Assembly: GCA_947625905.1 (NCBI GenBank)
Contig: CANQQJ010000004.1
Location: 1 to 64,000, forward strand
DNA length: 64,000 nt
Reading direction: 5' to 3'
Source: an uncultured Clostridia bacterium
GTDB lineage: Bacteria; Bacillota; Clostridia; Monoglobales; Monoglobaceae
The position numbers and the translations under genes were made by a program. Positions 1-64,000 of the stretch are shown in pieces. Position 1 is the first letter of the stretch, and every line of letters begins with the position of its first letter. Below the pieces are notes generated by a model. That model saw nothing but the letters and a program-made list of their open reading frames with translations. It was not told where the DNA came from and did not search any database.

Positions 1-505
1 AAGGAAAAGCGTGGGTCTACGGTGACGCCGAGGTCTCGGTAACGCCGAGGTCTACGGTGACGCCGAGGTCTACGGTAACGCCGAGGTCTACGGTGACGCC
101 GAGGTCTACGGTGACGCCAAGGTCTGGGGTGACGCCAAGGTCTACGGTGACGCCAAGGTCTACGGTGACGCCAAGGTCTACGGTGACGCCAAGGTCTGGG
201 GTAACGCCGAGGTCTGGGGTAACGCCGACATTTCAAGAGAATCCGATTATATCTGTATTAAAGGTTTAGGTTCGGAATATCGCGTCACTACCGCTTTCTG
301 TGACAAAAAACGCGGGGTTGCTGTAAAATGCGGCTGTTTCTTCGGAAGTTTGTCTGAATTTATCGCTAAAGTAAAAGAAACTCACGGTGATAGCAAATTC
401 GCTAAAGAATACCTTGCGTTTGTAGAGATTATAGAAATTCATTTTTACGGTGTGGTTCACAAGTACATTAATGAAGTTGCGGAGGCTACGAGAAGTGAAA
501 AATAA
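1..505 (+). pseudogene. Hexapeptide-repeat protein, 5' end outside window, frameshifted in the repeat
   Basis: About twelve tandem 18-bp units encode Y/W-G-D/N-A-K/E-V hexapeptides, the pattern of left-handed beta-helix proteins seen in many Clostridia phages. They are followed by a non-repeat domain of about 90 residues ending at the TAA at 503-505. The frame used from about position 3 (GKAWVYGDAEV) differs from the frame used after about position 37, because one unit near 33-40 is 17 bp long (tcggta where other units have tacggta). No ATG or GTG lies in the downstream frame, so the gene must start before the window and is either frameshifted or switchable. The downstream gene starts inside its 3' end. 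Function is unknown. Confidence 0.6.
18..230 (+). repeat. Tandem 18-bp repeat (hexapeptide coding)
   Basis: About twelve near-identical units of the type GGTGACGCCAAGGTCTAC are visible. Variation is mostly gac/aac, aag/gag and tac/tgg, which changes D/N, K/E and Y/W. One unit has lost a base, which breaks the frame. Confidence 0.85.
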
Positions 506-896
506 TTGTAGAATCTGTAAAAATTTCAACCGCGAAAATAATACTTGTAGCGAACTTGTTTACGCTAACCGCAGCGCAAGCGTTCGCGTTCATGCCGAAA
601 GCTGGGTCGAAAACCATGATATAGGTTTGGGCGAGCATTTGAGCAGTCGGGATATAGCCGAGGTTACAGAACTTCTGTACTGTGAACTTCCCGAACTCCG
701 CACTATTCAGAATAATAAATCTAAGATAAAAAGTGCATTTGCAGAAGTTTTAGAACAGTTTATAGACTTGACTCTTCGCCCTTATGTAGTTGATGAGGTT
801 CAGCGAAACTTGACCGATTTTGCCGAAACAGACACTACTCTTATGTCAGGCGGTATAATGGTTGACGATGATTTCTATTGTAATAAATTCTGGTAA
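495..896 (+). CDS. Small Cys-containing phage protein, unknown function
   Basis: GTG start at 495 was chosen because GGAG at 481-484 lies about 10 nt upstream; the frame is open further upstream but without a better site. The product is 133 aa. Its first residues hold a C-x2-C-x8-C pattern (NNCRICKNFNRENNTC) that could bind a metal. It overlaps the hexapeptide-repeat gene by 11 bp and precedes the nuclease-ATPase gene, so it belongs to the early replication operon. I do not recognise the family. Confidence 0.6.
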   Translation: MKNNCRICKNFNRENNTCSELVYANRSASVRVHAESWVENHDIGLGEHLSSRDIAEVTELLYCELPELRTIQNNKSKIKSAFAEVLEQFIDLTLRPYVVDEVQRNLTDFAETDTTLMSGGIMVDDDFYCNKFW

Positions 897-908
897 GGGG
901 GTAATATA

Positions 909-2534
909 ATGCTGTTGTCATATTCAAAAATATCCTTGTTTACTCAATGCCCGTATGCGTATAAACTTCGGTATGTTGATAAATACGATACAATTTTTGA
1001 TTGTGACCCGCAAAATCCGCTTGTGTTAGGTAAAGCAATACATACCGGTATTCAAGACGGGTTAGACGCGGCTTTGAACGAATACTACAATTCTTATCCT
1101 ATTATCACAGATTTACAAGTGAACGAGGAAATCAAACTTGAATATGCGCTAAACGAATTGCGAAAATTGTCATTATTTAATAATTTTCGCGGGAAACATG
1201 AAGCGGGTATTTTCACAAAAGATTTTATGGGGTTCATAGATTTACTTGAATGTGTAAATGACGATGAATACAACATCTATGATTTCAAGTATACAGGCAA
1301 AATAGAAAAATACTGCGACAGCCCGCAACTCCATTTATATAAATATTTTTTTGAAAAAGCTAATCCCGCAAAACGTATTAATAAAATGTATTATGTCGGC
1401 ATTGCAAAAACAGCTATACGACAAAAGAAAACAGAAGATTTGTACCAATTTAGGCAACGGCTTAATGAAGAATTGCAGAAGAAAGCAGAACAGGGTTTAT
1501 TAAGCCAAATAATAGAAGTAACTTATGACCCGGAAAAAGTAGCTGATTTTCTGCTTGAAAGCAAACAATGTATCGAAGCAAAAAATTATTCAAAAAATCC
1601 TTCAAAGCTATGTGATTGGTGCGAATATCAAAAATATTGCGAGAAAGGTGATATAACTATGATTTTACCAAAAAATGAACGTAGAACAAAGAAAATTGAC
1701 CTTTATCCCGATATGTGGATTTATGGCGATTCATACGTTGGAAAATCTACTTTTGTAGATGGACTTGAAGATTTATTGTTTATTAACACAGACGGAAACA
1801 CCGATAATACAACTTCACCGGTAGTGTCAATTAAAGATGACGTGGACGGCAGAAATAAAATTTTCGCATGGCAAAATTTTCTTGACACTCTGGACGAGCT
1901 TGAAAAGGGTTCCGATTTTAAGCGCGTCGCAATCGACCTTGTTGAAGATTTGTACGAGCATTGCCGGCTGTATATGTATGACAAATTAAAAATACAACAC
2001 GAGCAAGACGCAGGCTACGGCAAAGGTTGGGATATGGTGCGCACCGAATTTTTAAGCGCAATGAAACGTTTTAAGAATTTGGGTTATCAGATTATATTTA
2101 TATCCAAAGAAAGCGCAACAGAAGTTACCCTTAAAAACGGCGTTAAGTTTACCACATACGCGCCAAACATCAACGCCAAAATCGCAAATGTGCTTACGGG
2201 TATAGTTGATTTAACGCTGCGCGCCTATATGGACGACAAAGGACATTTTTTAAGCCTCGAAAAAAATGATAGTGTTTTTGGCGGCGGTCGATTTAACTTC
2301 AAAAATCCCAAATGTCAGCTTGAACTATCCGCATTTATGGCAGAGCTTAAACTCGCACAGGGCGGTAGTGTTGGAAGTTCGGAGACAAGCACAAAAAACG
2401 AGGCGAAACAGGCTGACCTTTCTGACGTGATTGATGATGAATCGGACAAGCCCACAGAATCTTTGCCGGAAACCAATACAGACGATACTAAACCGAAAAG
2501 ACGCGCCAGACGTTCACGCATTAAGGAAGATTAA
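909..2534 (+). CDS. RecB/Cas4-like PD-(D/E)XK nuclease fused to RecA/Sak4-like ATPase
   Basis: 541 aa with two domains. Residues 1-250 resemble the RecB/Cas4 nuclease family: QCPYAYKLRY near the N-terminus, an IYDFKYTGK catalytic-core motif around residue 120, and a closing CDWCEYQKYC cysteine cluster that would hold an Fe-S site together with an N-terminal Cys. Residues 251-541 resemble the phage nucleotide-binding (Sak4-type, RecA-fold) family, with Walker A G273-D-S-Y-V-G-K-S-T281 and a candidate Walker B strand VAIDLVEDLYE. The C-terminal tail is acidic then basic. These domains are usually separate adjacent genes in related phages. Here the frame is continuous, but an in-frame ATG at 1659 with AAAGGTG before it could also give the ATPase alone. 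The likely role is phage recombination and replication, next to the DUF669 gene. Confidence 0.8.
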   Translation: MLLSYSKISLFTQCPYAYKLRYVDKYDTIFDCDPQNPLVLGKAIHTGIQDGLDAALNEYYNSYPIITDLQVNEEIKLEYALNELRKLSLFNNFRGKHEAGIFTKDFMGFIDLLECVNDDEYNIYDFKYTGKIEKYCDSPQLHLYKYFFEKANPAKRINKMYYVGIAKTAIRQKKTEDLYQFRQRLNEELQKKAEQGLLSQIIEVTYDPEKVADFLLESKQCIEAKNYSKNPSKLCDWCEYQKYCEKGDITMILPKNERRTKKIDLYPDMWIYGDSYVGKSTFVDGLEDLLFINTDGNTDNTTSPVVSIKDDVDGRNKIFAWQNFLDTLDELEKGSDFKRVAIDLVEDLYEHCRLYMYDKLKIQHEQDAGYGKGWDMVRTEFLSAMKRFKNLGYQIIFISKESATEVTLKNGVKFTTYAPNINAKIANVLTGIVDLTLRAYMDDKGHFLSLEKNDSVFGGGRFNFKNPKCQLELSAFMAELKLAQGGSVGSSETSTKNEAKQADLSDVIDDESDKPTESLPETNTDDTKPKRRARRSRIKED

Positions 2535-2566
2535 TATTATAAAATTTAAATAAGGAGATAAATATT

Positions 2567-3028
2567 ATGGCTATAGATTTTTCAAAATTTGACAAAATGT
2601 ACAATTCAGAGCAACTCGCTAAAGATGTTGAAGAAGTTGCTAAAAACGGTGGTACAGGCACTTATGAAGATGTACCGGAAGGACTTTACGCAGTTGCAAT
2701 TGAGAAAATGGAACTTACCGAAAGCAGAAAGGGCGACCCGATGTTATCCGTGTGGTTTAAAATCCGCGACGGCAAATTTAAAGGTTCGTACATATTTATG
2801 AATCAGGTTATCACGCGTGATTTTCAAATACATATCGTCAATGAGTTTCTGCGTAGTCTCGACAGCGGTGTTGATGAAATCAAATTTGTAAATTATTCGC
2901 AATACAATCAGCTTATCCTTGATATTGCCGAAGCAATTGACTCTGATAACCTCAGTTATGATTTGCGCTACGGCAAAAATGCCAAGGGCTATTCAACCTT
3001 TGAGATTGAATCAGTTTATGATGACTAA
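2567..3028 (+). CDS. DUF669-family phage protein (probable ssDNA-binding partner)
   Basis: 153 aa starting MAIDFSKFDKMYNSEQ with an AAGGAG-like site just upstream. The layout PEGLYAVAIEKMELTESRKGDPMLSVWFKI matches the DUF669 family, which sits beside Sak4/RecA-like ATPase genes in Firmicutes phages and is thought to bind single-stranded DNA. It follows the nuclease-ATPase gene directly and is closed by a hairpin at 3038-3062. Confidence 0.8.
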   Translation: MAIDFSKFDKMYNSEQLAKDVEEVAKNGGTGTYEDVPEGLYAVAIEKMELTESRKGDPMLSVWFKIRDGKFKGSYIFMNQVITRDFQIHIVNEFLRSLDSGVDEIKFVNYSQYNQLILDIAEAIDSDNLSYDLRYGKNAKGYSTFEIESVYDD

Positions 3029-3037
3029 TCTATACAA

Positions 3038-3062
3038 AGGGCGGCGTTTATTCCGCCGCCCT
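3038..3062 (+). terminator. GC-rich hairpin after the DUF669 gene
   Basis: A perfect 9-bp stem AGGGCGGCG/CGCCGCCCT with a 7-nt loop. No strong T-run follows, so it may be a partial terminator or an RNA-stabilising hairpin inside the early operon. Confidence 0.5.
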
Positions 3063-3088
3063 AATTCTTATAGACAAGGGTAATAAGA

Positions 3089-3805
3089 ATGAGAAATAAC
3101 GTTAAATTATACAATAAGGATTGCCGAGAGTGTTTTGAAGCAATAGATAATGGTAATGTGGATTTGATTGTTACCGACCCACCATATAAAATAACAAGTA
3201 GAGGTAATTCCGGCACAACTGGCGGTATGCTCCGCAAAAACATAAGTATGAAAGGTCAAGCCTTTAAATATAACTGTATTAATGTTACCGAATACGCCTC
3301 AGAGCTTTACAGAATTCTGAAAGACGGCGGGCATTTATATATTATGACTAACCATATAAATTTGATTAATATGCTGAATACATTTACAGACGCGGGTTTT
3401 CACTTTATTAAGTCTTTAATTTGGGATAAAGGTAATAAGATTGTAGGACGTTTTTATATGTCGCAATTTGAGTATATCTTATTTTTCCGAAAAGGTAAAG
3501 GAGTTCGTATTAACAATTGTGGTACAAGCGATATTTTATCAGTTCCAAACAAAAAGATGAAGAGTGCGGACGGTAAAAATCTTCATGACACGGAAAAACC
3601 CGTTGAGCTTATGCAGATACTTATTGAAAATTCCTCGCAAGTCGGCGATATAGTGTTTGACCCGTTTATGGGTATAGGCGCGACTGGTATAGCCGCGAAA
3701 CGCTTAAAAAGGCGCTTTATTGGTGCGGAGCTTGACGAGATTTATTTTAATATTGCAAAAGAGCGAATAGAGGGGGTAAACGATGAAAGCGAGGTGCAAA
3801 AATGA
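3089..3805 (+). CDS. DNA N4/N6-methyltransferase (beta-class order)
   Basis: 238 aa. The catalytic DPPY motif (TDPPYK, D30-P-P-Y33) precedes the SAM-binding DPFMGIGATG motif (from D191), which is the beta-class order of amino-methyltransferases (N6-adenine or N4-cytosine). No restriction gene is adjacent, so it is likely a solitary phage methylase that protects phage DNA or marks origins. Start ATG 3089 follows AAGGGTAATAAG. Its stop overlaps the start of the next gene (ATGA-type overlap), indicating translational coupling. Confidence 0.88.
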   Translation: MRNNVKLYNKDCRECFEAIDNGNVDLIVTDPPYKITSRGNSGTTGGMLRKNISMKGQAFKYNCINVTEYASELYRILKDGGHLYIMTNHINLINMLNTFTDAGFHFIKSLIWDKGNKIVGRFYMSQFEYILFFRKGKGVRINNCGTSDILSVPNKKMKSADGKNLHDTEKPVELMQILIENSSQVGDIVFDPFMGIGATGIAAKRLKRRFIGAELDEIYFNIAKERIEGVNDESEVQK

Positions 3806-4170
3806 CTTTTACGTTAAAAACGGCAGTAGATAACTTTCGTAAACAATGGGATTGGATAGCTGATGAAACACTACAGCGGAAACGGAAAGTTGCGAAAAGC
3901 GAGTATTTTGTTGCGCATGGTATTTCAAATATTCCATTAATGGAGTGTTATTTATGTGAGTTTAGTACGGGGTGTGATGTCTGCCCTGTTAAATGGGGTG
4001 GTAAACTCAATTTTTGCATTAACAGAAATGCAAACTTGGATAACAAGGGGCTTTTGGCGCAATGGAAATATACCAAAAATTACAAAAAAGCAGCGCGTCT
4101 GGCGCGAAAGATTGCGAACTTACCGTTGAAGAAAAAATACAGAGAGGAGTACGAAAATGCGATTGATTGA
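3802..4170 (+). CDS. Cys-rich phage protein, unknown function
   Basis: 122 aa, basic at the C-terminus. A cluster CYLCEFSTGCDVCP plus a later Cys (NFCINRN) suggests zinc binding. It overlaps the methyltransferase by 4 bp and the next gene by 14 bp, so it is part of the same early transcript. I do not recognise the family. Confidence 0.65.
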   Translation: MTFTLKTAVDNFRKQWDWIADETLQRKRKVAKSEYFVAHGISNIPLMECYLCEFSTGCDVCPVKWGGKLNFCINRNANLDNKGLLAQWKYTKNYKKAARLARKIANLPLKKKYREEYENAID

Positions 4171-4477
4171 CGCGGACAAGTTAAGAGAACATTGGCTTGA
4201 AAACGGTCGAAATGAAAAAATTTACGATACAAATGATTTTTTGAATTCCATTGACGAGCAAGAGACTGTTGACGCGGAATCCGTGAGGTACGGCAAATGG
4301 GTTTTTGTAGAACCCGGCGCAGTATGGTGTTCTGAATGTGGCATGGATAGCTCGTTGTGCGATGCCGAGACAACAGATGAAACTAAAAGGCGAATTGCCA
4401 ACGGAGAAACACCTAATTATTGTCCAAACTGTGGCGCGAAAATGGATTTAGGTGTGAATTATGAAAGGGAGCAATAA
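4157..4477 (+). CDS. Small zinc-ribbon phage protein
   Basis: 106 aa. It begins MRLIDADKL, an N-terminus shared by many small Firmicutes phage proteins, and has two Cys pairs: CSECG and, near the C-terminus, YCPNCGAKMD. These pairs make a zinc ribbon likely. It lies between the Cys-rich gene and the DNA polymerase with 3-nt spacing to the polymerase start. The specific role is unknown. Confidence 0.65.
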   Translation: MRLIDADKLREHWLENGRNEKIYDTNDFLNSIDEQETVDAESVRYGKWVFVEPGAVWCSECGMDSSLCDAETTDETKRRIANGETPNYCPNCGAKMDLGVNYEREQ

Positions 4478-4480
4478 ACA

Positions 4481-6310
4481 ATGTTAAATTTCTATGATTT
4501 TGAGGTATTTAAATATGATTGGTTGGTTGTAATAGCTAATCCTATCGAAAAGACCGAAAAGGTAATTGTTAATGACAAAAAAGCGTTAGAAGAATATTAT
4601 AACGCTCATAGCGCACAAATTTTCGTTGGCTACAACAGCCGAAATTACGACCAATACATCATGAAAGCTATACTTTGCGGATTCAATCCTAAAGAAATGA
4701 ATGATTACATAATTGTTAAAAAACAACGTGGCTATACTTTTAGCCGATTGCTTAATAAATTTCCTTTAAACAATTATGACGTTTTTAAATATGCAACGGA
4801 CCACGGATTAAAAACACATGAAGGTTTTATGGGTAACAATATTAAAGAAACTTCTGTACCTTTTGATATAGACAGAAAATTGACTAAAGCGGAGCTTGAC
4901 GAAGTAATAAAATATTGTACACACGATGTATCACAAACTATGGAAGTTTTTATGCACCGTAAAAGTGAATTTGACGCTAAGTTTGAACTTATTAAAATGT
5001 TCAAATTACCGCTATCATACATAGGTAAAACAGACGCACAACTTACAGCAATAATTCTTGGCGCACGTAAACAAGAACGTGATGATGAATTTGATTTTGA
5101 ATTACCGGAGACATTACAAGTCAAAAAATATCAATACGTAGTTGATTGGTTCAAATCCGCTAAAGCTGATTGCACCAAAGAAATGAAAGAAAAATATGCG
5201 GCTGCCAAACGGGAATATGATGTCGAAACATCTATGCTCCATAGACATAAACTACGTGCCACAATGGAAAAATACGACTGGACAAATAAAGAAGCGTGGT
5301 CTAAATATTTTTATGACCGCTCTTTAGAAACTACAATAGCCGGAGTTCCCCACACTTTCGGTTGGGGTGGGATTCATGGGGCAAAACTCAAATATAGCGA
5401 TTCCGGCTTTTTTGTAAACATGGACGTAAATTCTTATTATCCTTCGTTAATGATATGTTACAATTGGTTATCACGCAATGTATCTGACCCGACTAAATTT
5501 AAAGAGATTTATGACAACCGAATTGCTTATAAGGCAGCCAAGAACCCGCGCCAAGCACCTTTGAAGCTGATTCTTAATACAACATTTGGTGCAAGCAAAG
5601 ATAAATTTAACCAACTGTACGACCCGCGCCAAGCAAATAATATATGTGTTGGTGGACAACTTTTATTGCTTGATTTAATTGAAAAAATAGAGCCTTATTG
5701 TGATATTGTTCAATCCAATACAGACGGTATTCTTGTAAAGATTGATAATCAAAACAATATTGATATTATAGATGATATTGTATATGACTTCGAGCAGCGT
5801 ACCGGTATGACTTTTGGGTTTGATGTATACCGTAAAGTGTTTCAAAAGGACGTAAATAATTATGTTATCGTAGACAAACATGGTCACTATAAATCCAAAG
5901 GTGCATATGTAAAAAAGTTGTCTGAACTTGATAATGATTTACCCATAATAAATACAGCAATGATTGAATTAATGCTGCACGGCACACCGCCGGAAGTTAC
6001 TATAAATAAGTGCGACGATTTAAAACAGTTCCAAAAAATTGTGCATTTAAGTGATAAATATGGTATTTCACTTCATAACGGCAAAAAATTATCAGATAAA
6101 ACTTTTCGGGTTTTTGCGAGCGTTGATATTGATGACGGTGCTATATATAAACAAAAGCAGGGTAAAAATCCCGAAAAATACGCTAATACCTCTGAGCATT
6201 GTTTTATTGATAATGGTGATGTAAATAATAAATCAATTCCCGAATTGCTTGACCGACAATGGTATATTGATTTGGCAAAAAAACGTTTAGCGCAATTTGG
6301 TATTTTATAA
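4481..6310 (+). CDS. Family B-type phage DNA polymerase
   Basis: 609 aa. The N-terminal 3'-5' exonuclease shows YDFEVF (D6, E8), GYNSRNYDQYIM and a later YCTHDVSQT motif. The polymerase domain shows motif A DVNSYYPSLM (D315), motif B KLILNTTFG (K362) and motif C NTDGI (D415). The protein is compact compared with cellular family B enzymes and has no uracil-reading N-domain that I can see. It follows the zinc-ribbon gene and precedes the primase-helicase, so it copies the phage genome during replication. Confidence 0.85.
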   Translation: MLNFYDFEVFKYDWLVVIANPIEKTEKVIVNDKKALEEYYNAHSAQIFVGYNSRNYDQYIMKAILCGFNPKEMNDYIIVKKQRGYTFSRLLNKFPLNNYDVFKYATDHGLKTHEGFMGNNIKETSVPFDIDRKLTKAELDEVIKYCTHDVSQTMEVFMHRKSEFDAKFELIKMFKLPLSYIGKTDAQLTAIILGARKQERDDEFDFELPETLQVKKYQYVVDWFKSAKADCTKEMKEKYAAAKREYDVETSMLHRHKLRATMEKYDWTNKEAWSKYFYDRSLETTIAGVPHTFGWGGIHGAKLKYSDSGFFVNMDVNSYYPSLMICYNWLSRNVSDPTKFKEIYDNRIAYKAAKNPRQAPLKLILNTTFGASKDKFNQLYDPRQANNICVGGQLLLLDLIEKIEPYCDIVQSNTDGILVKIDNQNNIDIIDDIVYDFEQRTGMTFGFDVYRKVFQKDVNNYVIVDKHGHYKSKGAYVKKLSELDNDLPIINTAMIELMLHGTPPEVTINKCDDLKQFQKIVHLSDKYGISLHNGKKLSDKTFRVFASVDIDDGAIYKQKQGKNPEKYANTSEHCFIDNGDVNNKSIPELLDRQWYIDLAKKRLAQFGIL

Positions 6311-6330
6311 ACTATTAAGGAGCCTATATA

Positions 6331-8232
6331 ATGAGAGAATTATACAAAGGATATATTTTAACAAACGGTAAAAAACCGAAAGAAGCTATCGAAGGAAGAA
6401 CAGAATTTAAAACTTATGAGGACGTAAAAGCCGCTCCGGAATACGCCGGAATGTTGGCTGATGATGTCGTTCTGATTGATGTTGATGATTTAAAGCAATC
6501 AGAAATACTTTTGAAAATCGTTGAAGATGAGCAGTTAGATTGTCGTGTATATGAAACTAAACGCGGTATGCACTTTGTATTTCTGAATGACGGTATTAAG
6601 AAATGCGGAACCAAAGTAAAACTTGCTTGCGGTATCAAAGCAGATATTAAAGTTGGCGGCAAAAATACCTATGAGGTCTTAAAAATTGACGGCATGAAAA
6701 GGGTTGTAATATACGACATAAACGATGATGAGGACTACGAAAAGCCGCTCCCGAAATATTTATTGCCGGTTAGGTCTAAATATAATTTTGTCGGCATGAC
6801 AGATAATGACGGCAGAAATTCAGCCTTATACAGTTATATTTTGACCTTGAAATCCAACGGATTTTCAAACGATGAGGCGCGTAATACAATAACAATCATA
6901 AATAAATATATTTTTGCGGAACCGCTTGACGATGACGAATTAAATACAATCTTGCGTGACGAATCTTTCCCGGAAGAAACTTTTTATGACGGTAAAAAAT
7001 TCATGCACGAAAAATTTGCACAGTATCTTGTAAATAACAATCATATTGTGCGCATGGACGATAGATTACATATATATCAAGACGGCATATATAAAGACGG
7101 TTCTTTATTTCTTGAACGGGCTATAATTGGGTATATACCAAATACCAAATCAGCTATGCGCACAGAAATCATTAAATATGTCGAATTACAAGTTTTAGAT
7201 AATATAAAGCCCTCAGACGCTAATTTTATCGGATTTAAGAACGGCATATACAATGTTGCAAACAATTCATTACAAGCATTTTCGCCCGATATTATTCTGA
7301 CAAATCAGATACCGCACAATTATAACCCTGCTGCATATTCCGAAGCAGCGGACAAAGTTCTTGACAAGTTAGCTTGCGGGGATAATAAAATTCGGCTGTT
7401 GCTTGAAGAATGTATAGGATATTGCTTTTATCGGCGAAATGAACTCCGAAAGGCATTTATCTTGATTGGCGATAAATCCAACGGCAAATCTACATACTTA
7501 GACATGATTAACTTTGTATTAGGTGAAAATAATATTGCAACACTTGATATATCTGAATTAGACAAAGAATACAACACGGCTGAACTTTATGGAAAATTAG
7601 CAAATATCGGTGATGACATATGCGATGATTTTATTAAAAATCCAGCAATATTAAAAAAAGTAATATCGGGTGATACCTTAAAAGCCCGGCATATATACGA
7701 AAAACCTTTTTCGTTTAAAAATTATGCCAAAATGCTGTTTTCAGCTAACACTATACCGCGAATTAAAGATAAGACCGGAGCCGTATTAGACCGACTGATT
7801 ATAGTACCGTTTAATGCCACATTCAGCGCAGATGACCCGGATTATGACCCGTATATAAAATACAAGCTTCACACCGAAGAAACAGCAGAATATTTAATTA
7901 AACTCGGTATCGAAGGACTAAAGCGCGTTTTGGAAAATCGCGGTTTTACTGTGTCCGAAAGGGTTAGCAATGAGTTAAAAGAATACGAGCTAAGTAATAA
8001 TCCGATTTTGCAATTTTTCAACGAGATTGACGAAAACGAGATATTGAATGAACCGACCAAAGATGTTTACAGAAAATATAATGCGTTCTGCATAACAAAC
8101 GGTTATAAGCCAATTAGCAATATTGAATTTTCGCGGCAAGTAACAAAACATTACGGATATGGCACAAAGCCAAAACGTGTACAAGGACAATTATGTAGAG
8201 TTTTTGTAAAAAAGGAGCTACAAAATGAATGA
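6331..8232 (+). CDS. Phage primase-helicase (prim-pol-like plus D5/SF3-type helicase)
   Basis: 633 aa. The N-terminus has an acidic IDVDD pair (D50, D52) and a later RGMHFVF His motif, typical of archaeo-eukaryotic primase folds. The C-terminal half is a P4/D5-type superfamily 3 helicase: Walker A GDKSNGKST (from G380), an acidic Walker B-like IGDDICDDF, and sensor-like SANTIPRIKD followed by DRLIIVPF. It directly follows the polymerase and probably primes and unwinds at the phage origin. It overlaps the next gene by 8 bp. Confidence 0.88.
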   Translation: MRELYKGYILTNGKKPKEAIEGRTEFKTYEDVKAAPEYAGMLADDVVLIDVDDLKQSEILLKIVEDEQLDCRVYETKRGMHFVFLNDGIKKCGTKVKLACGIKADIKVGGKNTYEVLKIDGMKRVVIYDINDDEDYEKPLPKYLLPVRSKYNFVGMTDNDGRNSALYSYILTLKSNGFSNDEARNTITIINKYIFAEPLDDDELNTILRDESFPEETFYDGKKFMHEKFAQYLVNNNHIVRMDDRLHIYQDGIYKDGSLFLERAIIGYIPNTKSAMRTEIIKYVELQVLDNIKPSDANFIGFKNGIYNVANNSLQAFSPDIILTNQIPHNYNPAAYSEAADKVLDKLACGDNKIRLLLEECIGYCFYRRNELRKAFILIGDKSNGKSTYLDMINFVLGENNIATLDISELDKEYNTAELYGKLANIGDDICDDFIKNPAILKKVISGDTLKARHIYEKPFSFKNYAKMLFSANTIPRIKDKTGAVLDRLIIVPFNATFSADDPDYDPYIKYKLHTEETAEYLIKLGIEGLKRVLENRGFTVSERVSNELKEYELSNNPILQFFNEIDENEILNEPTKDVYRKYNAFCITNGYKPISNIEFSRQVTKHYGYGTKPKRVQGQLCRVFVKKELQNE

Positions 8233-8419
8233 ATATATAAAAAATTCAAGTGGGTACATAGATACAACGGCGGGTAAAGCATTAAGTCATATTGATTATG
8301 AAGAACGGCATAGAAAGCACTTAATTAACACTTTAAAACACGTCGCGCGATTATCCGGATATACAATTATAAATCGTATCATGCTTGAAGATAATAAAAC
8401 CGGTCAAATTTACCATTAA
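8225..8419 (+). CDS. Small phage protein, unknown function
   Basis: 64 aa, charged, with no recognised domain. It is translationally coupled to the primase-helicase (8-bp overlap; AAAAAGGAG lies within the end of that gene). Confidence 0.55.
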   Translation: MNEYIKNSSGYIDTTAGKALSHIDYEERHRKHLINTLKHVARLSGYTIINRIMLEDNKTGQIYH

Positions 8420-8436
8420 CGAAAGGGGGTGTTAAT

Positions 8437-8538
8437 ATGTTTATAAATCCTATTCTTATTGGTGTTATCGGTACTATTTTGGTTGAGCTTATAGGCTTGA
8501 TTGCGTTAGGTCTGATGACAAACCATAAAAAGAAATAA
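8437..8538 (+). CDS. 33-aa single-span membrane peptide
   Basis: A short frame starting at ATG 8437 with a strong GAAAGGGGGTG site. It encodes one hydrophobic helix (about residues 3-27: NPILIGVIGTILVELIGLIA and onward) and a basic NHKKK tail. Its stop codon lies inside the following terminator stem. It is the last gene of the early operon. Similar tiny membrane peptides end early phage operons; function unknown. Confidence 0.6.
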   Translation: MFINPILIGVIGTILVELIGLIALGLMTNHKKK

Positions 8539-8562
8539 GCCGAATTTCCGGCTTATTTCTTT
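8529..8562. terminator. Bidirectional terminator between convergent operons
   Basis: A 14-bp perfect stem AAAGAAATAAGCCG / CGGCTTATTTCTTT with a 6-nt loop and A/T-rich flanks on both sides. It separates the plus-strand early operon from the minus-strand genes. Confidence 0.85.
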
Positions 8563-9094
8563 AGATTTTATGAAAACCTTTCGGCAGCCCGGTTTTACGG
8601 ACGGGTAAAACAACACATTCATTTCCGTCATTATTTTTTGCCCAGATTCCGGCACAATTTAACCAATTCCCGCCTGTGCATATATTTGTACATAATCGGG
8701 TTTCATTTACATCGCCAAGTATTTCATACATCATCAATAATTTTTTTACATTTATAGGAAAAATATTTTTACCAAACGAATACAATACTTGCTCATTGCG
8801 TTTCATTCCGTTTTGTTTTAATTCGCGAATCACGCTTTTAATCTCTTTTGCTGTGGGCAATTCAACAGAAATATCATACATATAATATGCGCCATTAAAT
8901 AACCTGATTGTTTGTAATAATTCGTTGGCACTTGAAATTTCAATACTTTCCGTGTTAATCGGTGTAGTAATTTTAAATCCAATATAGCCGTCCGTTATGT
9001 ATATTATATCATTAAAATTACATTTAATTAATTTATGTTCAGTTTTGCTTGTTCGCTTATTTAATCTGTTTAATGCTGTTTCGATATTAATCAT
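8561..9094 (-). CDS. Hypothetical phage protein
   Basis: 177 aa from ATG 9094, chosen over a TTG two codons upstream because GAAAGGG lies about 9 nt before the ATG. The N-terminus MINIETALNRLNKR suggests a helical start, with mixed alpha/beta content beyond. No family recognised. It is the last gene of the small minus-strand operon that starts at the operator region near 10.18 kb. Confidence 0.55.
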   Translation of the reverse strand: MINIETALNRLNKRTSKTEHKLIKCNFNDIIYITDGYIGFKITTPINTESIEISSANELLQTIRLFNGAYYMYDISVELPTAKEIKSVIRELKQNGMKRNEQVLYSFGKNIFPINVKKLLMMYEILGDVNETRLCTNICTGGNWLNCAGIWAKNNDGNECVVLPVRKTGLPKGFHKI

Positions 9095-9111
9095 TTTCAA
9101 TTTCCCTTTCT

Positions 9112-9579
9112 TTATATATCAATATGAATTAACGGCGTACACACGTCATTTTTTCTGCCTTCTTCAAATATTAAAATTGGGTCTATTTCTTCCGGTAAGT
9201 ATAATTTTAATTTGATATACGTGATTTTAACCAAATAATACACTATTTTATCATTTACACGTATTACATAATTTTCACCGGTCATTTCCCATGAATAGTG
9301 TTGATTATTTAAATCACAAAAACCTAAATTATAACTATATATGTTAAAGGCGTCCATGTTTTTTGCGGTTTCAATTATTCGCGGATAAACATCATCTTTA
9401 ATGCTTTCCAATATGCTTAAATCATTAAAAGATTTTTTCACAGTTTCAAATAATTTTGTTTTCAGTCCGCTTAAATCAATATAAATTGGTCGTTTATATG
9501 TAGTCATAGTGCCTCTTATGAACTGTTTATTTGCGGCATTTTCTGTTTTGGGTAATGAATTTATATCTATGTTGTTCAT
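9112..9579 (-). CDS. Hypothetical phage protein
   Basis: 155 aa from ATG 9579, which has GGAAAGGAATTATC before it; the upstream frame extension lacks a site. No recognised domain. It lies 17 bp upstream of the next gene and in the same minus-strand operon. Confidence 0.55.
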   Translation of the reverse strand: MNNIDINSLPKTENAANKQFIRGTMTTYKRPIYIDLSGLKTKLFETVKKSFNDLSILESIKDDVYPRIIETAKNMDAFNIYSYNLGFCDLNNQHYSWEMTGENYVIRVNDKIVYYLVKITYIKLKLYLPEEIDPILIFEEGRKNDVCTPLIHIDI

Positions 9580-9603
9580 GATAATTCCTTTCCGAGTATA
9601 CAG

Positions 9604-9634
9604 CCGAAACGGGCGATTATACATCCCGTTTCGG
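9604..9634. other. Intergenic hairpin
   Basis: A 10-bp stem CCGAAACGGG / CCCGTTTCGG with an 11-nt loop between two minus-strand genes. There is no T-run, so it is more likely an RNA processing or stability hairpin than a terminator. Confidence 0.4.
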
Positions 9635-9646
9635 TTCTAATATTAA

Positions 9647-10135
9647 TTAGTATGCTGCTTTTTCTATTCTGCTTTGGAATTTTGTTAAAACTCTGTATGC
9701 TTCTTGCGCGTTCCTATGATTATGTACAGCCTTGCGAAACTCATCACTGCCTGTATTGTCAGCATAGTCTACAATTTTCATCGCAGCCTCATCTATTTTT
9801 GCTGTTATACTATTGAGTTTTTCAGTGATAAGGTTGCTTATACGAATAAAATCGTTTGGTTTTATTTCATGCTTTTTGAGGTCATCTATTATTGCTTGTT
9901 TTTCATCTACCGCAGCCGTAGCATTTTCTGCAAGACGCTTAAAACTTTCAAGCTCTTTTTCTGCCGCCTCAGCTCGTTGTTTCATACTGCAACCAAAATC
10001 ATTGTTAATGTTTTGTTCGGCTATCTCAAAGCAGCCTTCAAATGCTGTGGCAACGTAGCTATTTTCCCCAAGTTCCTCAACTATTTTCTTGATTTTTGCT
10101 AACGCCTTACGCTCTTGTTCTTTTGTTGCTATCAT
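9647..10135 (-). CDS. Coiled-coil phage protein, first gene of the repressor-controlled accessory operon
   Basis: 162 aa from ATG 10135 with AAAGGTGG 8 nt upstream. It is rich in Glu/Lys/Ala with heptad-like stretches (MKQRAEAAEKELESFKRL and IDDLKKHE), so it is probably a helical coiled coil. It is transcribed from a promoter whose spacer carries the repressor operator, so it should be silent or low in lysogeny. Function unknown. Confidence 0.55.
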   Translation of the reverse strand: MIATKEQERKALAKIKKIVEELGENSYVATAFEGCFEIAEQNINNDFGCSMKQRAEAAEKELESFKRLAENATAAVDEKQAIIDDLKKHEIKPNDFIRISNLITEKLNSITAKIDEAAMKIVDYADNTGSDEFRKAVHNHRNAQEAYRVLTKFQSRIEKAAY

Positions 10136-10172
10136 GTTTATTTCCACCTTTCTTGATTGATTTGATACTGAT

Positions 10173-10201
10173 ATTATACATCTTTTAATGTATAGCGTCA
10201 A
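10173..10201 (-). promoter_or_regulatory. Repressor-controlled promoter P1 (TTGACG-17-TATAAT) with operator O1
   Basis: On the minus strand, TTGACG and TATAAT are 17 bp apart. The spacer and -10 are covered by TATACATCTTTTAATGTATA (10175-10194), an inverted repeat. It drives the 9647-10135 gene and the genes below it. The same arrangement recurs at 10405 and 35568. Confidence 0.8.
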
Positions 10202-10242
10202 CGGTAAAATGCACAAAATTAATAGAATATTTTTGTTTAAAC

Positions 10243-10262
10243 TATACAGTTTTTACTGTATG
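10243..10262. promoter_or_regulatory. Operator O2
   Basis: TATACAGTTTTTACTGTATG is an inverted repeat of the same TATAC-A/G type as O1 and O3, midway between the two divergent promoters. It is probably a cooperative repressor site. Confidence 0.65.
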
Positions 10263-10404
10263 GTTTCACAGTCTTAAAAGCACCGTTTTTAAGACTATAT
10301 TATCTATTTTGATAACAAGCCGACATAGTATGTTAATTTTGAAATATAGCTTGATTTTTTAATCCCTGCGCATTAATTTTTATATTTTTGTTTCAAAAAC
10401 ACAC

Positions 10405-10433
10405 TTGACATTATACAGCTTTTAACGTATAAT
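10405..10433 (+). promoter_or_regulatory. Repressor promoter P2 (TTGACA-17-TATAAT) with operator O3
   Basis: TTGACA at 10405-10410 and TATAAT at 10428-10433 are 17 bp apart. TATACAGCTTTTAACGTATA (10412-10431) lies in the spacer and overlaps the -10. It drives the XRE gene starting at 10466, implying autoregulation. Confidence 0.82.
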
Positions 10434-10465
10434 ATATTTATCGTAATTTAAAAGGTGGGATTATT

Positions 10466-10696
10466 TTGTCGTTACAAGAAATGCGTTTAAAAGCCGAATT
10501 ATCACAAAGTCAGCTTGCAATTAAAGCCGGTATATCCAAACGTGTACTGCAAAATTATGAACAAGGTCGTATGAGTATTGACGGCGCTAAATTAAAAACG
10601 CTGCTTAATTTGGCATATGCTCTTAATTGCAGATTAATTGATATTTTAAATGATGAAGAATTAAAAGATTTGTTGCGCAAATCCAAAATAAAATAA
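10466..10696 (+). CDS. XRE/Cro-CI-type repressor
   Basis: 76 aa with a single helix-turn-helix domain: LSQSQLAIKAGISKRVLQNYEQG is the classic XRE layout. A TTG start is preceded by AAGGTGGGA at good spacing. The protein is DNA-binding only, without a RecA-cleavable or peptidase domain. Its promoter carries the operator described above, and the divergent operon and the distant ASCH gene carry the same operator. It is therefore the likely lysogeny regulator, or a second small repressor. Confidence 0.85.
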   Translation: MSLQEMRLKAELSQSQLAIKAGISKRVLQNYEQGRMSIDGAKLKTLLNLAYALNCRLIDILNDEELKDLLRKSKIK

Positions 10697-10704
10697 AATA
10701 AAAT

Positions 10705-10744
10705 AAACACCCTCGGAATTATACAGAACATTCCGAGGGTGTTT
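10705..10744. terminator. Convergent terminator between repressor and endolysin genes
   Basis: A 15-bp perfect stem AAACACCCTCGGAAT / ATTCCGAGGGTGTTT with a 10-nt loop, followed by TCCTTAT. It serves the repressor on the plus strand and the end of the late operon on the minus strand. Confidence 0.85.
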
Positions 10745-10777
10745 CCTTATATAATGCTCGCCGAGGAGCGTTGTTTA

Positions 10778-11599
10778 TTATGATAACGCTTCTGCAGCCT
10801 TTGCTTTTTCTGCTGCTTCGCGTCGAATTTTCCGATAGTCAAAAACCTTTTCGCGAATCAGGTCATAGGTCAAATCCAAATTGCCGTTTTCATCGCCGTT
10901 AATGTCACCACGGTCAACAAAATATTGGATAGCCTCTTGCGCCCAAGGCGGACAATCGGCAACGCTGTTATAGCGACGTTTGGCGATTTCGTCTTGCTGC
11001 ATTAAATACTGTATCTCTTGACCTACAACATTAATAACGTCATTTTGTCTTGTGTTTTCGCGGTTCACCTCGTCTATTCTCGCTTTAAGTTCTTCGTATT
11101 GTGACATAGATAAATCCCCACTTTCTGATAATTTTTCTTTAAATTTTTCCCACAATGCCCAATTGTTTTTATTCATAGACGCCGGGCAATTCTTACGGCT
11201 CGCGTCATAGTGGCGTACAACATGATGAAGCGGGATATTCAGCGTTTTCATAAGCTGTTTTGTAAACTCTACAGCGTTGTTAAATGCTGTATTATAATCG
11301 CCGTCCGAATTTACGCATATTTCCAACCCAACGGAATTACTGTTTGTAATTCCGTATTTGCCGTGACCGTCTCCGCAATGCCACGAATAATATTTGCTGT
11401 AATCATTCGATTGTACGCACTGTTTGTCATCAACAAAAAAATCTGCCGAACTGCCACGGTCGCCGGTATTAAAGTACTGAAAATTCCGTAAAGCGTCAGC
11501 GCCTTTGTCGGTATTTCCCGTGTCGTGAATAACTATGTATTTAACAGCCTCACGTCGTGTGCTATGGTTATACGCCATTTGCTTTTTTACAAAATCCAT
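10778..11599 (-). CDS. Endolysin, N-acetylmuramoyl-L-alanine amidase (Amidase_2)
   Basis: 273 aa. The Amidase_2 zinc motifs are visible: first His in IVIHDTG (H25), then a GLEIC strand and RHYDASRKNCPAS with the second His and the Cys ligand. A linker helix is followed by a C-terminal module (VADCPPWAQEAIQYFVDRGDINGDENG) common on Clostridia phage lysins and resembling a wall-binding repeat. It is the last gene of the late operon, after the holin, and degrades peptidoglycan at lysis. Confidence 0.9.
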   Translation of the reverse strand: MDFVKKQMAYNHSTRREAVKYIVIHDTGNTDKGADALRNFQYFNTGDRGSSADFFVDDKQCVQSNDYSKYYSWHCGDGHGKYGITNSNSVGLEICVNSDGDYNTAFNNAVEFTKQLMKTLNIPLHHVVRHYDASRKNCPASMNKNNWALWEKFKEKLSESGDLSMSQYEELKARIDEVNRENTRQNDVINVVGQEIQYLMQQDEIAKRRYNSVADCPPWAQEAIQYFVDRGDINGDENGNLDLTYDLIREKVFDYRKIRREAAEKAKAAEALS

Positions 11600-11615
11600 A
11601 ATGTCACCCTTTCTT

Positions 11616-11897
11616 TCATTTCACTTTATTCGGTTCAGTATACGTTAATGCCCGGTAGCTATCCGTAATGCCGGTCGTTGTTGGGTCAATCAATGTATTG
11701 TAGATATTTACAACCACAAGCATAATCACATACGGATTTGAAATAGCCTGCATAAGAATTTCACCGAGCATTTGCCATGTCGTTAAATCTTTAAGCTCTA
11801 ACCCCATATATGCCAATATTGGCGTTAAAACCGAAAGAATAACCGACGCCCAAAAGACCGGATTCTTAAACCTTACCTTAATGTTCAATTTAAGCAC
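11616..11897 (-). CDS. Holin (phi LC3-like family)
   Basis: 93 aa with two hydrophobic segments (about residues 12-32 and 52-68) and a PTTTGITDSYRALTYTEP C-terminus characteristic of the phi LC3-type phage holins. It overlaps the XhlA-like gene by 8 bp and lies directly before the endolysin. It should form membrane lesions for lysin release. Confidence 0.88.
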   Translation of the reverse strand: MLKLNIKVRFKNPVFWASVILSVLTPILAYMGLELKDLTTWQMLGEILMQAISNPYVIMLVVVNIYNTLIDPTTTGITDSYRALTYTEPNKVK

Positions 11898-12219
11898 TTC
11901 CTTTCATAATGATTTGTGATAAAATTCCTATTAAAAAACCGACAACGCCGGAAGCGGTCGCGGTAATAATAGTTGATTTAATTGTTTCCCATGTTTTTGT
12001 GGGTTTGTTTTCCAAATCCGCTAAACGGTCATTTATGTTTCCGTAATCCGTGCGGAGTTCTTTTGTCTCATTGGCAATGTCTCTGACCGACAATGCAAGT
12101 TCCTGTACATTCTGCGATATTGTCATTATATCGGTTATTCGTTTATGAATATTTTTGTTGTCTTGCTTAATCGCTGCCACATCAGCAATTAAATTAGCCT
12201 CTGTTTGTTCGTCCAACAT
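11890..12219 (-). CDS. XhlA-like haemolysin/holin-associated protein
   Basis: 109 aa. A coiled-coil N-terminus (IADVAAIKQDNKNIHKRI) is followed by one C-terminal transmembrane helix (SGVVGFLIGILSQIIM). This is the layout of XhlA-type proteins that act with holins in Bacillus and Clostridium phages. Confidence 0.8.
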   Translation of the reverse strand: MLDEQTEANLIADVAAIKQDNKNIHKRITDIMTISQNVQELALSVRDIANETKELRTDYGNINDRLADLENKPTKTWETIKSTIITATASGVVGFLIGILSQIIMKGSA

Positions 12220-12245
12220 AGCAATTTCCCTTTCTCTTAATATGT

Positions 12246-12629
12246 TTACAACGCTTGTAATCTTTCTAATATTTTTAAAATTTGTACTGCGGACACATTT
12301 ATATATTGCCCTTCCTCATTTATTAAATTATTTTCAGCTAAAAATTTAATTATTTCATGTACATCATCAAAGCCACTTGAATACATATTATCCCATACCG
12401 TAAAAATTTGTTTTTGGTCGTCCACATCGTAAAATCCATACCCTATTGTGTATGTTCCCCCAATATATAAATACGACTTGTTTTCACACTTAATTGATAT
12501 ATTGTATTCATCATTGCCATTCATATAATATAATTTTAATGTTGTGTCACCTTCGTAGGCTGCTTTAAGTTTTGATATTATTCCTAAATTGTATTTTGTT
12601 TTATCGGTAAGTTCAACTTCATTAATTGT
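12246..12629 (-). CDS. Out-of-frame 3' extension of the tail fibre (phase-variable C-terminus)
   Basis: An open frame of 127 codons that begins at the 11-G tract and ends at 12246. The only internal ATG (12524) lacks a ribosome binding site and sits mid-domain (KLYY|MNGNDEYN). With 10 or 13 Gs instead of 11, the tail-fibre frame would continue straight into it, giving about 672 aa. It is therefore better read as a switchable C-terminal domain than as a separate gene. The domain is acidic and beta-rich, ending in a helical segment; its receptor specificity is unknown. Confidence 0.6.
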   Translation of the reverse strand, partial: TINEVELTDKTKYNLGIISKLKAAYEGDTTLKLYYMNGNDEYNISIKCENKSYLYIGGTYTIGYGFYDVDDQKQIFTVWDNMYSSGFDDVHEIIKFLAENNLINEEGQYINVSAVQILKILERLQAL

Positions 12630-14265
12630 ACCCCCCCCCCCACGGTAATTTGTAGGATTTCAATTCACTTGCGTCCGCAATGTATGTGTAATTGTTACCG
12701 GCAGAGGTATCCTTTTTTAAATAAATGGTTCCTAAATATATACACGCCGTATTGTCATTAAGATTTATAAAATTTTGAGGTGCATTTTTTTCATCTTCAA
12801 GCGTCTTATCCCAATAGTAAATATTACCATTTTTATTATTTTCAAAAATACACCACAATTCGTAAGTGCATGTTTCAGGTTTCTTTTCTGACACATCCAA
12901 GAAGAATGTGCTACCTCTTGTTTCAAGAGAAAAGAGCGTTTGCTGTATAATATTGTTACTCGTTATCATACTACTACTACCAATTCTGCTATCGCACCCT
13001 GTAATTTTAAATATCTCAATATTAAAATTATATTTAATTGTTCCAGCAATTCCATAAATTTCAAATTTATCAGGAACGTCTGTTGTAAATTCTACATATA
13101 CATTTGAAGCACAATTTAATGCTTTTATATTCTTTGTGTTTGTTTCAATATTTTTTAATAATGGTGTAACAATTTTCGGTGTTACATAGCTTATGTCATC
13201 TGTGCTGTCTGCTTCAATCGCTTTGGTCGCCCTCGGCGCGGGTGCGGGGTTCAGCAGCATTATATCTGTATCCCTAAAGCCTATGAACAATGTTTGATAC
13301 CGCGCTATTTCTCCGGGCATATAATAATCAGTAAAATATATATGCTCATTATCTGTATCGTAATCCACACCCGTATATGACGGAATTTGCCGCTTTATTG
13401 TGTTTTGAATTTTATCGTCAAGAGTGCTGTCATTAACACGTAGATAAAGTTTATCCGGTGTTTTATTATCGGCGTTTTTTCCTGTCCAACAATACGCACC
13501 GGTTGTAACAGCAATAACCTTTCCGTTCAAATCCGACCATTCAGTAATGCCGGGTATTTCAATACAAAGCGCTTGGTTGTAGCCAACCTTATTTACTTTG
13601 GAAATGTCAACGGCATAAGCGTTTGAACCGACAAATCTGTTAAATTCAGCCGCATAATCCGCAGCTAATTTTCCTGTGATGTAATCAACATCATTTTCAG
13701 TGTTGTCGCTTATTTTTCCGTCAAGTTTTAATGGTGACGGTGGATTGAGAACATATCCATAATGGTCTTTTATTGCTATGAGCAGTACAGATTGAGGACG
13801 TATTTCATATGCCTTAAAGCTGTGGACTCTGCCGGTATCGCCGCTTTTGCCTTTTGGATAATGCCAAAGGTCGGTACTCTTGGTATTAACATTTAGTTTC
13901 ATATTAGCGTTGTCTGATGTCGCTGTGTAATTTTTCATTGAAACCGCGATAATTTTTCCGTCAAGACTGTTTTCATTGTCTTTTTCAAAAGGGTCATCGC
14001 TCAAATTCGGTACAGTTATTGTAATCTGATAACCACTTGAGGAAGTATTATCATATATTGTATTTGTCAATATACCGTTTGATTGCTTATCCGTTTGAGA
14101 TAATTTATTTTGCAATTCGGTTATTGCAGCTATAACTTTAGACCAAAACCAATTAAATATATTGGCGGGCGGTTTATATCCCGGCTGAAATCCGTTATTT
14201 TTTAAGTCGCTGCTTGGTTCATTACCTTTGTTTTTCCATTCCGAAAAGATGTTATTAAAATTCAT
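12622..14265 (-). CDS. Tail fibre protein, ends at a poly-G tract
   Basis: 547 aa. The N-terminus (EWKNKGNEPSSDLKNNGF, then PPANIFNWFW) is the conserved attachment segment of Firmicutes phage tail fibres, found just after the YmfQ-type gene. A duplicated beta-rich region follows, with paired DGKIIAVSM and NGKVIAVTT segments. The frame ends PWGGGYN-stop because of 11 consecutive Gs (12631-12641 on the opposite strand as C11). It probably binds the host surface. Confidence 0.82.
   Translation of the reverse strand: MNFNNIFSEWKNKGNEPSSDLKNNGFQPGYKPPANIFNWFWSKVIAAITELQNKLSQTDKQSNGILTNTIYDNTSSSGYQITITVPNLSDDPFEKDNENSLDGKIIAVSMKNYTATSDNANMKLNVNTKSTDLWHYPKGKSGDTGRVHSFKAYEIRPQSVLLIAIKDHYGYVLNPPSPLKLDGKISDNTENDVDYITGKLAADYAAEFNRFVGSNAYAVDISKVNKVGYNQALCIEIPGITEWSDLNGKVIAVTTGAYCWTGKNADNKTPDKLYLRVNDSTLDDKIQNTIKRQIPSYTGVDYDTDNEHIYFTDYYMPGEIARYQTLFIGFRDTDIMLLNPAPAPRATKAIEADSTDDISYVTPKIVTPLLKNIETNTKNIKALNCASNVYVEFTTDVPDKFEIYGIAGTIKYNFNIEIFKITGCDSRIGSSSMITSNNIIQQTLFSLETRGSTFFLDVSEKKPETCTYELWCIFENNKNGNIYYWDKTLEDEKNAPQNFINLNDNTACIYLGTIYLKKDTSAGNNYTYIADASELKSYKLPWGGGYN
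12631..12641. repeat. 11-bp homopolymer (G11 on the coding strand)
   Basis: A run of 11 C on the plus strand sits inside the 3' end of the tail-fibre gene. It is the longest G/C homopolymer I noticed in the window and lies exactly where a frame change would join two open frames. Confidence 0.9.
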
Positions 14266-14267
14266 AA

Positions 14268-14897
14268 TTAACCCCCTATATTGTAATATACATCACTGAT
14301 TCCAAAGTAACCGCCGATTGAGCTTTTATCGTCCGATAATCCTTTAAAATCGTCATAATCATCTTCATCATCGCCAAATTCCAATGTTCCCGTAAACATA
14401 GCTTTTCTAACATGCACTCCGCAAGACAAAAGAATTTCTATTAACTCAATCATTTGTTCCTGCGAAAATCCAACATCTATAAGCCACGCAAAAGGCAGAC
14501 GGTCAATGATAACATATCCTGTATCTGTATCAGATTTTATTTGAAGTGTTTTGTCTATCTCGGATTTATCGCAATTCAAGATAAAAGAAAGCACTTCGAT
14601 AATAAAACTTCTTGTGCCGTCACTCATGCTTTTAGCGATTTGTGCTTTAAGCATGATTAAGTATTGCTCGTCCGTCATTGTGCCGCGCTTCAATTGAAGT
14701 CGTTCGCCGTACATATCAAGTGTATATCCGGTTGCGTTTTCAAAATCAAGAATATCAAAAATTTTATCAAGTGCGTCTTTGATTAGATTGCTGATATGTT
14801 TATCAGATTTCAAAAACTTATAATTATTGCTCGTCTCTTTTTTTGCGTATGCGTCCGGTAAATTTAACGCTAAGTTTTCATAATTAAATTCTTTCAT
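14268..14897 (-). CDS. YmfQ/DUF2313-type baseplate protein
   Basis: 209 aa between baseplate J and the tail fibre, the standard place for DUF2313. The region LDMYGERLQLKRG followed by MTDEQYLIMLKAQIAKSMSDGT fits the family. It is thought to link the baseplate wedge to the fibres. The C-terminus is Asp/Gly-rich. Confidence 0.8.
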   Translation of the reverse strand: MKEFNYENLALNLPDAYAKKETSNNYKFLKSDKHISNLIKDALDKIFDILDFENATGYTLDMYGERLQLKRGTMTDEQYLIMLKAQIAKSMSDGTRSFIIEVLSFILNCDKSEIDKTLQIKSDTDTGYVIIDRLPFAWLIDVGFSQEQMIELIEILLSCGVHVRKAMFTGTLEFGDDEDDYDDFKGLSDDKSSIGGYFGISDVYYNIGG

Positions 14898-14901
14898 AAA
14901 A

Positions 14902-16122
14902 TCAAACCTTTGTTGTCGTTATATCTATAGTTCCGACACGCGCAATAGATATTTTGGATATATCTATATTTTTTTCACTGCTGTTTACCTTTAAACTTGG
15001 TACATCGTCTACGCCAACAACATTAAATATATAATCGTATATGCGCCTATAAACAACACGTTCGCCGATTTTCAGACTACTGATATATTTGATAATGTTA
15101 TTTTCTATCTGTTCTTTGCCGTTGGCGGGAAAGTCCGATGTGACGTAGCAGCTTGCGCTAATATTAATTTTGTTGTCCTTTACATATGTAAAAGCTGTTA
15201 CATGCTGCGTTCCGCTTGAATCTGTTGTTATAACAATTTCGGTTCCGCTTTGAATAATTCCAAGCGGCTGTTTTTCACTTATCGCTTGCGCGATTTCGTT
15301 TTTCTTTTCGGTAGTTCTATCCTCGCACATGACTATAACGGCGTATGTTTTAGGGGCAATTATTAAATCGTTATTGCCAATAATATATTCGCTTGTAGTA
15401 TTGTTATCAATAATATCAGCGTTTGTGACATTTTCAACGCGCAAAACATTGGCTTTTATTGCCGCTGCGGTGTTGGTTCCCAATCCTTGAATGATTTGAT
15501 TAAACCGACTTCTTAAATTCGTGTCGGATTCGGCTGCCTCGCCAAATGCGATTGTTTGAATATAAGATACGCCTGTGATATTTGTATCAGCATTGACCGT
15601 CTTGTTAATTGTGCGTACATTGCCAATCGAACCGGCGGTAACACATTGAACATAAGCCTCGGCATAATACAAAATCTTGTTTTCGTTCAAGTCATCGGCA
15701 TTTGTTTGTTCTTCATTATTAATTACAGCGTTTTGTGTTACCCAAAAAGTTATATCGTCATCATTTTTCACAAGATACCCCATAGGTATTTCATAATTTT
15801 TAGTTCCGTAAATCCTAACAATATGCTTTGCGTATGTTCCGCCATTTCTGTTTGCCGCGACAAATTTAACCAATCTGTCAAGACTGATACCGCGCGCGGT
15901 CAAAGGGTTTATGCTGTAATAAACATTCGCGGCTTGCTCGTATAACCGTAGCTCGTCTTTAGCATTAATACGAATATATTTTCCCTGCGGTGTTTGCTCG
16001 CCGGTGTCAAAATCTTCGCCGAATAACGCTTTAGCCTGTTTTTCTTTTTCCGATATAATTTCATAAAGGGTCGGAACGTAAAACCCTGTATCAGTCAACC
16101 CCCATTTTGATGTATCTACCAT
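14902..16122 (-). CDS. Baseplate J/gp47-family protein
   Basis: 406 aa. It shows the Baseplate_J signatures NPLTARGISLDRLVKFV, the GSIGNV segment and the region around ESDTNLRSRFNQ. It is a structural wedge subunit of contractile tails and lies between the DUF2634-type gene and YmfQ. Confidence 0.88.
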   Translation of the reverse strand: MVDTSKWGLTDTGFYVPTLYEIISEKEKQAKALFGEDFDTGEQTPQGKYIRINAKDELRLYEQAANVYYSINPLTARGISLDRLVKFVAANRNGGTYAKHIVRIYGTKNYEIPMGYLVKNDDDITFWVTQNAVINNEEQTNADDLNENKILYYAEAYVQCVTAGSIGNVRTINKTVNADTNITGVSYIQTIAFGEAAESDTNLRSRFNQIIQGLGTNTAAAIKANVLRVENVTNADIIDNNTTSEYIIGNNDLIIAPKTYAVIVMCEDRTTEKKNEIAQAISEKQPLGIIQSGTEIVITTDSSGTQHVTAFTYVKDNKINISASCYVTSDFPANGKEQIENNIIKYISSLKIGERVVYRRIYDYIFNVVGVDDVPSLKVNSSEKNIDISKISIARVGTIDITTTKV

Positions 16123-16128
16123 TTATTT

Positions 16129-16485
16129 TCACCCCGCTGTGCTTGTAGTAATAGTTGTTCCTACCGAACCGTTTTTTGCCGTGTATTTTATTTCTGCTTT
16201 TCGTGTTTTCGGGTCTACAGTCCTTGAAAATTCATTGATATAAAAATCTGAATCCACTTGTTTAAGCCCTGATAATATTTGACCGTATGCCATTTCATCA
16301 GTAACGTTTTTTCCCAACAAATAGCGAAAATCTATCCCTTCATCGGGATTATTGAACCACTCTCCTCGCTTCGTGCCGGTCACTGTCTGCACTTTTTGTA
16401 ATGTCAATTCATCATCTTCGACTATTTGAACAACGCCATTTTCAATAACAACATCGCCCATTTCATCAATTTTAAAGCCTTTCAT
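16129..16485 (-). CDS. DUF2634/XkdS-type (gp25-like) baseplate protein
   Basis: 118 aa from ATG 16485 with GAGGTGATATTA upstream. The segment GTKRGEWFNNPDEGIDF is typical of DUF2634/XkdS proteins, the Firmicutes equivalent of the gp25 wedge component. Confidence 0.8.
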   Translation of the reverse strand: MKGFKIDEMGDVVIENGVVQIVEDDELTLQKVQTVTGTKRGEWFNNPDEGIDFRYLLGKNVTDEMAYGQILSGLKQVDSDFYINEFSRTVDPKTRKAEIKYTAKNGSVGTTITTSTAG

Positions 16486-16495
16486 TAATATCACC

Positions 16496-16945
16496 TCACA
16501 AAACCCGAATGATAATACTGTCGTTCACATCATGATGTCTGTTTGTCGGCTGCTCGGTCAAGCCTTTTTTAGCGTTAGATATATCCCTCTCGCAAACAAG
16601 ACAAATTACCAAGTCATCAACGGATAATTCTTCGGGAATAAAAACGTTACTTTCTGTAAAAATAGGCTCAATGGTTGTCGTCGCCGAATGTGATTCTGTA
16701 ACCGTTGTTGTAGCTGTCGCGCCTGTCATATATTTTATTTTTTCAACTCGATATTTAATATCTTTAGGTACATGAGCTGTAACAATTTTTGCTGCTGTTG
16801 GTGTTCCTGCCGTCATTTTATAATTTTGTAACGGTTGAATTTTGGCGGTGCTACCGTCAACAGTTTTTACTTTTCCTAAAAACGCCGTATGAATATTTAA
16901 TATTTTATCGTTAATAATGTTTTCTATATAGCTTAAAGATAACAT
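16496..16945 (-). CDS. DUF2577/Gp138-like baseplate spike protein
   Basis: 149 aa. The pattern VDGSTAKIQPLQNYK, then ERDISNAKKG, then RHHDVNDSIII resembles the small OB-fold baseplate/spike proteins (DUF2577 or Gp138 N-terminal). Its position between the hub and gp25-like genes supports this; the exact family is less certain. Confidence 0.65.
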   Translation of the reverse strand: MLSLSYIENIINDKILNIHTAFLGKVKTVDGSTAKIQPLQNYKMTAGTPTAAKIVTAHVPKDIKYRVEKIKYMTGATATTTVTESHSATTTIEPIFTESNVFIPEELSVDDLVICLVCERDISNAKKGLTEQPTNRHHDVNDSIIIRVL

Positions 16946-16957
16946 TTTTACACCTCT

Positions 16958-18814
16958 CTATAAGCGTTCGCCGTGCCAACTGTCAATATGACCCACAACA
17001 CGATATTCTATAGGGTATGTGCTGTGTCCAAGTCCTAATGCTTTTTGTGTATTCGGTGGTAAATCCAACATTGCTTGTTTGTCTGCTCCGGCAAATGAAC
17101 CTTCAGGACCCATACCGCCACAATCTGCAACAACTGCTTTACAGCTTTTTCCTGTATCCGGGCTTCTAACTTCAAGAACCGTGCCGTAACCGCCCGATAG
17201 CTCCGGGCAGTATTTCTGTATTTTGTTTGTATCGTAATATGAACTTTGTTTTATACAAAATTGCGGTACTGCCACATGGCAACCGTCAATATTGCGATAA
17301 TTTATACTCCCCCAACCGCAAATGCCGTTATCATCACCGCTATAACCGTATGTAGTCGCTCGCCATTTCGTTATCCAATCCGAGCAAGTGCCGTCATCGG
17401 AAACTTCTACATCTGCTCTCGCATATCTAAGCACACAATCCCACGGATAATTGTAATAACTTCGGTTAGCGACAATTCCGTTTGACGGGCTGCTTGAATG
17501 AACGATTTTACCGCCGTCCTCTTGAACTAATGCGGCGTGATGAGTTTCATTTAATAAAACATCACCCTTTTTAAGCCCTGAACCATTTGACAAATTAACA
17601 GAACTTGTAACATCTTCAAATCCGTTATCAAGAAAAACTCGTTTCATATTGCCCGTGTATGTTGCACCGCCGGATTTTACCGGTACACCGGCTTGGTCGT
17701 AGGCTGAAATTACAAATGATGAACAATCATAATGCGGACCCCATCGAACATCATTACTGTAGCCGTGGCTGTCATCGTTCGCTATATCCACCGCCCATTC
17801 CACAGCGGAATTTATTACTCCAACCGCAGAGCCTGAGCTTTTTTTACCACTAATTTTTGTTGTATCAACTTCTGTAAAAATTGCTTCGATACATTTAAAT
17901 TTTGTTGTAGCCGAAGTTCCGTCATAATTGTGCGAGCCGCTTACAACTCTATATTGTCCGGCATAATTTTTACTGTTTAAATTAACAATACCCGCTGTAT
18001 TTAAACGTTTTTGAAATATCATCTCAACGTTATATCCGTGAACTGTATCTATATATTCTTCGTTCTGATTTTCTTCAATGAATAATTCCGGGCTGCCTAT
18101 CATACCGCTGTCGGCATTTACATTAAAATGCAAATTATCACCGTCCCAAATCGGGCGGCAATACACTTGTTGAAAATTTACATATACGGAACAGCCGCAT
18201 ACATCGGCATAAGTTTTAATGTTTTCTACAATATTTCCGCTTATTTTAGTCTCGCTGTCATAAATATGGTCGCGCTGAGGCTTGAATACTGCTATAGGCA
18301 ATCCGAGACGGCTTAATAGTTCTTTAAGAATATACTGTGCGCTTGTTCCCTCTGCATAAGTTACTTCGTTCATCATTTCGGGGGAATAATCCACATCATC
18401 AACCGCATATATTGTTGTTATTTTCTCTATTCCGTCATATTTAGTGGAAGTTCGGTCAATGTACCCTTCAAAAATAATTCCGGTATCATCGCTGTAACCC
18501 GCAATACACCGAAAGGTTTTACCTTTTTCAAATTTACGTATTGTATCCTGCGATAGATTATATACTATAAATTTTGCTTCGTTTGCGATTAAATCATCAT
18601 CAAACGGTATTTCAAATTCCATGTCAAAACCTTCGCCGCTTTCGGACGCAAAATTATTTAATATCGCGTAAGGAGTTTGAATAGTACATTTAAATCCGAA
18701 TTGACCGTCAGGCGGTCTTATTTCTTGTTCTGCTTCTATCGCGCTTTTTAAAGCCGCTGCGAGCCGAGACGAAACGCTTGTTTGCTTTGCGTCAGAAACA
18801 CGTTTACTTGTCAT
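16958..18814 (-). CDS. Tail hub (XkdQ-like) fused to NlpC/P60 and RlpA-like domains
   Basis: 618 aa from ATG 18814 (AGGTGG upstream). Residues to about 330 are the XkdQ/gp27-like hub. A peptidase of the NlpC/P60 type follows, with YDCSSFV (Cys) and ETHHAALVQEDG (His). The last 150 residues (WRATTYGYSGDDNGICGWG through VADCGGMGPEG) look like an RlpA/barwin-type double-psi beta-barrel. Two wall-active domains on one hub would help the tail tube pass the thick Gram-positive wall. It overlaps the baseplate-plug gene by 11 bp. Confidence 0.8.
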   Translation of the reverse strand: MTSKRVSDAKQTSVSSRLAAALKSAIEAEQEIRPPDGQFGFKCTIQTPYAILNNFASESGEGFDMEFEIPFDDDLIANEAKFIVYNLSQDTIRKFEKGKTFRCIAGYSDDTGIIFEGYIDRTSTKYDGIEKITTIYAVDDVDYSPEMMNEVTYAEGTSAQYILKELLSRLGLPIAVFKPQRDHIYDSETKISGNIVENIKTYADVCGCSVYVNFQQVYCRPIWDGDNLHFNVNADSGMIGSPELFIEENQNEEYIDTVHGYNVEMIFQKRLNTAGIVNLNSKNYAGQYRVVSGSHNYDGTSATTKFKCIEAIFTEVDTTKISGKKSSGSAVGVINSAVEWAVDIANDDSHGYSNDVRWGPHYDCSSFVISAYDQAGVPVKSGGATYTGNMKRVFLDNGFEDVTSSVNLSNGSGLKKGDVLLNETHHAALVQEDGGKIVHSSSPSNGIVANRSYYNYPWDCVLRYARADVEVSDDGTCSDWITKWRATTYGYSGDDNGICGWGSINYRNIDGCHVAVPQFCIKQSSYYDTNKIQKYCPELSGGYGTVLEVRSPDTGKSCKAVVADCGGMGPEGSFAGADKQAMLDLPPNTQKALGLGHSTYPIEYRVVGHIDSWHGERL

Positions 18815-19136
18815 TTGCACCACCTATATCTAAATATAAAAATACTGTTTTTGAGAAATTATCCCAAGTCACAGTATTTTCATTGCCGCTTAAATCCTTT
18901 GGTATAATTTGAGCGGCGGGGTATTTATTAGGTTGATATTGCTGTTCAAATAGTGGTACTCCGTATACCATCGGCTCTATGCAAATAATGTTGCCGTCTG
19001 AATTTAATAATGTTAATGTAAACAAATCCGCTGTTTCGTTATACCGTATTTCAAACATATATTCATTATTATATATTTTTATTGTAAATCTGTACGGAAT
19101 ACTTTTTTTATCAATCGGTATTACACCTAAATACAT
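18804..19136 (-). CDS. Baseplate plug-like protein (DUF6983-type)
   Basis: 110 aa from ATG 19136, which immediately follows the upstream stop and implies coupled translation. The pattern YLGVIPIDKKSIPYRFTI, then MVYGVPLFEQ, matches small plug proteins encoded between the LysM and hub genes in contractile phages. Assignment rests mainly on position and this pattern. Confidence 0.6.
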   Translation of the reverse strand: MYLGVIPIDKKSIPYRFTIKIYNNEYMFEIRYNETADLFTLTLLNSDGNIICIEPMVYGVPLFEQQYQPNKYPAAQIIPKDLSGNENTVTWDNFSKTVFLYLDIGGANDK

Positions 19137-19137
19137 T

Positions 19138-19986
19138 TTATAGCCACGCTTTCTCCATAAATCCAACAAAAAGCCACTCATAACCTCTTAACGTTGCACC
19201 ATCGCCCAACGTGTCAAAACAAGCTTCATTCGGCGGATATGACGCAACATAAGCGAGCGGGTTTTCATTTGTCCAATAATTAATGACTTCGCGGTTGTTG
19301 GGTGTCAAAGTGTATGTTATTTTTGTTTCTTCGTTTACGGTTTCTTGCACTTGATATATAGTAGGTCGCAGAAGATTTTTAAAAGGTGCGTTGTCGGCAC
19401 AAAGTAAATTCCACAAGTTATCGCCGGTCTGAACTTTGTACCGAATAGCATATAAATTTTCTGCACCGTCAAACGCGACAGCTTGACTGTCAACTAATCC
19501 CCACCATTCTTCAACCAATGATGTACCCGCTTCATACGCTGCTTTTTGTTCTTCGGTTGGCGCACCCGTAACAAAGGTGCGCCGTATATTTGCAACCGGG
19601 TCCGGATATGAATTATTTGCAATGCGAAATTGCTGTAACTCCAACTCTATCTTTGCGCCGCCTACAATAGTATTCGGGTGTGATGTATGAATCGAAGCTA
19701 TTTGAAGATTATCAACATCGTTTCGACCAAGATAATGTACTAAAGCGCCTTTTCGCTTTATTTCTTTTAATTTTGTCAAAACATCATTTGCTTTGACGGT
19801 TGTAAGATTATCACCTTCGCCAATATCGTAATCAACCACTTCACCGGATAAAGAGAGTTTATAAGGCTTATTTTGAATCGTGTCCGTAACATCAATTCCA
19901 TTTTCTACAGAATGTGAGCTTAATTCAACCTCATCGGATAAATCTTCGTCTACAACATGAATATACATATCATTTATGTACGCCAT
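19138..19986 (-). CDS. LysM-containing tail protein (XkdP-like)
   Basis: 282 aa from ATG 19986 (GAGGTGATTTCA upstream). The central segment YKVQTGDNLWNLLC is a LysM motif. Proteins of this type follow the tape measure gene and attach the hub to the tube; LysM can touch peptidoglycan. Confidence 0.82.
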   Translation of the reverse strand: MAYINDMYIHVVDEDLSDEVELSSHSVENGIDVTDTIQNKPYKLSLSGEVVDYDIGEGDNLTTVKANDVLTKLKEIKRKGALVHYLGRNDVDNLQIASIHTSHPNTIVGGAKIELELQQFRIANNSYPDPVANIRRTFVTGAPTEEQKAAYEAGTSLVEEWWGLVDSQAVAFDGAENLYAIRYKVQTGDNLWNLLCADNAPFKNLLRPTIYQVQETVNEETKITYTLTPNNREVINYWTNENPLAYVASYPPNEACFDTLGDGATLRGYEWLFVGFMEKAWL

Positions 19987-20000
19987 TGAAATCACCTCTC

Positions 20001-23000
20001 TTATACAACTTGATAACGCCGCGCTTTCCTTTCCGCGTTCGCTTCAACTTCTTCAAGTGCTTCTATAACCCATTGCATAACTTTTCTTTTAACAGCGCGT
20101 TCATCATTGCCGATACCGCCGTTTATAGTTAAGTTAAGAATCGGATTTATCGTTGTTTCCTCGACTGATGAGGTTGTATGATAATACGTTTCGCTTGCCG
20201 GTACAATGTGTTCTGTGCCATAATTTAGCGAATCGCCAAGAGCGGTAGACAGCATTTCCGCAGTACCTTTGATTTTAGGCAAAACATTTGTCATTCCGAC
20301 TACAACACCTTCACCCGCATATTCGCCGCTTAATGTAGTCACCTTTGACGGTGACGCTATTTTTAGTGAATTATTTATTGTATCAGAAACAGATTTAGCT
20401 ATAGCTTGTGCCGTTGAAATAACAGCCGCTTTTTTGTTGTTTATTCCGCGAATTAATCCGTCCATTATATATTCGCCCGAACTTGTCAAATTAACAGTTG
20501 AAAAAACTGTTTTCATGCTGTTTGCACAAGATTTCATGGTTGTTAATGCCGTTTTGCATTGACGGCTTATAACATTGTTAAATTCGGACATTTTCGTTGT
20601 GACAGTTGTAACAATTGCGGTAAATCCTGTAGTAATAACACTTTTTCCGCTATTAACTGATGTTTGAATAATAAGCACAAAACTTGTCATTGTAGCGGTA
20701 GTAACTGCAATAAGAACTACAAAGCCTGCGCTTGCTCCTGCGGCTACCGTAAGCATTGCCGTACTTGCGGTTATTGCGATTTGAGCTAATCCGGCAACAA
20801 AAACTGCATTTGCCATTTGCATACCGGTTGATATAATCGTTATAAACGTCATCATTGCTATATTCGCAATCGTTGTTAATCCGAATAAAGCTACACTAAC
20901 AATCATCGGTATCGACATCATTGATGTTGTAACAATCATTACTATCATTGTCATATATAATGAAGCACCGATAAACATATTAGAAAATCCGGTTGTTACC
21001 GCTGTCACACTTGCAGACATACCGCTTGTTGTAACTGTCATCAAAGCAATTATAGCTGTTTCGGTAGTTGATAAAAACGTTGTAAAGTCCTGCGATACCT
21101 GATTTATTGCGGTTTGCAATCCGGTAAAGCACTCATTCATGTTTTCGCCGATTGAGGTTTGACAAGCAGCCATAGCTTCGGTTATTTTTACTTTCAAATC
21201 ATTTAAAGCTGTTGATATTTCTGCTGAAACACTCACAATGCTTTCCTTTGCTTTTGTCAAAGCATTTTGAACTTCTGTAGATATTGATTGTGCTTCTTGA
21301 ACAGGATTTTGACCGGCAGAACCTATTCCGTTTGCGTAACTTGTGGTTAAATCCGCTCCCATTACCGATGTAATATCTGTGTTTTTTCCAAACGCATTTG
21401 CAGCGTCAAAGGATACACCGGAAGCTGCGTTATTCGAGGCTCCGGAATTGCTTGTAATACCGGAAGCAAAAGCGTCATCTAAATTACCGCCGTTAAACAT
21501 TGCTGTTAAATCGCCATTTGAAAGAGCGTCCGCCGCTTGATTTGAAGTATCTGACGCCGCAGCTGTTACTGTAGGTTCCCCCGCCGTTATTCCGGCAGCG
21601 TAACTATCTGTAGCTTTTGTTCCCGCTGTTTCAGCAAGGTCGGGTAATCCGCTGCTACCTTCTTCAAAGCCGTCAACAAGTTTTTCACCGCTGGTTTTTC
21701 CTGCTTCTTCGCTTTTTATTCCTAAAAAGTCTCCTATCTTACCGAAAAATCCCGATATTTTTTCCCAAACAAATTTTATAGCATTGCCTATAGCGTTAAT
21801 AGCGTTTCGTACAGTTTCACATTTGTTATAAAGTATAACAAAAACAGCAACGACCGCCAATATTGCAATAACTATCCAAGTTAAAGGACACGCTAAAAAT
21901 GCGGCGTTTAACCCCCATTGAGCCGCTGTTTCTGCCGCTGTCGCGCTTGTCGTAGCTAAAGTTGCTCCGGTTGTTGCTGCCTTTATCGACGCCGATACAA
22001 GCTCTACCGCGTTCATTACCCCTTGTGCTATTGCCATTGCAGTTGTAGCAGTTTTATATAAAATAATACCCGCAACTACAGCACCCAAAATAGGTAGTAA
22101 TACGTCCATATTATTTGCCATAACACCAAAAACACTGTTAGCAACCGAGGCAACAACGGCGATAACAGGCATTATTGCACCTACAACAGTTGATACCGCT
22201 CCGGCAACACTTGAAACAATAGATGTAACGCTATCAACGATACCGCTAAAAGATGTCATCAAACTATCAAATGTTTCCGTCGGCATTGGCTGACCGGTAA
22301 TAACTTCATATAGTCCGCTAATTGCACTCATTCCGACATCTTTTAATGTTTGTATTATTACATCTTTGTTTGATATAATAGCGTTTTTAATACCATTGAC
22401 TAATCCAAGTCCACCGCTTACAAGTAAATTACCAACATTTAATAATGTTGATTGAATTTTAGGCAAAAGATTACCCGCAAAGGTTTTAACTGATGACACA
22501 AGATTATTTACGCATTGGTCTAAATTGTCGCCACCGCTTGTAAGTGCTGCAAGGAAATTACCCCACGAGGCTTTCATTGCGTTAAGAGAACCGGTAATAG
22601 TTTTTTCAGCCTCATCTTGAGTTGTTCCGGTTATACCCATTTCATTTTGAACTGTATGTATAGCCTCTACAACATCGGCGTATGAATTTATACTGTAATT
22701 TGCAACTTCACCGTGAGCGGCTTTTATTTTGTTTGCGTCTGCAAGCAACCTTTCCATTTCTGATTTTGTACCGCCATAACCGAGTTTAAGGTTGTCGAGC
22801 ATGGTATAATTTTGTTTTGCAAACCCTTGATAAGCATATTGAATAGACGCCATATCCGTACCCATTTTATTGGCATTATCGGACATATCAATAATTGCTT
22901 TATCCGCTACGGCTGCCGCCTTTTCTGTATCGCCGCCTAAACTTGAAATAAGTGACGCAGAAAAACTTGTAACTGTGTCCATATATTCATTTGCCGATAA

Positions 23001-23954
23001 ACCGCTTGTTTTATAGGCGTCATTTGCATTTTTGAAAACTGTATTTTGAGCCGTCATTAGGCTGTCATATTTTGATGTTATTTCATTAACGGACTTATTA
23101 TTTGTTTTCGCATATTCTTCAATTGACTGTCCGCCCGCTCCGAACAGCGTTTCAACACCACCTACAAATTGTTCATAATCCGCATAAGCCTTTACTGCAC
23201 CGGTTGTTAGCGCGGTTATTCCCGCTCCTGCGGCAACTGCGCCTTTTGAAGCTACCGATTTTAGCTTACTTCCTACTGAACCCACTCCGTCTGATACTTT
23301 TGAAAAATCCGTATCTGCTGCATTTTTAAGATTTTTAGCAAAATTAGCTGCTGCGGTTGCTCCGCTTTTTAACAATGACGGTAAAGATTTAATACCATTT
23401 GTTAATTTCACAACCGACACTTTACCTATATTTTTAAAGGCTGTTAAAAATCCTTTAGCCCCGGTCTGTCCTTGGGTCAAAACATTTTTAATGCCTGTTA
23501 TATTCGATTTTAATGTTGTTAATTTTGTTGCTGCCACTTGTTTAAGAGCCGCACCCGTAGCTACGGCTGTCATTCTTATACTGAGCAGCTTATCATTTAT
23601 TGCGCTAAACGCACTTGACGGCTTAAAATTATTAAACTGCGATATTGCAGAATTAATACTTGTGACTGCTTTAGGTATTTTTGCCGACTGATTATATGCG
23701 TTTTGTAAGTTATTTGCCCATACCTGTGTGTTTTGGCTTGCACTTGTAATAGAATTTTGAACACCGCTTACACTCGTAGCCGCTGTTTGGGCTTGTGTTG
23801 CTACGGTCGAAAACGGTTTTGCAACATTGGCGGCGGTGGTTGCACACGCCGCTGATTTTTGATTAATGTTTGATAGTTGAGAATCCACCTTGCTTAATCC
23901 GCCGGTATTAACTTCATAACTAACTTCAACAACATCTTTACGAATAACAGCCAT
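20001..23954 (-). CDS. Tail tape measure protein
   Basis: 1317 aa from ATG 23954 (GAGGTGATTGCAC upstream). It has a long helical N-terminus rich in Ala/Ser/Thr/Gln, the TP901-type core around YEQFVGGVETLFGAGGQSIEE, several hydrophobic blocks in the second third, and a central Ser/Ala-rich stretch. As the longest late gene it sets tail length and is threaded through the tube. It lies directly after the chaperone pair. Confidence 0.93.
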   Translation of the reverse strand: MAVIRKDVVEVSYEVNTGGLSKVDSQLSNINQKSAACATTAANVAKPFSTVATQAQTAATSVSGVQNSITSASQNTQVWANNLQNAYNQSAKIPKAVTSINSAISQFNNFKPSSAFSAINDKLLSIRMTAVATGAALKQVAATKLTTLKSNITGIKNVLTQGQTGAKGFLTAFKNIGKVSVVKLTNGIKSLPSLLKSGATAAANFAKNLKNAADTDFSKVSDGVGSVGSKLKSVASKGAVAAGAGITALTTGAVKAYADYEQFVGGVETLFGAGGQSIEEYAKTNNKSVNEITSKYDSLMTAQNTVFKNANDAYKTSGLSANEYMDTVTSFSASLISSLGGDTEKAAAVADKAIIDMSDNANKMGTDMASIQYAYQGFAKQNYTMLDNLKLGYGGTKSEMERLLADANKIKAAHGEVANYSINSYADVVEAIHTVQNEMGITGTTQDEAEKTITGSLNAMKASWGNFLAALTSGGDNLDQCVNNLVSSVKTFAGNLLPKIQSTLLNVGNLLVSGGLGLVNGIKNAIISNKDVIIQTLKDVGMSAISGLYEVITGQPMPTETFDSLMTSFSGIVDSVTSIVSSVAGAVSTVVGAIMPVIAVVASVANSVFGVMANNMDVLLPILGAVVAGIILYKTATTAMAIAQGVMNAVELVSASIKAATTGATLATTSATAAETAAQWGLNAAFLACPLTWIVIAILAVVAVFVILYNKCETVRNAINAIGNAIKFVWEKISGFFGKIGDFLGIKSEEAGKTSGEKLVDGFEEGSSGLPDLAETAGTKATDSYAAGITAGEPTVTAAASDTSNQAADALSNGDLTAMFNGGNLDDAFASGITSNSGASNNAASGVSFDAANAFGKNTDITSVMGADLTTSYANGIGSAGQNPVQEAQSISTEVQNALTKAKESIVSVSAEISTALNDLKVKITEAMAACQTSIGENMNECFTGLQTAINQVSQDFTTFLSTTETAIIALMTVTTSGMSASVTAVTTGFSNMFIGASLYMTMIVMIVTTSMMSIPMIVSVALFGLTTIANIAMMTFITIISTGMQMANAVFVAGLAQIAITASTAMLTVAAGASAGFVVLIAVTTATMTSFVLIIQTSVNSGKSVITTGFTAIVTTVTTKMSEFNNVISRQCKTALTTMKSCANSMKTVFSTVNLTSSGEYIMDGLIRGINNKKAAVISTAQAIAKSVSDTINNSLKIASPSKVTTLSGEYAGEGVVVGMTNVLPKIKGTAEMLSTALGDSLNYGTEHIVPASETYYHTTSSVEETTINPILNLTINGGIGNDERAVKRKVMQWVIEALEEVEANAERKARRYQVV

Positions 23955-23960
23955 GTGCAA

Positions 23961-24158
23961 TCACCTCTTTCTTCTTTTGCCACCTTTGTTTATTTCTTTT
24001 TTTATCTTTGCTCTGACAATATCCACAGCGATATTTGCTTTGGAAATTTGTTGTGGCGTCATACGGTTAAAAACAATATCGTAATTTTCACCGATAAAAT
24101 CACCGTCAGCACTTACGCATAATCCCCACAACCCCCAGTTGTTTAAAACATCTCGTTT
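23961..24158 (-). CDS. Tail assembly chaperone, C-terminal part reached by frameshift
   Basis: About 65 codons in the +1/-2 frame relative to the upstream chaperone frame. The open frame extends back to 24221, but the only possible start there is a TTG with no ribosome binding site. The candidate slip is at the first frame's stop, GCT-TAA-A; skipping one T leads to AAA CGA GAT. This recalls the +1 site of phage SPP1 (CCC-TAA-A). It is helical and basic at the end (KGGKRRKR). Confidence 0.6.
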   Translation of the reverse strand, partial: KRDVLNNWGLWGLCVSADGDFIGENYDIVFNRMTPQQISKANIAVDIVRAKIKKEINKGGKRRKR

Positions 24159-24450
24159 AAGCTGTTGTTTTGTCTTTCTTGTCTCGAAACTTGCCGCCCA
24201 TGACGTCACGACCAAACGCAATAACCTCGTTTAACTCATCAATCGTTTCAAAGTCATCAACAGTAAGTCCGGGCGGTGAAACAATAACATTATCCAGCAC
24301 ATACTTGTTGTACTTCATTGCCGAAGGTGTTGAAGTGCCGTCAATATATGTATTGTCCTGTGCTTCAAGCGCGGCAGACATACCATTAAACTGAGCCACA
24401 TATTCCTTTCCGTTAATTTTTTTAGTTACTGTATAAGTTTTTGCAGCCAT
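24157..24450 (-). CDS. Tail assembly chaperone, N-terminal frame
   Basis: 97 aa (MAAKTYTVTKKINGKEYVAQFNG) between tail tube and tape measure, where gpG/gpGT-type chaperones are found. The frame ends in a Lys-rich, slippery segment (FRDKKDKTTA-stop). The short and the frameshifted long form together would coat the tape measure during tail assembly. Confidence 0.75.
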   Translation of the reverse strand: MAAKTYTVTKKINGKEYVAQFNGMSAALEAQDNTYIDGTSTPSAMKYNKYVLDNVIVSPPGLTVDDFETIDELNEVIAFGRDVMGGKFRDKKDKTTA

Positions 24451-24518
24451 ATTTATCCTCCTGAAATATAAAAATTTTAAAGAGCGCCGTTAAAGCGCTC
24501 TTTTTAACTGATTGCATT

Positions 24519-24920
24519 TTACGCCGTTGCCTTAACATCATAGTCAAGCACATAAAACTCAAATTCCATATCTTCTGCCGAAGCGCCGCGTGACATTTCG
24601 GGATAGGATTTAAGCATTGCCTTTGTACCACCGAACTTTTCGGCGAGTGCTGTATTTGTTACCCAAAGTGGGAAAGGCTCCTTTCTGTTTTTAAGCCCAA
24701 GCAAAAATGCCTTTTGTGGGCAAGTAGGCTGAACAACGATTGTTACAACACCAATGTCATTATTAATTTTATTTACAACAACATCGCCCTGCGCACCAAC
24801 CGAAGGTTCGGTTATATCCTCTTCTTTTTCGCCCGATACCATATCTTCACCAAGACCGGTAATATTGGTATTGTCAACTGTTATAATACAGTCTTTAGCG
24901 TCATAATTTGTAACTGCCAT
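24519..24920 (-). CDS. Tail tube protein (DUF3277-type)
   Basis: 133 aa directly downstream of the sheath gene. The opening YDAKDCIITVDNTNITGL and the following beta-rich body fit the DUF3277/KTGP family of tube proteins in sheath-bearing phages. Confidence 0.8.
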   Translation of the reverse strand: MAVTNYDAKDCIITVDNTNITGLGEDMVSGEKEEDITEPSVGAQGDVVVNKINNDIGVVTIVVQPTCPQKAFLLGLKNRKEPFPLWVTNTALAEKFGGTKAMLKSYPEMSRGASAEDMEFEFYVLDYDVKATA

Positions 24921-24940
24921 AATTTAACTATCCCCCTATC

Positions 24941-25957
24941 TTAAAATGTTATTTCGCCTTTGGTTACCACTTCATGAATTGCTCCCGCAAGAGCAAAGCT
25001 AAAGCGTCCAAGTATGTACTTTCGCACAACGCGGTCATTTTCATCGGTTTCTTCGCGAAGCGCATAATTTACCGAGTAATCCGGTGAACCGTCTGTTTTG
25101 GTTGAAATCATCGCGTCATCTTTTCCGTCGCGCCATACTTCACGCAAAACAGTTTCGCACACATTTTCAAGCTGAACTATTCCGCCGTCCGTATACGCAA
25201 CCTTTTTCAATCTGTTTAACAGCTTTTGAGTGCGGTATTCTATCTGTTGAAGAATATAGTCTTTGCTGTCAATAATATCCAGATATTCACCACCAAGCAC
25301 TTTACCCTCGCTTGTAACGTTATCGCCCGCTTTTGTAACAAAAGTAACGCCGCCTTTTTCATGAACATCTTGAATAATATCATCACTTTCTGGCGTAAGA
25401 CCTTTAACGATAATATTTTTGTAAGTGAATGAACCGGGGTCATAAGTTGCCGTCGCTCCGACAAGAGCCGCAACGGGCAAACCGCCGCTTTTTGGTGCGC
25501 TATTAAAGAATACAAAGCTCCGTTCAATACCCTCGGTTGTTACTTCGGTCAGTTCCGTTTCGGGTTCAACGCTGAAAAATCCGATTTTACCGTCAAGAGC
25601 CTCAACAATCGGTATAAGCTCTTTAAGTTCCTCGGTCGTATTCATGTTATTTTTGGTAAAGAGAATTTGACGCCACGGGCGATATGTATTTTTGTTAAAT
25701 CCAAGCCAATCCGAAGCGTCAAGTGTTGTTGCCTCGACCGCGATTGTCGGCGGGTCCTCTTGCATAAAAATAAGCTGCGCGGTTTTATACGTGCAGCTTT
25801 CCTTATCAAACCCGGCTTTTGTGACATCTTCAAGCTCCGAGCAAAGAGTATAAGAAATATCTGCTTCAGCCCCATAATCAAGCAAAAGCGGTAGCCCAAA
25901 GCCCAAGCGTCCGACCGGCTTAGATAAAGTTAATTTAACTGTTACATCACTTGCCAT
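24941..25957 (-). CDS. Contractile tail sheath protein (DUF3383-type)
   Basis: 338 aa. Features of the DUF3383 sheath family are visible: a beta-rich start, WRQILFTKNNM, AALVGATATYDPGSFTYK and VTFVTKAGDNVTSEGKVLGGEYLDII, followed by a C-terminal beta strand for neighbour docking. It establishes that the phage has a contractile tail. Confidence 0.88.
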   Translation of the reverse strand: MASDVTVKLTLSKPVGRLGFGLPLLLDYGAEADISYTLCSELEDVTKAGFDKESCTYKTAQLIFMQEDPPTIAVEATTLDASDWLGFNKNTYRPWRQILFTKNNMNTTEELKELIPIVEALDGKIGFFSVEPETELTEVTTEGIERSFVFFNSAPKSGGLPVAALVGATATYDPGSFTYKNIIVKGLTPESDDIIQDVHEKGGVTFVTKAGDNVTSEGKVLGGEYLDIIDSKDYILQQIEYRTQKLLNRLKKVAYTDGGIVQLENVCETVLREVWRDGKDDAMISTKTDGSPDYSVNYALREETDENDRVVRKYILGRFSFALAGAIHEVVTKGEITF

Positions 25958-25960
25958 TTT

Positions 25961-26458
25961 TTAACCTCCATTAATTTCATTTTTATCGACCAATTTAAGA
26001 ACAACATCGTCTGTATATTCATTGTTAATTGGCAGTTCGCTCATTGTGTAGAACTCGACATCAAATCCGTGTCGATATTCGTACTCAATCGTAATTAAGT
26101 TGTCACGATTGTTTATGTTTCCGACAGAATAAACAACAATTTTCTTGGTTCGCAAATATCTGCGTCCGATATTGTCAAAATATTCCCGCGCTCTAAGCGC
26201 ATAGCTTAAAGCCTCGTCCACATCGTCTGACTGTATTGTAAAACTCCATTTCTGAATTAAAGGTTGCCTTTGTATGCCGTCCTCATATTCGCCCCATGTT
26301 CCTTTGTTTTCATTTGAAATACTTGTAATCGTATACGAACAATAAGGATATTTAGGTGGTGTACTCGTTTGGTTGCTTCGCACAACCGGAATCATTAAAT
26401 GATTGCGCAAGCCGAAAACGATATTTTTTCTGAACTCGCTTAAATCAATCAAATGCAC
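25961..26458 (-). CDS. Tail terminator/neck protein (LIC_12616-like)
   Basis: 165 aa. The pattern VRSNQTSTPPKYPYCSYTITS followed by a strand-rich core is typical of tail-terminator proteins in contractile phages. A GTG start at 26458 is assumed; it overlaps the previous gene by 14 bp. Position just before the sheath supports the role. Confidence 0.68.
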   Translation of the reverse strand: MHLIDLSEFRKNIVFGLRNHLMIPVVRSNQTSTPPKYPYCSYTITSISNENKGTWGEYEDGIQRQPLIQKWSFTIQSDDVDEALSYALRAREYFDNIGRRYLRTKKIVVYSVGNINNRDNLITIEYEYRHGFDVEFYTMSELPINNEYTDDVVLKLVDKNEINGG

Positions 26459-26804
26459 TCACCCACTTTAAAACATAATTAAAAACGCCGGTAAATTCGG
26501 CGTTATCTTTTCCTTCTTCTTCCTCGATTTTGTATTTATTACTATCAAAAATAACATAAGCGTTCATTAACGGCTTTGGTATTTCCGACAACATATGTAA
26601 GTGTTTATCTCTCGCGGTAAGCGTGCTGTTTTCGCGATAAATCTTACTTTCTTTAAATCCGATAATTGCTCCAGTCAGTTTGACTTCTGTTGCCTCACCT
26701 TTTACAAAATCACCTTTATCATCATAATAGCCGTCATCAACTGTAACCAACGTAAATTCACGACTGTACTTTTTTATTAAACGAGAAAAATTAAAATATG
26801 CCAT
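26445..26804 (-). CDS. Head closure / neck protein
   Basis: 119 aa from ATG 26804 with GAGGTAGTTAAT upstream. Small, strand-rich, containing YYDDKGDFVKGEA; it lies in the usual stopper position between the connector and terminator genes. The role is inferred from order. Confidence 0.55.
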   Translation of the reverse strand: MAYFNFSRLIKKYSREFTLVTVDDGYYDDKGDFVKGEATEVKLTGAIIGFKESKIYRENSTLTARDKHLHMLSEIPKPLMNAYVIFDSNKYKIEEEEGKDNAEFTGVFNYVLKWVSAFD

Positions 26805-26805
26805 A

Positions 26806-27321
26806 TTAACTACCTCGTTGCCAATTGATACCGTCAATCATGTTGCCGGTGTCAACAAGCGGATTACTGCTTCCTTTGCGTTCAGTTGTAAACGGGTGAT
26901 TTGGTGGTGATGACAAATTACGCACATACACTCTTATTTTGCTGCTAAGTATAGTGCCAACAAAATCTAAAAACGCTTCAATGGATATTTTACCTTCCAA
27001 AACGTCAGGCAAAAGTGTTGAAGATTTTTTTACAACAGTATCGCGGTTTTCGTCGTATCCGTTACGTAAAAAAGCGCGTTCGGGAATTTTTATGTACTTT
27101 GTACTGTCTTTGACGTGCAATCCGTTATAATGTAGCCATGCCCGCATTTTAGGCGTAATTTCTATGTTGCAACCATACTCATGGATTCCGGCAAGCCACG
27201 CGTTTTCACCTTCCAATACACCGACTTGAACAGATGTACCATTTAAAGCCTCTGCGTTATGCCGAATTTCCGGCAGCCTATTAAATTTAGTTTTTATTCT
27301 TACGCCCAATATTAACACCAC
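26806..27321 (-). CDS. HK97 gp10-like / phage virion morphogenesis protein
   Basis: About 171 aa. VQVGVLEGENAWLAGIHEYGCNIEITPKMRAWL and PERAFLRNGYDEN are signatures of the gp10/virion-morphogenesis group that closes the neck. The start is uncertain: a GTG at 27321 or a TTG a few codons in, both in the overlap with the connector gene. Confidence 0.7.
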   Translation of the reverse strand: MVLILGVRIKTKFNRLPEIRHNAEALNGTSVQVGVLEGENAWLAGIHEYGCNIEITPKMRAWLHYNGLHVKDSTKYIKIPERAFLRNGYDENRDTVVKKSSTLLPDVLEGKISIEAFLDFVGTILSSKIRVYVRNLSSPPNHPFTTERKGSSNPLVDTGNMIDGINWQRGS

Positions 27322-27662
27322 CGATTTTTAGCTTGCATTACTTGAACATCAGATTTTAAATCATTGCCAAGCAATTCATCTGCAAATTGCCATAGCAATA
27401 CACTTTTATCTGTTGTGTCAAACGATTGTGATAAACCGTCTATACTTTCACTTGATACTCCACCGCTCATATTCATAATTTCGGCATACTTAATGATAAA
27501 GAGCTTGACATTTGCCGGAATGTTTTCCGGCAAATTATTTACATCATAATTTAATGTGGTATTTTGGTTTATCCAAGAAAACGCACTTTCAACTATAATG
27601 CAATTTTTTTCATCAAGCGGTGATATACCAAGGTTTAAGTTTTCAACGTCACTTATTGTCAT
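27312..27662 (-). CDS. Head-tail connector (gp6-like)
   Basis: 116 aa, mostly helical, starting MTISDVENLNLGISP. It lies directly after the capsid-proximal genes and before the gp10-like gene, the normal place of the adaptor protein. It overlaps both neighbours slightly. Confidence 0.68.
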   Translation of the reverse strand: MTISDVENLNLGISPLDEKNCIIVESAFSWINQNTTLNYDVNNLPENIPANVKLFIIKYAEIMNMSGGVSSESIDGLSQSFDTTDKSVLLWQFADELLGNDLKSDVQVMQAKNRWC

Positions 27663-27903
27663 TATCTGTCACCGCCTTTTTTCGGCGATTACTTTTCTTA
27701 TCTGTTGAATTTGCAGGCTTGTTTACTTCAACCGCTGTTTCTGTCGGCTTTTGTGCCGGGTCGGTTATCTCCGCGTCGTTCGGAATTGGCGCCGTGTTAA
27801 TTTCCGTCTCGGATTTACGCGCAGCTACAACTTCCTTTGTAGGAATTTCTTCACCCGCTTTGTAAAACTTGCCTTTAAATATTACAGCGTAGTCATATTT
27901 CAT
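27649..27903 (-). CDS. Small capsid-proximal protein, Lys/Pro-rich tail
   Basis: 84 aa. The first 28 residues (MKYDYAVIFKGKFYKAGEEIP) form a compact beta-like unit; the remainder is low-complexity, rich in P, T, E and K. It follows the major capsid gene by one base. Similar short proteins occupy this slot in many phages; function unknown. Confidence 0.6.
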   Translation of the reverse strand: MKYDYAVIFKGKFYKAGEEIPTKEVVAARKSETEINTAPIPNDAEITDPAQKPTETAVEVNKPANSTDKKSNRRKKAVTDNDNK

Positions 27904-27904
27904 A

Positions 27905-28972
27905 TTAAGCTACCTCCATAAAGTAACATTCATCCATACGTTCAAACGAGGGCAGAACTATTTCGGACGCGGTTGTTTTGGTATTTACCGGGTCAGCCGT
28001 GATTGTAACAGCAACAGCTACGCCCGTATTAACAATTGAAACATCAGCGTCTGGTCTGGTTGAAAGCGTCCTTTCTTCCGGTGTTGTGCCGTACCAAGTT
28101 GTACCAATCGCCCCTTCGGGCAGCAGCATAACGCCGTTATCCTTGTAAAAATTCTGCTCTTTGCCGTTTTCGTCTTTAAATTTTTTGTTATATGTAAGAA
28201 TTTCAAGGTTGAGTTCCTCGCGGATAAAATCCCTCACACGCGCAGAAGTCATATTAACCGTAGCTGTAGCTACCTGTGCCAAAATACCTTTTCTTACTTT
28301 TTCAGACTTACGGAGCAGCTTAAAAGTAGCATTTGACATCAGCGCGATAGTCGGACGGTTGCCCGATTCCGCTTCTTGCGCGTCAAGAGCCGCTTCAAGA
28401 TTATCAATCGGGTCGCACGTCTCCGAAGCAGTCCATTTATCCGATTCTCCACTGATTTTAAGATAGTGCTTTTTCTTCCATTCTTCCTTTGGGTCGTAAT
28501 TATAGGTATAATTAACGCCGTTCGCCTTAATTTCAATACCCATTGTTCCCCCAAGAGGACAAAGAAGCTGCATTATCATTCTTTCGGGAACAACGTTAGC
28601 TCCGTCAACAAGTGTTTGAGTATCGTTAAAGATGTTTTCAAGAACTTGTGTGGCGTAAGGGTCGTTGCTGTCCTGAACTCTTAAAATTTCCTGTTCATCT
28701 TCTTCTTTTACAAGCATACTTTCACGGAAAAACGGCATTTTGGTTTCCGAAATAGTAACGCCTACTCTATCGCGAATTGTCGATTTTGCGTCAAAAGCTG
28801 ACGGCGCGAGCGTAACCGGCAAGCCGCGATGTCCTTTAATCCACTTTAAATCAAGTCCCGCTTTTTTATTTGCCGGGAAAAATCCTGTTCCCACATAGGG
28901 AATGTTGTTACTTGCAGCGGTTGTATAATTCGCTGCGATTGCTTGTGAAGTGAAAATATCACTTAATTTCAT
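27905..28972 (-). CDS. Major capsid protein (phage E family)
   Basis: 355 aa. Recognisable parts are the N-terminal FTSQAIAANYTTAASNNIPYVG, FFPANKKAGLDLKWIKG, the central VLENIFNDTQTLVDGANVVPERMI, and the C-terminal ERMDECYFMEVA. These match E-family capsids of Clostridia prophages. It lies after decoration and scaffold genes. Confidence 0.9.
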   Translation of the reverse strand: MKLSDIFTSQAIAANYTTAASNNIPYVGTGFFPANKKAGLDLKWIKGHRGLPVTLAPSAFDAKSTIRDRVGVTISETKMPFFRESMLVKEEDEQEILRVQDSNDPYATQVLENIFNDTQTLVDGANVVPERMIMQLLCPLGGTMGIEIKANGVNYTYNYDPKEEWKKKHYLKISGESDKWTASETCDPIDNLEAALDAQEAESGNRPTIALMSNATFKLLRKSEKVRKGILAQVATATVNMTSARVRDFIREELNLEILTYNKKFKDENGKEQNFYKDNGVMLLPEGAIGTTWYGTTPEERTLSTRPDADVSIVNTGVAVAVTITADPVNTKTTASEIVLPSFERMDECYFMEVA

Positions 28973-28983
28973 ATAAATACCTC

Positions 28984-29388
28984 CTAATCAGATAATGTTG
29001 CTTTTGTGAAATTGAGCGCGATTGCCGGCTTTTCATCAACGATAACTTCAAAGGTCGTTTTATTGTTTTCAACTCTGAAAATAAAATCTTTATCAAACGA
29101 AATATCCTTTTTTGTATCGACGCCGTTCTTTTTGATTGTCATTTTATCGCCTGTCATGTTTTTAAGCGTAAATGGGAAAAAATGTCCGCTCTGTTCTGTT
29201 GTATTAGCTGTATTAAACGCTTTAAAGCCTTCGATATTATAAAGCGTTCCAACTACGCTGCCGTCATTTAAAATTTTGGTGTCGGGACTTATCATATCGC
29301 TGACTTTTTTATCATCCGAACCGCCGCCTAAAAATGAAACGGTCTGCTCCGGTACGGCTGCCGCTTCGCTCTCTCTTTCACTTTCTTT
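28984..29388 (-). CDS. C-terminal domain of the decoration protein, beyond an in-frame UGA
   Basis: The frame runs from the codon after the TGA at 29391-29389 to 28984 with no other stop. An independent start is doubtful: the first ATG is at 29295, inside the coding stretch, and has no ribosome binding site (AAAGTCAGCGAT precedes it). The linker is Glu/Ser/Ala-rich and then Gly-rich. The domain contains KNMTGDKMTIKKNG, a short beta-type repeat. It could be made as a rare readthrough extension, or it could be the remnant of a gene split by a nonsense mutation. Confidence 0.55.
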   Translation of the reverse strand, partial: KESERESEAAAVPEQTVSFLGGGSDDKKVSDMISPDTKILNDGSVVGTLYNIEGFKAFNTANTTEQSGHFFPFTLKNMTGDKMTIKKNGVDTKKDISFDKDFIFRVENNKTTFEVIVDEKPAIALNFTKATLSD

Positions 29389-29700
29389 TCAATCATCGCC
29401 ACCAAACGGCAAGAACATAATACCTTTAAGCGCTGTAATAGCTGTCGCTTCGGGCTTGGTGGGTAGCTTATTCTTGTCTATAAAGCCATGAATAACAACC
29501 GCACCGTTTGGATTATCGTCCTTAACAACGTCATAAAGCAGTACGCCAATAGCATTTTCATCATTTGTCGGAATAATTGTACCGGCTTTAATAACTCCGC
29601 TTTCGTCCGCTACGTCCGAACAATCATACGGAATAGACACATAATGGTCATTTGCCAAAATGTTTACACCGCTTAACGCTTGTGTTTCTTTAAACTTCAT
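29389..29700 (-). CDS. Head decoration-type protein
   Basis: 103 aa from ATG 29700 with AAGGGGGTT upstream. The pattern AGTIIPTNDENAIGVLLYDVVKDDN resembles the phage lambda D-type decoration fold and fits its place between scaffold and capsid. It ends ...FLPFGGDD-UGA and the frame then stays open for another 135 codons. Confidence 0.65.
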   Translation of the reverse strand: MKFKETQALSGVNILANDHYVSIPYDCSDVADESGVIKAGTIIPTNDENAIGVLLYDVVKDDNPNGAVVIHGFIDKNKLPTKPEATAITALKGIMFLPFGGDD

Positions 29701-29732
29701 TGGTTTTTAACCCCCTTGTTTATTTTATATTT

Positions 29733-30419
29733 TTAATTTTTTCTTCCAAGATAGTGGCTCAAAACATCATTTGTCTGTTTGTTTCGTGCCGCTGCGCGTT
29801 CGCCGAGTTTTTGAGCAATGGAATTTTCACTGTTTGCTCCGCTGCCTGCCCCGGCGTTCGGGTTTCGACCGTTTTTCTTGAAAACACCGTCAACTTCTTC
29901 TTTAACAAAAGCCTTTAGCAGTTCATCAAAAGCCTTTACGCGTTCATCAATATCTTTCTGCTCATCGGCTACAACGAAATCCACCAGTTTCAAGGCGTTC
30001 AGACCGCCCTTGTCAAGACCGGCTTTTTTTATTGCCTCAAGAGCATAGTTGCGGTTTTCGCCGTCTTTTATAGTCTTTTCGCGCTCGCGCAGTTCTTTTT
30101 CCTTTTTGTCAAGTTCAAGTTGCTTAACCTCGTCATCGGTCATCTTGTCCTTGTTGAGCTTGTCAATAGTCGCTTGAAGTGCGGCGTTATCCTTTTTGTA
30201 CTGTGCAATCGCTTTGTCAACCTGAGATTGAGCATATTTTTCTATAGCGTCTGCTGTTGTAGGTTTTTCGGGCTGATTTGGTTTTTCGGTTCCCTTTTCG
30301 CTATTGGGAGCCGCGCCCGAACCGTCTGGCTGACCTGCGAGATTGGGATTGTCCTGTACGTTATTTTGATTACTGTTATTTGTTCCCGCTCCGGCTCCGT
30401 TTTCTGTTGTTCCTTCCAA
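29733..30419 (-). CDS. Scaffold protein (DUF4355-type)
   Basis: 228 aa from a TTG start at 30419, chosen because AGAGGTG lies 8 nt upstream. It has a disordered Asn/Gly/Pro-rich N-terminus, a long charged coiled coil (YKKDNAALQATIDKLNKDKM and following EKELREREK) and a Gly/Ala-rich tail. This is the usual layout of DUF4355 scaffolds encoded before the capsid gene. Confidence 0.82.
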   Translation of the reverse strand: MEGTTENGAGAGTNNSNQNNVQDNPNLAGQPDGSGAAPNSEKGTEKPNQPEKPTTADAIEKYAQSQVDKAIAQYKKDNAALQATIDKLNKDKMTDDEVKQLELDKKEKELREREKTIKDGENRNYALEAIKKAGLDKGGLNALKLVDFVVADEQKDIDERVKAFDELLKAFVKEEVDGVFKKNGRNPNAGAGSGANSENSIAQKLGERAAARNKQTNDVLSHYLGRKN

Positions 30420-30586
30420 TTTAAAACACCTCTTTCTAAAAAAATACATAAAAAAGAACAGTTTAATGACGTGTTCGGGTCAATATTTAGTTTTGATGAA
30501 TTTTATAAGAAATTTTTCACATAAAATTCTTCTAAAATTCTTCTAAAATTTTCTCATAATAGCACCCCCGATTTTAGGTATGAAAA

Positions 30587-30607
30587 AAGCCCCGATTTTC
30601 GGAGCTT
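30587..30607 (-). terminator. Rho-independent terminator after the YjcQ-like gene
   Basis: On the minus strand the stem AAGCTCCGA / TCGGGGCTT (one G-U pair) with an AAA loop is followed by TTTTTT. The 164 bp from here to the scaffold start (30421-30584) holds no gene, only an AT-rich stretch with a short direct repeat AAATTCTTCTA. Confidence 0.75.
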
Positions 30608-30621
30608 GTATTCAGTTGTAA

Positions 30622-30945
30622 TTACATTCCGGGTATTATGTCTTTAATACCTTTTGCTATGTTTGCCGCGCGTTTCATCAGCGAGTTTTCCTCTAAATAT
30701 TCAATGCCTTTGAGGGTTATTCGCAAATTGCTGATAGATAAAACTCTATCGCCCTGAGCGCCGTATTTCACCTCAACGCCCGTAATATATCCGTTGCTTA
30801 CAAGCATTTCCAATATGCTTACCCATAGGTTCTCGCTTATTCCCAGAGCCTTGTCCGATATGAAATCAATATCTGCTTCTTCGTAATTCATAGCCTCTCT
30901 AAGATACTTTAATATTTTATATATAGCTTTCAAATCCTCGGTCAT
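30622..30945 (-). CDS. YjcQ-family winged-helix-like phage protein
   Basis: 107 aa from ATG 30945 (GGAGGTG upstream). The pattern YKILKYLREAMNYEEADIDF and a C-terminal RITLKGIEYLEENSLM, ending IKDIIPG, matches YjcQ-type proteins, small winged-helix proteins of phages and prophages. It lies as a separate unit flanked by terminators inside the late region, so it may be an accessory gene with its own regulation. Confidence 0.75.
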   Translation of the reverse strand: MTEDLKAIYKILKYLREAMNYEEADIDFISDKALGISENLWVSILEMLVSNGYITGVEVKYGAQGDRVLSISNLRITLKGIEYLEENSLMKRAANIAKGIKDIIPGM

Positions 30946-30969
30946 ATATTTCACCTCCGCGCATAATAA

Positions 30970-30995
30970 AAGCACCTAATATTTCATAGGTGCTT
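30970..30995 (-). terminator. Terminator after the 31-kb structured RNA
   Basis: The minus-strand stem AAGCACCTA / TAGGTGCTT with an 8-nt loop is followed by TTTATT. It closes the MuF 3' untranslated region. Confidence 0.78.
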
Positions 30996-31009
30996 ATTCT
31001 ATCAGTTCC

Positions 31010-31155
31010 ATTGAAAAACCGCCTTGATTTCTCAAAGCGGTATAATATTGCTGTTTGGCAGGCGTACCCATCTCCTGCGTCTCTCAGGGGAAAACCCTTG
31101 TCAGTACCATCAGCGTGTGGTCGGTACGAAATCTACCACCTCAAACAGCTCTATT
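31010..31155 (-). ncRNA. Candidate structured 3'-UTR RNA, copy A
   Basis: Begins about 25 nt after the MuF stop and ends before the terminator. Minus-strand stems: P1 GCTGTTTG (31149-31142) with CAAACAGC (31057-31050); P2 GCAGG/CCTGC (31078-31074 with 31062-31058), directly next to the P1 3' arm; P3 ACCGCTTTGA-GAAA-TCAAGGCGGT (31041-31018), a 10-bp stem with a GNRA loop. Inside P1 there are further hairpins (GTACC...GGTAC, and AGGG/CCCT near 31090). A second copy near 40.9 kb keeps P1, P2 and P3 with compensatory changes. It could contain a 25-codon frame, but that frame is not kept in the second copy. Confidence 0.6.
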
Positions 31156-31178
31156 AACATATGTTTATTGTATCATAT

Positions 31179-32600
31179 TTATTCTTTTTTGTAAAGTATT
31201 TTTTTGTTTTTTATACATCTTTTCCACTCTTTATCTTTTATTTTTAAAAAAGTAATGATTGAGTTTTTATAATGTTCCGGGTCATTTTTTGTCTTTAAAC
31301 GTAATATCAGTTGGAATTTTTTATTGTTTTCACTTATACTTTTAAGGACAAATGCGGTATCAGGTTTATTTGCTTCGAGAATATAATCAGGGTCGTTTAA
31401 GATTTTAGGAATATATTCACCATATCTTTCGTAATCATTCGGATGTCGTTCTTTTATATGTGTTATTTGGTTATCTGTAATAATAACATCCTCAGTAACT
31501 ATATCCTTAGTTACACATTTATATATTTCCCTGTCTATTTTCCCGACATAATTCACATCATTTCCCGCCGTTTCAACCTTTTTCTTTATTATACTACTAT
31601 CTCCCGATTTGTCAACTGTTTTTGACGGTTCTTTTTTCGTAACCTCTGCATATTCTTCGGGCGTCAACCAGTCATGTTCTATAAAGCAACGACAATTAAT
31701 GTCATGCCCCGCAACACCGCTTTGCAATGGAGCCTTTGATTTAACACCACTACCCAAATCAAACAATTCGTTTGTAAGTACGGTTTGACCTTCCATTTTT
31801 ACATGATTTGGAGCGTTCGGCTTAGATTTATATGTTTTCCAACCTGATTTTGTTTTGACGCGTCTTTGTGGACGCACTCTCTCATCTTTCATTGTACGCC
31901 ACGTTTTAACGCCAATCAAACCGCTTGAACCGTTTTTAATAACCGTGTCAATCTCATTTGCACTGTCATCAAGACCCATTTCAAGAACTCTGCGGCTTTC
32001 GGTTCTCGCAACGCGAATAGCCTTAGTATAATTAAACTCACAGCTATCGGAAATACGTTTTGCAATTGTGGAATATCTGTCACCGTATGATAACCCGATT
32101 CCGACTTGCTGTTTTATGTCATAGATTATTTCACGCCGTCTTTTTTCAAGCCTATCCGGAAGTGTTAATCCGCTTACCGGGTTTAACACCGCGCGGCGCA
32201 ACACTTCCGGGCGAACCGCTTTTACAGTTTCAAGCTCTTTTTGAACATCGGAAACCTTTTTTGTTTTTATAACGGCGTCAACCAGTCCGGCATAAACAGC
32301 TTTGTATGTATTATTTACAAGTGATGTTATTTCGGCTCGTGTTTCCGGTGTAAAAGAATCTATATGTTTTTCTGTTTCTTCAAGGAAACGCGCGTATCTG
32401 CCTTTACCGTATAAAACATCAAAAGTCAAAACATCATCTTCGGCGTTATTTGCGTATTCCATAGCCAAAAAAGCAATTAGGTCTTTTCGCAATGCTTGAT
32501 AAATACGTCTTATATTTTTTTCTGCGTTTTTCAAGCGGTGTTCTTCAATTCGCCTTAATTGAACCTCATATGCTCGTAATGTTTTTTCGGAAATAGGCAT
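31179..32600 (-). CDS. MuF-type head morphogenesis protein with C-terminal nuclease-like toxin domain
   Basis: 473 aa. The MuF core is visible as VARTESRRVLEMGL, TWRTMKDERVRPQ and GVAGHDINCRCFIEHDW. After a Lys/Glu/Ser linker (about 335-360) comes a C-terminal domain: TDNQITHIKERHPNDYERYGEYI, then DPDYILEANKPDTAFVLKS and a Lys-rich end. This resembles the barnase/EndoU/colicin-type (BECR-fold, PBECR) nucleases that are often fused to MuF. MuF proteins enter the capsid with the DNA, so a toxin part may be injected into the new host. No clear immunity gene is adjacent. Confidence 0.8.
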   Translation of the reverse strand: MPISEKTLRAYEVQLRRIEEHRLKNAEKNIRRIYQALRKDLIAFLAMEYANNAEDDVLTFDVLYGKGRYARFLEETEKHIDSFTPETRAEITSLVNNTYKAVYAGLVDAVIKTKKVSDVQKELETVKAVRPEVLRRAVLNPVSGLTLPDRLEKRRREIIYDIKQQVGIGLSYGDRYSTIAKRISDSCEFNYTKAIRVARTESRRVLEMGLDDSANEIDTVIKNGSSGLIGVKTWRTMKDERVRPQRRVKTKSGWKTYKSKPNAPNHVKMEGQTVLTNELFDLGSGVKSKAPLQSGVAGHDINCRCFIEHDWLTPEEYAEVTKKEPSKTVDKSGDSSIIKKKVETAGNDVNYVGKIDREIYKCVTKDIVTEDVIITDNQITHIKERHPNDYERYGEYIPKILNDPDYILEANKPDTAFVLKSISENNKKFQLILRLKTKNDPEHYKNSIITFLKIKDKEWKRCIKNKKILYKKE

Positions 32601-32606
32601 TTATAA

Positions 32607-34127
32607 TTACACCTCACCGGGCTTGTCCGCCGATTGAGGCGGGCTATTTTGCTTGTTTTGCTCATCATCAGTTTCATTGCTTATTTTTTCATCTGTATCT
32701 TCTTCATCAAAAGGCGGTATATCGTCTTTTTCCGCTTCAATCAAATCCATAATATAGTTTGCGTCATCAACACTCGGCATTTTATCATATACCCAACGCT
32801 GCGGTAGTTTTGCGTTAAGCCGCGCTTGTGCTGTTTGAGCCTCTTGTAACTCGTCAAGCGGGAAATTCCTTGTAAATTCCATAGTACATTGCAGATAATC
32901 AATCTTTTCACCGTGTTTACGCCAACTTGACGCTAAACATTTGAACATATACGTATCCGCACTTATCATTTTTGCTTCAAACATACCGCATTTAGTTTCA
33001 AGACCGTGCAGTTTGAACTTCAAGCTGACACCGGACGCTGCCCCAAAAGTCTCATCACTTAAATTAGGCGTCTTACTGAACCGATATATATTATTCTTTG
33101 TTCGCTCTAAATGATGTTCGGTAAAAGAATCATTAATATTTTTTGTCAAATAATACGCTTTTCCCGGTATAGTACTGCGACTTTTATATCTTATAGCTCC
33201 CGTATGCTGCGCTTTGGCTAATTCTTTATCATCAATTTGAATATTTTCAAACATCAGCATAGCGTGAACAAAGCCCTCAACTTCATTTGAATTATCCGAC
33301 ATATTTTTATCGTAATCATCAATAAGCGTAATAACTTTTTCAGCGTCACCGATAAGTTCTTTATTATTCGCCACCCCTTGCAACGGACAATAATCAAACA
33401 TATGCTCTTTTACCGGATTAGCTATGCCGGCTGTTGATAAATTTGATAAGCTGCCACGATAATAATGAATATATGTATCATCATAAAATTCCACATTCCA
33501 AATTTTTGTACCGGCAAGTGTCTTAGTCTGATAGTATCTAACGGCGTATTCGGGTTCACTGATGTTTGTGCTGCTTAAAATAATAGTTTCATACCCATGT
33601 ACCGGCATAATACGTTCATTGCCCTCAAGGTCAATATACATCAATCTGCCAGAATAACCATATATGCTTGCGAATTTAGTTGTCTCCATATCCACATCAA
33701 ACATATTTGACCGAACCATAAAATCTGAAATCATCTTAGACGCTCTTTTAACAGCTTCTTTGCCACCAGTCACTTTTTTGGCTTCTTCGGTTTGTGAATA
33801 TCCATATTTTACCGGGGTTCCGGCAAAATAACCCGTCTTGAAGTCAACAATTTCGGAAAAGAAATCATTTGCTATATGGTTATTAATTGCGTCCGGCTCG
33901 TCCGAGTAGCGAGGCTTACGCTTAAAAATAGCTACACCTTCCTTTACAGCTTCATATCTTTTATATAATTTCTTGTTATACAGAGAATTTTCACGGTGTT
34001 TATGTATGATTTTGTGAAGCAAATCAACCGTTAATCCATGATTATTCAATTCTTCAAGCTCCGCTGTGTAATCGGGGTATAACTCCCTTTCACTACGAAC
34101 ATTTAATAAATTTCTCATATTCTCCAT
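32607..34127 (-). CDS. Portal protein (SPP1-type)
   Basis: 506 aa, with features of the SPP1 gp6 family: FFSEIVDFKTGYFAGTPVKY, the central ITLIDDYDKNMSDNSNEVEGF, and a C-terminal acidic, Asn/Gln-rich tail. It forms the dodecameric DNA entry ring. It lies between terL and MuF as usual. Start ATG with AAAGGTTAAAT upstream. Confidence 0.92.
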   Translation of the reverse strand: MENMRNLLNVRSERELYPDYTAELEELNNHGLTVDLLHKIIHKHRENSLYNKKLYKRYEAVKEGVAIFKRKPRYSDEPDAINNHIANDFFSEIVDFKTGYFAGTPVKYGYSQTEEAKKVTGGKEAVKRASKMISDFMVRSNMFDVDMETTKFASIYGYSGRLMYIDLEGNERIMPVHGYETIILSSTNISEPEYAVRYYQTKTLAGTKIWNVEFYDDTYIHYYRGSLSNLSTAGIANPVKEHMFDYCPLQGVANNKELIGDAEKVITLIDDYDKNMSDNSNEVEGFVHAMLMFENIQIDDKELAKAQHTGAIRYKSRSTIPGKAYYLTKNINDSFTEHHLERTKNNIYRFSKTPNLSDETFGAASGVSLKFKLHGLETKCGMFEAKMISADTYMFKCLASSWRKHGEKIDYLQCTMEFTRNFPLDELQEAQTAQARLNAKLPQRWVYDKMPSVDDANYIMDLIEAEKDDIPPFDEEDTDEKISNETDDEQNKQNSPPQSADKPGEV

Positions 34128-34129
34128 AT

Positions 34130-34267
34130 TTAACCTTTAACCCTCTTACCGATTTTATTAACAATTTTTCTGTCAAAAACAACAGCCTTTCCGTCACAAA
34201 TGGAAAGACCGCATTTTACGCATATACTAACATCATTGATTTTTACGAACTTATGTTTACACGGCAT
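34130..34267 (-). CDS. 45-aa Cys-rich zinc-finger-like protein
   Basis: A short frame with start ATG 34267, preceded by GAGGGTATAAAT. It encodes MPCKHKFVKIND...CVKCGLSICDGK, with one C-x-H-type and one C-x2-C pair plus a further Cys, a plausible zinc-binding mini-domain. It fills the gap between terL and portal with 3-bp spacing on the portal side. Tiny Cys-rich proteins sit in this slot in other phages; function unknown. Confidence 0.6.
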   Translation of the reverse strand: MPCKHKFVKINDVSICVKCGLSICDGKAVVFDRKIVNKIGKRVKG

Positions 34268-34269
34268 AT

Positions 34270-35496
34270 TTATACCCTCTTTCCTGCCATAGCATAGGCT
34301 TCAAACATTTCATCTTCAACAGCGTATCTTAAAGCGTCCAACAAATGATTATCTTTATCAACAGCTTTCGCCATTGGATTACCGTATTTATCTTCGCGCC
34401 AGTGATATTGTTCAATTTCATTCTTAAAATTTTGACAACGCACGTCAATAACAATTTCATAACCTTGTAAAAACCTTATTCCGCGATTAATACTATCAGG
34501 ACCTTTCACAGCCGCATAAGCGTTTATACCGTTATCAGACAAATAATCAATCGTTTTTTCCTCGGAATAATCACAGGTTACTATATCTTTTCCGATAAAA
34601 TCTTTAGATACGTATAGAAGTTCGTCATCACTCATTCCGGCTTGATACCATTCATCACAAATATAAATAACCTTATGTTTTTTATCCAAATGTAATTTTA
34701 TAATAGCATTTGGGTCATTGGCATAACCAAAGTCCATACCAAACTTCAAGTTATCAAATGTATCAATTTTATCTGATAAATCAGCAACACGCCAATTATT
34801 AAATACAACGTGCCCAAGCACACCCCAATTACCAAGCGTATACACATTATAGAAATATGAATCGCTTTCATCTTCAAGCAACTTTTTATCTTCTTCAGTA
34901 AGAAAAGCGTTGTCTTTATATGTAGTTTTTAAAATTGATACTTTATCATCGCTATAAAAGTTTTTATCATCACTCCAACCGCCGAAAAAATCTCTGTAAA
35001 TCCAATGAGATTTTAAAATAGGATTAAACGCCATAATAATATACTTTGTATGCTCGGAAAGACCACGCAAGCGGCGTTTAAGCTGTAAATACGCGTCTCG
35101 TTTTATTTCGGTAGCTTCTTCAATAAATATTCTTTCTAATACACCGTCAATCGGCGTAATAGATTTAACTTTTTCCGGGTCATCAAGTCCGACAAACAAA
35201 ATTTGTTTATTATTCATTTTGTTTGTAATAACCATATTGGTACGGTTAATCGCATATATTGAGCCTAACCCCGCATTAATAATACATTTGAGAACTTCAT
35301 TAAAAATGCTGTTCCTCATCGTTTGTGCTACATTTCTACAACATAGCCAGTTGACACCATTCATATTGTCAATCACTATTTTCTGTCCAAGAAAATAAGA
35401 TTTACCACTTGACGCGCCCCCATAAAATATTTGCGTAGGTTCTGTTCTATTCAAATACGGCATATAAACCGCGTTTATTTTCATATCTATATTCAT
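34270..35496 (-). CDS. Terminase large subunit (PBSX-type)
   Basis: 408 aa. Walker A YGGASSGKSY (about residues 25-34), Walker B-like LERIFIEEATEI, coupling motif around IIMAFNP, and the nuclease domain start KFGMDFGYANDPNA with further acidic residues downstream. It packages DNA into the head. Start ATG with GGTGAG upstream; the divergent ASCH gene promoter lies within 75 bp. Confidence 0.94.
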   Translation of the reverse strand: MNIDMKINAVYMPYLNRTEPTQIFYGGASSGKSYFLGQKIVIDNMNGVNWLCCRNVAQTMRNSIFNEVLKCIINAGLGSIYAINRTNMVITNKMNNKQILFVGLDDPEKVKSITPIDGVLERIFIEEATEIKRDAYLQLKRRLRGLSEHTKYIIMAFNPILKSHWIYRDFFGGWSDDKNFYSDDKVSILKTTYKDNAFLTEEDKKLLEDESDSYFYNVYTLGNWGVLGHVVFNNWRVADLSDKIDTFDNLKFGMDFGYANDPNAIIKLHLDKKHKVIYICDEWYQAGMSDDELLYVSKDFIGKDIVTCDYSEEKTIDYLSDNGINAYAAVKGPDSINRGIRFLQGYEIVIDVRCQNFKNEIEQYHWREDKYGNPMAKAVDKDNHLLDALRYAVEDEMFEAYAMAGKRV

Positions 35497-35567
35497 AATA
35501 ACTCACCATAAATAAACACAATAAATTCACTTCACGGAAAATTCATTGTGTTTATTTATATTTTGTC

Positions 35568-35596
35568 TTGACATCATACATCTTTTAATGTATAAT
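35568..35596 (+). promoter_or_regulatory. Repressor-controlled promoter P3 with operator O4 (moron promoter)
   Basis: TTGACA (35568-35573) and TATAAT (35591-35596) are 17 bp apart. The spacer holds CATACATCTTTTAATGTATA (35575-35594), the same operator as at the XRE repressor locus 25 kb away. The -10 also begins a 23-bp A/T palindrome, TATAATATAT-TAA-ATATATTATA (35591-35613). Confidence 0.82.
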
Positions 35597-35628
35597 ATAT
35601 TAAATATATTATACAAGGAGTGAATGTA

Positions 35629-35997
35629 ATGAAATCCCTATCCGTGAAACCAATATATGCAGCCCAAATTGTCAGTGGCGAAAAACCAATAGAATATCGC
35701 ACATGGCAAACGCCTTATCGCGGTGATTTGCTCATCTGCTCCAGTCAAAACCCTAAAACAAAAGGTTGTATATCAGGTCATGCACTCGGCGTAATATCTT
35801 TGGACAACATAACTTATAATGCCAAGGAAAAGCTGTATGAATGGCACATATCTAATCCACGATTGGTAAAGCCTTTTCCGGTCAAAGGTAAACTGCACCT
35901 CTATGATATAAGTGACGATTTAATAATATATGTTGACGATATGGAAGAATCAGTTGACGATATTGTCAACCATTATTTTATTCCGTTGATGAATTAA
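35629..35997 (+). CDS. ASCH-domain protein (moron)
   Basis: 122 aa from ATG 35629 (AAGGAG upstream). The start MKSLSVKPIYAAQIVSGEKPIEYRTWQTPYRGDLLICSS is a typical ASCH fold, an RNA- or modified-nucleoside-binding family related to PUA. It is the only plus-strand gene in the 27-kb late block, with its own promoter and operator, and converges on the ParB-like gene with a 20-bp overlap. It is probably an accessory gene under repressor control. Confidence 0.82.
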   Translation: MKSLSVKPIYAAQIVSGEKPIEYRTWQTPYRGDLLICSSQNPKTKGCISGHALGVISLDNITYNAKEKLYEWHISNPRLVKPFPVKGKLHLYDISDDLIIYVDDMEESVDDIVNHYFIPLMN

Positions 35998-36655
35998 AAT
36001 ATCTGTTTAATTCATCTATCGTCAAATATTCCTCGGAAAAAGGCACATTGATTTTCTTATAGAACTCTCGACGTGCCTTTTCATCGGGAAATACCAAAAC
36101 CGAATACCAATCAAGGCTATTTTTATTATTCATATCATCAACACTTGCGCTTCGTGCGTTCTTAACATCATTCAGCTTGTCTTTTGTTTCAAGAACTTTG
36201 TCGCCCTCGTATAACTCGGTAAAACGTTCATCGCCGTCAAACATCAAAGCTACATCGGTATCATCAAAGCCCAATTCGTCAAATTCAATATCATTGTCAA
36301 GAATTAATTCGCTCAACATATCCAAATCCCAAACGCCTTGCATTGAAGGATTGTTAAGCTGCACATTTAATATCTTTTCTTTGCGCTCGTCAACATCAAT
36401 GACACAAACATCAAGAGAATAATTTTGCGACCGCTCTAAACTATCAAGCTGTGATAGACGTTGATGTCCACCCACCAAATTACCGGTTCTTTTATTCCAA
36501 GTAATAGCAGATACTAAGCCATGTTCTTTAAGACCGTTCTTTAAACGTTTCCGGGCTTCATCATCAATAATGCGCGGATTATATTTCGCGTTCTTAATGT
36601 CAGAGCGATTAATTCTTTCAAAAGTAAAGTTTTGATATTTCGATTTATTTTCCAT
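35978..36655 (-). CDS. ParB-like N-terminal (IbrB-type) protein
   Basis: 225 aa from ATG 36655. The ParB/sulfiredoxin-like core shows AKYNPRIIDDEA, GLKEHGLVSAITWNKRTGNLVGGHQRL and DLDMLSELI. No HTH or partition partner is seen. It overlaps the upstream PAPS-reductase-like gene by 11 bp. This pairing matches the IbrA/IbrB arrangement of phage-borne genes. Whether it regulates, modifies DNA or defends is unknown. Confidence 0.8.
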   Translation of the reverse strand: MENKSKYQNFTFERINRSDIKNAKYNPRIIDDEARKRLKNGLKEHGLVSAITWNKRTGNLVGGHQRLSQLDSLERSQNYSLDVCVIDVDERKEKILNVQLNNPSMQGVWDLDMLSELILDNDIEFDELGFDDTDVALMFDGDERFTELYEGDKVLETKDKLNDVKNARSASVDDMNNKNSLDWYSVLVFPDEKARREFYKKINVPFSEEYLTIDELNRYFNSSTE

Positions 36656-37310
36656 ACACTTCAAACCTCTTAACACCCGCTCCGGCGTGTGGGTATAATT
36701 CTAAGATTTTCTTATAATCATCAGGGTACATATCTTTTATTATTTTCAATTCCCGCCCTGCAAGGGAACGGAAAGAAAAACCTAATTCACGTTGTTCCCG
36801 ACTTAAATATAACTTGTGTAAAGTTATATATTTCATAACATCTTTCTTTTTCCAAAATGCCAACGGGAAAAATCTACCGCGTTTATAATCCACACTCCCG
36901 CTTTTCTTTATCATAGCATTTCTAACAATGCTGTCTGCACAACGTTCACCGGCAGCTATCCAATGAATTTGTGTTTCATTTCGCAAATAATCATATACAT
37001 CATTAATTGTGATTATAGGCACTTCAAAATCAAAGTTCCGAAAGGTACCATACTTCATAAATTCCGAGACTTCAAAATGTGGTAAACGTATAATTTCCGA
37101 ATTATACTTATTTTCATACCACCGCAACATTCTTTCTTGAAATTCTAAACCGGGTACTAAATACATGAAAAATGCCTTAACCGTTTTGAAGTACCTATAA
37201 CACAAATCCAAGCAAACTATACTGTCTTTACCGCCACTAAAAGCAACAATTACACTATCTGTAATAGTTGAATGTTTCTTTATTGGGTCAAATAAAAGAT
37301 TATTACTCAC
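36645..37310 (-). CDS. PAPS reductase / ATP-pyrophosphatase-like (IbrA-type) protein
   Basis: 221 aa from GTG 37310 (AAAGGTGG upstream). The PP-loop SGGKDSIVCLDLC is near residue 25, and a C-terminal SLAGRELKIIKDMYPDDYKKI segment follows. The family includes sulfate reduction enzymes, tRNA thiolases, DndC and IbrA. Coupled to the ParB-like gene, it is more likely a phage modification or regulatory enzyme than a sulfur assimilation enzyme. Confidence 0.82.
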   Translation of the reverse strand: MSNNLLFDPIKKHSTITDSVIVAFSGGKDSIVCLDLCYRYFKTVKAFFMYLVPGLEFQERMLRWYENKYNSEIIRLPHFEVSEFMKYGTFRNFDFEVPIITINDVYDYLRNETQIHWIAAGERCADSIVRNAMIKKSGSVDYKRGRFFPLAFWKKKDVMKYITLHKLYLSREQRELGFSFRSLAGRELKIIKDMYPDDYKKILELYPHAGAGVKRFEVYGK

Positions 37311-37311
37311 A

Positions 37312-37470
37312 TTAACCACCTTTACCGCCTAAAGAACGGCGTCTTTTTGCAGCAGCACCAAGCATACCACTTTGAGCAAAAACACGAGCGGACACAGCAG
37401 CAGATTTCTTAATCTGAGTGCGGCGAACCAGTCCAGTACTTCTTGCTATATTACCTCTTGTAGTTGGCAT
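37312..37470 (-). CDS. 52-aa basic protein, unknown function
   Basis: A short frame from ATG 37470 with GAGGTGTAATAT upstream; stop at 37314-37312 just before the next start. The product is rich in Arg, Ala, Gly and Lys (SAAVSARVFAQSGMLGAAAKR, then RRSLGGKGG) and likely binds nucleic acid. It sits between terminase small subunit and the IbrA-like gene. No family recognised. Confidence 0.55.
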   Translation of the reverse strand: MPTTRGNIARSTGLVRRTQIKKSAAVSARVFAQSGMLGAAAKRRRSLGGKGG

Positions 37471-37473
37471 ATA

Positions 37474-37929
37474 TTACACCTCGCTTTCTGTTGTATTTTC
37501 TGAATCCGCCGATACCGGTGTAATATTGATATTAATTTCGCCTGTTCCGGCATTTTTTATTTCTTGTTTATCTTGCCATTTATCCGGCTTACGGTTTTTA
37601 AGCCAAAAAATAGCTGCTCCCAAGTTCGGTGGAATATGTTTCTTAACCTTAACTTGATTGCCTTCTTTGTCAATTTTAACATCTGTAACAGTATATCCGG
37701 TTGCAAGATGATATAACGAATTTTCAACTTTTATATCAGCAACATCTTTACCATGTGCAAGAGCTTTTTCAAACTCCGGATATTGTTTTTTCCATTTCCA
37801 CAAGGTTGTGCGGCTAATACCAATGTTATTAGCGATGTCCGTATCCGTTAAACCGTCTCTTGCCCACGCTTCAACTCTTAACAGATTATCATTTGTCGCC
37901 CAAACATCATATTTTATTCTTTTTGCCAC
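37474..37929 (-). CDS. Terminase small subunit
   Basis: 151 aa from GTG 37929, chosen because AGAGGTG ends 6 nt upstream. An HTH near the N-terminus (GLTDTDIANNIGISRTTLWKWKK) and the C-terminal LKNRKPDKWQDKQEI segment, typical of TerS, are clear. It recognises the packaging site. Confidence 0.85.
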   Translation of the reverse strand: MAKRIKYDVWATNDNLLRVEAWARDGLTDTDIANNIGISRTTLWKWKKQYPEFEKALAHGKDVADIKVENSLYHLATGYTVTDVKIDKEGNQVKVKKHIPPNLGAAIFWLKNRKPDKWQDKQEIKNAGTGEININITPVSADSENTTESEV

Positions 37930-37980
37930 ACACTTCACCTCTTTTTATAGCGTTTAGAATGTTAAAATTTTAATATTAAA

Positions 37981-38010
37981 AGGCTCCCGACAGCGTATTG
38001 ACGAGAGCCT
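37981..38010 (-). terminator. Hairpin upstream of terS (attenuator or terminator)
   Basis: The minus-strand stem AGGCTC...GAGCCT with an inner CG pair is followed by TTTTAATATT. It separates the late regulator from terS, so it may make late transcription depend on antitermination or a second promoter. Confidence 0.5.
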
Positions 38011-38045
38011 AAACCAAATTAATTAATTTTAAAGGAGAACATGAA

Positions 38046-38108
38046 ATGAACTCTTTCAACAATGACATATTAACACATAATAGTGCGCCACAGTGCGCCA
38101 AGTTATAA
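38046..38108 (+). CDS. Possible 20-aa leader-like peptide
   Basis: ATG 38046 follows AAAGGAG with 8-nt spacing and gives MNSFNNDILTHNSAPQCAKL. It lies antisense in the late block and contains a direct repeat AGTGCGCCA. The ribosome binding site is good, but the frame is short, so it is only a candidate. Confidence 0.25.
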   Translation: MNSFNNDILTHNSAPQCAKL

Positions 38109-38504
38109 ATTTTGCAATTTTTGTAATGCGTATCCATGAAAACGTTGTACACTTCTTTCAGAGTAATTTGTTATGTTTGCTATTTCAAACCATTTTTTAC
38201 CTTGAAAATATTTTAGTCTTATTACAGTTCGTTCAATCGGCGGAAGTGTATCAATAATTGTTTCAATCTCAATACGTTTTTTGAGTAGAATATTCTTTTT
38301 TTCGGATAATTTTCTTTCTGTATCTATTAATCGACATATTAATTCTGACATTTTATCAGTATGTATATATTTACTTTTCGGCATATCGTTATATGTTTGC
38401 GCTTTTGTATACATGAGTGAAGTTTTTAAATCGCGGATTTCATCTTCTAAAGTCTGAATTTCGATAGAAATATCTCGTATTTCCTGTAATTCTTTCTTTG
38501 TCAT
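38103..38504 (-). CDS. Late transcription regulator (ArpU/sigma-region-4-like)
   Basis: 133 aa from ATG 38504 (GAGGTGAGGAT upstream). A coiled-coil N-terminal half is followed by a sigma region 4-like HTH: TLPPIERTVIRLKYFQGKKWFEIANITNYSERSVQRFHG. Such proteins lie immediately before terS in Firmicutes phages and activate late genes. Confidence 0.8.
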   Translation of the reverse strand: MTKKELQEIRDISIEIQTLEDEIRDLKTSLMYTKAQTYNDMPKSKYIHTDKMSELICRLIDTERKLSEKKNILLKKRIEIETIIDTLPPIERTVIRLKYFQGKKWFEIANITNYSERSVQRFHGYALQKLQNL

Positions 38505-38585
38505 ATCCTCACCTCGTAAAAATATTTGGTATCCGTATACAATCCGTATATATTTATAACACCTACTCGTAACACTTTTTAGCAT

Positions 38586-38961
38586 TTAAAATCAACGTAT
38601 TTTCGGCGCTTATATAGTTCTTACGCTTGTAAGAGTTGTATATCTCTTTATATATTTTCTATCTTTTATATATAATAAAAAAATAAAAAAATATTTTTTT
38701 ATAAAATAATTAATTAAAAGATAAATATCTGTAACATCTATAACAACCATGTTAAAACTAACGTTTTTACGGCGTTTTTTTGTGTTATAAATGTATCAAA
38801 TACATCGGTAATAGATATATAACATCTGTTACTGATGTTATGCCTATACTTTATACAATCATAGCATATATATTATACATCAAAAGAGGTATAAATGCAA
38901 GTTATTTTTTGCTATTTATCGCACTTTTATAATATACGCTTATACATAAATTAATGTATAC
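38586..38961. promoter_or_regulatory. AT-rich regulatory gap with inverted repeats and one more operator-like palindrome
   Basis: No gene is seen. The stretch contains GTAACATCTATAACA near 38729, ATAACATCTGTTACTGATGTTAT near 38820 (an inverted repeat), and TATACATAAATTAATGTATA at 38941-38960, which has the outer arms of the XRE operator. No matching -35/-10 pair of good quality is placed around this last site. Confidence 0.45.
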
Positions 38962-38983
38962 AAAAAGCCCTTACGGGCTTTTT
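38962..38983. terminator. Bidirectional terminator
   Basis: A perfect 9-bp stem AAAAAGCCC / GGGCTTTTT with loop TTAC. It ends the minus-strand accessory gene that stops at 38987. Confidence 0.85.
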
Positions 38984-38986
38984 GTG

Positions 38987-39373
38987 TTATGCTTGTTTTG
39001 CTTCTTTTATAAACGCTTGCGCTTCTTCAAGAGTAGCGAACCAATCATTATAAATATCTTTTCTGCGAAGATTTTTATATTTACTTAATGGTTTTTTTAT
39101 TGATTGAACCGTTGATGTAATACCCGCTGTAACCCTACCGTCATCATATATTGCTATTGTAACACAATAAAATGTTTTTAAGTTTTCGGGCGTAAGTTCC
39201 CATTCTTTGATTACATCATCAGGTAGAAGGCAACCAATTTCAAGATAACCCCATGCTTCACGGTCAATTTCTTTAATATAAATTTTTTCATCAAAATTAA
39301 CGATTTTTTCAAATTCATAATCGCTCGGATATGTTCCCGGCGTAATTGGTCTTTGTGTATTGTAGTATTTCAT
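38987..39373 (-). CDS. Hypothetical phage protein
   Basis: 128 aa from ATG 39373 with GGAAAGGAAAG upstream. It contains YYNTQRPITPGTYPSDYEFEK and a C-terminal LEEAQAFIKEAKQA helix. No family recognised. It is downstream of the DnaJ-like gene in the same unit. Confidence 0.55.
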   Translation of the reverse strand: MKYYNTQRPITPGTYPSDYEFEKIVNFDEKIYIKEIDREAWGYLEIGCLLPDDVIKEWELTPENLKTFYCVTIAIYDDGRVTAGITSTVQSIKKPLSKYKNLRRKDIYNDWFATLEEAQAFIKEAKQA

Positions 39374-39423
39374 AATATTTCTTTCCTTTCCGCCCGTCAT
39401 GCCGATAGCGCAGCATTTATTAT

Positions 39424-39882
39424 TTAAGCTGTTATGTATAATTTTTTGTAGCTCTTAATACGTTCCGAACCATGTAAATCACGAATTTCATCAAGTGTTA
39501 AATTTGAGTGTTTCGCGGTATCATCTGGAGAGTGCCAAACCCAAGCCTTTTTCTTACTTGCCCATTTAAAGCCTAATTCTTTAAGTTGGTCTTTAACCTC
39601 AAAAGCTCTGAAACACCAAACCCATGTGCCGATTATTTCAATATCGCAGTTGAAATTAATTATTTTATCAATGATTTCGCGATATTCAATATCATTTATG
39701 TGTTCTTTGCTTTCCGCGTTAAAACCCTCTAAATGCTCTTTTAAAAAATCATATTCATTGTTAATCGCTTTCATCGTCTCGGTGTTGCCACCTCTGTCGG
39801 GGTGATTTTCAAACGCTAATTTTTTATAACGTTTGCGCAATTCATCATAGGTTTTTACACCTGTAAAAAATTTAATGGTCAT
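39424..39882 (-). CDS. DnaJ-domain phage protein
   Basis: 152 aa from ATG 39882 (AAAGGCGG upstream). The J-domain is clear (YDELRKRYKKLAFENHPDRGGN, with HPD intact). The C-terminal part (LGFKWASKKKAWVWHSPDDT) is a small module often seen after phage J-domains. It may recruit host DnaK. Its promoter at 39915-39943 carries the ribbon-helix-helix operator. Confidence 0.8.
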   Translation of the reverse strand: MTIKFFTGVKTYDELRKRYKKLAFENHPDRGGNTETMKAINNEYDFLKEHLEGFNAESKEHINDIEYREIIDKIINFNCDIEIIGTWVWCFRAFEVKDQLKELGFKWASKKKAWVWHSPDDTAKHSNLTLDEIRDLHGSERIKSYKKLYITA

Positions 39883-39914
39883 ATTATAACCGCCTTTCAT
39901 GATTTGATATTAAT

Positions 39915-39943
39915 ATTATACCACTGTTATCAGTGGAAATCAA
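39915..39943 (-). promoter_or_regulatory. DnaJ-gene promoter (TTGATT-17-TATAAT) with RHH operator R1
   Basis: On the minus strand TTGATT and TATAAT are 17 bp apart. CCACTGTTATCAGTGG (39921-39936), a perfect 6-4-6 palindrome, fills the spacer. Confidence 0.8.
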
Positions 39944-39956
39944 TATACAAAATACA

Positions 39957-40005
39957 CAAATGTTATCAGTGGAATTTGTATATTTTGCCACTGTTATCAT
40001 ATAAA
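39957..40005 (+). promoter_or_regulatory. RHH gene promoter region with operators R2 and R3
   Basis: CAAATGTTATCAGTGG (39957-39972) and CCACTGTTATCATATA (39988-40003) each keep one good half-site. TTGTAT (39976) and TATAAA (40000) are 18 bp apart and could drive the gene at 40046, giving autoregulation. Confidence 0.6.
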
Positions 40006-40045
40006 ATTTTGTGATATACTTATTTAAAAGGGGGTGTATCCTAAA

Positions 40046-40240
40046 ATGAGTGTATATAACGATAAACACCGCGCTTATACGAATAAATATCTTGTTGAAA
40101 AATATGATTCAACAATAATCCGTTTGCCAAAAGGAATGAAAGAAGAAGTTAAATCCTTTGCTAAAAAACAAGGTAAAAGCGTTAATGGATTTGTTGTTGA
40201 ATTGATAAAAAATGCTATGAATAAAAGTATAAATAATTAA
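40046..40240 (+). CDS. Arc-like ribbon-helix-helix repressor
   Basis: 64 aa from ATG 40046 (AAAGGGGGTG upstream). The strand DSTIIRLPKGMKEEV and the helices SFAKKQGKSVNGFVVELIKNAM form a standard Arc/MetJ-type RHH dimer unit. Five copies of the CCACTG-N4-CAGTGG type lie around it, on both sides, so it very likely binds them and controls both the DnaJ unit and the downstream small gene. Confidence 0.82.
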   Translation: MSVYNDKHRAYTNKYLVEKYDSTIIRLPKGMKEEVKSFAKKQGKSVNGFVVELIKNAMNKSINN

Positions 40241-40256
40241 CAACTGTTATCAGTGG
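40241..40256. promoter_or_regulatory. RHH operator R4
   Basis: CAACTGTTATCAGTGG directly follows the RHH stop codon. Confidence 0.7.
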
Positions 40257-40276
40257 AATTTGTGCAATTTTACATA

Positions 40277-40305
40277 TTGACAGACACTGTAATCAGTGGT
40301 ATAAT
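40277..40305 (+). promoter_or_regulatory. Promoter TTGACA-17-TATAAT with RHH operator R5
   Basis: Consensus TTGACA (40277-40282) and TATAAT (40300-40305) are 17 bp apart with ACACTGTAATCAGTGG in the spacer. It drives the 50-aa gene at 40369. Confidence 0.85.
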
Positions 40306-40307
40306 AT

Positions 40308-40338
40308 AATTAAGTTAAGGGTAAGGCTTAACTTAATT
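40308..40338 (+). other. 5'-leader hairpin
   Basis: A perfect 12-bp inverted repeat AATTAAGTTAAG / CTTAACTTAATT with loop GGTAAGG begins at the expected transcript start. It may protect the 5' end of the short mRNA. Confidence 0.6.
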
Positions 40339-40368
40339 TCCGAGGCAAGTCGGGGAAAGGAGCAAATA

Positions 40369-40521
40369 ATGGACGATATGGCAGTATTTAAAGGTTATTT
40401 AAGAAGTCTAATGAGGCAACTCAAATTATTAAAAAAAGCGATTGACAACAAAGATTTAATTCAAGCAGCTCAATTAATAGATGAACTGATTGAAGATACA
40501 CAAAATAACATCGAAGATTAA
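40369..40521 (+). CDS. 50-aa helical phage protein
   Basis: ATG 40369 follows GGGGAAAGGAG with good spacing. The product is a highly helical, charged peptide (MRQLKLLKKAIDNKDLIQAA, then LIDELIEDTQNNIED). It is the last gene before the prophage right end and under the RHH promoter. Function unknown. Confidence 0.6.
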   Translation: MDDMAVFKGYLRSLMRQLKLLKKAIDNKDLIQAAQLIDELIEDTQNNIED

Positions 40522-40562
40522 GAAGATAAAAAAGAACCCCACCTAAAGCGGGGTCCACATCA

Positions 40563-40603
40563 AATCAAGAAAGGCGGGCTTGTCACCGCCGTTCTTGATT
40601 TTT
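40563..40603 (+). terminator. Strong terminator at the prophage right end
   Basis: Stem AATCAAGAA plus GGCGG with CCGCC plus TTCTTGATT (one mismatch) followed by TTTATT. A smaller ACCCC/GGGGT hairpin lies just upstream (about 40536-40554). Confidence 0.85.
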
Positions 40604-40613
40604 ATTATAGCAT

Positions 40614-40675
40614 AAAGAATTTAAAAAATCAAGATAAAATATACACGAATTTTACACGAATTTTTTAAATTCTTT
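40614..40675. repeat. Inverted repeat enclosing tandem 11-bp repeats (possible att/arm sites)
   Basis: AAAGAATTTAAAAAA (40614-40628) and TTTTTTAAATTCTTT (40661-40675) are perfect inverted copies. Between them TACACGAATTT occurs twice in tandem (40642-40652 and 40653-40663), as in integrase arm sites. The rest of 40604-40800 is AT-rich and holds no gene. Base composition changes from here on, so this is the probable right border zone. Confidence 0.45.
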
Positions 40676-40800
40676 AAAAATACTAATAAATATATTCAAA
40701 CAGTATTATCCGCAAATCAGCGTTTTTACGGCATTTATAACATTACTATAAAATCATAAAAATATTCTACTACGCTAAAATTAATTCCCACCAACTCCGC

Positions 40801-40842
40801 CAAACAGCAAAACCCGCGCAGATGCGCGGGTTTTGCTGTTTG
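40801..40842. terminator. Bidirectional terminator, 19-bp stem
   Basis: A perfect stem CAAACAGCAAAACCCGCGC / GCGCGGGTTTTGCTGTTTG with loop AGAT. It closes the acidic-repeat gene transcript after the structured RNA copy B. Confidence 0.88.
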
Positions 40843-40849
40843 CCATTAA

Positions 40850-40971
40850 GAACCTTCTTGATCTCTCAAGGCTGTATAAAATCCACATTTTGGCGGGTGT
40901 GCCCCATCCCGCATTTCTTTTGACCAAAGGGCGGCAGCCGCACATTCTCCGCTTCAAAATGCCGTTTTATT
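40850..40971 (-). ncRNA. Candidate structured 3'-UTR RNA, copy B
   Basis: Lies between the stop of the acidic-repeat gene (40984) and the 19-bp terminator. Minus-strand stems: P1 GCATTTTG (40962-40955) with CAAAATGT (40892-40885); P2 GCGGG/CCCGC (40912-40908 with 40897-40893); P3 CTTGA-GAGA-TCAAG (40870-40857), again with a GNRA loop. A GCGG/CCGC hairpin lies inside P1. Order and spacing are as in copy A at 31 kb, and base pairs differ in a compensatory way. Confidence 0.6.
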
Positions 40972-40983
40972 ATTATAGCGCAG

Positions 40984-41661
40984 CTATTGGGCGTCGCGTT
41001 TAGCCTTTTCGAGGGCCTCCATGTATTCCTTTTCGGTCTCATAGTCCTCGGGATATACATCGTAATCCCAGCCGTCCTCGCAATAGTCTCTCCACCAATA
41101 TTTTTCGTGCCAAACCTTTTCGGCTTCCTCAAGGGCGTTTTCGTATTCTTCCTCGGTCTCGTAGTCCTCGGGATATACATCGTAGTCCTCGCCGTCCTCG
41201 CAATAGTCTCTCCACTCGTACTTAGCTTCTTTAAGCGCGCTCTCAAATTCCGCCTTGGTGTCATAGTCCTCCGGATAAACATCGTAGTCGTAGATATCGT
41301 CGCTGACGCTTTTTATCCACTCTTCGCGAGCGTCACCGAGGGCTTCCTCATAATCTTCCTCGGTCTCATAATTCTTCGGGTCAACGCCGAATTCCGACCC
41401 GTCTTTGCAGTTTTCGCGCCATTTGTACCGAGCCTCCTCAGCCGCGTCATTTAAAGCATCATAATACTCATATTCATTCTCAAAATCCTCGGGGTCAAGA
41501 TCGAACTCTGAGCCGTCATAAGCATAAGTCCTCCAATCATCCTCGTCGGATTCTTTCTCGTCCTTTGTGACATCGAGATACAATTTGTGCGCAAGCCACC
41601 ACTCAAAGCCGTCCGTCTTGCCGTCATGGTTAAAATCAAACAAATCATCCAAAAAACCCAT
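40984..41661 (-). CDS. Acidic tandem-repeat protein
   Basis: 225 aa from ATG 41661 (GGAAAGGTG upstream). The N-terminus contains DFNHDGKTDGFEW, an EF-hand- or dockerin-like calcium loop. It is followed by about five repeats of roughly 32 residues of the form WRDYCEDGxDYDVYPEDYETEEEY..AL..A, each with one Cys. It is very acidic with no signal peptide. No family recognised; repeated Trp/Cys units suggest a binding scaffold. It is the first gene outside the prophage. Confidence 0.65.
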   Translation of the reverse strand: MGFLDDLFDFNHDGKTDGFEWWLAHKLYLDVTKDEKESDEDDWRTYAYDGSEFDLDPEDFENEYEYYDALNDAAEEARYKWRENCKDGSEFGVDPKNYETEEDYEEALGDAREEWIKSVSDDIYDYDVYPEDYDTKAEFESALKEAKYEWRDYCEDGEDYDVYPEDYETEEEYENALEEAEKVWHEKYWWRDYCEDGWDYDVYPEDYETEKEYMEALEKAKRDAQ

Positions 41662-41736
41662 TTTTATCACCTTTCCGGAGCCGAGACCCCGCCTTTATAA
41701 AAAGCGGGGTCCGATTTAATTATAGATTTTTTATGT

Positions 41737-43284
41737 TTATTTTCCCAGCGATTCCTTCGCGGAAACCACAACCTCTTTGTTGTAGCAGTCGAACATATTG
41801 TCAACCGCCTTGAGGTCCTTGGGCTTGCCCGTGAGCAGGCTTACTACCGGAACGATAACCAGTCCCGCCAGCATAGCTATAACACCGCAGTTAATGGGCG
41901 ATTTCAGGATCTCGGGGAAGATGCCGGGCGTCAGGATATTGAGTATCATAATGCCCGCGCCGAAGATAAAGCTTGCCCAAACCGAGATCTTGTTGGTTCT
42001 CTTCCAGTAGAGGCCGTACATGAACGGAGCGAGGAACGCGCCCGCCAGAGCGCCCCAGGAAATACCCATCATCTGGGCTATAGCGCTGAGCTTATCCTTG
42101 TTGAGCGCGATTATCGCGGATATGGCGATAAACATAACGATAAGTATTCTCATGATAAGAACCTGCTTCTTCTCGTCCATGTTCTTGATAACGTGGCCTT
42201 TGAGAAGATCGAGCGTCATGGTCGAGCTGGAAGCCAGAACCAGAGACGAAAGCGTTGACATGGAAGCCGAAAGCACCAGCACGATAACGACAGCAATCAG
42301 GATATCCGGAAGACCCGAAAGCATTGTGGGAATGATCGCGTCAAATCCGCCCTCGATGGCGCCGCCGGGCAGGAACGTGAGCTTGTCGGTGAAGAGTCTG
42401 CCGAATCCGCCGAGGAAGTAGCAGCCGCCCGCGACAACCAGCGCGAAGAATGTGGAAATAATAGTTCCCTTTTGAATGTCGTTCTCGCTCTTGATGGCGT
42501 AGAACTTCTGGACCATCTGGGGCAGTCCCCATGTGCCCAGAGAGGTGAGCAGCACAACGAACAGCAGTCCCAGCGGGTCGGGGCCGAAGAACGAGTTGAA
42601 CGCTCCGGGAACCCCTGTGGGCGCCTCGATGGCCGCAAGGCCGTTAAGAGCCTCGACAAAGCCGCCGTTCTGGACCAGCACCGCGGCGATTACCGCCACT
42701 ATGCCGAACAGCATGATTACACCCTGGATAAAGTCGTTTACAGCGGTCGCCATATATCCGCCCGCGATTACGTAAACGCCGGTCAGCACCGCCATTACGA
42801 TAACGCATACCGAGTAGTCGATCTTGGGGAACGCCATCGAGAAAAGTCTCGAAAGGCCGTTATAGAGCGACGCGGTATAAGGTATCAGGAATATGAACAC
42901 GATAACGGAGGCCGCTATCTTGAGAGCCGTGCTCTGATACCTTTTTCCGAAATACTCGGGCATCGTGGCGCTGTGCAGGTGCTGGGTCATAAGTCTGGTG
43001 CGCCGTCCGAGGATTATCCACGCGAGCAGTGAGCCGATGACCGCGTTTCCTATACCTATCCAAGACGAGGCGATACCGTATTTCCAGCCGAACTGGCCCG
43101 CGTATCCGACGAAAATAACCGCCGAGAAATACGATGTGCCGTACGCGAAAGCGGTGAGCCACGGGCCGACAGAACGTCCGCCGAGAACAAATCCGCTTAC
43201 GTCGGTCGAGTGCTTTCTGCAGTACAGTCCAACAGTGACCATAACCGCGAAGAAAACGATCAACAATCCGATTTTCAAAATCAT
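41737..43284 (-). CDS. Sodium:solute symporter (SSS family), T-box controlled
   Basis: About 515 aa from ATG 43284. It has 12 to 13 hydrophobic segments. SSS hallmarks are FVLGGRSVGPWLTAFAYGTSY in the first part, GYMATAVNDFIQG, and the sodium-site region SASMSTLSSLVLASSS. A T-box leader lies immediately upstream, so the substrate is probably an amino acid; the likely specifier codon suggests tyrosine or an aromatic compound. An ATG four codons upstream abuts the ribosome binding site and is less likely. Confidence 0.82.
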   Translation of the reverse strand: MILKIGLLIVFFAVMVTVGLYCRKHSTDVSGFVLGGRSVGPWLTAFAYGTSYFSAVIFVGYAGQFGWKYGIASSWIGIGNAVIGSLLAWIILGRRTRLMTQHLHSATMPEYFGKRYQSTALKIAASVIVFIFLIPYTASLYNGLSRLFSMAFPKIDYSVCVIVMAVLTGVYVIAGGYMATAVNDFIQGVIMLFGIVAVIAAVLVQNGGFVEALNGLAAIEAPTGVPGAFNSFFGPDPLGLLFVVLLTSLGTWGLPQMVQKFYAIKSENDIQKGTIISTFFALVVAGGCYFLGGFGRLFTDKLTFLPGGAIEGGFDAIIPTMLSGLPDILIAVVIVLVLSASMSTLSSLVLASSSTMTLDLLKGHVIKNMDEKKQVLIMRILIVMFIAISAIIALNKDKLSAIAQMMGISWGALAGAFLAPFMYGLYWKRTNKISVWASFIFGAGIMILNILTPGIFPEILKSPINCGVIAMLAGLVIVPVVSLLTGKPKDLKAVDNMFDCYNKEVVVSAKESLGK

Positions 43285-43314
43285 TTTTTGAATCATCCTT
43301 TCTTTTTGCGGGCA

Positions 43315-43590
43315 AAACAAAAAACCCGCTCTCTATTTTTAAACAGAGGACGAGTTTCACCCGTGGTACCACCTCAATTCACCGCTGCCTCACGGCCGCG
43401 GCCTCAGAAGGTATCATCAATACCCATGTTCTGTGACGGGAACTCCCGTTGCAGCCTACTCGGGCGGCTCAAACCCTTTCGGTGCACTGCTCGCGAAATG
43501 TATTCGAAAACGCTTCCGCCATTGCCTCGCAGCTCCCGGCAACTCTCTTGAGACTTTCACGCATCTACTTGTTTCCGCTCAAACGCATTT
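43315..43590 (-). promoter_or_regulatory. T-box riboswitch leader of the symporter gene
   Basis: The minus strand contains GAGGTGGTACCACG (T-box/antiterminator core) at about 43374-43361, followed by a terminator stem CTCGT-C-CTCT / AGAG-A-GCGGG and TTTTTT. Upstream lies a long structured leader with AGAGAG (Stem I) and GAGTAGG. The best specifier candidate is TAC (43502-43500) in GAATACATTTCGCGAG. The variable base of TGGT pairs with an A discriminator base, as in tRNA-Tyr. The amino acid is a tentative call; the T-box itself is clear. Confidence 0.88.
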
Positions 43591-43696
43591 ATATATAGTA
43601 TAATTATATTAACATAAATCTTTGATTAATGCAAGAAAAATTTTTATAAAAAATAAAAATTTTTACAATTCCCGACGCAAGCCTCGAATGCATAGA

Positions 43697-45598
43697 TCAG
43701 GAAAATCTTATCACGGTCAGCGAATACGGTTTTAAGACAAGCGGAACGCGCGGATCGAATATTTCGGTTTTAGGCGTTACGTTATCGGGATCTTTAAATG
43801 TGTTTTTCGCGGCCGGGCTGTCGGCGCAAAGTATCGTTACGCTGCCCCCGGCCGCATTGAGCTCCGCCGATATATTCAAATCGGCTTTGATCTCGTTTTC
43901 GGTCGGATTGATAAGCTTTATTATCAAGTCTCCGTTTTCGGTCAAAGAAGCCGAGGCGTAAATTCCCGGGTCTGTCTCGCACTTGAGCGCGAAAGCACCC
44001 ATGTTTTCGGCGAACAGTTTTTGCACGTAATAATTGGGAGTTTTGACGATACCGGCCTCGTCGAACCAGATCATATCGGGAGTCCAACAGCTGTGCGGCG
44101 GCACTTTGGAAAAAAGCGGCGCATAAGACGCCATGATCACGTTTTCCGCCCGCTCCAGTCCGCACAGGAACGCCGCCTCGGAAAGCGCCGAGATCATATC
44201 GTTAAACCGCGTTTCTCCGCCCGCCTCATAGGTCTTTGCCGCGTACTCGCCCAGATACACCGGAGTTCCGCCGCGGCCCTCGTAAAAGTCCGCGTTTTCG
44301 AAAAACCATTCCTTTGTGTTGTAGTTATGCTCGTCCACCGCGAAGGCATACGCGGGATCATTCGCCGATTTTTCCTCGAGACGCTTATGCGCCGCATTAT
44401 AGCGCTCGTCTCCGACGCGCGGTCCCGCGGAAAATATCAGGTCGATCTTAGGATATTTTTCATGTACAGCTTTTTCAAACGCCTCGTAGCGCTCAAACCA
44501 TTGGTTTGTTTCCGTCTGCCACTGCTCGTTGCCTATCGCGAGCATGCGCAGATTAAACGGCTCGGGATGCCCCATATCGCTCCGCAGCCCTCCCCATTTT
44601 GTGTCGGACGCGCCGTTTGCGAACTCAATCAAATCGAGAGCGTCGTTTAAATACTCCGCAAATTCGGTTGTGTAATTCCCGTTTTTGTCATAAAGCGGCA
44701 CGGTCTCGGAGGTGTTGAATTGACACGCCATGCCCGCGTTGATGACCGGCAGCGGCTCGCAGCCCAGGTATTCGCACAGCAAAAAATACTCGTAAAATCC
44801 TATGGCGAAGCTCTGGTTATATCCCGCGTCCTTAAAAGACCAGCGGCTGAAATCCTGTTTTCTCCCGCACGCCGGACCTACCGTATGTTTCCAGCGGTAC
44901 GCGTTTTTGAGATCATAGCCCTCGACCGCGCAGCCGCCCGGGAACCTCAGAAATCCGGGGCGCAGCTCCTTCATCGCCTCGGCCATATCGCGTCTGAAAA
45001 GCCCGAGAACCGCGTCGGACGGGATCAGCGACAGCGTTTTTATATCAACGCTCTCGTTTTTTGAGAGTTCGGGAAACGAGAGCCTGAGACGGCAGCCGCG
45101 CGCCTCGCTCTCAGGCTCGAGCGTTCCCGAACCGTTTTCGTCGATACGGCAGCTCACCGATGCCTTGCCGTCCGAGACCGCCTCGAGTATTATCCCGCCC
45201 GCATATCCGCGCATATCCGCCGTCAGCGCGGCAATATACTCTGTGCCGCGCCTCAGCGAAAAGCCTCCAAACGCCGAGTTGAGCGCCTCCGCGCCGTCCT
45301 CTCCGCCGCGCAGCCGCATAAAATAAAAACCGTCCTCGTCTTTGAGATATTCCGCCGAGCCGCGCGTGATCTCCCAGGCGTACCCCGGTTCGGGCGCGGA
45401 GCCATTCAAACGATCGCGCGTTCTTCCGCTTTCGTCGGCATAAAACACAAAATCGGGCGTGATATGCCCGAATGAGCGGTTCTCGACCAGCTCCGCCGAA
45501 AGGCCGCCGTCGGCTGCGCTGCTTATGTCCTCAAAAAACAGGCCTATCATGTTTGGAGAGATTTTCGCGGTTTTTTCAGCGGTTATTTTGATTCTCAT
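43697..45598 (-). CDS. Alpha-L-arabinofuranosidase (GH51)
   Basis: 633 aa. An N-terminal beta domain is followed by a TIM barrel with FLRFPGGCAVEGYDL, the acid/base IGNEQW (E358) and a candidate nucleophile LGEYAA (E451), then a C-terminal beta domain. No signal peptide is visible, so it acts in the cytoplasm on arabino-oligosaccharides, consistent with a fibre-degrading gut Firmicute. It is a single gene with its own ribosome binding site (AGAGGTAATATT). Confidence 0.85.
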   Translation of the reverse strand: MRIKITAEKTAKISPNMIGLFFEDISSAADGGLSAELVENRSFGHITPDFVFYADESGRTRDRLNGSAPEPGYAWEITRGSAEYLKDEDGFYFMRLRGGEDGAEALNSAFGGFSLRRGTEYIAALTADMRGYAGGIILEAVSDGKASVSCRIDENGSGTLEPESEARGCRLRLSFPELSKNESVDIKTLSLIPSDAVLGLFRRDMAEAMKELRPGFLRFPGGCAVEGYDLKNAYRWKHTVGPACGRKQDFSRWSFKDAGYNQSFAIGFYEYFLLCEYLGCEPLPVINAGMACQFNTSETVPLYDKNGNYTTEFAEYLNDALDLIEFANGASDTKWGGLRSDMGHPEPFNLRMLAIGNEQWQTETNQWFERYEAFEKAVHEKYPKIDLIFSAGPRVGDERYNAAHKRLEEKSANDPAYAFAVDEHNYNTKEWFFENADFYEGRGGTPVYLGEYAAKTYEAGGETRFNDMISALSEAAFLCGLERAENVIMASYAPLFSKVPPHSCWTPDMIWFDEAGIVKTPNYYVQKLFAENMGAFALKCETDPGIYASASLTENGDLIIKLINPTENEIKADLNISAELNAAGGSVTILCADSPAAKNTFKDPDNVTPKTEIFDPRVPLVLKPYSLTVIRFS

Positions 45599-45618
45599 AA
45601 TATTACCTCTATTCTCAA

Positions 45619-45642
45619 AAGGCTCCCCTTTCGGGGAGCCTT
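45619..45642 (-). terminator. Terminator after the SLH gene
   Basis: A perfect 10-bp stem AAGGCTCCCC / GGGGAGCCTT with a 4-nt loop. The minus strand continues TTGAGAATAG, giving a TTTT run at the stem end. Confidence 0.85.
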
Positions 45643-45657
45643 AAACATTTGAACTTA

Positions 45658-47490
45658 TTACTTTCCGAGGCTGATGTAAAGACCGTAGAGCATTTTTGCC
45701 GCCTCGGCTCTTGTGGCGGGATTTCCGGGATTGAAGTTGCCCTTATCGTCGCCGCTTGCTATTCCGCTGTTAAACAGATACGAAACCGCGTCTGCCGCGT
45801 AGTCGGCTATGCTGCCCGAATCGGGGAACTGATGCGCCTCGGTCGCGGGTGAGTTCTGACTTCTGTAGATTATAACGGCTATATCCTGGCGGGTTATATC
45901 GTCGCCAATGCCAAACGTTCCGTCCGGACGGCCGGTGATAATGCCGTTTTGAACTGCCGCCGCGATATACGGGGTGTACCAATCTCCCATATCATCATTG
46001 AACTCGGTGGACGCGCTCTGATCTACCGCGTAGCCCATAACGCCCACGATCATCTTTGCGAACTGCTCGCGCGTTACGTGGTTCTGAGGCTCGAATCTGC
46101 CGTCGCCCATACCGTTTATGATGCCCAGGCTACTGAGAGCGTTGATCGAGGGAACAGCCCACTCAACATCCGCCAGATCGCTGAATGCCGACGACGAACC
46201 GCTGATCGGAGCCTGTGTGGGAGCGGCCGTGGCGGTGTTGTTGCCGTAAACATTGCCGTAATACGGATTGTTGTAATTTGTGCCGCTGCCTGAGCCGCCA
46301 TAGGTGGTGCCCGTATAGCCGCCGGTTCCGTATACAAAGTTCGCGGAGATCAGCATAACGCCGTTTACAACGTAGTTCGGGATATTCGCCGCGCTAATCG
46401 ACAGCGTGCTGCCGCTCAGGCTTACGTTTTGGTTATTGATCCTGACATTGCTCAAAGTGTAGCCTGTTACCGAGCTGAATTTGAGCGTCAGCGGATATTC
46501 GTAGCCGATATTCGTGAAATAGTCACTCGCGTTGGATGTCGCGCCGTTGACCGTGGCTTCCACTGCGCCCTGAAGCACAACTCTTCCGCCGCGGCTTACG
46601 TTAACCTGGATCTCATATGTGCCGTCCTGATTGTTTCCGCCCATGCGCTCGATCAGATCGTCGATCTGATCGGTGATCTCATCTATCTCGCTCTGGATAG
46701 AGGTGATGTCATTCCTGTCATAATCGGTCACGGCATCGTCTCTGATGAGGTCGTTGAAAAGTATATACTCATCCTTAAGATCGGGAAGCAGGTTCTTCGC
46801 TTCGTTGATCAGGGTCCTCATCTCTCTGATATCCGCGGCGTCATACGAGGACGCGTTGTTAACATATCTCGTCGTGTATGTATTGAGATCAGCCGAAACG
46901 TCGTTATACTGCTGCTGTGCGCTCTTATAAAGCTGCTGGTCGGTCATCTTTTCGACCTCGGCGCAGATAACTATGTCCGACGCGGGCATTTCAATATAAT
47001 TATCAACGCTGCTTGCCGCTGTTGTCATAATTTCATACACAGAGTCGGTATTGTACTTATAATATACCCTCGTGTAATTATAACCTCTCGCGGCGCGGCC
47101 TTTGACTCTCACGCGCGCTCCCTTTAACGCCGATGTGGCGGTAGTTGAATTCACGTAAGCCTTGATCGTCGAAAGACTGTTGGTCTCGATCGTGATGTTG
47201 TATCTGGCATTTGCCGTCGCTGTGGGCACGGGCGTTGCCGTGGCATCGGGCTTCGGCGTGTTATCCGGCTCCGGACTCATTTCGGGCTCCGTGGATGCTT
47301 CCGGCTCCTCGGTTGCCTCAGGCTCCGATGTCGCTTCCGAATCGGGCGTATCGTTCGGGGCGGGAGCCGCTTCGGTGCCCGCGTTATCCGCGGCAGCGGC
47401 AGGCGCGCCCGCGGCGTTTGCCATAACCGGAACCATAGAAAGCACCATGCAAATCGCTACAAACAGTGCCAAGTTTTTCAAACACTTCAT
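45658..47490 (-). CDS. SLH-domain surface protein
   Basis: 610 aa. A signal peptide (about residues 1-26, ending VMANAAG) is followed by a Pro/Glu/Thr/Ser-rich linker to about 95, then a beta domain with a helical insert (SIQSEIDEITDQIDDLIERM). Three C-terminal S-layer homology repeats complete it (FSDLADVEWAVPSINAL, FNDDMGDWYTPYIAAAVQNG and FPDSGSIADYAADAVSYL). SLH repeats bind pyruvylated wall polymer and hold the protein at the surface. Confidence 0.9.
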   Translation of the reverse strand: MKCLKNLALFVAICMVLSMVPVMANAAGAPAAAADNAGTEAAPAPNDTPDSEATSEPEATEEPEASTEPEMSPEPDNTPKPDATATPVPTATANARYNITIETNSLSTIKAYVNSTTATSALKGARVRVKGRAARGYNYTRVYYKYNTDSVYEIMTTAASSVDNYIEMPASDIVICAEVEKMTDQQLYKSAQQQYNDVSADLNTYTTRYVNNASSYDAADIREMRTLINEAKNLLPDLKDEYILFNDLIRDDAVTDYDRNDITSIQSEIDEITDQIDDLIERMGGNNQDGTYEIQVNVSRGGRVVLQGAVEATVNGATSNASDYFTNIGYEYPLTLKFSSVTGYTLSNVRINNQNVSLSGSTLSISAANIPNYVVNGVMLISANFVYGTGGYTGTTYGGSGSGTNYNNPYYGNVYGNNTATAAPTQAPISGSSSAFSDLADVEWAVPSINALSSLGIINGMGDGRFEPQNHVTREQFAKMIVGVMGYAVDQSASTEFNDDMGDWYTPYIAAAVQNGIITGRPDGTFGIGDDITRQDIAVIIYRSQNSPATEAHQFPDSGSIADYAADAVSYLFNSGIASGDDKGNFNPGNPATRAEAAKMLYGLYISLGK

Positions 47491-47631
47491 AATTCATTCC
47501 TCCATAAAATATAAAAAATTATCGTATGTTTTGTTTTGTCACACTCTAATGTTTTACCATACTTTTTTTAATAAGTCAAGCGATTTTAGAAATTGTTAAA
47601 ATTTGTTACCTAAAAGAAACATTTGTCATTT

Positions 47632-48684
47632 TTACCCGAACGCTCCGGTGATAATACGTATTATATCGTTCCATGTGGCGTATAACATCAAACCCATCAG
47701 AAGCACAAATCCGGCGAAGTGGACATAACCCTCTTTGTCTCTCGGCACGGGCTTTCTGAATATCATCTCGATAAGCACAAACAATATCCTGCCTCCGTCC
47801 AGAGCGGGCAGCGGCAGCAGGTTCATAACGCCGATATTGACCGCCAAAAATCCGGCGAAGAATATAAAGTCCATAAATCCCGAACGAGCCACCGTGCTCA
47901 TGGCGGATACCACGCCCACCGGGCCCGACAGATCCGAAACTCCGGCCTCGCCCTTAAACAGCATGCCGAGCGACACAAACACCAGCTTGACCATCCACAG
48001 CGTCTGGAAAAAACTCTCGTGCAGCACGGTCAAAATATTGACCGGATCCTGCTTTATCGTGAATCCCACCAAATAATAGGGGCTGCCGTCCTCGAGAGTC
48101 GTTTTCATCGGTGTGAATTTTTCGGTATATTTTTTTCCGTCACGCTTAAATTCAAGCTCGCACTCTCCGCTGCCGCTGTACATTCCCAGCTCAAACGAGA
48201 GGTCGCGTCTGATGTTGACGCGCGTGCCGTTTATTCCGACAACTCTGTCGCCGGGCTGCAGGAACCGCGCCGCGTCGCTCTCGGGCTCCACGCTCTCGAT
48301 CGCGGTCGACGGCACAAATCCGTTTTGAAACGACGAGCTCGTAACGATTATCGTGACTATCACAAACCCGAGCAGCAGATTCATTCCCGCGCCGGCCGCC
48401 AGGACTATGATCCTCTGCCACGGCTTTTTGTTGTTAAAAGCGCGCGGATCATCGTTTTCCTCGTCCTCGCCCTCCATGGCGCAGAATCCGCCCATCGGGA
48501 CCGCTCTGATCGAATAAAGCGTCTCTTTCCCCTGCTTTTTATATATGGCGGGGCCCATGCCTATGGCGAACTCGTTGACCTTCACGCCGAATATCCTCGC
48601 CGCGATAAAATGCCCGAACTCGTGGACAAAAATTATCACGCCGAAAACCACGACCGCCGCCAGTATGGTTAAAACCGTTGACAT
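47632..48684 (-). CDS. rseP: RseP-type site-2 metalloprotease
   Basis: 350 aa membrane protein. The zinc motif HEFGH is at residues 21-25 in the first helix, a PDZ domain is in the middle (FLQPGDRVVGINGTRV), and the third ligand region is NLLPLPALDGGRI. It cleaves membrane-bound substrates such as anti-sigma factors. It overlaps the dxr 3' end by 16 bp, the standard Firmicutes dxr-rseP order. Confidence 0.93.
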   Translation of the reverse strand: MSTVLTILAAVVVFGVIIFVHEFGHFIAARIFGVKVNEFAIGMGPAIYKKQGKETLYSIRAVPMGGFCAMEGEDEENDDPRAFNNKKPWQRIIVLAAGAGMNLLLGFVIVTIIVTSSSFQNGFVPSTAIESVEPESDAARFLQPGDRVVGINGTRVNIRRDLSFELGMYSGSGECELEFKRDGKKYTEKFTPMKTTLEDGSPYYLVGFTIKQDPVNILTVLHESFFQTLWMVKLVFVSLGMLFKGEAGVSDLSGPVGVVSAMSTVARSGFMDFIFFAGFLAVNIGVMNLLPLPALDGGRILFVLIEMIFRKPVPRDKEGYVHFAGFVLLMGLMLYATWNDIIRIITGAFG

Positions 48685-49844
48685 ATTTTTCGCACCTCTC
48701 TGTCAGTCTCTATTATATCCTCGATGCTCGGGTCGTCTTTTGATCCGATCAAATCCATGGCCTTTTCCACAAAATCGGCTATCTCCGTAAATCCGATATC
48801 TCCGCTTAAAAATTTCGCCACGGCCGCCTCGTTGGCGGCGTTCATGACCGTCGGCATCGTGCCGCCCTCCGCGCCCGCGCGGATCGCCAGATCAAGGCAC
48901 CTGAACGTCTTTCTGTCGGGCTCAAAAAATGTCATTTTGCCGAGTTCCCTGAACGAGACCTCGCGGTCGGGCGACGGCAGCCGCTCGGGATAAGTGAACG
49001 CGTACTGTATCGGATGCTTCATCGAGGGCAGCGAAAGCTGCGCGATTATGCTCTTGTCCACAAACTCGACCATCGAGTGGATTATGCTCTCGCGGTGGAT
49101 AACCACCTCTATATCATCAAGTCCCACGCCGAACAGCCAATTTGCTTCGAGCACCTCAAGGCCCTTGTTCATCATGGTGGCGCTGTCTATCGTTATTTTG
49201 GCGCCCATGCTCCAATTGGGATGCTTGAGCGCGTCGGCTTTTTTGACGCTTTTGAGCTCATCGGCCGTCATGCCGAAAAACGGGCCGCCGCTGGCGGTGA
49301 GCAGGATTTTTTTTATCTCCGATCGGGCGCCGCCCCGAAGGCTCTGGAAAATGGCGGAATGCTCGCTGTCCACCGGCAGCAGGCGCACTCCGTGTTCCCT
49401 TACCTCGTCCATAAACAAGCCGCCCGCGGTGACCAGCGTCTCCTTGTTGGCGAGAGCTATATCCTTGCCGCGCCTTATCGCCTCTATCGTGGGGACCAGC
49501 CCCGCGAAACCGACGATCGCGGAAAGCACCATATCGGCTCCGCTCTCGGCGGCGGCCTCGATCAGACCCTCATCTCCCGCCAGGACCCTGACGTCGGTGT
49601 CGGCCAGCCTGAGCTTGAGCTCGGCGGCCGCCTTCTCATCGTGCAGCGCCGCCGTTTTCGGCTTGTACCTCCGCGCCTGCTTTTCGATCAGTTTGGCGTT
49701 GCGCCCCGCGGCGACTGCGGTTATCTCGATGTCCTTAATTCCTCGAAGATCGTCAGCCACCTCAAGCGCCTGAGTGCCGATCGAGCCGGTCGAGCCCAGG
49801 ACCGCGACCTTGAGCGGCGCGCCGTTTTTGTTTTTCATACTCAT
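48669..49844 (-). CDS. dxr: 1-deoxy-D-xylulose 5-phosphate reductoisomerase
   Basis: 391 aa. The NADPH-binding GSTGSIGTQALEV near the N-terminus, the metal and substrate region LPVDSEHSAIFQ, and ITIDSATMMNKGLEVLEA are diagnostic. It makes MEP in the non-mevalonate isoprenoid pathway and feeds UppS two genes upstream. Start ATG 49844 with GGAGTG upstream. Confidence 0.96.
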   Translation of the reverse strand: MSMKNKNGAPLKVAVLGSTGSIGTQALEVADDLRGIKDIEITAVAAGRNAKLIEKQARRYKPKTAALHDEKAAAELKLRLADTDVRVLAGDEGLIEAAAESGADMVLSAIVGFAGLVPTIEAIRRGKDIALANKETLVTAGGLFMDEVREHGVRLLPVDSEHSAIFQSLRGGARSEIKKILLTASGGPFFGMTADELKSVKKADALKHPNWSMGAKITIDSATMMNKGLEVLEANWLFGVGLDDIEVVIHRESIIHSMVEFVDKSIIAQLSLPSMKHPIQYAFTYPERLPSPDREVSFRELGKMTFFEPDRKTFRCLDLAIRAGAEGGTMPTVMNAANEAAVAKFLSGDIGFTEIADFVEKAMDLIGSKDDPSIEDIIETDREVRKICQRF

Positions 49845-49929
49845 TATATATACACTCCAAAAATTAATTCCAAAAAATTAAACGGCAAAACGGTTCGGAC
49901 AAATCCCCCGCTTTGCCGCAGCATAAGTC

Positions 49930-50784
49930 TTAAAAAAACATGTTTATCTGCGAGGCGAACAGATATATCACCGGCGCCACCAGCACAATACTGTCGCATC
50001 TGTCGAGCATTCCGCCGTGGCCCGGGAAAAGATTTCCGAAATCCTTGATCCCGAACTGCCTCTTTATCAGCGACGCCGTCAGATCGCCCACCTGGGCCGC
50101 CAGCGCCGAGATAAGACCCAGCGCGAACGTTAAGGCGCAGCTCATTTCGGCATTGATGATATCCGCGAAAAACAGATTTATTATCAGCGCGAAAATCAAA
50201 AATCCCAAGCCGCAGACCAGCGTGCCTCCGACCGCTCCCTCAACGGTCTTTTTGGGGCTGATCTCCGGACACAGCTTGTGCCGCCCGAACAATTTGCCCG
50301 AGAAAAACGCTCCGCTGTCGGTCATGAAAGAGCCCACAAACACCAGCCATGCCAGCACTTTTCCGAATTCGAGCTGCCTTATGAACAGCACGTTCGAAAG
50401 TAAGAACGGGATATATATGAGCCCCATGATCAGCATCGCTATATCCGTTATCCTTATCCTTTTGCGGCTGAAAAGCATCATCAGGAACAGAATAAGCAAA
50501 TACAAAAACGCGCACGTCATGATCATTATCGGCTCCAGAAACGCGCAAAAAGGCAAAGCGGCCGTTCCGATAAATCCGACTATGCACAGCGGCGTTTGAC
50601 GCCTGAGAAGCCCCACGGCTCCGTAATACTCAAAGGTGCCTATCAAAGAACACAAGATCGCCGCCGCCAGCATTACCCATACCGGCGACAGCAAAATTAT
50701 GATTATGACCGGAATCCCGACAGCCGCTGTCAAGACCCTGAGTTTAAGGCTCGGTTTTGATTTAGATTTTGATTCGGATCCCAT
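49930..50784 (-). CDS. cdsA: Phosphatidate cytidylyltransferase
   Basis: 284 aa with seven to eight hydrophobic segments. The CDP-alcohol signature is at the C-terminus (FGNLFPGHGGMLDRCDSIVLVAPV). It makes CDP-diacylglycerol for phospholipid synthesis. It is in the uppS-cdsA-dxr order. Confidence 0.94.
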   Translation of the reverse strand: MGSESKSKSKPSLKLRVLTAAVGIPVIIIILLSPVWVMLAAAILCSLIGTFEYYGAVGLLRRQTPLCIVGFIGTAALPFCAFLEPIMIMTCAFLYLLILFLMMLFSRKRIRITDIAMLIMGLIYIPFLLSNVLFIRQLEFGKVLAWLVFVGSFMTDSGAFFSGKLFGRHKLCPEISPKKTVEGAVGGTLVCGLGFLIFALIINLFFADIINAEMSCALTFALGLISALAAQVGDLTASLIKRQFGIKDFGNLFPGHGGMLDRCDSIVLVAPVIYLFASQINMFF

Positions 50785-50821
50785 CCGAGAGCTCCCCCAA
50801 TGCTTTCATTTTTCGCGGCTC

Positions 50822-51574
50822 TTACACGTTTCCGAAACGCCTGTCGCGGCTTTGAAAATCAATGATCGCCCGCTCCATGTCTTTTTCCTTAAAATCGGGC
50901 CAGCATATGTCGCTGTACCAGAACTCGGCGTATGCCGCCTGCCACAGGAGGAAATTCGAGAGCCTCTTCTCGCCGCTGGGACGGATGATCAGGTCCACCT
51001 CGGGCAGATCCGCGGTGTACATAAGCCCGCCGAGATAATTCTCGTCAATGTCCTCGGGGGTTATTTCCCCGCTTTTCACCGCCTCCGCCGCCAGCCGCGC
51101 GGCATGCGCGATCTCGCTTCTGCCGCCGTAATTCAGGGCGATGTTAAGCACCATGCCGCTGCCGCTCGCGGTGACTTCCTCGGCATGGACGATCGCCTTT
51201 TTGATCTTATCGGACAGCGGAGCCGTGTCGCCGCTTATCTTCAGCTTCATATTGCGGTTTTTGAACTTTTCCTCAACGGTCAGCAAATAGCCGTAAAGCA
51301 GATCCATCAGCGCGTCGATCTCGCTTTGGGGCCTGCTCCAGTTTTCGGTGGAAAAAGCGTACACCGTCAGCGCCTTGACGCCAATTGAGCCGCAGTAGTC
51401 GCATATCGCCTCTAAGTTATCGGCTCCGGCCTTGTGGCCCGCGCTGCGCGGCAGGCCCCTGCGTCTCGCCCAGCGTCCGTTGCCGTCCATGATCACGCCT
51501 ATGTGCGCCGGAACGCGGCTGAGATCAAGCCCGGTCCGCTCCGGCTCTTTGGCCCTTTTTTGAAATAATTTCAT
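50822..51574 (-). CDS. uppS: Undecaprenyl diphosphate synthase (cis-prenyltransferase)
   Basis: 250 aa. Motif HIGVIMDGNGRWARRRG with the catalytic Asp, then AFSTENWSRP, and the C-terminal DLIIRPSGEKRLSNFLLWQ. It makes the lipid carrier for peptidoglycan. It lies 9 bp after frr in the same operon. Confidence 0.96.
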   Translation of the reverse strand: MKLFQKRAKEPERTGLDLSRVPAHIGVIMDGNGRWARRRGLPRSAGHKAGADNLEAICDYCGSIGVKALTVYAFSTENWSRPQSEIDALMDLLYGYLLTVEEKFKNRNMKLKISGDTAPLSDKIKKAIVHAEEVTASGSGMVLNIALNYGGRSEIAHAARLAAEAVKSGEITPEDIDENYLGGLMYTADLPEVDLIIRPSGEKRLSNFLLWQAAYAEFWYSDICWPDFKEKDMERAIIDFQSRDRRFGNV

Positions 51575-51583
51575 AAATCCCCG

Positions 51584-52126
51584 TTATACCTCGGCGATCT
51601 CGGTCTCTTTTTCTTTTACGATCTCACCGATCTTTTTGATAAACTTGTCGGTAAGCTTCTGGATATCGTCCTCGAGATCCGCCAGGCCGTCCTCGGTTAC
51701 CTCGCCGGCCTTTTTCTGCTTTTTAAAGCGCTCTATGGCGTCGCGTCTCACACCGCGGACAGCCACTTTGGCTTCCTCGCCGCGCTTTGATACCTGCTTT
51801 ACCAGCTCTTTTCTTCTCTCGCCGTCAAGAGGCGGGAACACAAGTCGGATGACCTTGCCGTCATTGTTGGGATGAATACCGATATCGGACGCGTTGATAG
51901 CGCGCTCGATAGCCTTGAGCAGCGTGGCGTCCCAGGGCTGGATTATTATCATTCTCGCCTCGGGAACAGATATGGTGCCCACCTGCGCCAGCGGCGTGGG
52001 AGCTCCGTAATACTCAACGGTCACCTTGTCCAGTATCGCGGGGTTCGCTCTTCCGGCGCGAATACGCGACAGATCTCTCTCCAAAGCCTCGACGGCTTTT
52101 CCCATTCTTCTTTCGGATTCCTGCAT
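51584..52126 (-). CDS. frr: Ribosome recycling factor
   Basis: 180 aa. It shows the RRF core: LSRIRAGRANPAILDKV, YYGAPTPLAQVGTISVPEARM, and LVKQVSKRGEEAKVAVRGVRRDA. It splits post-termination ribosomes with EF-G. It follows pyrH by 73 bp, the usual order. Confidence 0.96.
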   Translation of the reverse strand: MQESERRMGKAVEALERDLSRIRAGRANPAILDKVTVEYYGAPTPLAQVGTISVPEARMIIIQPWDATLLKAIERAINASDIGIHPNNDGKVIRLVFPPLDGERRKELVKQVSKRGEEAKVAVRGVRRDAIERFKKQKKAGEVTEDGLADLEDDIQKLTDKFIKKIGEIVKEKETEIAEV

Positions 52127-52199
52127 AACAATCTTCCTTTCTTTTTTATTTCCTGATTTTTATATTCTTATGATATATTTTTGCGGCGTTTTGTTATAT

Positions 52200-52904
52200 T
52201 TATGATACGATCGTGCCGATATTGTCTCCGCACAGAACGTTTACTATATTCTCGGGGTTGTCAAGGCCGAACACAAGCAGCGGGATGTTGTTGTCCATAC
52301 AAAGCGTCGCCGCGGTGGTGTCCATAACGCCCAGCCCCTTGTTGAGCACATCCATAAACGTCAGTTTGTCAAACTTCTTGGCGCTTGGGTTGATATTCGG
52401 GTCGCTGTCGTACACTCCGTCGATCTTTTTGGCGAGAAGTATGACCTCGGCTCCGATCTCGGCGGCTCTGAGGGCGGCCGCCGTGTCTGTTGAGAAGAAC
52501 GGATTTCCGGTTCCGCAGCCGAAGATCACAACTCTGCCGCGGGTCAGATGAGCGCCCGCGCGAAGCCTTATGTACGGCTCGGCTATCTGACGCATCTCGA
52601 TCGCCGTCTGAACTCTCGCCTCGACTCCGAGACGCTCAAGCGCGTCGAGCATCGCCAAGCAGTTTATCACCGTCGCCAGCATTCCCATGTGGTCGGCTCT
52701 TGAGCGGTCCATTCCCTCGCCGTCGCGGCCCCTCCAGAAGTTGCCGCCGCCTATCACGATGCCGATCTCGCAGCCCAGATCGTGACAGCGCTTTATCTGC
52801 TTCGCTATGGCCTCGATCGTCTCGTGGTCAAGCCCGAATCCGTTGTGTCCCGACATGGCCTCGCCGCTGATCTTGATCATTATTCTCTTATACTTAGGTG
52901 TCAT
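52200..52904 (-). CDS. pyrH: UMP kinase
   Basis: 234 aa from ATG 52904, chosen for AAAGGAG 8 nt upstream. It shows [23 protein letters not shown] and the C-terminal [21 protein letters not shown] of the amino-acid-kinase fold. It phosphorylates UMP to UDP. It is first in the block, and rpsB/tsf, often upstream, are absent here. Confidence 0.95.
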
Positions 52905-52946
52905 ATCCGTTCTCCTTTCGGGATATATTAAATCGGACGCCAATAA

Positions 52947-53393
52947 TTAATTGTCGTCCATATTCATTTCATCGTCATTTCTGCTTCTTGAAGTGTTTGA
53001 GGCGCTTGAAGTCTCGGCATCGTCGTCATCGGCGTCTCTTATAAAGCTGTCCTCGTCATTGAGATAGTTGTCGTACCTGTAGCTGCTCGACGAGCCGCCC
53101 GACAAAGAGCCGCTCCGCTTTTTATAGCTTTCAAGCTCCGACTCCACAACGTCCAGCTGATCTTGGAGCAGCTTGGTGTCGCTCTTGAGCTTGACATTTT
53201 CTTCCGTCAAGGCGCGCACCTGCTCGTCTCTCTGCTCGATCGGATTCACTATCATATTGAACGACAGCACAAAGGCCGCCAGAAACAGTGAGATATTAAG
53301 CAGAATAATGCCAATAACAAGCATAGGTCTGCTGCCTCGCTCGGGTCTCCTTTTGTACCCGTAATTCTGATTATCGGAATAATTATTGCTCAT
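52947..53393 (-). CDS. Single-span membrane protein with coiled coil (DivIC/FtsL-like layout)
   Basis: 148 aa. A short cytoplasmic basic part is followed by one transmembrane helix (PMLVIGIILLNISLFLAAFV), an extracytoplasmic coiled coil (VRALTEENVKLKSDTKLLQD) and a Ser/Asp-rich tail. The layout recalls DivIC/FtsL septum proteins, but no sequence motif confirms it. Confidence 0.6.
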   Translation of the reverse strand: MSNNYSDNQNYGYKRRPERGSRPMLVIGIILLNISLFLAAFVLSFNMIVNPIEQRDEQVRALTEENVKLKSDTKLLQDQLDVVESELESYKKRSGSLSGGSSSSYRYDNYLNDEDSFIRDADDDDAETSSASNTSRSRNDDEMNMDDN

Positions 53394-53470
53394 CTGTCTT
53401 TCCTTTCACAATCATTTTTTCATTTTTCGTTTATATTTCAGCTTTTTATCAACACCGACCGCGAATACGG

Positions 53471-53980
53471 CTATTTCATCAGCCACTGACCGAAAGCGCC
53501 CAGGTTCAGCACCCCTGTGACAAGCAGCGTCATGATCGCGCCGCTCGTCATGATCCCGAGCAGCACCGCGGGCAGCGCGTATTTTGCCCGCATATCCAAA
53601 AGCCCCGCTATCATCGACCCCGTCCACGCGCCCGTTGTCGGGAACGGGATCGACACAAACACATATATCGCCACTGCCGCGGCGCCCGCGCTTTTTCTTG
53701 ATATGTCGCCCGCCTTGCGGTGCGTCCTGTTTTCAAGCCACCGCGCGAACCTGCCCAGAAGCTTGGTGCGCTTGAGCCATTTGATCAGCGGCCTGAACGC
53801 TATAAGTATAAACGGCACAGGCAGAAAATTGCCTATAATTGAAATGCCGTAGATTTTTAAAATATTCAACAATGTCTGGTCCACCTGCGACAGGCCGTAT
53901 ATCATTGAGCCCCTGATCTCCGACACAGGCATGACAGACAGCAAAAACGTTGTTAGGTATGTTGTCAATGTTTCTGTCAT
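53471..53980 (-). CDS. Small multidrug export (DUF/PF06695-type) membrane protein
   Basis: 169 aa from ATG 53980 (GGAGGAACAGA upstream). Four to five hydrophobic segments are present; LLSVMPVSEIRGSMIYGL and FVSIPFPTTGAWTGSMIAGLLDM are typical of the family. Despite the family name, function is not established. Confidence 0.8.
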   Translation of the reverse strand: MTETLTTYLTTFLLSVMPVSEIRGSMIYGLSQVDQTLLNILKIYGISIIGNFLPVPFILIAFRPLIKWLKRTKLLGRFARWLENRTHRKAGDISRKSAGAAAVAIYVFVSIPFPTTGAWTGSMIAGLLDMRAKYALPAVLLGIMTSGAIMTLLVTGVLNLGAFGQWLMK

Positions 53981-54129
53981 TCTGTTCCTCCGTGGTTTTA
54001 TCAAACAAACCGCGTTTGTCCGATTCGTTACATTGATTCGTTACATTAAAAAATATTATACCATGAAAAACGCTCCATAGCAAGATATTTTATGTAAACA
54101 ATTATTGAATTTTTAAAAATCGCGTCATT

Positions 54130-55761
54130 TTATCTGCGGGGGGCCCGCGGAGGCCGTCTTGAAGGCGAATTGCGGCGGCGTCTTTCGGCTATCTTGATAT
54201 TCTTTCTGATGTTCACTATCATGTACACGATAAACAGAACCAGGGCGATAAGCAGCACGATTATCAGTATCCTGATAAACAAAATGCTCCACAAAAAGCT
54301 GAAGAACTGCATCAAAAATCCCAGCGGATGGCGCTTTACACCCGCGTCCGCGATAAGCCGTCCGCTGCCCACGACCTTGCCTTGGTACATGACCTCGGCC
54401 GTGCCTATCTCGTCGCCTTGATTTACCGGAGCCGCCAGATATTCGGGGATCCTCGCCTCAACGCTCAGCTCGTTCTCGTCGGCGTCCTCGGGTATCGTGA
54501 CGAGAATATCGCTGTCGGTCGAAAGCGTCGTGTGATCGGTGCCCGAGCCGAAACGGACCCTTATCTCGCTGACCATGTCGCCCCTTGTGACGGCTGTCAC
54601 GGTTTTATAGTTGTCAAGCGCATATTTCAGCAGGTTCCTGGAATCATAATGCCGATCGTCCTCGTCGGCGCCGTTCATGACCACGCCTATGACCTCAAGC
54701 GCGCCCTTTCGTCCGGCGGACACAAGGCAGTAGCCCGCCTCCGAGGTGTGGCCGGTTTTTACGCCTATTGCGTTTTCGTAATAATAATTCGGATATCTAA
54801 GAGTGGACAAAAGTCCGTTTGTGCTGATAAATGTTCTCTGGGTCGTTTTGTCGGTGGCGGGTATGACAACTCTCGGCGTCGCAGCGAGCTCGCGGAACAT
54901 ATTGTTCTTCATGGCCTCAAGTGTAAGCGCCGCAAGGTCCGCGGCGGTGGTGTAATGCTCGGGATCGTGCAGACCGTGGACGTTGACGAAATGAGTGCCG
55001 CTCATGCCCAGCTCGGCGGCACGGTCGTTCATGCGCTGCACAAACGTCGGAATATCGCCGCACACAATTATGGCAAGCGCCTGAGCCGCGTCGTTTCCCG
55101 ACTCGACCATAAGACCCTGAAGCAGCTGCTCCACCGTGATCGTCTCGCCCTCCTTGAGCAGCATGCTGGAACCGTCGGGCGGAAGATCAACAAGCATTTC
55201 GGGCATGACCAGAAAAGCGGCGTGAAGATTCAGCTCGCCTCTGTCGATCGCCTCAAGAGTCAGCAGCGCCGTCATAATTTTTGTCGTGCTGGCGGGATAT
55301 ACCCGCTTGTCCTTTTCCTTCTCAAACATGACCTCGCCGTTTGTCGCGTTTATAAGCACGGCAGTCTGGTTCGCGTCCATCACGGGGCGGCCGTTTTCGT
55401 CAACTCTCGGGTCGCGGGTGGGAGTAGGCTCGGGCTCATTCTCGTCCTCGCCGTCCTCGTCGGTGCTCTTTTTTGATGTTCTTTCCGACGAGGTCTTGTC
55501 CTCGGTATCGGAATCGTCCGACGAGTTTTTGCCGCGGATCGTGCCTCGCTCGTCGTCTCTTGCCGAACCGTCATCGGCGTCGGTCACGCCGTCATTATCG
55601 TCGCTGTCATCCGACGCGCTCCCGGTTTCCGACCGCGAAGTCTCGTCGTCGGGCGCGGACAAAACGCTTATCGGCGCCGCCAAAAGCGACGCGCACATCA
55701 AAAACACGGTCAGAGCCGCCAAAAATCTTTTTATAATATTATCGGAAAAAATATTTCTCAC
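54130..55761 (-). CDS. dacF: D-alanyl-D-alanine carboxypeptidase (DacF/S11)
   Basis: 543 aa from GTG 55761, overlapping tsaB by 4 bp. A signal peptide is followed by a long Asp/Ser/Glu-rich linker (about 37-115). Penicillin-binding motifs are SxxK (S158-T-T-K161), SGN (VESGNDAAQ) and KTG (GVKTGHTSEAG). A C-terminal transmembrane helix and Arg-rich tail anchor it. It trims peptidoglycan stem peptides. The acidic linker is unusually long for the family. Confidence 0.9.
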   Translation of the reverse strand: MRNIFSDNIIKRFLAALTVFLMCASLLAAPISVLSAPDDETSRSETGSASDDSDDNDGVTDADDGSARDDERGTIRGKNSSDDSDTEDKTSSERTSKKSTDEDGEDENEPEPTPTRDPRVDENGRPVMDANQTAVLINATNGEVMFEKEKDKRVYPASTTKIMTALLTLEAIDRGELNLHAAFLVMPEMLVDLPPDGSSMLLKEGETITVEQLLQGLMVESGNDAAQALAIIVCGDIPTFVQRMNDRAAELGMSGTHFVNVHGLHDPEHYTTAADLAALTLEAMKNNMFRELAATPRVVIPATDKTTQRTFISTNGLLSTLRYPNYYYENAIGVKTGHTSEAGYCLVSAGRKGALEVIGVVMNGADEDDRHYDSRNLLKYALDNYKTVTAVTRGDMVSEIRVRFGSGTDHTTLSTDSDILVTIPEDADENELSVEARIPEYLAAPVNQGDEIGTAEVMYQGKVVGSGRLIADAGVKRHPLGFLMQFFSFLWSILFIRILIIVLLIALVLFIVYMIVNIRKNIKIAERRRRNSPSRRPPRAPRR

Positions 55762-56453
55762 TTCGAAAGCCTCTCCTTTCTCTCCCTCTCGGCCTGGGAA
55801 AGCCTTATGTAGTTGGGAACGAGCTCGCCGCAGCTTATCGTCTCCCCGCGCTTTAACATTTCGCCCGCGAGAAAAGCGACGGACGCCGCCGAGTTAAGCA
55901 GCGCATTGGGCGGAGCGAAGCTCGCCCGCTCTCCCATCCGCGACTCGATCTCCGCGCGGCAGGGGAAAACTCCGTCGCCGAGAAACAGCGCTTTTTTTCC
56001 CTCAAGCTCGTTCAGAAGCTCTTTGAGAGCCAGCGCTCTGTCGTCCGTAAGGCGCCTCAGACTTCCGTCCCCCGAAAACACCGCGTTGTACACCTGGTTT
56101 CGGCGCGCGTCCAAGATAGGACAGATCACGCCGTCAAAAAAGCGGACGTTGTTCGCCAGCGCCTCAAGTGTCGAAACCGCCGCGCAGACCGCGCCCGAGG
56201 CGCGCGCCATGGCTTTAACCGCGGCCGTTCCTATCCTGACGCCGGTAAAGGAGCCCGGTCCCGCTGCCGCCGCGTAGCAGTCGATATCCGAGGGCGCGAT
56301 GTCCAGATGCCCAAGCATCTGCTCGATCAGCGGCATTATCTTCTGAGAGTGAGTCTTTCCGCTGTTTATCGTAAACTCACCGATTATTTTCTCACCGTCG
56401 TACACAGCCGCAGTGGCGGGCATACAACAGGTGTCTATTCCGAGTGTCAGCAT
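55758..56453 (-). CDS. tsaB: tRNA threonylcarbamoyladenosine protein TsaB
   Basis: 231 aa from ATG 56453; the frame extends upstream but overlaps tsaE too far. The start MLTLGIDTCCMPATAAVYDG and AAAGPGSFTGVRIGTA are diagnostic. It is the scaffold partner of TsaD in the t6A modification of tRNAs reading ANN codons. It overlaps tsaE by 7 bp. Confidence 0.93.
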   Translation of the reverse strand: MLTLGIDTCCMPATAAVYDGEKIIGEFTINSGKTHSQKIMPLIEQMLGHLDIAPSDIDCYAAAAGPGSFTGVRIGTAAVKAMARASGAVCAAVSTLEALANNVRFFDGVICPILDARRNQVYNAVFSGDGSLRRLTDDRALALKELLNELEGKKALFLGDGVFPCRAEIESRMGERASFAPPNALLNSAASVAFLAGEMLKRGETISCGELVPNYIRLSQAERERKERLSK

Positions 56454-56863
56454 AATTTTATCTCCCTGAAATTTTCTCCCATAGCGGGATCTTTGGAAAT
56501 CTCCACGCGCAGCGCTTCCGCGGGAAGCATGTCCGCTATGTTGTCCGCCCACTCGATAACGCACACTCCGTCTCCGAACAAATACTCGTCGAGCCACAGA
56601 CGGGTCTCGTCGTCGGGGTCTTCAATTCTGTAAACATCGAAATGATAGACGGGAACGCTCCCGTCGTAATGATTCACAAGAGTGTAGGTGGGGCTTGTGA
56701 CTGCCGCCGCGCCGAAGCGCGCCGCTATGCCCTTTACAAAAGCCGTCTTCCCGGCGCCCAAAGGGCCGATGAGCGCCACGACCGAGCCGGGACCGAGCCG
56801 CTCGGCGAACCGCAGAGCGATGCTTTCGGTCTCCTCGGGAGAGGCGGATCTGAATATTTCCAT
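56447..56863 (-). CDS. tsaE: tRNA threonylcarbamoyladenosine ATPase TsaE
   Basis: 138 aa. It shows Walker A IGPLGAGKTAFVKG, switch-like TSPTYTLVNHYDG and IEWADNI. It is the ATPase of the t6A complex and first in the tsaE-tsaB-dacF operon, with a consensus promoter at 56905-56933. Confidence 0.94.
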   Translation of the reverse strand: MEIFRSASPEETESIALRFAERLGPGSVVALIGPLGAGKTAFVKGIAARFGAAAVTSPTYTLVNHYDGSVPVYHFDVYRIEDPDDETRLWLDEYLFGDGVCVIEWADNIADMLPAEALRVEISKDPAMGENFREIKLC

Positions 56864-56904
56864 ATAATAATTTACCTCTGTACAAAAATTTACCGTTTTT
56901 ATAT

Positions 56905-56933
56905 ATTATATTTGCAATACGCCATAAAGTCAA
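56905..56933 (-). promoter_or_regulatory. tsaE operon promoter (TTGACT-17-TATAAT)
   Basis: The minus strand carries TTGACT and TATAAT 17 bp apart, about 40 bp before the tsaE start. Confidence 0.75.
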
Positions 56934-56943
56934 TAAGAAACTA

Positions 56944-56972
56944 TTGAATATTTTAAAAAAATGAATTATAAT
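56944..56972 (+). promoter_or_regulatory. comEB promoter (TTGAAT-17-TATAAT)
   Basis: TTGAAT and TATAAT are 17 bp apart, divergent from the tsaE promoter. A GC-rich hairpin CCGCCGCG/CGCGGCGG (about 56998-57018) lies between it and the ribosome binding site. Confidence 0.72.
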
Positions 56973-57033
56973 ATTGCTGTTGACAAAATTCAAGATCCGC
57001 CGCGAAGGCCGCGGCGGCCGAGGAGGTTAGATC

Positions 57034-57522
57034 ATGAAAAGGGTAGATAAGGAAAACTATTATCTCGATATCGCCGAGACAGTAACGGAACGCGGAACCT
57101 GCCTGCGCCGCAACTTCGGCGCGATAGTTGTCAGGAACGACGAGATCATATCCACCGGCTACACAGGAGCGCCGAGAGGACGGGAAAACTGCTCAGACCT
57201 GGGCTACTGCATGAGAGAAAAACTGGGGATCCCCCGCGGCGAGAGATATGAGCTGTGCCGCAGCGTGCACGCCGAGGCTAACTGCGTGATAAGCGCCGCC
57301 CGCCGCGACACCATCGGCGGTACCCTGTATCTCGTGGGCAAGGACGCCAAAACGGGCGAGCTGGTCGAAAACGCCAACTGCTGCGCCATGTGCAAACGGC
57401 TGGTAATCAACTCGGGCATCGAAAAAGTGGTCGTGCGGCGCACCCCGGAGGAATACGAGGTCATACCGGTCAAAAGCTGGATAGAGGACGACGAGACCTT
57501 AGACGGAGTTTTGGGATATTAA
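57034..57522 (+). CDS. comEB: dCMP deaminase / ComEB
   Basis: 162 aa. It shows the cytidine/dCMP deaminase zinc site, SVHAEANCVISAA (His-Ala-Glu) with NCCAMCKRLVIN (two Cys). The extra Cys and His in the N-terminal half fit the dCMP deaminase group. It converts dCMP to dUMP for dTTP synthesis; in Bacillus the gene is in the competence locus. AGGAGG lies upstream of ATG 57034. Confidence 0.92.
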   Translation: MKRVDKENYYLDIAETVTERGTCLRRNFGAIVVRNDEIISTGYTGAPRGRENCSDLGYCMREKLGIPRGERYELCRSVHAEANCVISAARRDTIGGTLYLVGKDAKTGELVENANCCAMCKRLVINSGIEKVVVRRTPEEYEVIPVKSWIEDDETLDGVLGY

Positions 57523-57552
57523 TATCCGAATCAATAAAAAACGGAGGAAAAT

Positions 57553-60500
57553 ATGGACTGGACAAAAGCGCAGACGGACGTTATCGAATACGACGGCAAA
57601 AAGAATATCCTGGTGTCCGCGGCGGCGGGCAGCGGAAAGACAGCCGTGCTCGTGGAACGGGTCATACGAAGGATACTCGACGAAAAAGATCCCCTTTCGG
57701 TGGACGAGCTGCTCGTGCTCACTTTCACCAACGCGGCCGCCGCGGAAATGAAAAGCAAAATATCCGCCGCCATAGAGGAACGGCTCCGCGAAGATCCCGC
57801 CAACAAGCATCTGGCGGCGCAGACCATGAAGCTGGGCGCGGCCGACATTTCAACGATACACGCCTTCGCGAAAAAAATTCTGACCAACAACATACATAAG
57901 ACAAACCTTCCGGCGGGCTTTTCGGTCATGGACGACAGCGAAGGCTCGATCCTGCTCGGCGAGGCTCTTGACGACTGTCTCGAGCGCTACTATTCCCGCA
58001 TCGACAAGCTGACATCCTTTTCGGACCTCACGCTCGGACACGGCGGCATAAAAAACGACGACAATCTGCGCAAGATCATCACCAACCTGCGCAAGTTCGC
58101 GCGCACGCTGGCAAGCCCCGAAAAGTGGCTGAACCGCTCGGCGGACATGTATAAGCGCGTGTATAAGACCGGCTCGATAAGCGGCACTCCCTGGGAGGAC
58201 GCTTACATGAACGCAATACGCGAGATAATCGACGACGGCATCGAAATGTATCGTGTGTTGCTCAAAATAATTGACAACGCCTTCCCCGAGGGACACAGAA
58301 TTATCGCGTTTTACACCGACGAGGCGGCGAGATTCGCGGAGCTTAAAGACTTTGACACGATCGACGAGTTCCTCGGCAAAAAAAGCCGCATGGAATTTAA
58401 AAAGGCGCTGACACTCACGCATGCCGATAAAGCCGACCCGTACATCGTTTCCGCCAACAAAACCGCCTCAGAGATACGCGGCATGATCAAAAAGCTGCAC
58501 AAAGAGCACGCGCTGCTTCAATACGGCGGCGAGGAAGCGATCGTAAAAACGATATCCGGGCTTTGGCCGCGCGTAAGGACGCTTAAAAACATCACGCTGA
58601 TGCTGATGCGCAGGTACCGCCGCCTTAAATTAAAGAGCGGGCTTCTGGACTTCGGCGATCTTGAGCATTATCTGATCGAGCTGATCATGAACCGCGACGG
58701 AACGCCAAAAGAACTGTGCGCCGTGCTCGGCGGCAGATATAGAGAAATATACGTTGACGAGTACCAGGATACCAACAATATCCAGGACACTCTTTTCCGT
58801 CTGCTGTCGGGCGGCAGGGGAAACATATTTATGGTGGGCGACATCAAGCAGAGCATTTATCGCTTCCGCGCCGCCTCGCCCGCGCTGTTTATCGAAAAAT
58901 ACGAAAGCTACCTAAACGGCGGAGACGGAGAGCTGCGGGTGCTGTCCGACAATTTCCGAAGCCGCGAGTCGGTGATAAGACCGGTAAACGAGCTTTTTGA
59001 AAATATAATGTACAAAAAAACCGCGGGCATAGACTACACCGAGAGCGAAAAGCTGAAGGCGGGCGCGGAATATCCCGAGCCCGACGACGAAGACGCCTAC
59101 GCCGCGGAGATCATCATGACCGACGTTTTGGTCAGAAGCGCCGAAAACGATCGGCTCGTGACCTCCCCCGCAAAGACCGAGCTCGAGGCGGAAACTATAG
59201 CCGCCCGCATAGTCCGTCTGGTTTATGACGAAAAGCTGCCGATATACGACCGCTCCCTCGGAATAACGCGTCCCGTTGAGTTCGGGGATATCGCCGTGCT
59301 GATGAGAAGCACAAAAAACACGGCGCCCGTCTACGAAAAAGTGTTCCGCGAGTACGGTATTCCGACCGTTTCCGAATCGGGCGGATTTTTGGCGTCGATC
59401 GAGATCGGTACCGTGCTGGCTTTTTTAAACATAATCGACAACCCGATACAGGATATACCGCTGCTGACCGTTATGCGCAGTCCGATATTCGGCTTCACCG
59501 CCGACGAGCTCGCGGAAATACGCTCAAACAGCAAGGGCGGCAGCTTTTACGACGCGGCGCGCAAGGCAAAGGATGATCCCAAAACCGCCGAGTTTTTGAA
59601 AACCCTCGATGAGCTCAGGGACTGCTCGTCATACATGAGCATAAACGAGCTGATATATAAAATATGCTTCGAGCTTGACTATATCACGATCGCGGGCGGC
59701 ATGAAGGGCGGCGCGGTCAGACGCGCCAATCTGGAACTGTTGCTCAAAACGGCTGCCGACTTTGAGAGCAAGGGTCTCAGCGGCCTGTTTGAGTTTATGA
59801 AATATCTGGACAAAACCGCCGAAAGCGGCGAGCTTCGGCAGGCGCTCACCGTCGGCGAAAACGGCTCCGCGGTGCTGATCACCACTATACACAAATCAAA
59901 GGGTCTTGAGTATCCGGTGGTAATTTTGTCGGACACGGCGCACAAATCAAAAGACAAAAACCAGCTCTCCATTAATGAAACGCTGGGCATCGGGCTGCCG
60001 TTCGTGGACGTTGAGCGAAGACTGAGATACGCTTCGTTTCCCAACAGCCTGATCAAGCATTATAACGCCAAGGAGGAAAACGCCGAGGAGATGCGTCTGC
60101 TCTACGTGGCGTTGACGAGGGCCAAGGAAAAGCTGATAATCTCCTGCACCAACGGCGGCAAATCCAAGAACTGGATGAAGCCCATAATCGACGGCGGACG
60201 CGTCATGCGGCAGCAGATCGAAGCAACGACCGTGTTCCGCGACTGGATAGTTTTCGGATTTATGAACAACATAAATCTTGAAAACATGCGCAGCCTTATG
60301 TCCTCGGATGTCTCGGACGCCCGCCTGAGCGGGAACGCGCTTATCAAAATGACATATATACCCGTAGACAGAGTGAAGAAGACCAAAAGCGAAAAGGCCG
60401 AAATCAAAGAGCTGGCGCGGCCCGAGGCGGCGCCCGTTATAGACCCCGAAAAGCTTCGGCAAATACTCGACTATAAATACCCGCGCGAAGAGCTTACAAA

Positions 60501-61161
60501 CATCCCGCTCAAACTGACCGTGAGCGAGCTTAAAAACAGATTGCGCGAGAGCGCCGTTGAGGAGGAATGGGAATACACGCCGCGGCTGATGAGCGCGGCG
60601 GACAGAACGTTCCACTCGGCGGGCGAAGACAGCGCGGCCGAAATCGGCACCATAACCCATTTCGCGCTTCAGCACATCGACCCTAAAAGGACAAACACGC
60701 CCGAGGAAACCGAGGCGCAGCTCAAAGAGCTGGCGGATAGGGGCGTCATTACGGAAGATCAGCTCAAAAGCGTTCGCGCGGATCGGATATCGGCTCTGTT
60801 TGAATCCGAAACGGGCGCGCTGATACGAGACGCGGCAAAAAGCGGCGGGCTGATGCGCGAATTTAAAATGCTGTTTCCGGTCAAAGCGGCCGAAATATAC
60901 AAAGAGCTTGAGAACACTCCCGGCGGCGAAGCGGAAATAATCATACAGGGAGTGGCGGACTGCGTATGCGTAAATGACGGCGGAGCGGTTCTGATCGACT
61001 ACAAGACCGACCGCTGCACCGCGGACGGGGCCGCGGAAAAAGCGGAGAGCTACAGAATTCAGATCGACTGCTACACAAGAGGTATCGAGGAGATCCTGGG
61101 CGTTAAGGTGAAAAAACGGATCGTTTATTTCCTGACCCCGGGCGCGGCGGTCAGCATATAA
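57553..61161 (+). CDS. addA: ATP-dependent helicase/nuclease AddA
   Basis: 1202 aa. UvrD-type helicase motifs are Walker A AAAGSGKT near residue 29, DEYQDTNNIQ (motif II), GDIKQSIYRFR and the late VALTRAKEKL. The C-terminal nuclease is intact with VLIDYKTD (D1149, K1151). It is one subunit of the AddAB double-strand-break resection complex. No AddB gene precedes it, although addB-addA is the usual order. Confidence 0.94.
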   Translation: MDWTKAQTDVIEYDGKKNILVSAAAGSGKTAVLVERVIRRILDEKDPLSVDELLVLTFTNAAAAEMKSKISAAIEERLREDPANKHLAAQTMKLGAADISTIHAFAKKILTNNIHKTNLPAGFSVMDDSEGSILLGEALDDCLERYYSRIDKLTSFSDLTLGHGGIKNDDNLRKIITNLRKFARTLASPEKWLNRSADMYKRVYKTGSISGTPWEDAYMNAIREIIDDGIEMYRVLLKIIDNAFPEGHRIIAFYTDEAARFAELKDFDTIDEFLGKKSRMEFKKALTLTHADKADPYIVSANKTASEIRGMIKKLHKEHALLQYGGEEAIVKTISGLWPRVRTLKNITLMLMRRYRRLKLKSGLLDFGDLEHYLIELIMNRDGTPKELCAVLGGRYREIYVDEYQDTNNIQDTLFRLLSGGRGNIFMVGDIKQSIYRFRAASPALFIEKYESYLNGGDGELRVLSDNFRSRESVIRPVNELFENIMYKKTAGIDYTESEKLKAGAEYPEPDDEDAYAAEIIMTDVLVRSAENDRLVTSPAKTELEAETIAARIVRLVYDEKLPIYDRSLGITRPVEFGDIAVLMRSTKNTAPVYEKVFREYGIPTVSESGGFLASIEIGTVLAFLNIIDNPIQDIPLLTVMRSPIFGFTADELAEIRSNSKGGSFYDAARKAKDDPKTAEFLKTLDELRDCSSYMSINELIYKICFELDYITIAGGMKGGAVRRANLELLLKTAADFESKGLSGLFEFMKYLDKTAESGELRQALTVGENGSAVLITTIHKSKGLEYPVVILSDTAHKSKDKNQLSINETLGIGLPFVDVERRLRYASFPNSLIKHYNAKEENAEEMRLLYVALTRAKEKLIISCTNGGKSKNWMKPIIDGGRVMRQQIEATTVFRDWIVFGFMNNINLENMRSLMSSDVSDARLSGNALIKMTYIPVDRVKKTKSEKAEIKELARPEAAPVIDPEKLRQILDYKYPREELTNIPLKLTVSELKNRLRESAVEEEWEYTPRLMSAADRTFHSAGEDSAAEIGTITHFALQHIDPKRTNTPEETEAQLKELADRGVITEDQLKSVRADRISALFESETGALIRDAAKSGGLMREFKMLFPVKAAEIYKELENTPGGEAEIIIQGVADCVCVNDGGAVLIDYKTDRCTADGAAEKAESYRIQIDCYTRGIEEILGVKVKKRIVYFLTPGAAVSI

Positions 61162-61177
61162 GGAGGAACGGATCGAC

Positions 61178-62290
61178 ATGAGAGGACTGATCTTATCAAT
61201 AACCGCCGGACAGGGTCATAACCAGACCGCCAAGGTCATCAACGAGGAATTTAAAAAACGCGGGATCGACACCGAATATCTTGATGTTTACAAATATATC
61301 AACCCGCTGCTTTCGGATTCCATAAACCGAATATATCTGATGTCCACGAAAAATATACCGAAGGTCTACGGCGGCATGTACCGTCTGGCGGAAAAAAGAA
61401 ATATTCAGCCGAAAGTGGGCGTGCGCGGCATGACAAAGCTGACAAACTCGGTGCTGTCGCGCAGCCTGATAAAACTGATATCCGAAAAAAAGCCCGACTT
61501 TATAATCTGCACCCATATATTCGCCGCTTTGCTTGTGACGTATATCTCGTCTATCGAGCTGCTCAAAGCGAAAACCATCGGTATTGTGACCGACTTTACC
61601 GTGCACCCATATTGGGAGGACTCTTATCTTGACTACTATATCCTGCCCGACAAACGGCTGACGATCCAGGGAATGAAAAAAGGCTTTCCCGAAAATCGGC
61701 TCCTTCCGCTGGGCATACCGATAAACCCGAAATTCGCGGTAAAGCGCGGCAAAGACGAGGCCAGGCGCGAGCTTGGGATAAAACCCGAGCGCAACGTGCT
61801 GGTCATGAGCGGCAGCATGGGCTTCGGCGACATAATAAGCGAGATCATCCAGCTTGACAAGCTGAATATCAACTTCGGTATCGTGACGATCTGCGGCAGG
61901 AACAAAAAACTCAAGGCGCGCATCGACGGACTAAAAACCAAAAAGAAAATATACAACCACGGCTTTACCGACAAGGTCGATCTGTTTATGGACGCCTGCG
62001 ACTGCATAATCACAAAACCCGGCGGTCTGACAACAAGCGAGGCTCTGGCGAAGGAAATACCGATGCTGATGAACAACCCGATCCCCGGACAGGAGGACCG
62101 AAACGTGGAGTTTCTGCTGAACGCGGGCGCGGCCATGAAGATCAGCCGCACCAACCCGCTCGACGAGGCGGTCTATCAGATGTTCATAAATGACGAGCAC
62201 CGCCGCCTGATGCAGGAAAACATGCGGCTGCTGGCCAAGCCCAACGCCGCCCGCGACCTGGTCGATTTTGTGATAAAAGAAATAAAATAA
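61178..62290 (+). CDS. Glycosyltransferase, MGDG-synthase / diacylglycerol glucosyltransferase-type
   Basis: 370 aa. The N-terminal lipid-acceptor half has the SITAGQGHNQTAKVI start; the C-terminal nucleotide-sugar half shows VLVMSGSMGFGD and ITKPGGLTTSEALAKEIP (the GGLTTSEA motif). The family transfers glucose or galactose to diacylglycerol at the membrane, making glycolipids and teichoic acid anchors. It is 16 bp after addA, so probably cotranscribed. Confidence 0.88.
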   Translation: MRGLILSITAGQGHNQTAKVINEEFKKRGIDTEYLDVYKYINPLLSDSINRIYLMSTKNIPKVYGGMYRLAEKRNIQPKVGVRGMTKLTNSVLSRSLIKLISEKKPDFIICTHIFAALLVTYISSIELLKAKTIGIVTDFTVHPYWEDSYLDYYILPDKRLTIQGMKKGFPENRLLPLGIPINPKFAVKRGKDEARRELGIKPERNVLVMSGSMGFGDIISEIIQLDKLNINFGIVTICGRNKKLKARIDGLKTKKKIYNHGFTDKVDLFMDACDCIITKPGGLTTSEALAKEIPMLMNNPIPGQEDRNVEFLLNAGAAMKISRTNPLDEAVYQMFINDEHRRLMQENMRLLAKPNAARDLVDFVIKEIK

Positions 62291-62464
62291 GCGCCACGCA
62301 GCGCTTGCCACCTCCGTCTTTTCGCCTGCGGCGAAAATCCACCTCCTCCCGGGAGGAGGCATTAAATAAGCGCCCTACGGCGCTTATTTCTCCCAAAAAC
62401 GCTCGCGTTTTTGGGAAAGAGGAGGGAACCCGAAGCAGGCGAACTTTTCCGCTCCGCGGAAAAG
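62289..62464. repeat. Array of six palindromes between convergent genes
   Basis: Six successive inverted repeats: 62289-62306, 62319-62337 (TTTTCGCC/GGCGAAAA), 62342-62359 (perfect CCTCCTCCC/GGGAGGAGG), 62364-62389 (AAATAAGCGCC/GGCGCTTATTT), 62391-62416 (TCCCAAAAACGC/GCGTTTTTGGGA) and 62444-62464 (CTTTTCCGC/GCGGAAAAG). Some may terminate transcription. The density is that of a mosaic intergenic repeat element. Confidence 0.75.
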
Positions 62465-62492
62465 CGAGCAAGCGCAGGGATTCCCGACGACG

Positions 62493-64000
62493 TTACCATA
62501 TCTTCAATCTGTCTTTTTCGGCGCGGTACATGGCGCAGCCGGGCTGCATATGGTAAAGATTTAAAAACTCCTCAAAATTCGAAAGCACCATGTTCACCCT
62601 GACCCGATTCGGCGAATGGACGTCGGTCGACATCAGCATTTTCGCATATTCGTCGGTGCAGACCACGCGGTACGTTCTGGCGTAGGTCTTAAACAATTCG
62701 TCAAGGTTCGGATTGTCCGCCCCCGCGATATCGAGTATGCACGCCATGGCGCCTATATCCGCTATGTTTTCGCTGAGCGTCAGACTGCCGTCAACAAAGC
62801 TTCCCGGCATGGCCTCAATTTTTCCGTATTCGATGACAAATTTTCTGCATATTTCATTAAACGCCGTATAGTCCTCCGTAAGCCACCAGTCGCGGTAATT
62901 TCCGTTTTTATCGAATTGAGAGCCCACGTTGTCAAAGGCGTGGGTGATTTCATGGGCGATAACGCTGCCTATGCCGCCCAGGTTGGTCTCAAACGACGCG
63001 TTTGGACTGTAATACGGCGCCTGAAGCATGCCCGCGGGGATCACTATGCAGTTTCCCGCGCGGTCGTAGTAGGCGTTGACCGACTGGGGCGCAAGGCTCC
63101 AGGCGGCTTTGTCCGCCGAAACACCGGCGTTTATCAGCTCGTTATTTTTATCGCTCTGCATTTTGTTGTAGTTGATCACGTATTCCATCAGGTTCCCGCC
63201 GTCGTCAATGCCTCGGACGTTGAAATCATTGTTCACATAGCCGCGTAAATAGTCCGGATACCCTATATGGACCGAGATCGACTCCAGCTTATCCTTGGCT
63301 ACCTCTTTGGTGGCGGCGTTCATCCACTCGAGCCCGTCGATCCGTTTCTCGAAAGTCTTGATAATAAGATTCGCCAGATCCTCGATCTCCTTTTTGGAAT
63401 CGGCGGAAAAATATCTTTCGATATATTTTTCACCCAGCTCCAAACCCATAAGCGACTGAGTTATCGTCACGGCGTAGGCGGACGGCGAAACCGCGGAATT
63501 TGTTCCGCTGATCGCGTTTATATAATTTCGGTACGCCTCGAACATCTGCGAGTTGAGATACAGAGCCGAGCAATCCAGAAGCGCCGCCTTCAGATACTGC
63601 TTCAGCGCGTTCAGATTGCGGGATTTAAGCTCGGAATTGATCGCCTTCGCCAGATCCTTGTCAAAGACGATCACGTTGTCGGCCGAGTTATAACCTAAGT
63701 TTTTTATATAACTCTTTATATTTATGCTTGAAAAAAGCTCTTCAAGCTCTTTTTCGGAACAAACGTTGTATATTATCTCGGGTTTGTCCCAGAGAGAATC
63801 GTCCATTGTGGCCTCGCCCAGATAAACGCATATTTCGGTGGCCGCGTCGGCGTTCTCCGCCGCCTCGTGAGCGGATTGACCCGAGGCCATAAACAGATTT
63901 TGTATATAAAGCCTGTAAGCCGACTTCACATTCTCATAGTCGCCGCTTTTTATCACTCCGGGTTCTATTCCCGTGTAGCACGCCTCAAAGCTGACGCGGT
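62493..64000 (-). CDS. M13-family metallopeptidase (PepO/neprilysin-like), 5' end outside window
   Basis: The frame is open to the window edge, so about 500 C-terminal codons of a protein usually near 650-700 aa are present. The zinc motif HEITH (IGSVIAHEITHAFD), the NAYYD motif and the third ligand region ENIADIGA are intact, and it ends with the conserved C-A/x-W pattern modified to KDRLKIW. It cleaves oligopeptides, cytoplasmic or secreted depending on the unseen N-terminus. Confidence 0.9.
   Translation of the reverse strand, partial: RVSFEACYTGIEPGVIKSGDYENVKSAYRLYIQNLFMASGQSAHEAAENADAATEICVYLGEATMDDSLWDKPEIIYNVCSEKELEELFSSINIKSYIKNLGYNSADNVIVFDKDLAKAINSELKSRNLNALKQYLKAALLDCSALYLNSQMFEAYRNYINAISGTNSAVSPSAYAVTITQSLMGLELGEKYIERYFSADSKKEIEDLANLIIKTFEKRIDGLEWMNAATKEVAKDKLESISVHIGYPDYLRGYVNNDFNVRGIDDGGNLMEYVINYNKMQSDKNNELINAGVSADKAAWSLAPQSVNAYYDRAGNCIVIPAGMLQAPYYSPNASFETNLGGIGSVIAHEITHAFDNVGSQFDKNGNYRDWWLTEDYTAFNEICRKFVIEYGKIEAMPGSFVDGSLTLSENIADIGAMACILDIAGADNPNLDELFKTYARTYRVVCTDEYAKMLMSTDVHSPNRVRVNMVLSNFEEFLNLYHMQPGCAMYRAEKDRLKIW

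Follow-up and report, generated by a model that had tools for sequence, protein, structure and literature searches.

Skipping-rope RNA as the probable RNA antitoxin of PBECR nucleases in phages and bacterial genomes

Skipping-rope RNA, a small structured RNA, probably acts as RNA antitoxin (immunity RNA) against PBECR nucleases, which it would bind and block. Across the loci sampled, the gene of a predicted PBECR2 nuclease nearly always carries such an RNA (in the following also called rope) right behind it, and the RNA is therefore probably the toxin's antidote. This interpretation originates from two RNA copies on the minus strand of a 64,000-nt stretch of DNA from an uncultured Clostridia bacterium (GCA_947625905.1, contig CANQQJ010000004.1, positions 1 to 64,000; referred to as the window), and it builds on gene linkage, an asymmetry between toxin and RNA, promoter and terminator signals, a selected structure with kissing loops and tRNA-like junction lengths. 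While the RNA family itself is already known (Rfam RF02924), its partner and role appear to be new. No link between skipping-rope RNA and a toxin was found in the full texts searched, a corpus with subscription papers and most preprints outside, and the family is named in PMC7779021, PMC8501573, PMC11507696 and PMC7682815, in the pertinent parts of which no tie to a toxin was found.

Both copies exceed the gathering score of the Rfam covariance model (36.7), copy A (locus L005) additionally reaches 53.7 bits with R1, a covariance model built from 41 ropes, and the window's genome holds six skipping-rope copies altogether. The two related minus-strand structures of the original prediction, located near 31010-31155 and 40850-40971, are thus present, and selection for structure, occurrence in more than one copy and a terminator behind the elements are supported as well. 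Although the class had been described as unrecognised, comparison with Rfam revealed that RF02924 already covers the motif, and a new RNA class was rejected with both copies above the cut-off. Such a prior description had been named as grounds against the original prediction; it exists for the motif but not for the function, the Rfam line reading only 'Gene; sRNA'. The founding paper of the family is reportedly one by Weinberg and others from 2017. In sequence and structure, the window copies are the same as the Rfam family, with no structural difference. A pseudoknot, expected for RF02924 and named for skipping-rope in the legend of Fig. 3 in PMC7779021, is present as a loop-loop pairing in A and B, although Rfam's own pairing may differ. 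Regarding individual stems, the claimed P1 and P2 pairings occur in the sequence of both copies, including the P1 changes between them (T-A/A-T, G-C/T-A and G-C/G-U). The letters of the claimed P3 are likewise there, yet in copy A they constitute the stem of the Rho-independent terminator, and in copy B the predicted fold of that stretch pairs differently. Moreover, the element had been placed directly after a stop codon, whereas the actual distance is 29 nt for copy A and 21 nt for copy B.

Table 1 Features of the window around the two skipping-rope copies
Feature	Position	Strand	Basis
MuF minor capsid protein with C-terminal nuclease domain, 473 aa	31179..32600	-	PF04233 and PF18810
PBECR2 domain, predicted BECR-fold RNase toxin	31182..31556	-	PF18810
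Sigma-70-type promoter of copy A	31167..31195	-	TTTACA-17-TACAAT, TG before -10 (extended -10)
Skipping-rope RNA copy A	31050..31149	-	RF02924 44.1 bits; P1 8 bp, three hairpins, kissing loops
Rho-independent terminator of copy A	31018..31041	-	10-pair stem, 4-nt loop, T tail
TATAAT, -10-like hexamer before copy B	40972..40977	-	-35 poor, 8/12 matches (L006)
Skipping-rope RNA copy B, second subtype	40885..40962	-	RF02924 42.6 bits
Strong hairpin behind copy B	40801..40842	-	sequence; part of it folded

Support for the structure comes from the family alignment, as single-sequence folding alone differs only weakly from shuffles (z -1.31 for A and -0.98 for B), and the minimum-energy fold of copy B keeps P1 while lacking both the originally claimed P2 and the family's inner hairpins. 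In 112 ropes aligned with R1 (111 distinct rows), 89.3% of the paired cells are kept as pairs compared to 69.6% after shuffling, and double-sided changes occur at 20 of the 23 pairs. The covariation score of these 112 ropes, in an alignment that is fitted to the model, amounts to 0.534 versus 0.155 for shuffled sequences, with 0 of 500 shuffles reaching 0.534. Pairing is kept in 97.2% of cells in P1, 94.8% in hairpin 1 and 98.9% in hairpin 3; hairpin 2 is variable, its inner pairs being kept in 51.2% of cells and its closing pair in 95.5%. Two of the hairpins had been missed by the original prediction, as had a covarying kissing-loop pseudoknot between hairpins 1 and 3 (CGUACC/GGUACG in A, UGUGC/GCACA in B). 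Duplex scores average 14.06 across 93 unique loop pairs, compared to 9.40 when loops are re-paired (300 re-pairings, standard deviation 0.27, maximum 10.04).

The gene in front of copy A, adjoined by portal and terminase genes, encodes a MuF protein matching PF04233 at residues 161-306 (E 2.8e-11, 44.6 bits versus a cut-off of 29.6) and PF18810, PBECR2, at residues 353-471 (E 1.6e-13, 51.3 bits versus 27.1). In 50 PBECR2 sequences, T27, H33, N98 and Y122 are invariant and S99 is conserved in at least 90%. A ToxN-type family was not detected by Pfam, which returned PBECR2, PBECR3, Phage_Mu_F and a weak MuF_C match; the PBECR domain has no sequence match in the PDB, PADLOC gave no match, and the PHROG match is a family of unknown function. 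PBECR domains are predicted BECR-fold RNases for which RNA targets are discussed (PMC5512222), and for MuF toxins, packaging into the phage head and delivery to bacteria have been hypothesised (PMC5576092); the window gene encodes such a protein. The parts of PMC5576092 concerned with MuF toxins expect small immunity proteins, and neither there nor in the corresponding parts of PMC5512222 is an RNA partner named.

Linkage from toxin to RNA was determined with a protein profile, A1, derived from seven sequences that are all rope-linked. It yielded 108 PBECR2 loci, comprising 28 viral contigs and the best 80 of 137 genome relatives, of which L125 and L200 were left out with PBECR frames cut by the contig end. 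At 105 of the 106 testable loci, the R1 search placed a rope no more than 250 nt from the stop codon, mostly about 30 nt behind it, a result which speaks for this subfamily, as the sample originates from rope-linked seeds and includes some near-duplicates or contigs shared with other samples. Protein sampling of the viral contigs used the PBECR2 profile A1 only, leaving PBECR3 aside. None of the 106 loci is without any rope, since in the sole exception, L105, a 623-aa transposase-like frame lies between the toxin and a rope 2.3 kb on. About 160 bp of the toxin 3' end flank this insertion (3382-5490 of L105) on both sides; long target duplications are known for some IS elements. Other R1 matches in the 618 kb searched were only second copies, the displaced rope of L105 and a match in L126 cut by the contig start. 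Upon spot-checking with Rfam, the rope was confirmed at 11 of 11 loci, ten of them from the 108 and the eleventh being L241, which at the limit used is the single PBECR hit among 50,697 phage records and again has its rope about 30 nt behind the stop codon.

Scans of 398 genomes from the phylum detected RF02924 in 28 (27 above the cut-off), PF18810 in 14 and PF18812 in 21. Rope and PBECR2/3 co-occur in 17 genomes, 12 have only the rope, 6 only PBECR and 363 neither (Fisher p 1.4e-17); one genome counted as having both, G395, had lost its rope to the fast filter and regained it in a closer look at PBECR loci only, so that omitting it gives 16 with both and 7 with PBECR only. Two RF02924 places (G343:C6 and G279:C104) were left out of the locus examination. 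By a hand count from the tables, 20 of 23 PBECR loci with a compact frame of less than 600 aa have a rope adjacent; at G429 the rope is 1.9 kb off, G382 matches weakly, and G373 is located close to the end of its contig. None of five large polyvalent PBECR proteins (693-2356 aa) comes with a rope. As controls, the 28 rope-bearing genomes were inspected for other genes: none of 67 ParE places lies within 300 nt of a rope (the nearest being about 0.4 kb away, G279:C8), and of 12 MuF places the only ones that close are the two that have PBECR, a third being 0.7 kb from rope L001.

Three loci (L126, L134 and L190) display the order toxin-RNA-toxin-RNA, and ten further loci of the 108 carry a second rope without a toxin directly behind the first. 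At L139, six tRNA genes on the opposite strand (3875-4488, minus) come as close as about 270 nt to such a double rope. For six of six array toxins, their own RNA is nearer to the RNAs of the ten closest toxin relatives than the neighbour's RNA is, with a small margin for one L190 toxin (0.754 versus 0.722). RNA and protein distances correlate with r 0.69 over 111 unique proteins (0 of 2000 permutations) and with r 0.30 over 96 proteins within the A1 family, a correlation that is not decisive because linkage alone would give it.

Viewed from the RNA, a PBECR frame is adjacent at 26 of 53 rope loci from the window's own genome, its relatives and the phylum, and absent at 27; these loci are not independent because relatives share orthologous loci, and flanks are short in a few (L043, L045). 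The assumption that the RNA is attached to unrelated genes is not supported, as the choice of neighbour is far from random and about half of the ropes adjoin PBECR nuclease genes. RNA patterns alone retrieved 26 viral contigs (22 plus 4), 14 of which have no adjacent PBECR, with the two nearest frames per side tested on the 22; the 26 include near-duplicates (L210/L213/L225, L234/L235), and the patterns favour one rope subtype. The pattern of another subtype retrieved no viral contig, while of the rope queries one gave no plasmid and another no phage record. Copy B (L006) has no PBECR frame within 1.5 kb. Together with L001, it belongs to the subtype whose toxins sit at L007, L010 and L241, and a toxin of this subtype was not found in the window's genome (94% complete), which holds only 30-32% relatives. 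Additionally, the RNA is kept beside broken-looking partners at 5 of the 26 PBECR-adjacent loci (L025, L027, L036, L042 and L053). At L244 (G005), a toxin of the copy B/L001 subtype has lost its second half together with the RNA, and the sequence behind the break looks like half a terminator. Such a pattern is predicted by a toxin-antidote pair, in which the toxin would depend on the RNA but not vice versa.

These observations also bear on the possibility that the rope serves PBECR as substrate or cofactor or switches its activity, e.g. as an RNA processed into a regulator. Tight pairing and subtype matching would look alike in this case, but RNAs persisting without a toxin and beside broken toxins are unexpected for an RNA serving the enzyme, which renders this explanation unlikely compared to an RNA antitoxin.

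The RNA antitoxin would mostly be made from its own promoter and end at its own terminator, next to the nuclease gene. The promoter of copy A, with 10 of 12 matches, overlaps the last codons of the toxin gene, and its -10 starts 23 nt before the rope, the same distance as in many other ropes. In 116 upstream regions, selected from 170 for low mutual identity, a promoter score of at least 10 of 12 is reached by 71.6% compared to 2.8% of shuffled ones, the -10 being mostly positioned 22-27 nt ahead of the rope start. Terminator-like hairpins stand behind 67% of ropes versus 3.7% in simple shuffles, and the hairpin behind copy B is symmetric enough to terminate from both sides. Furthermore, at L029, L053, L226, L236 and L237 the toxin gene is convergent with the rope, so that their 3' ends face each other from opposite strands (positions for L236 and L237 were converted by hand). 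The original prediction had read the structures as 3'-UTR elements, and a cis-acting element stabilising or terminating the mRNA of the preceding gene would fit the rope's usual position on the same strand, a short way past a stop codon and frequently ahead of a terminator. Copy B is the case nearest to this view: its own promoter is weak, and read-through is possible from the gene in front (40984-41670, minus), which encodes an acidic protein with repeated 'YDVYPEDYETEEEY'-like units and gave no Pfam match above the cut-off. Copy A with its extended -10 promoter, the strong promoters of most ropes inspected, the five ropes on the strand opposite to their neighbour, the orphan ropes and those inside tRNA arrays all argue against a cis-acting role, which is accordingly improbable.

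For polymorphic toxins, a small immunity ORF usually lies directly downstream (PMC5576092), and the YjcQ gene (30622-30975) indeed comes after copy A. YjcQ could hence be the immunity factor and the RNA a bystander. The same genome, though, encodes a second MuF protein (L228, 1053-2453) without PBECR2/3 match and also followed by YjcQ, so that YjcQ seems tied to the MuF position, and the downstream frames of solo PBECR loci (e.g. L002, L004, L007, L010 and L014) differ by eye; an immunity role of YjcQ in place of the RNA is therefore very unlikely. This second MuF protein has an HExxH-like HEVGH in its C-terminal part, and behind its gene, besides YjcQ, stands the orphan rope L001. That ropes are folded-DNA recombination sites of the attC type shuffling toxin cassettes, as their position at the 3' end of swappable genes and the same rope beside different neighbours (L002 versus L019/L023) might suggest, is hardly credible in view of the promoter and terminator signals around them, their covarying kissing loops and the orphans in tRNA arrays.

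Some findings speak against the antitoxin role, namely the polyvalent PBECR proteins and the three compact loci with no rope adjacent, the roughly half of ropes that have no PBECR, and ropes next to other genes. The ropes of L019 and L023 are near-identical to that of L002 but have a different neighbouring gene. A rope stands 21 nt behind a HEPN/nucleotidyltransferase pair in L032 (791-1479) and 5 nt behind a weakly HicA-like gene in L039 (1190-1495), and ropes may thus serve other toxins, too. In L213, L225 and L210, the gene before the rope appears sigma-like by eye, with no toxin in the tested frames, and L213 and L225 hold two tandem ropes. The motif TTGTAACACTATCTTAA, whole, cut or as near variant, occurs shortly behind the rope terminator in L004, L012, L015, L016, L018 and L021, and, with or without toxin, it possibly marks an insertion border.

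Several orphan ropes of phages are found next to tRNA genes. One is situated between tRNA-Asp and tRNA-Trp (L207), another directly after tRNA-Leu without a gap (L218) and a third 40 nt after tRNA-His (L216), while in the Bacillus phages BSP36 and BSP14 an orphan rope lies 7 nt before tRNA-Arg; for other phage orphans, no tRNA is close by. At a distance of up to 100 nt, a tRNA was counted for 3 of the 14 PBECR-free viral contigs versus 0 of the 12 with PBECR, both being small numbers. The rope itself is laid out like a tRNA: in 112 of 112 aligned ropes, 2 nt separate P1 from hairpin 1, 1 nt hairpins 1 and 2, and 4 nt hairpins 2 and 3, whereas the 5-bp hairpin 3 is flush with P1 (0 nt). The linkers of a canonical tRNA measure 2, 1, 4-5 and 0 nt, its T-stem has 5 bp, and its D-loop and T-loop are in contact. 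The rope junction lengths hence agree with the tRNA cloverleaf, a likeness read from the alignment, while P1 has 8 bp and the tRNA acceptor 7 bp. R1 allows insertions, so the constancy of the linkers is not forced, although it still leans to this model. Ropes are nonetheless not tRNAs, as the tRNA model RF00005 gave no match on them in the loci scanned, ARAGORN made no call on the viral-contig ropes checked, and none of 116 flanks has a CCA in the 6 nt following P1. The cloverleaf layout rather suggests that the RNA mimics the toxin's substrate.

If the RNA antitoxin acts in this manner, the window nuclease, as C-terminal domain of a MuF protein proposed to enter with phage DNA, would be the toxic part, and the rope would neutralise it by direct binding, thereby protecting the producer, a lysogen or a bystander. 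Copy A would protect the lysogen against the toxin of its own prophage, and copy B, an orphan of the other subtype, against a related toxin of other phages. A tRNA-shaped decoy would fit a tRNA-cutting enzyme, with tRNA as the presumed target. Somewhat more tentatively than the antitoxin role as such, ropes could therefore be viewed as tRNA-shaped decoys, serving as immunity RNAs against tRNA-cutting PBECR toxins delivered by temperate phages, with the orphans forming a shared pool of immunity and counter-immunity; this extended version is plausible, with odds slightly below even. Phage tRNAs are themselves proposed to resist tRNA-cutting defences (in the relevant part of PMC10264068), and some orphan ropes lie among phage tRNA genes, although, as mentioned, they are no tRNAs.

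Among known systems, type III toxin-antitoxin pairs (ToxIN, CptIN, TenpIN) would likewise combine an RNase toxin with a structured, pseudoknotted RNA, as far as described in PMC12373285, and the rope-PBECR pair would work like such a system. In contrast, type III toxins belong to the ToxN/AbiQ family and follow tandem RNA repeats located upstream with a terminator in between, whereas the partner here is a PBECR domain, and the rope, mostly a single copy, stands after the stop codon or convergent to the gene and has its own promoter. As the toxin family and the upstream repeats both fail, the pair is not assigned to type III. The nearest proven parallel found is AbiF/RCd22 from a Clostridioides difficile prophage, where, according to the respective part of PMC12373285, a prophage-borne Rfam motif RNA (abiF motif, RF03085) neutralises the neighbouring toxin in cis and in trans. 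This toxin is an Abi_2/HEPN-type protein, however, and its RNA lies upstream and displays two hairpin motifs but, in the same account, no cloverleaf layout.

The linkage described above provides an Rfam family of unknown function with a protein partner as well as a directly testable role. If the antitoxin role holds true, a second toxin fold would be added to RNA antitoxin systems, and polymorphic phage toxins could have RNA instead of protein immunity. This could account for solo PBECR genes that lack an obvious immunity gene and would hint at the role of some non-tRNA genes in phage tRNA arrays. Decoy ropes, in turn, would represent an RNA-based toxin-immunity family separate from ToxIN, with an orphan pool located in chromosomes, in prophages and within tRNA arrays of other phages.

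Further genes of the window were annotated between and beyond the two copies. On the far side of the terminase, a PAPS-reductase-domain gene (36645-37319, minus) and a sigma-70 region 4 gene (38103-38585, minus) are located. The prophage region also contains a small gene with a DarA_C domain (38987-39400, minus), known from defence against restriction, beside which a gene at 39424-39900 has a DnaJ match just below the cut-off. Finally, a T-box leader (43343-43592, minus; RF00230, 100.8 bits) has its end about 20 nt ahead of the gene for a sodium:solute symporter (41737-43320).
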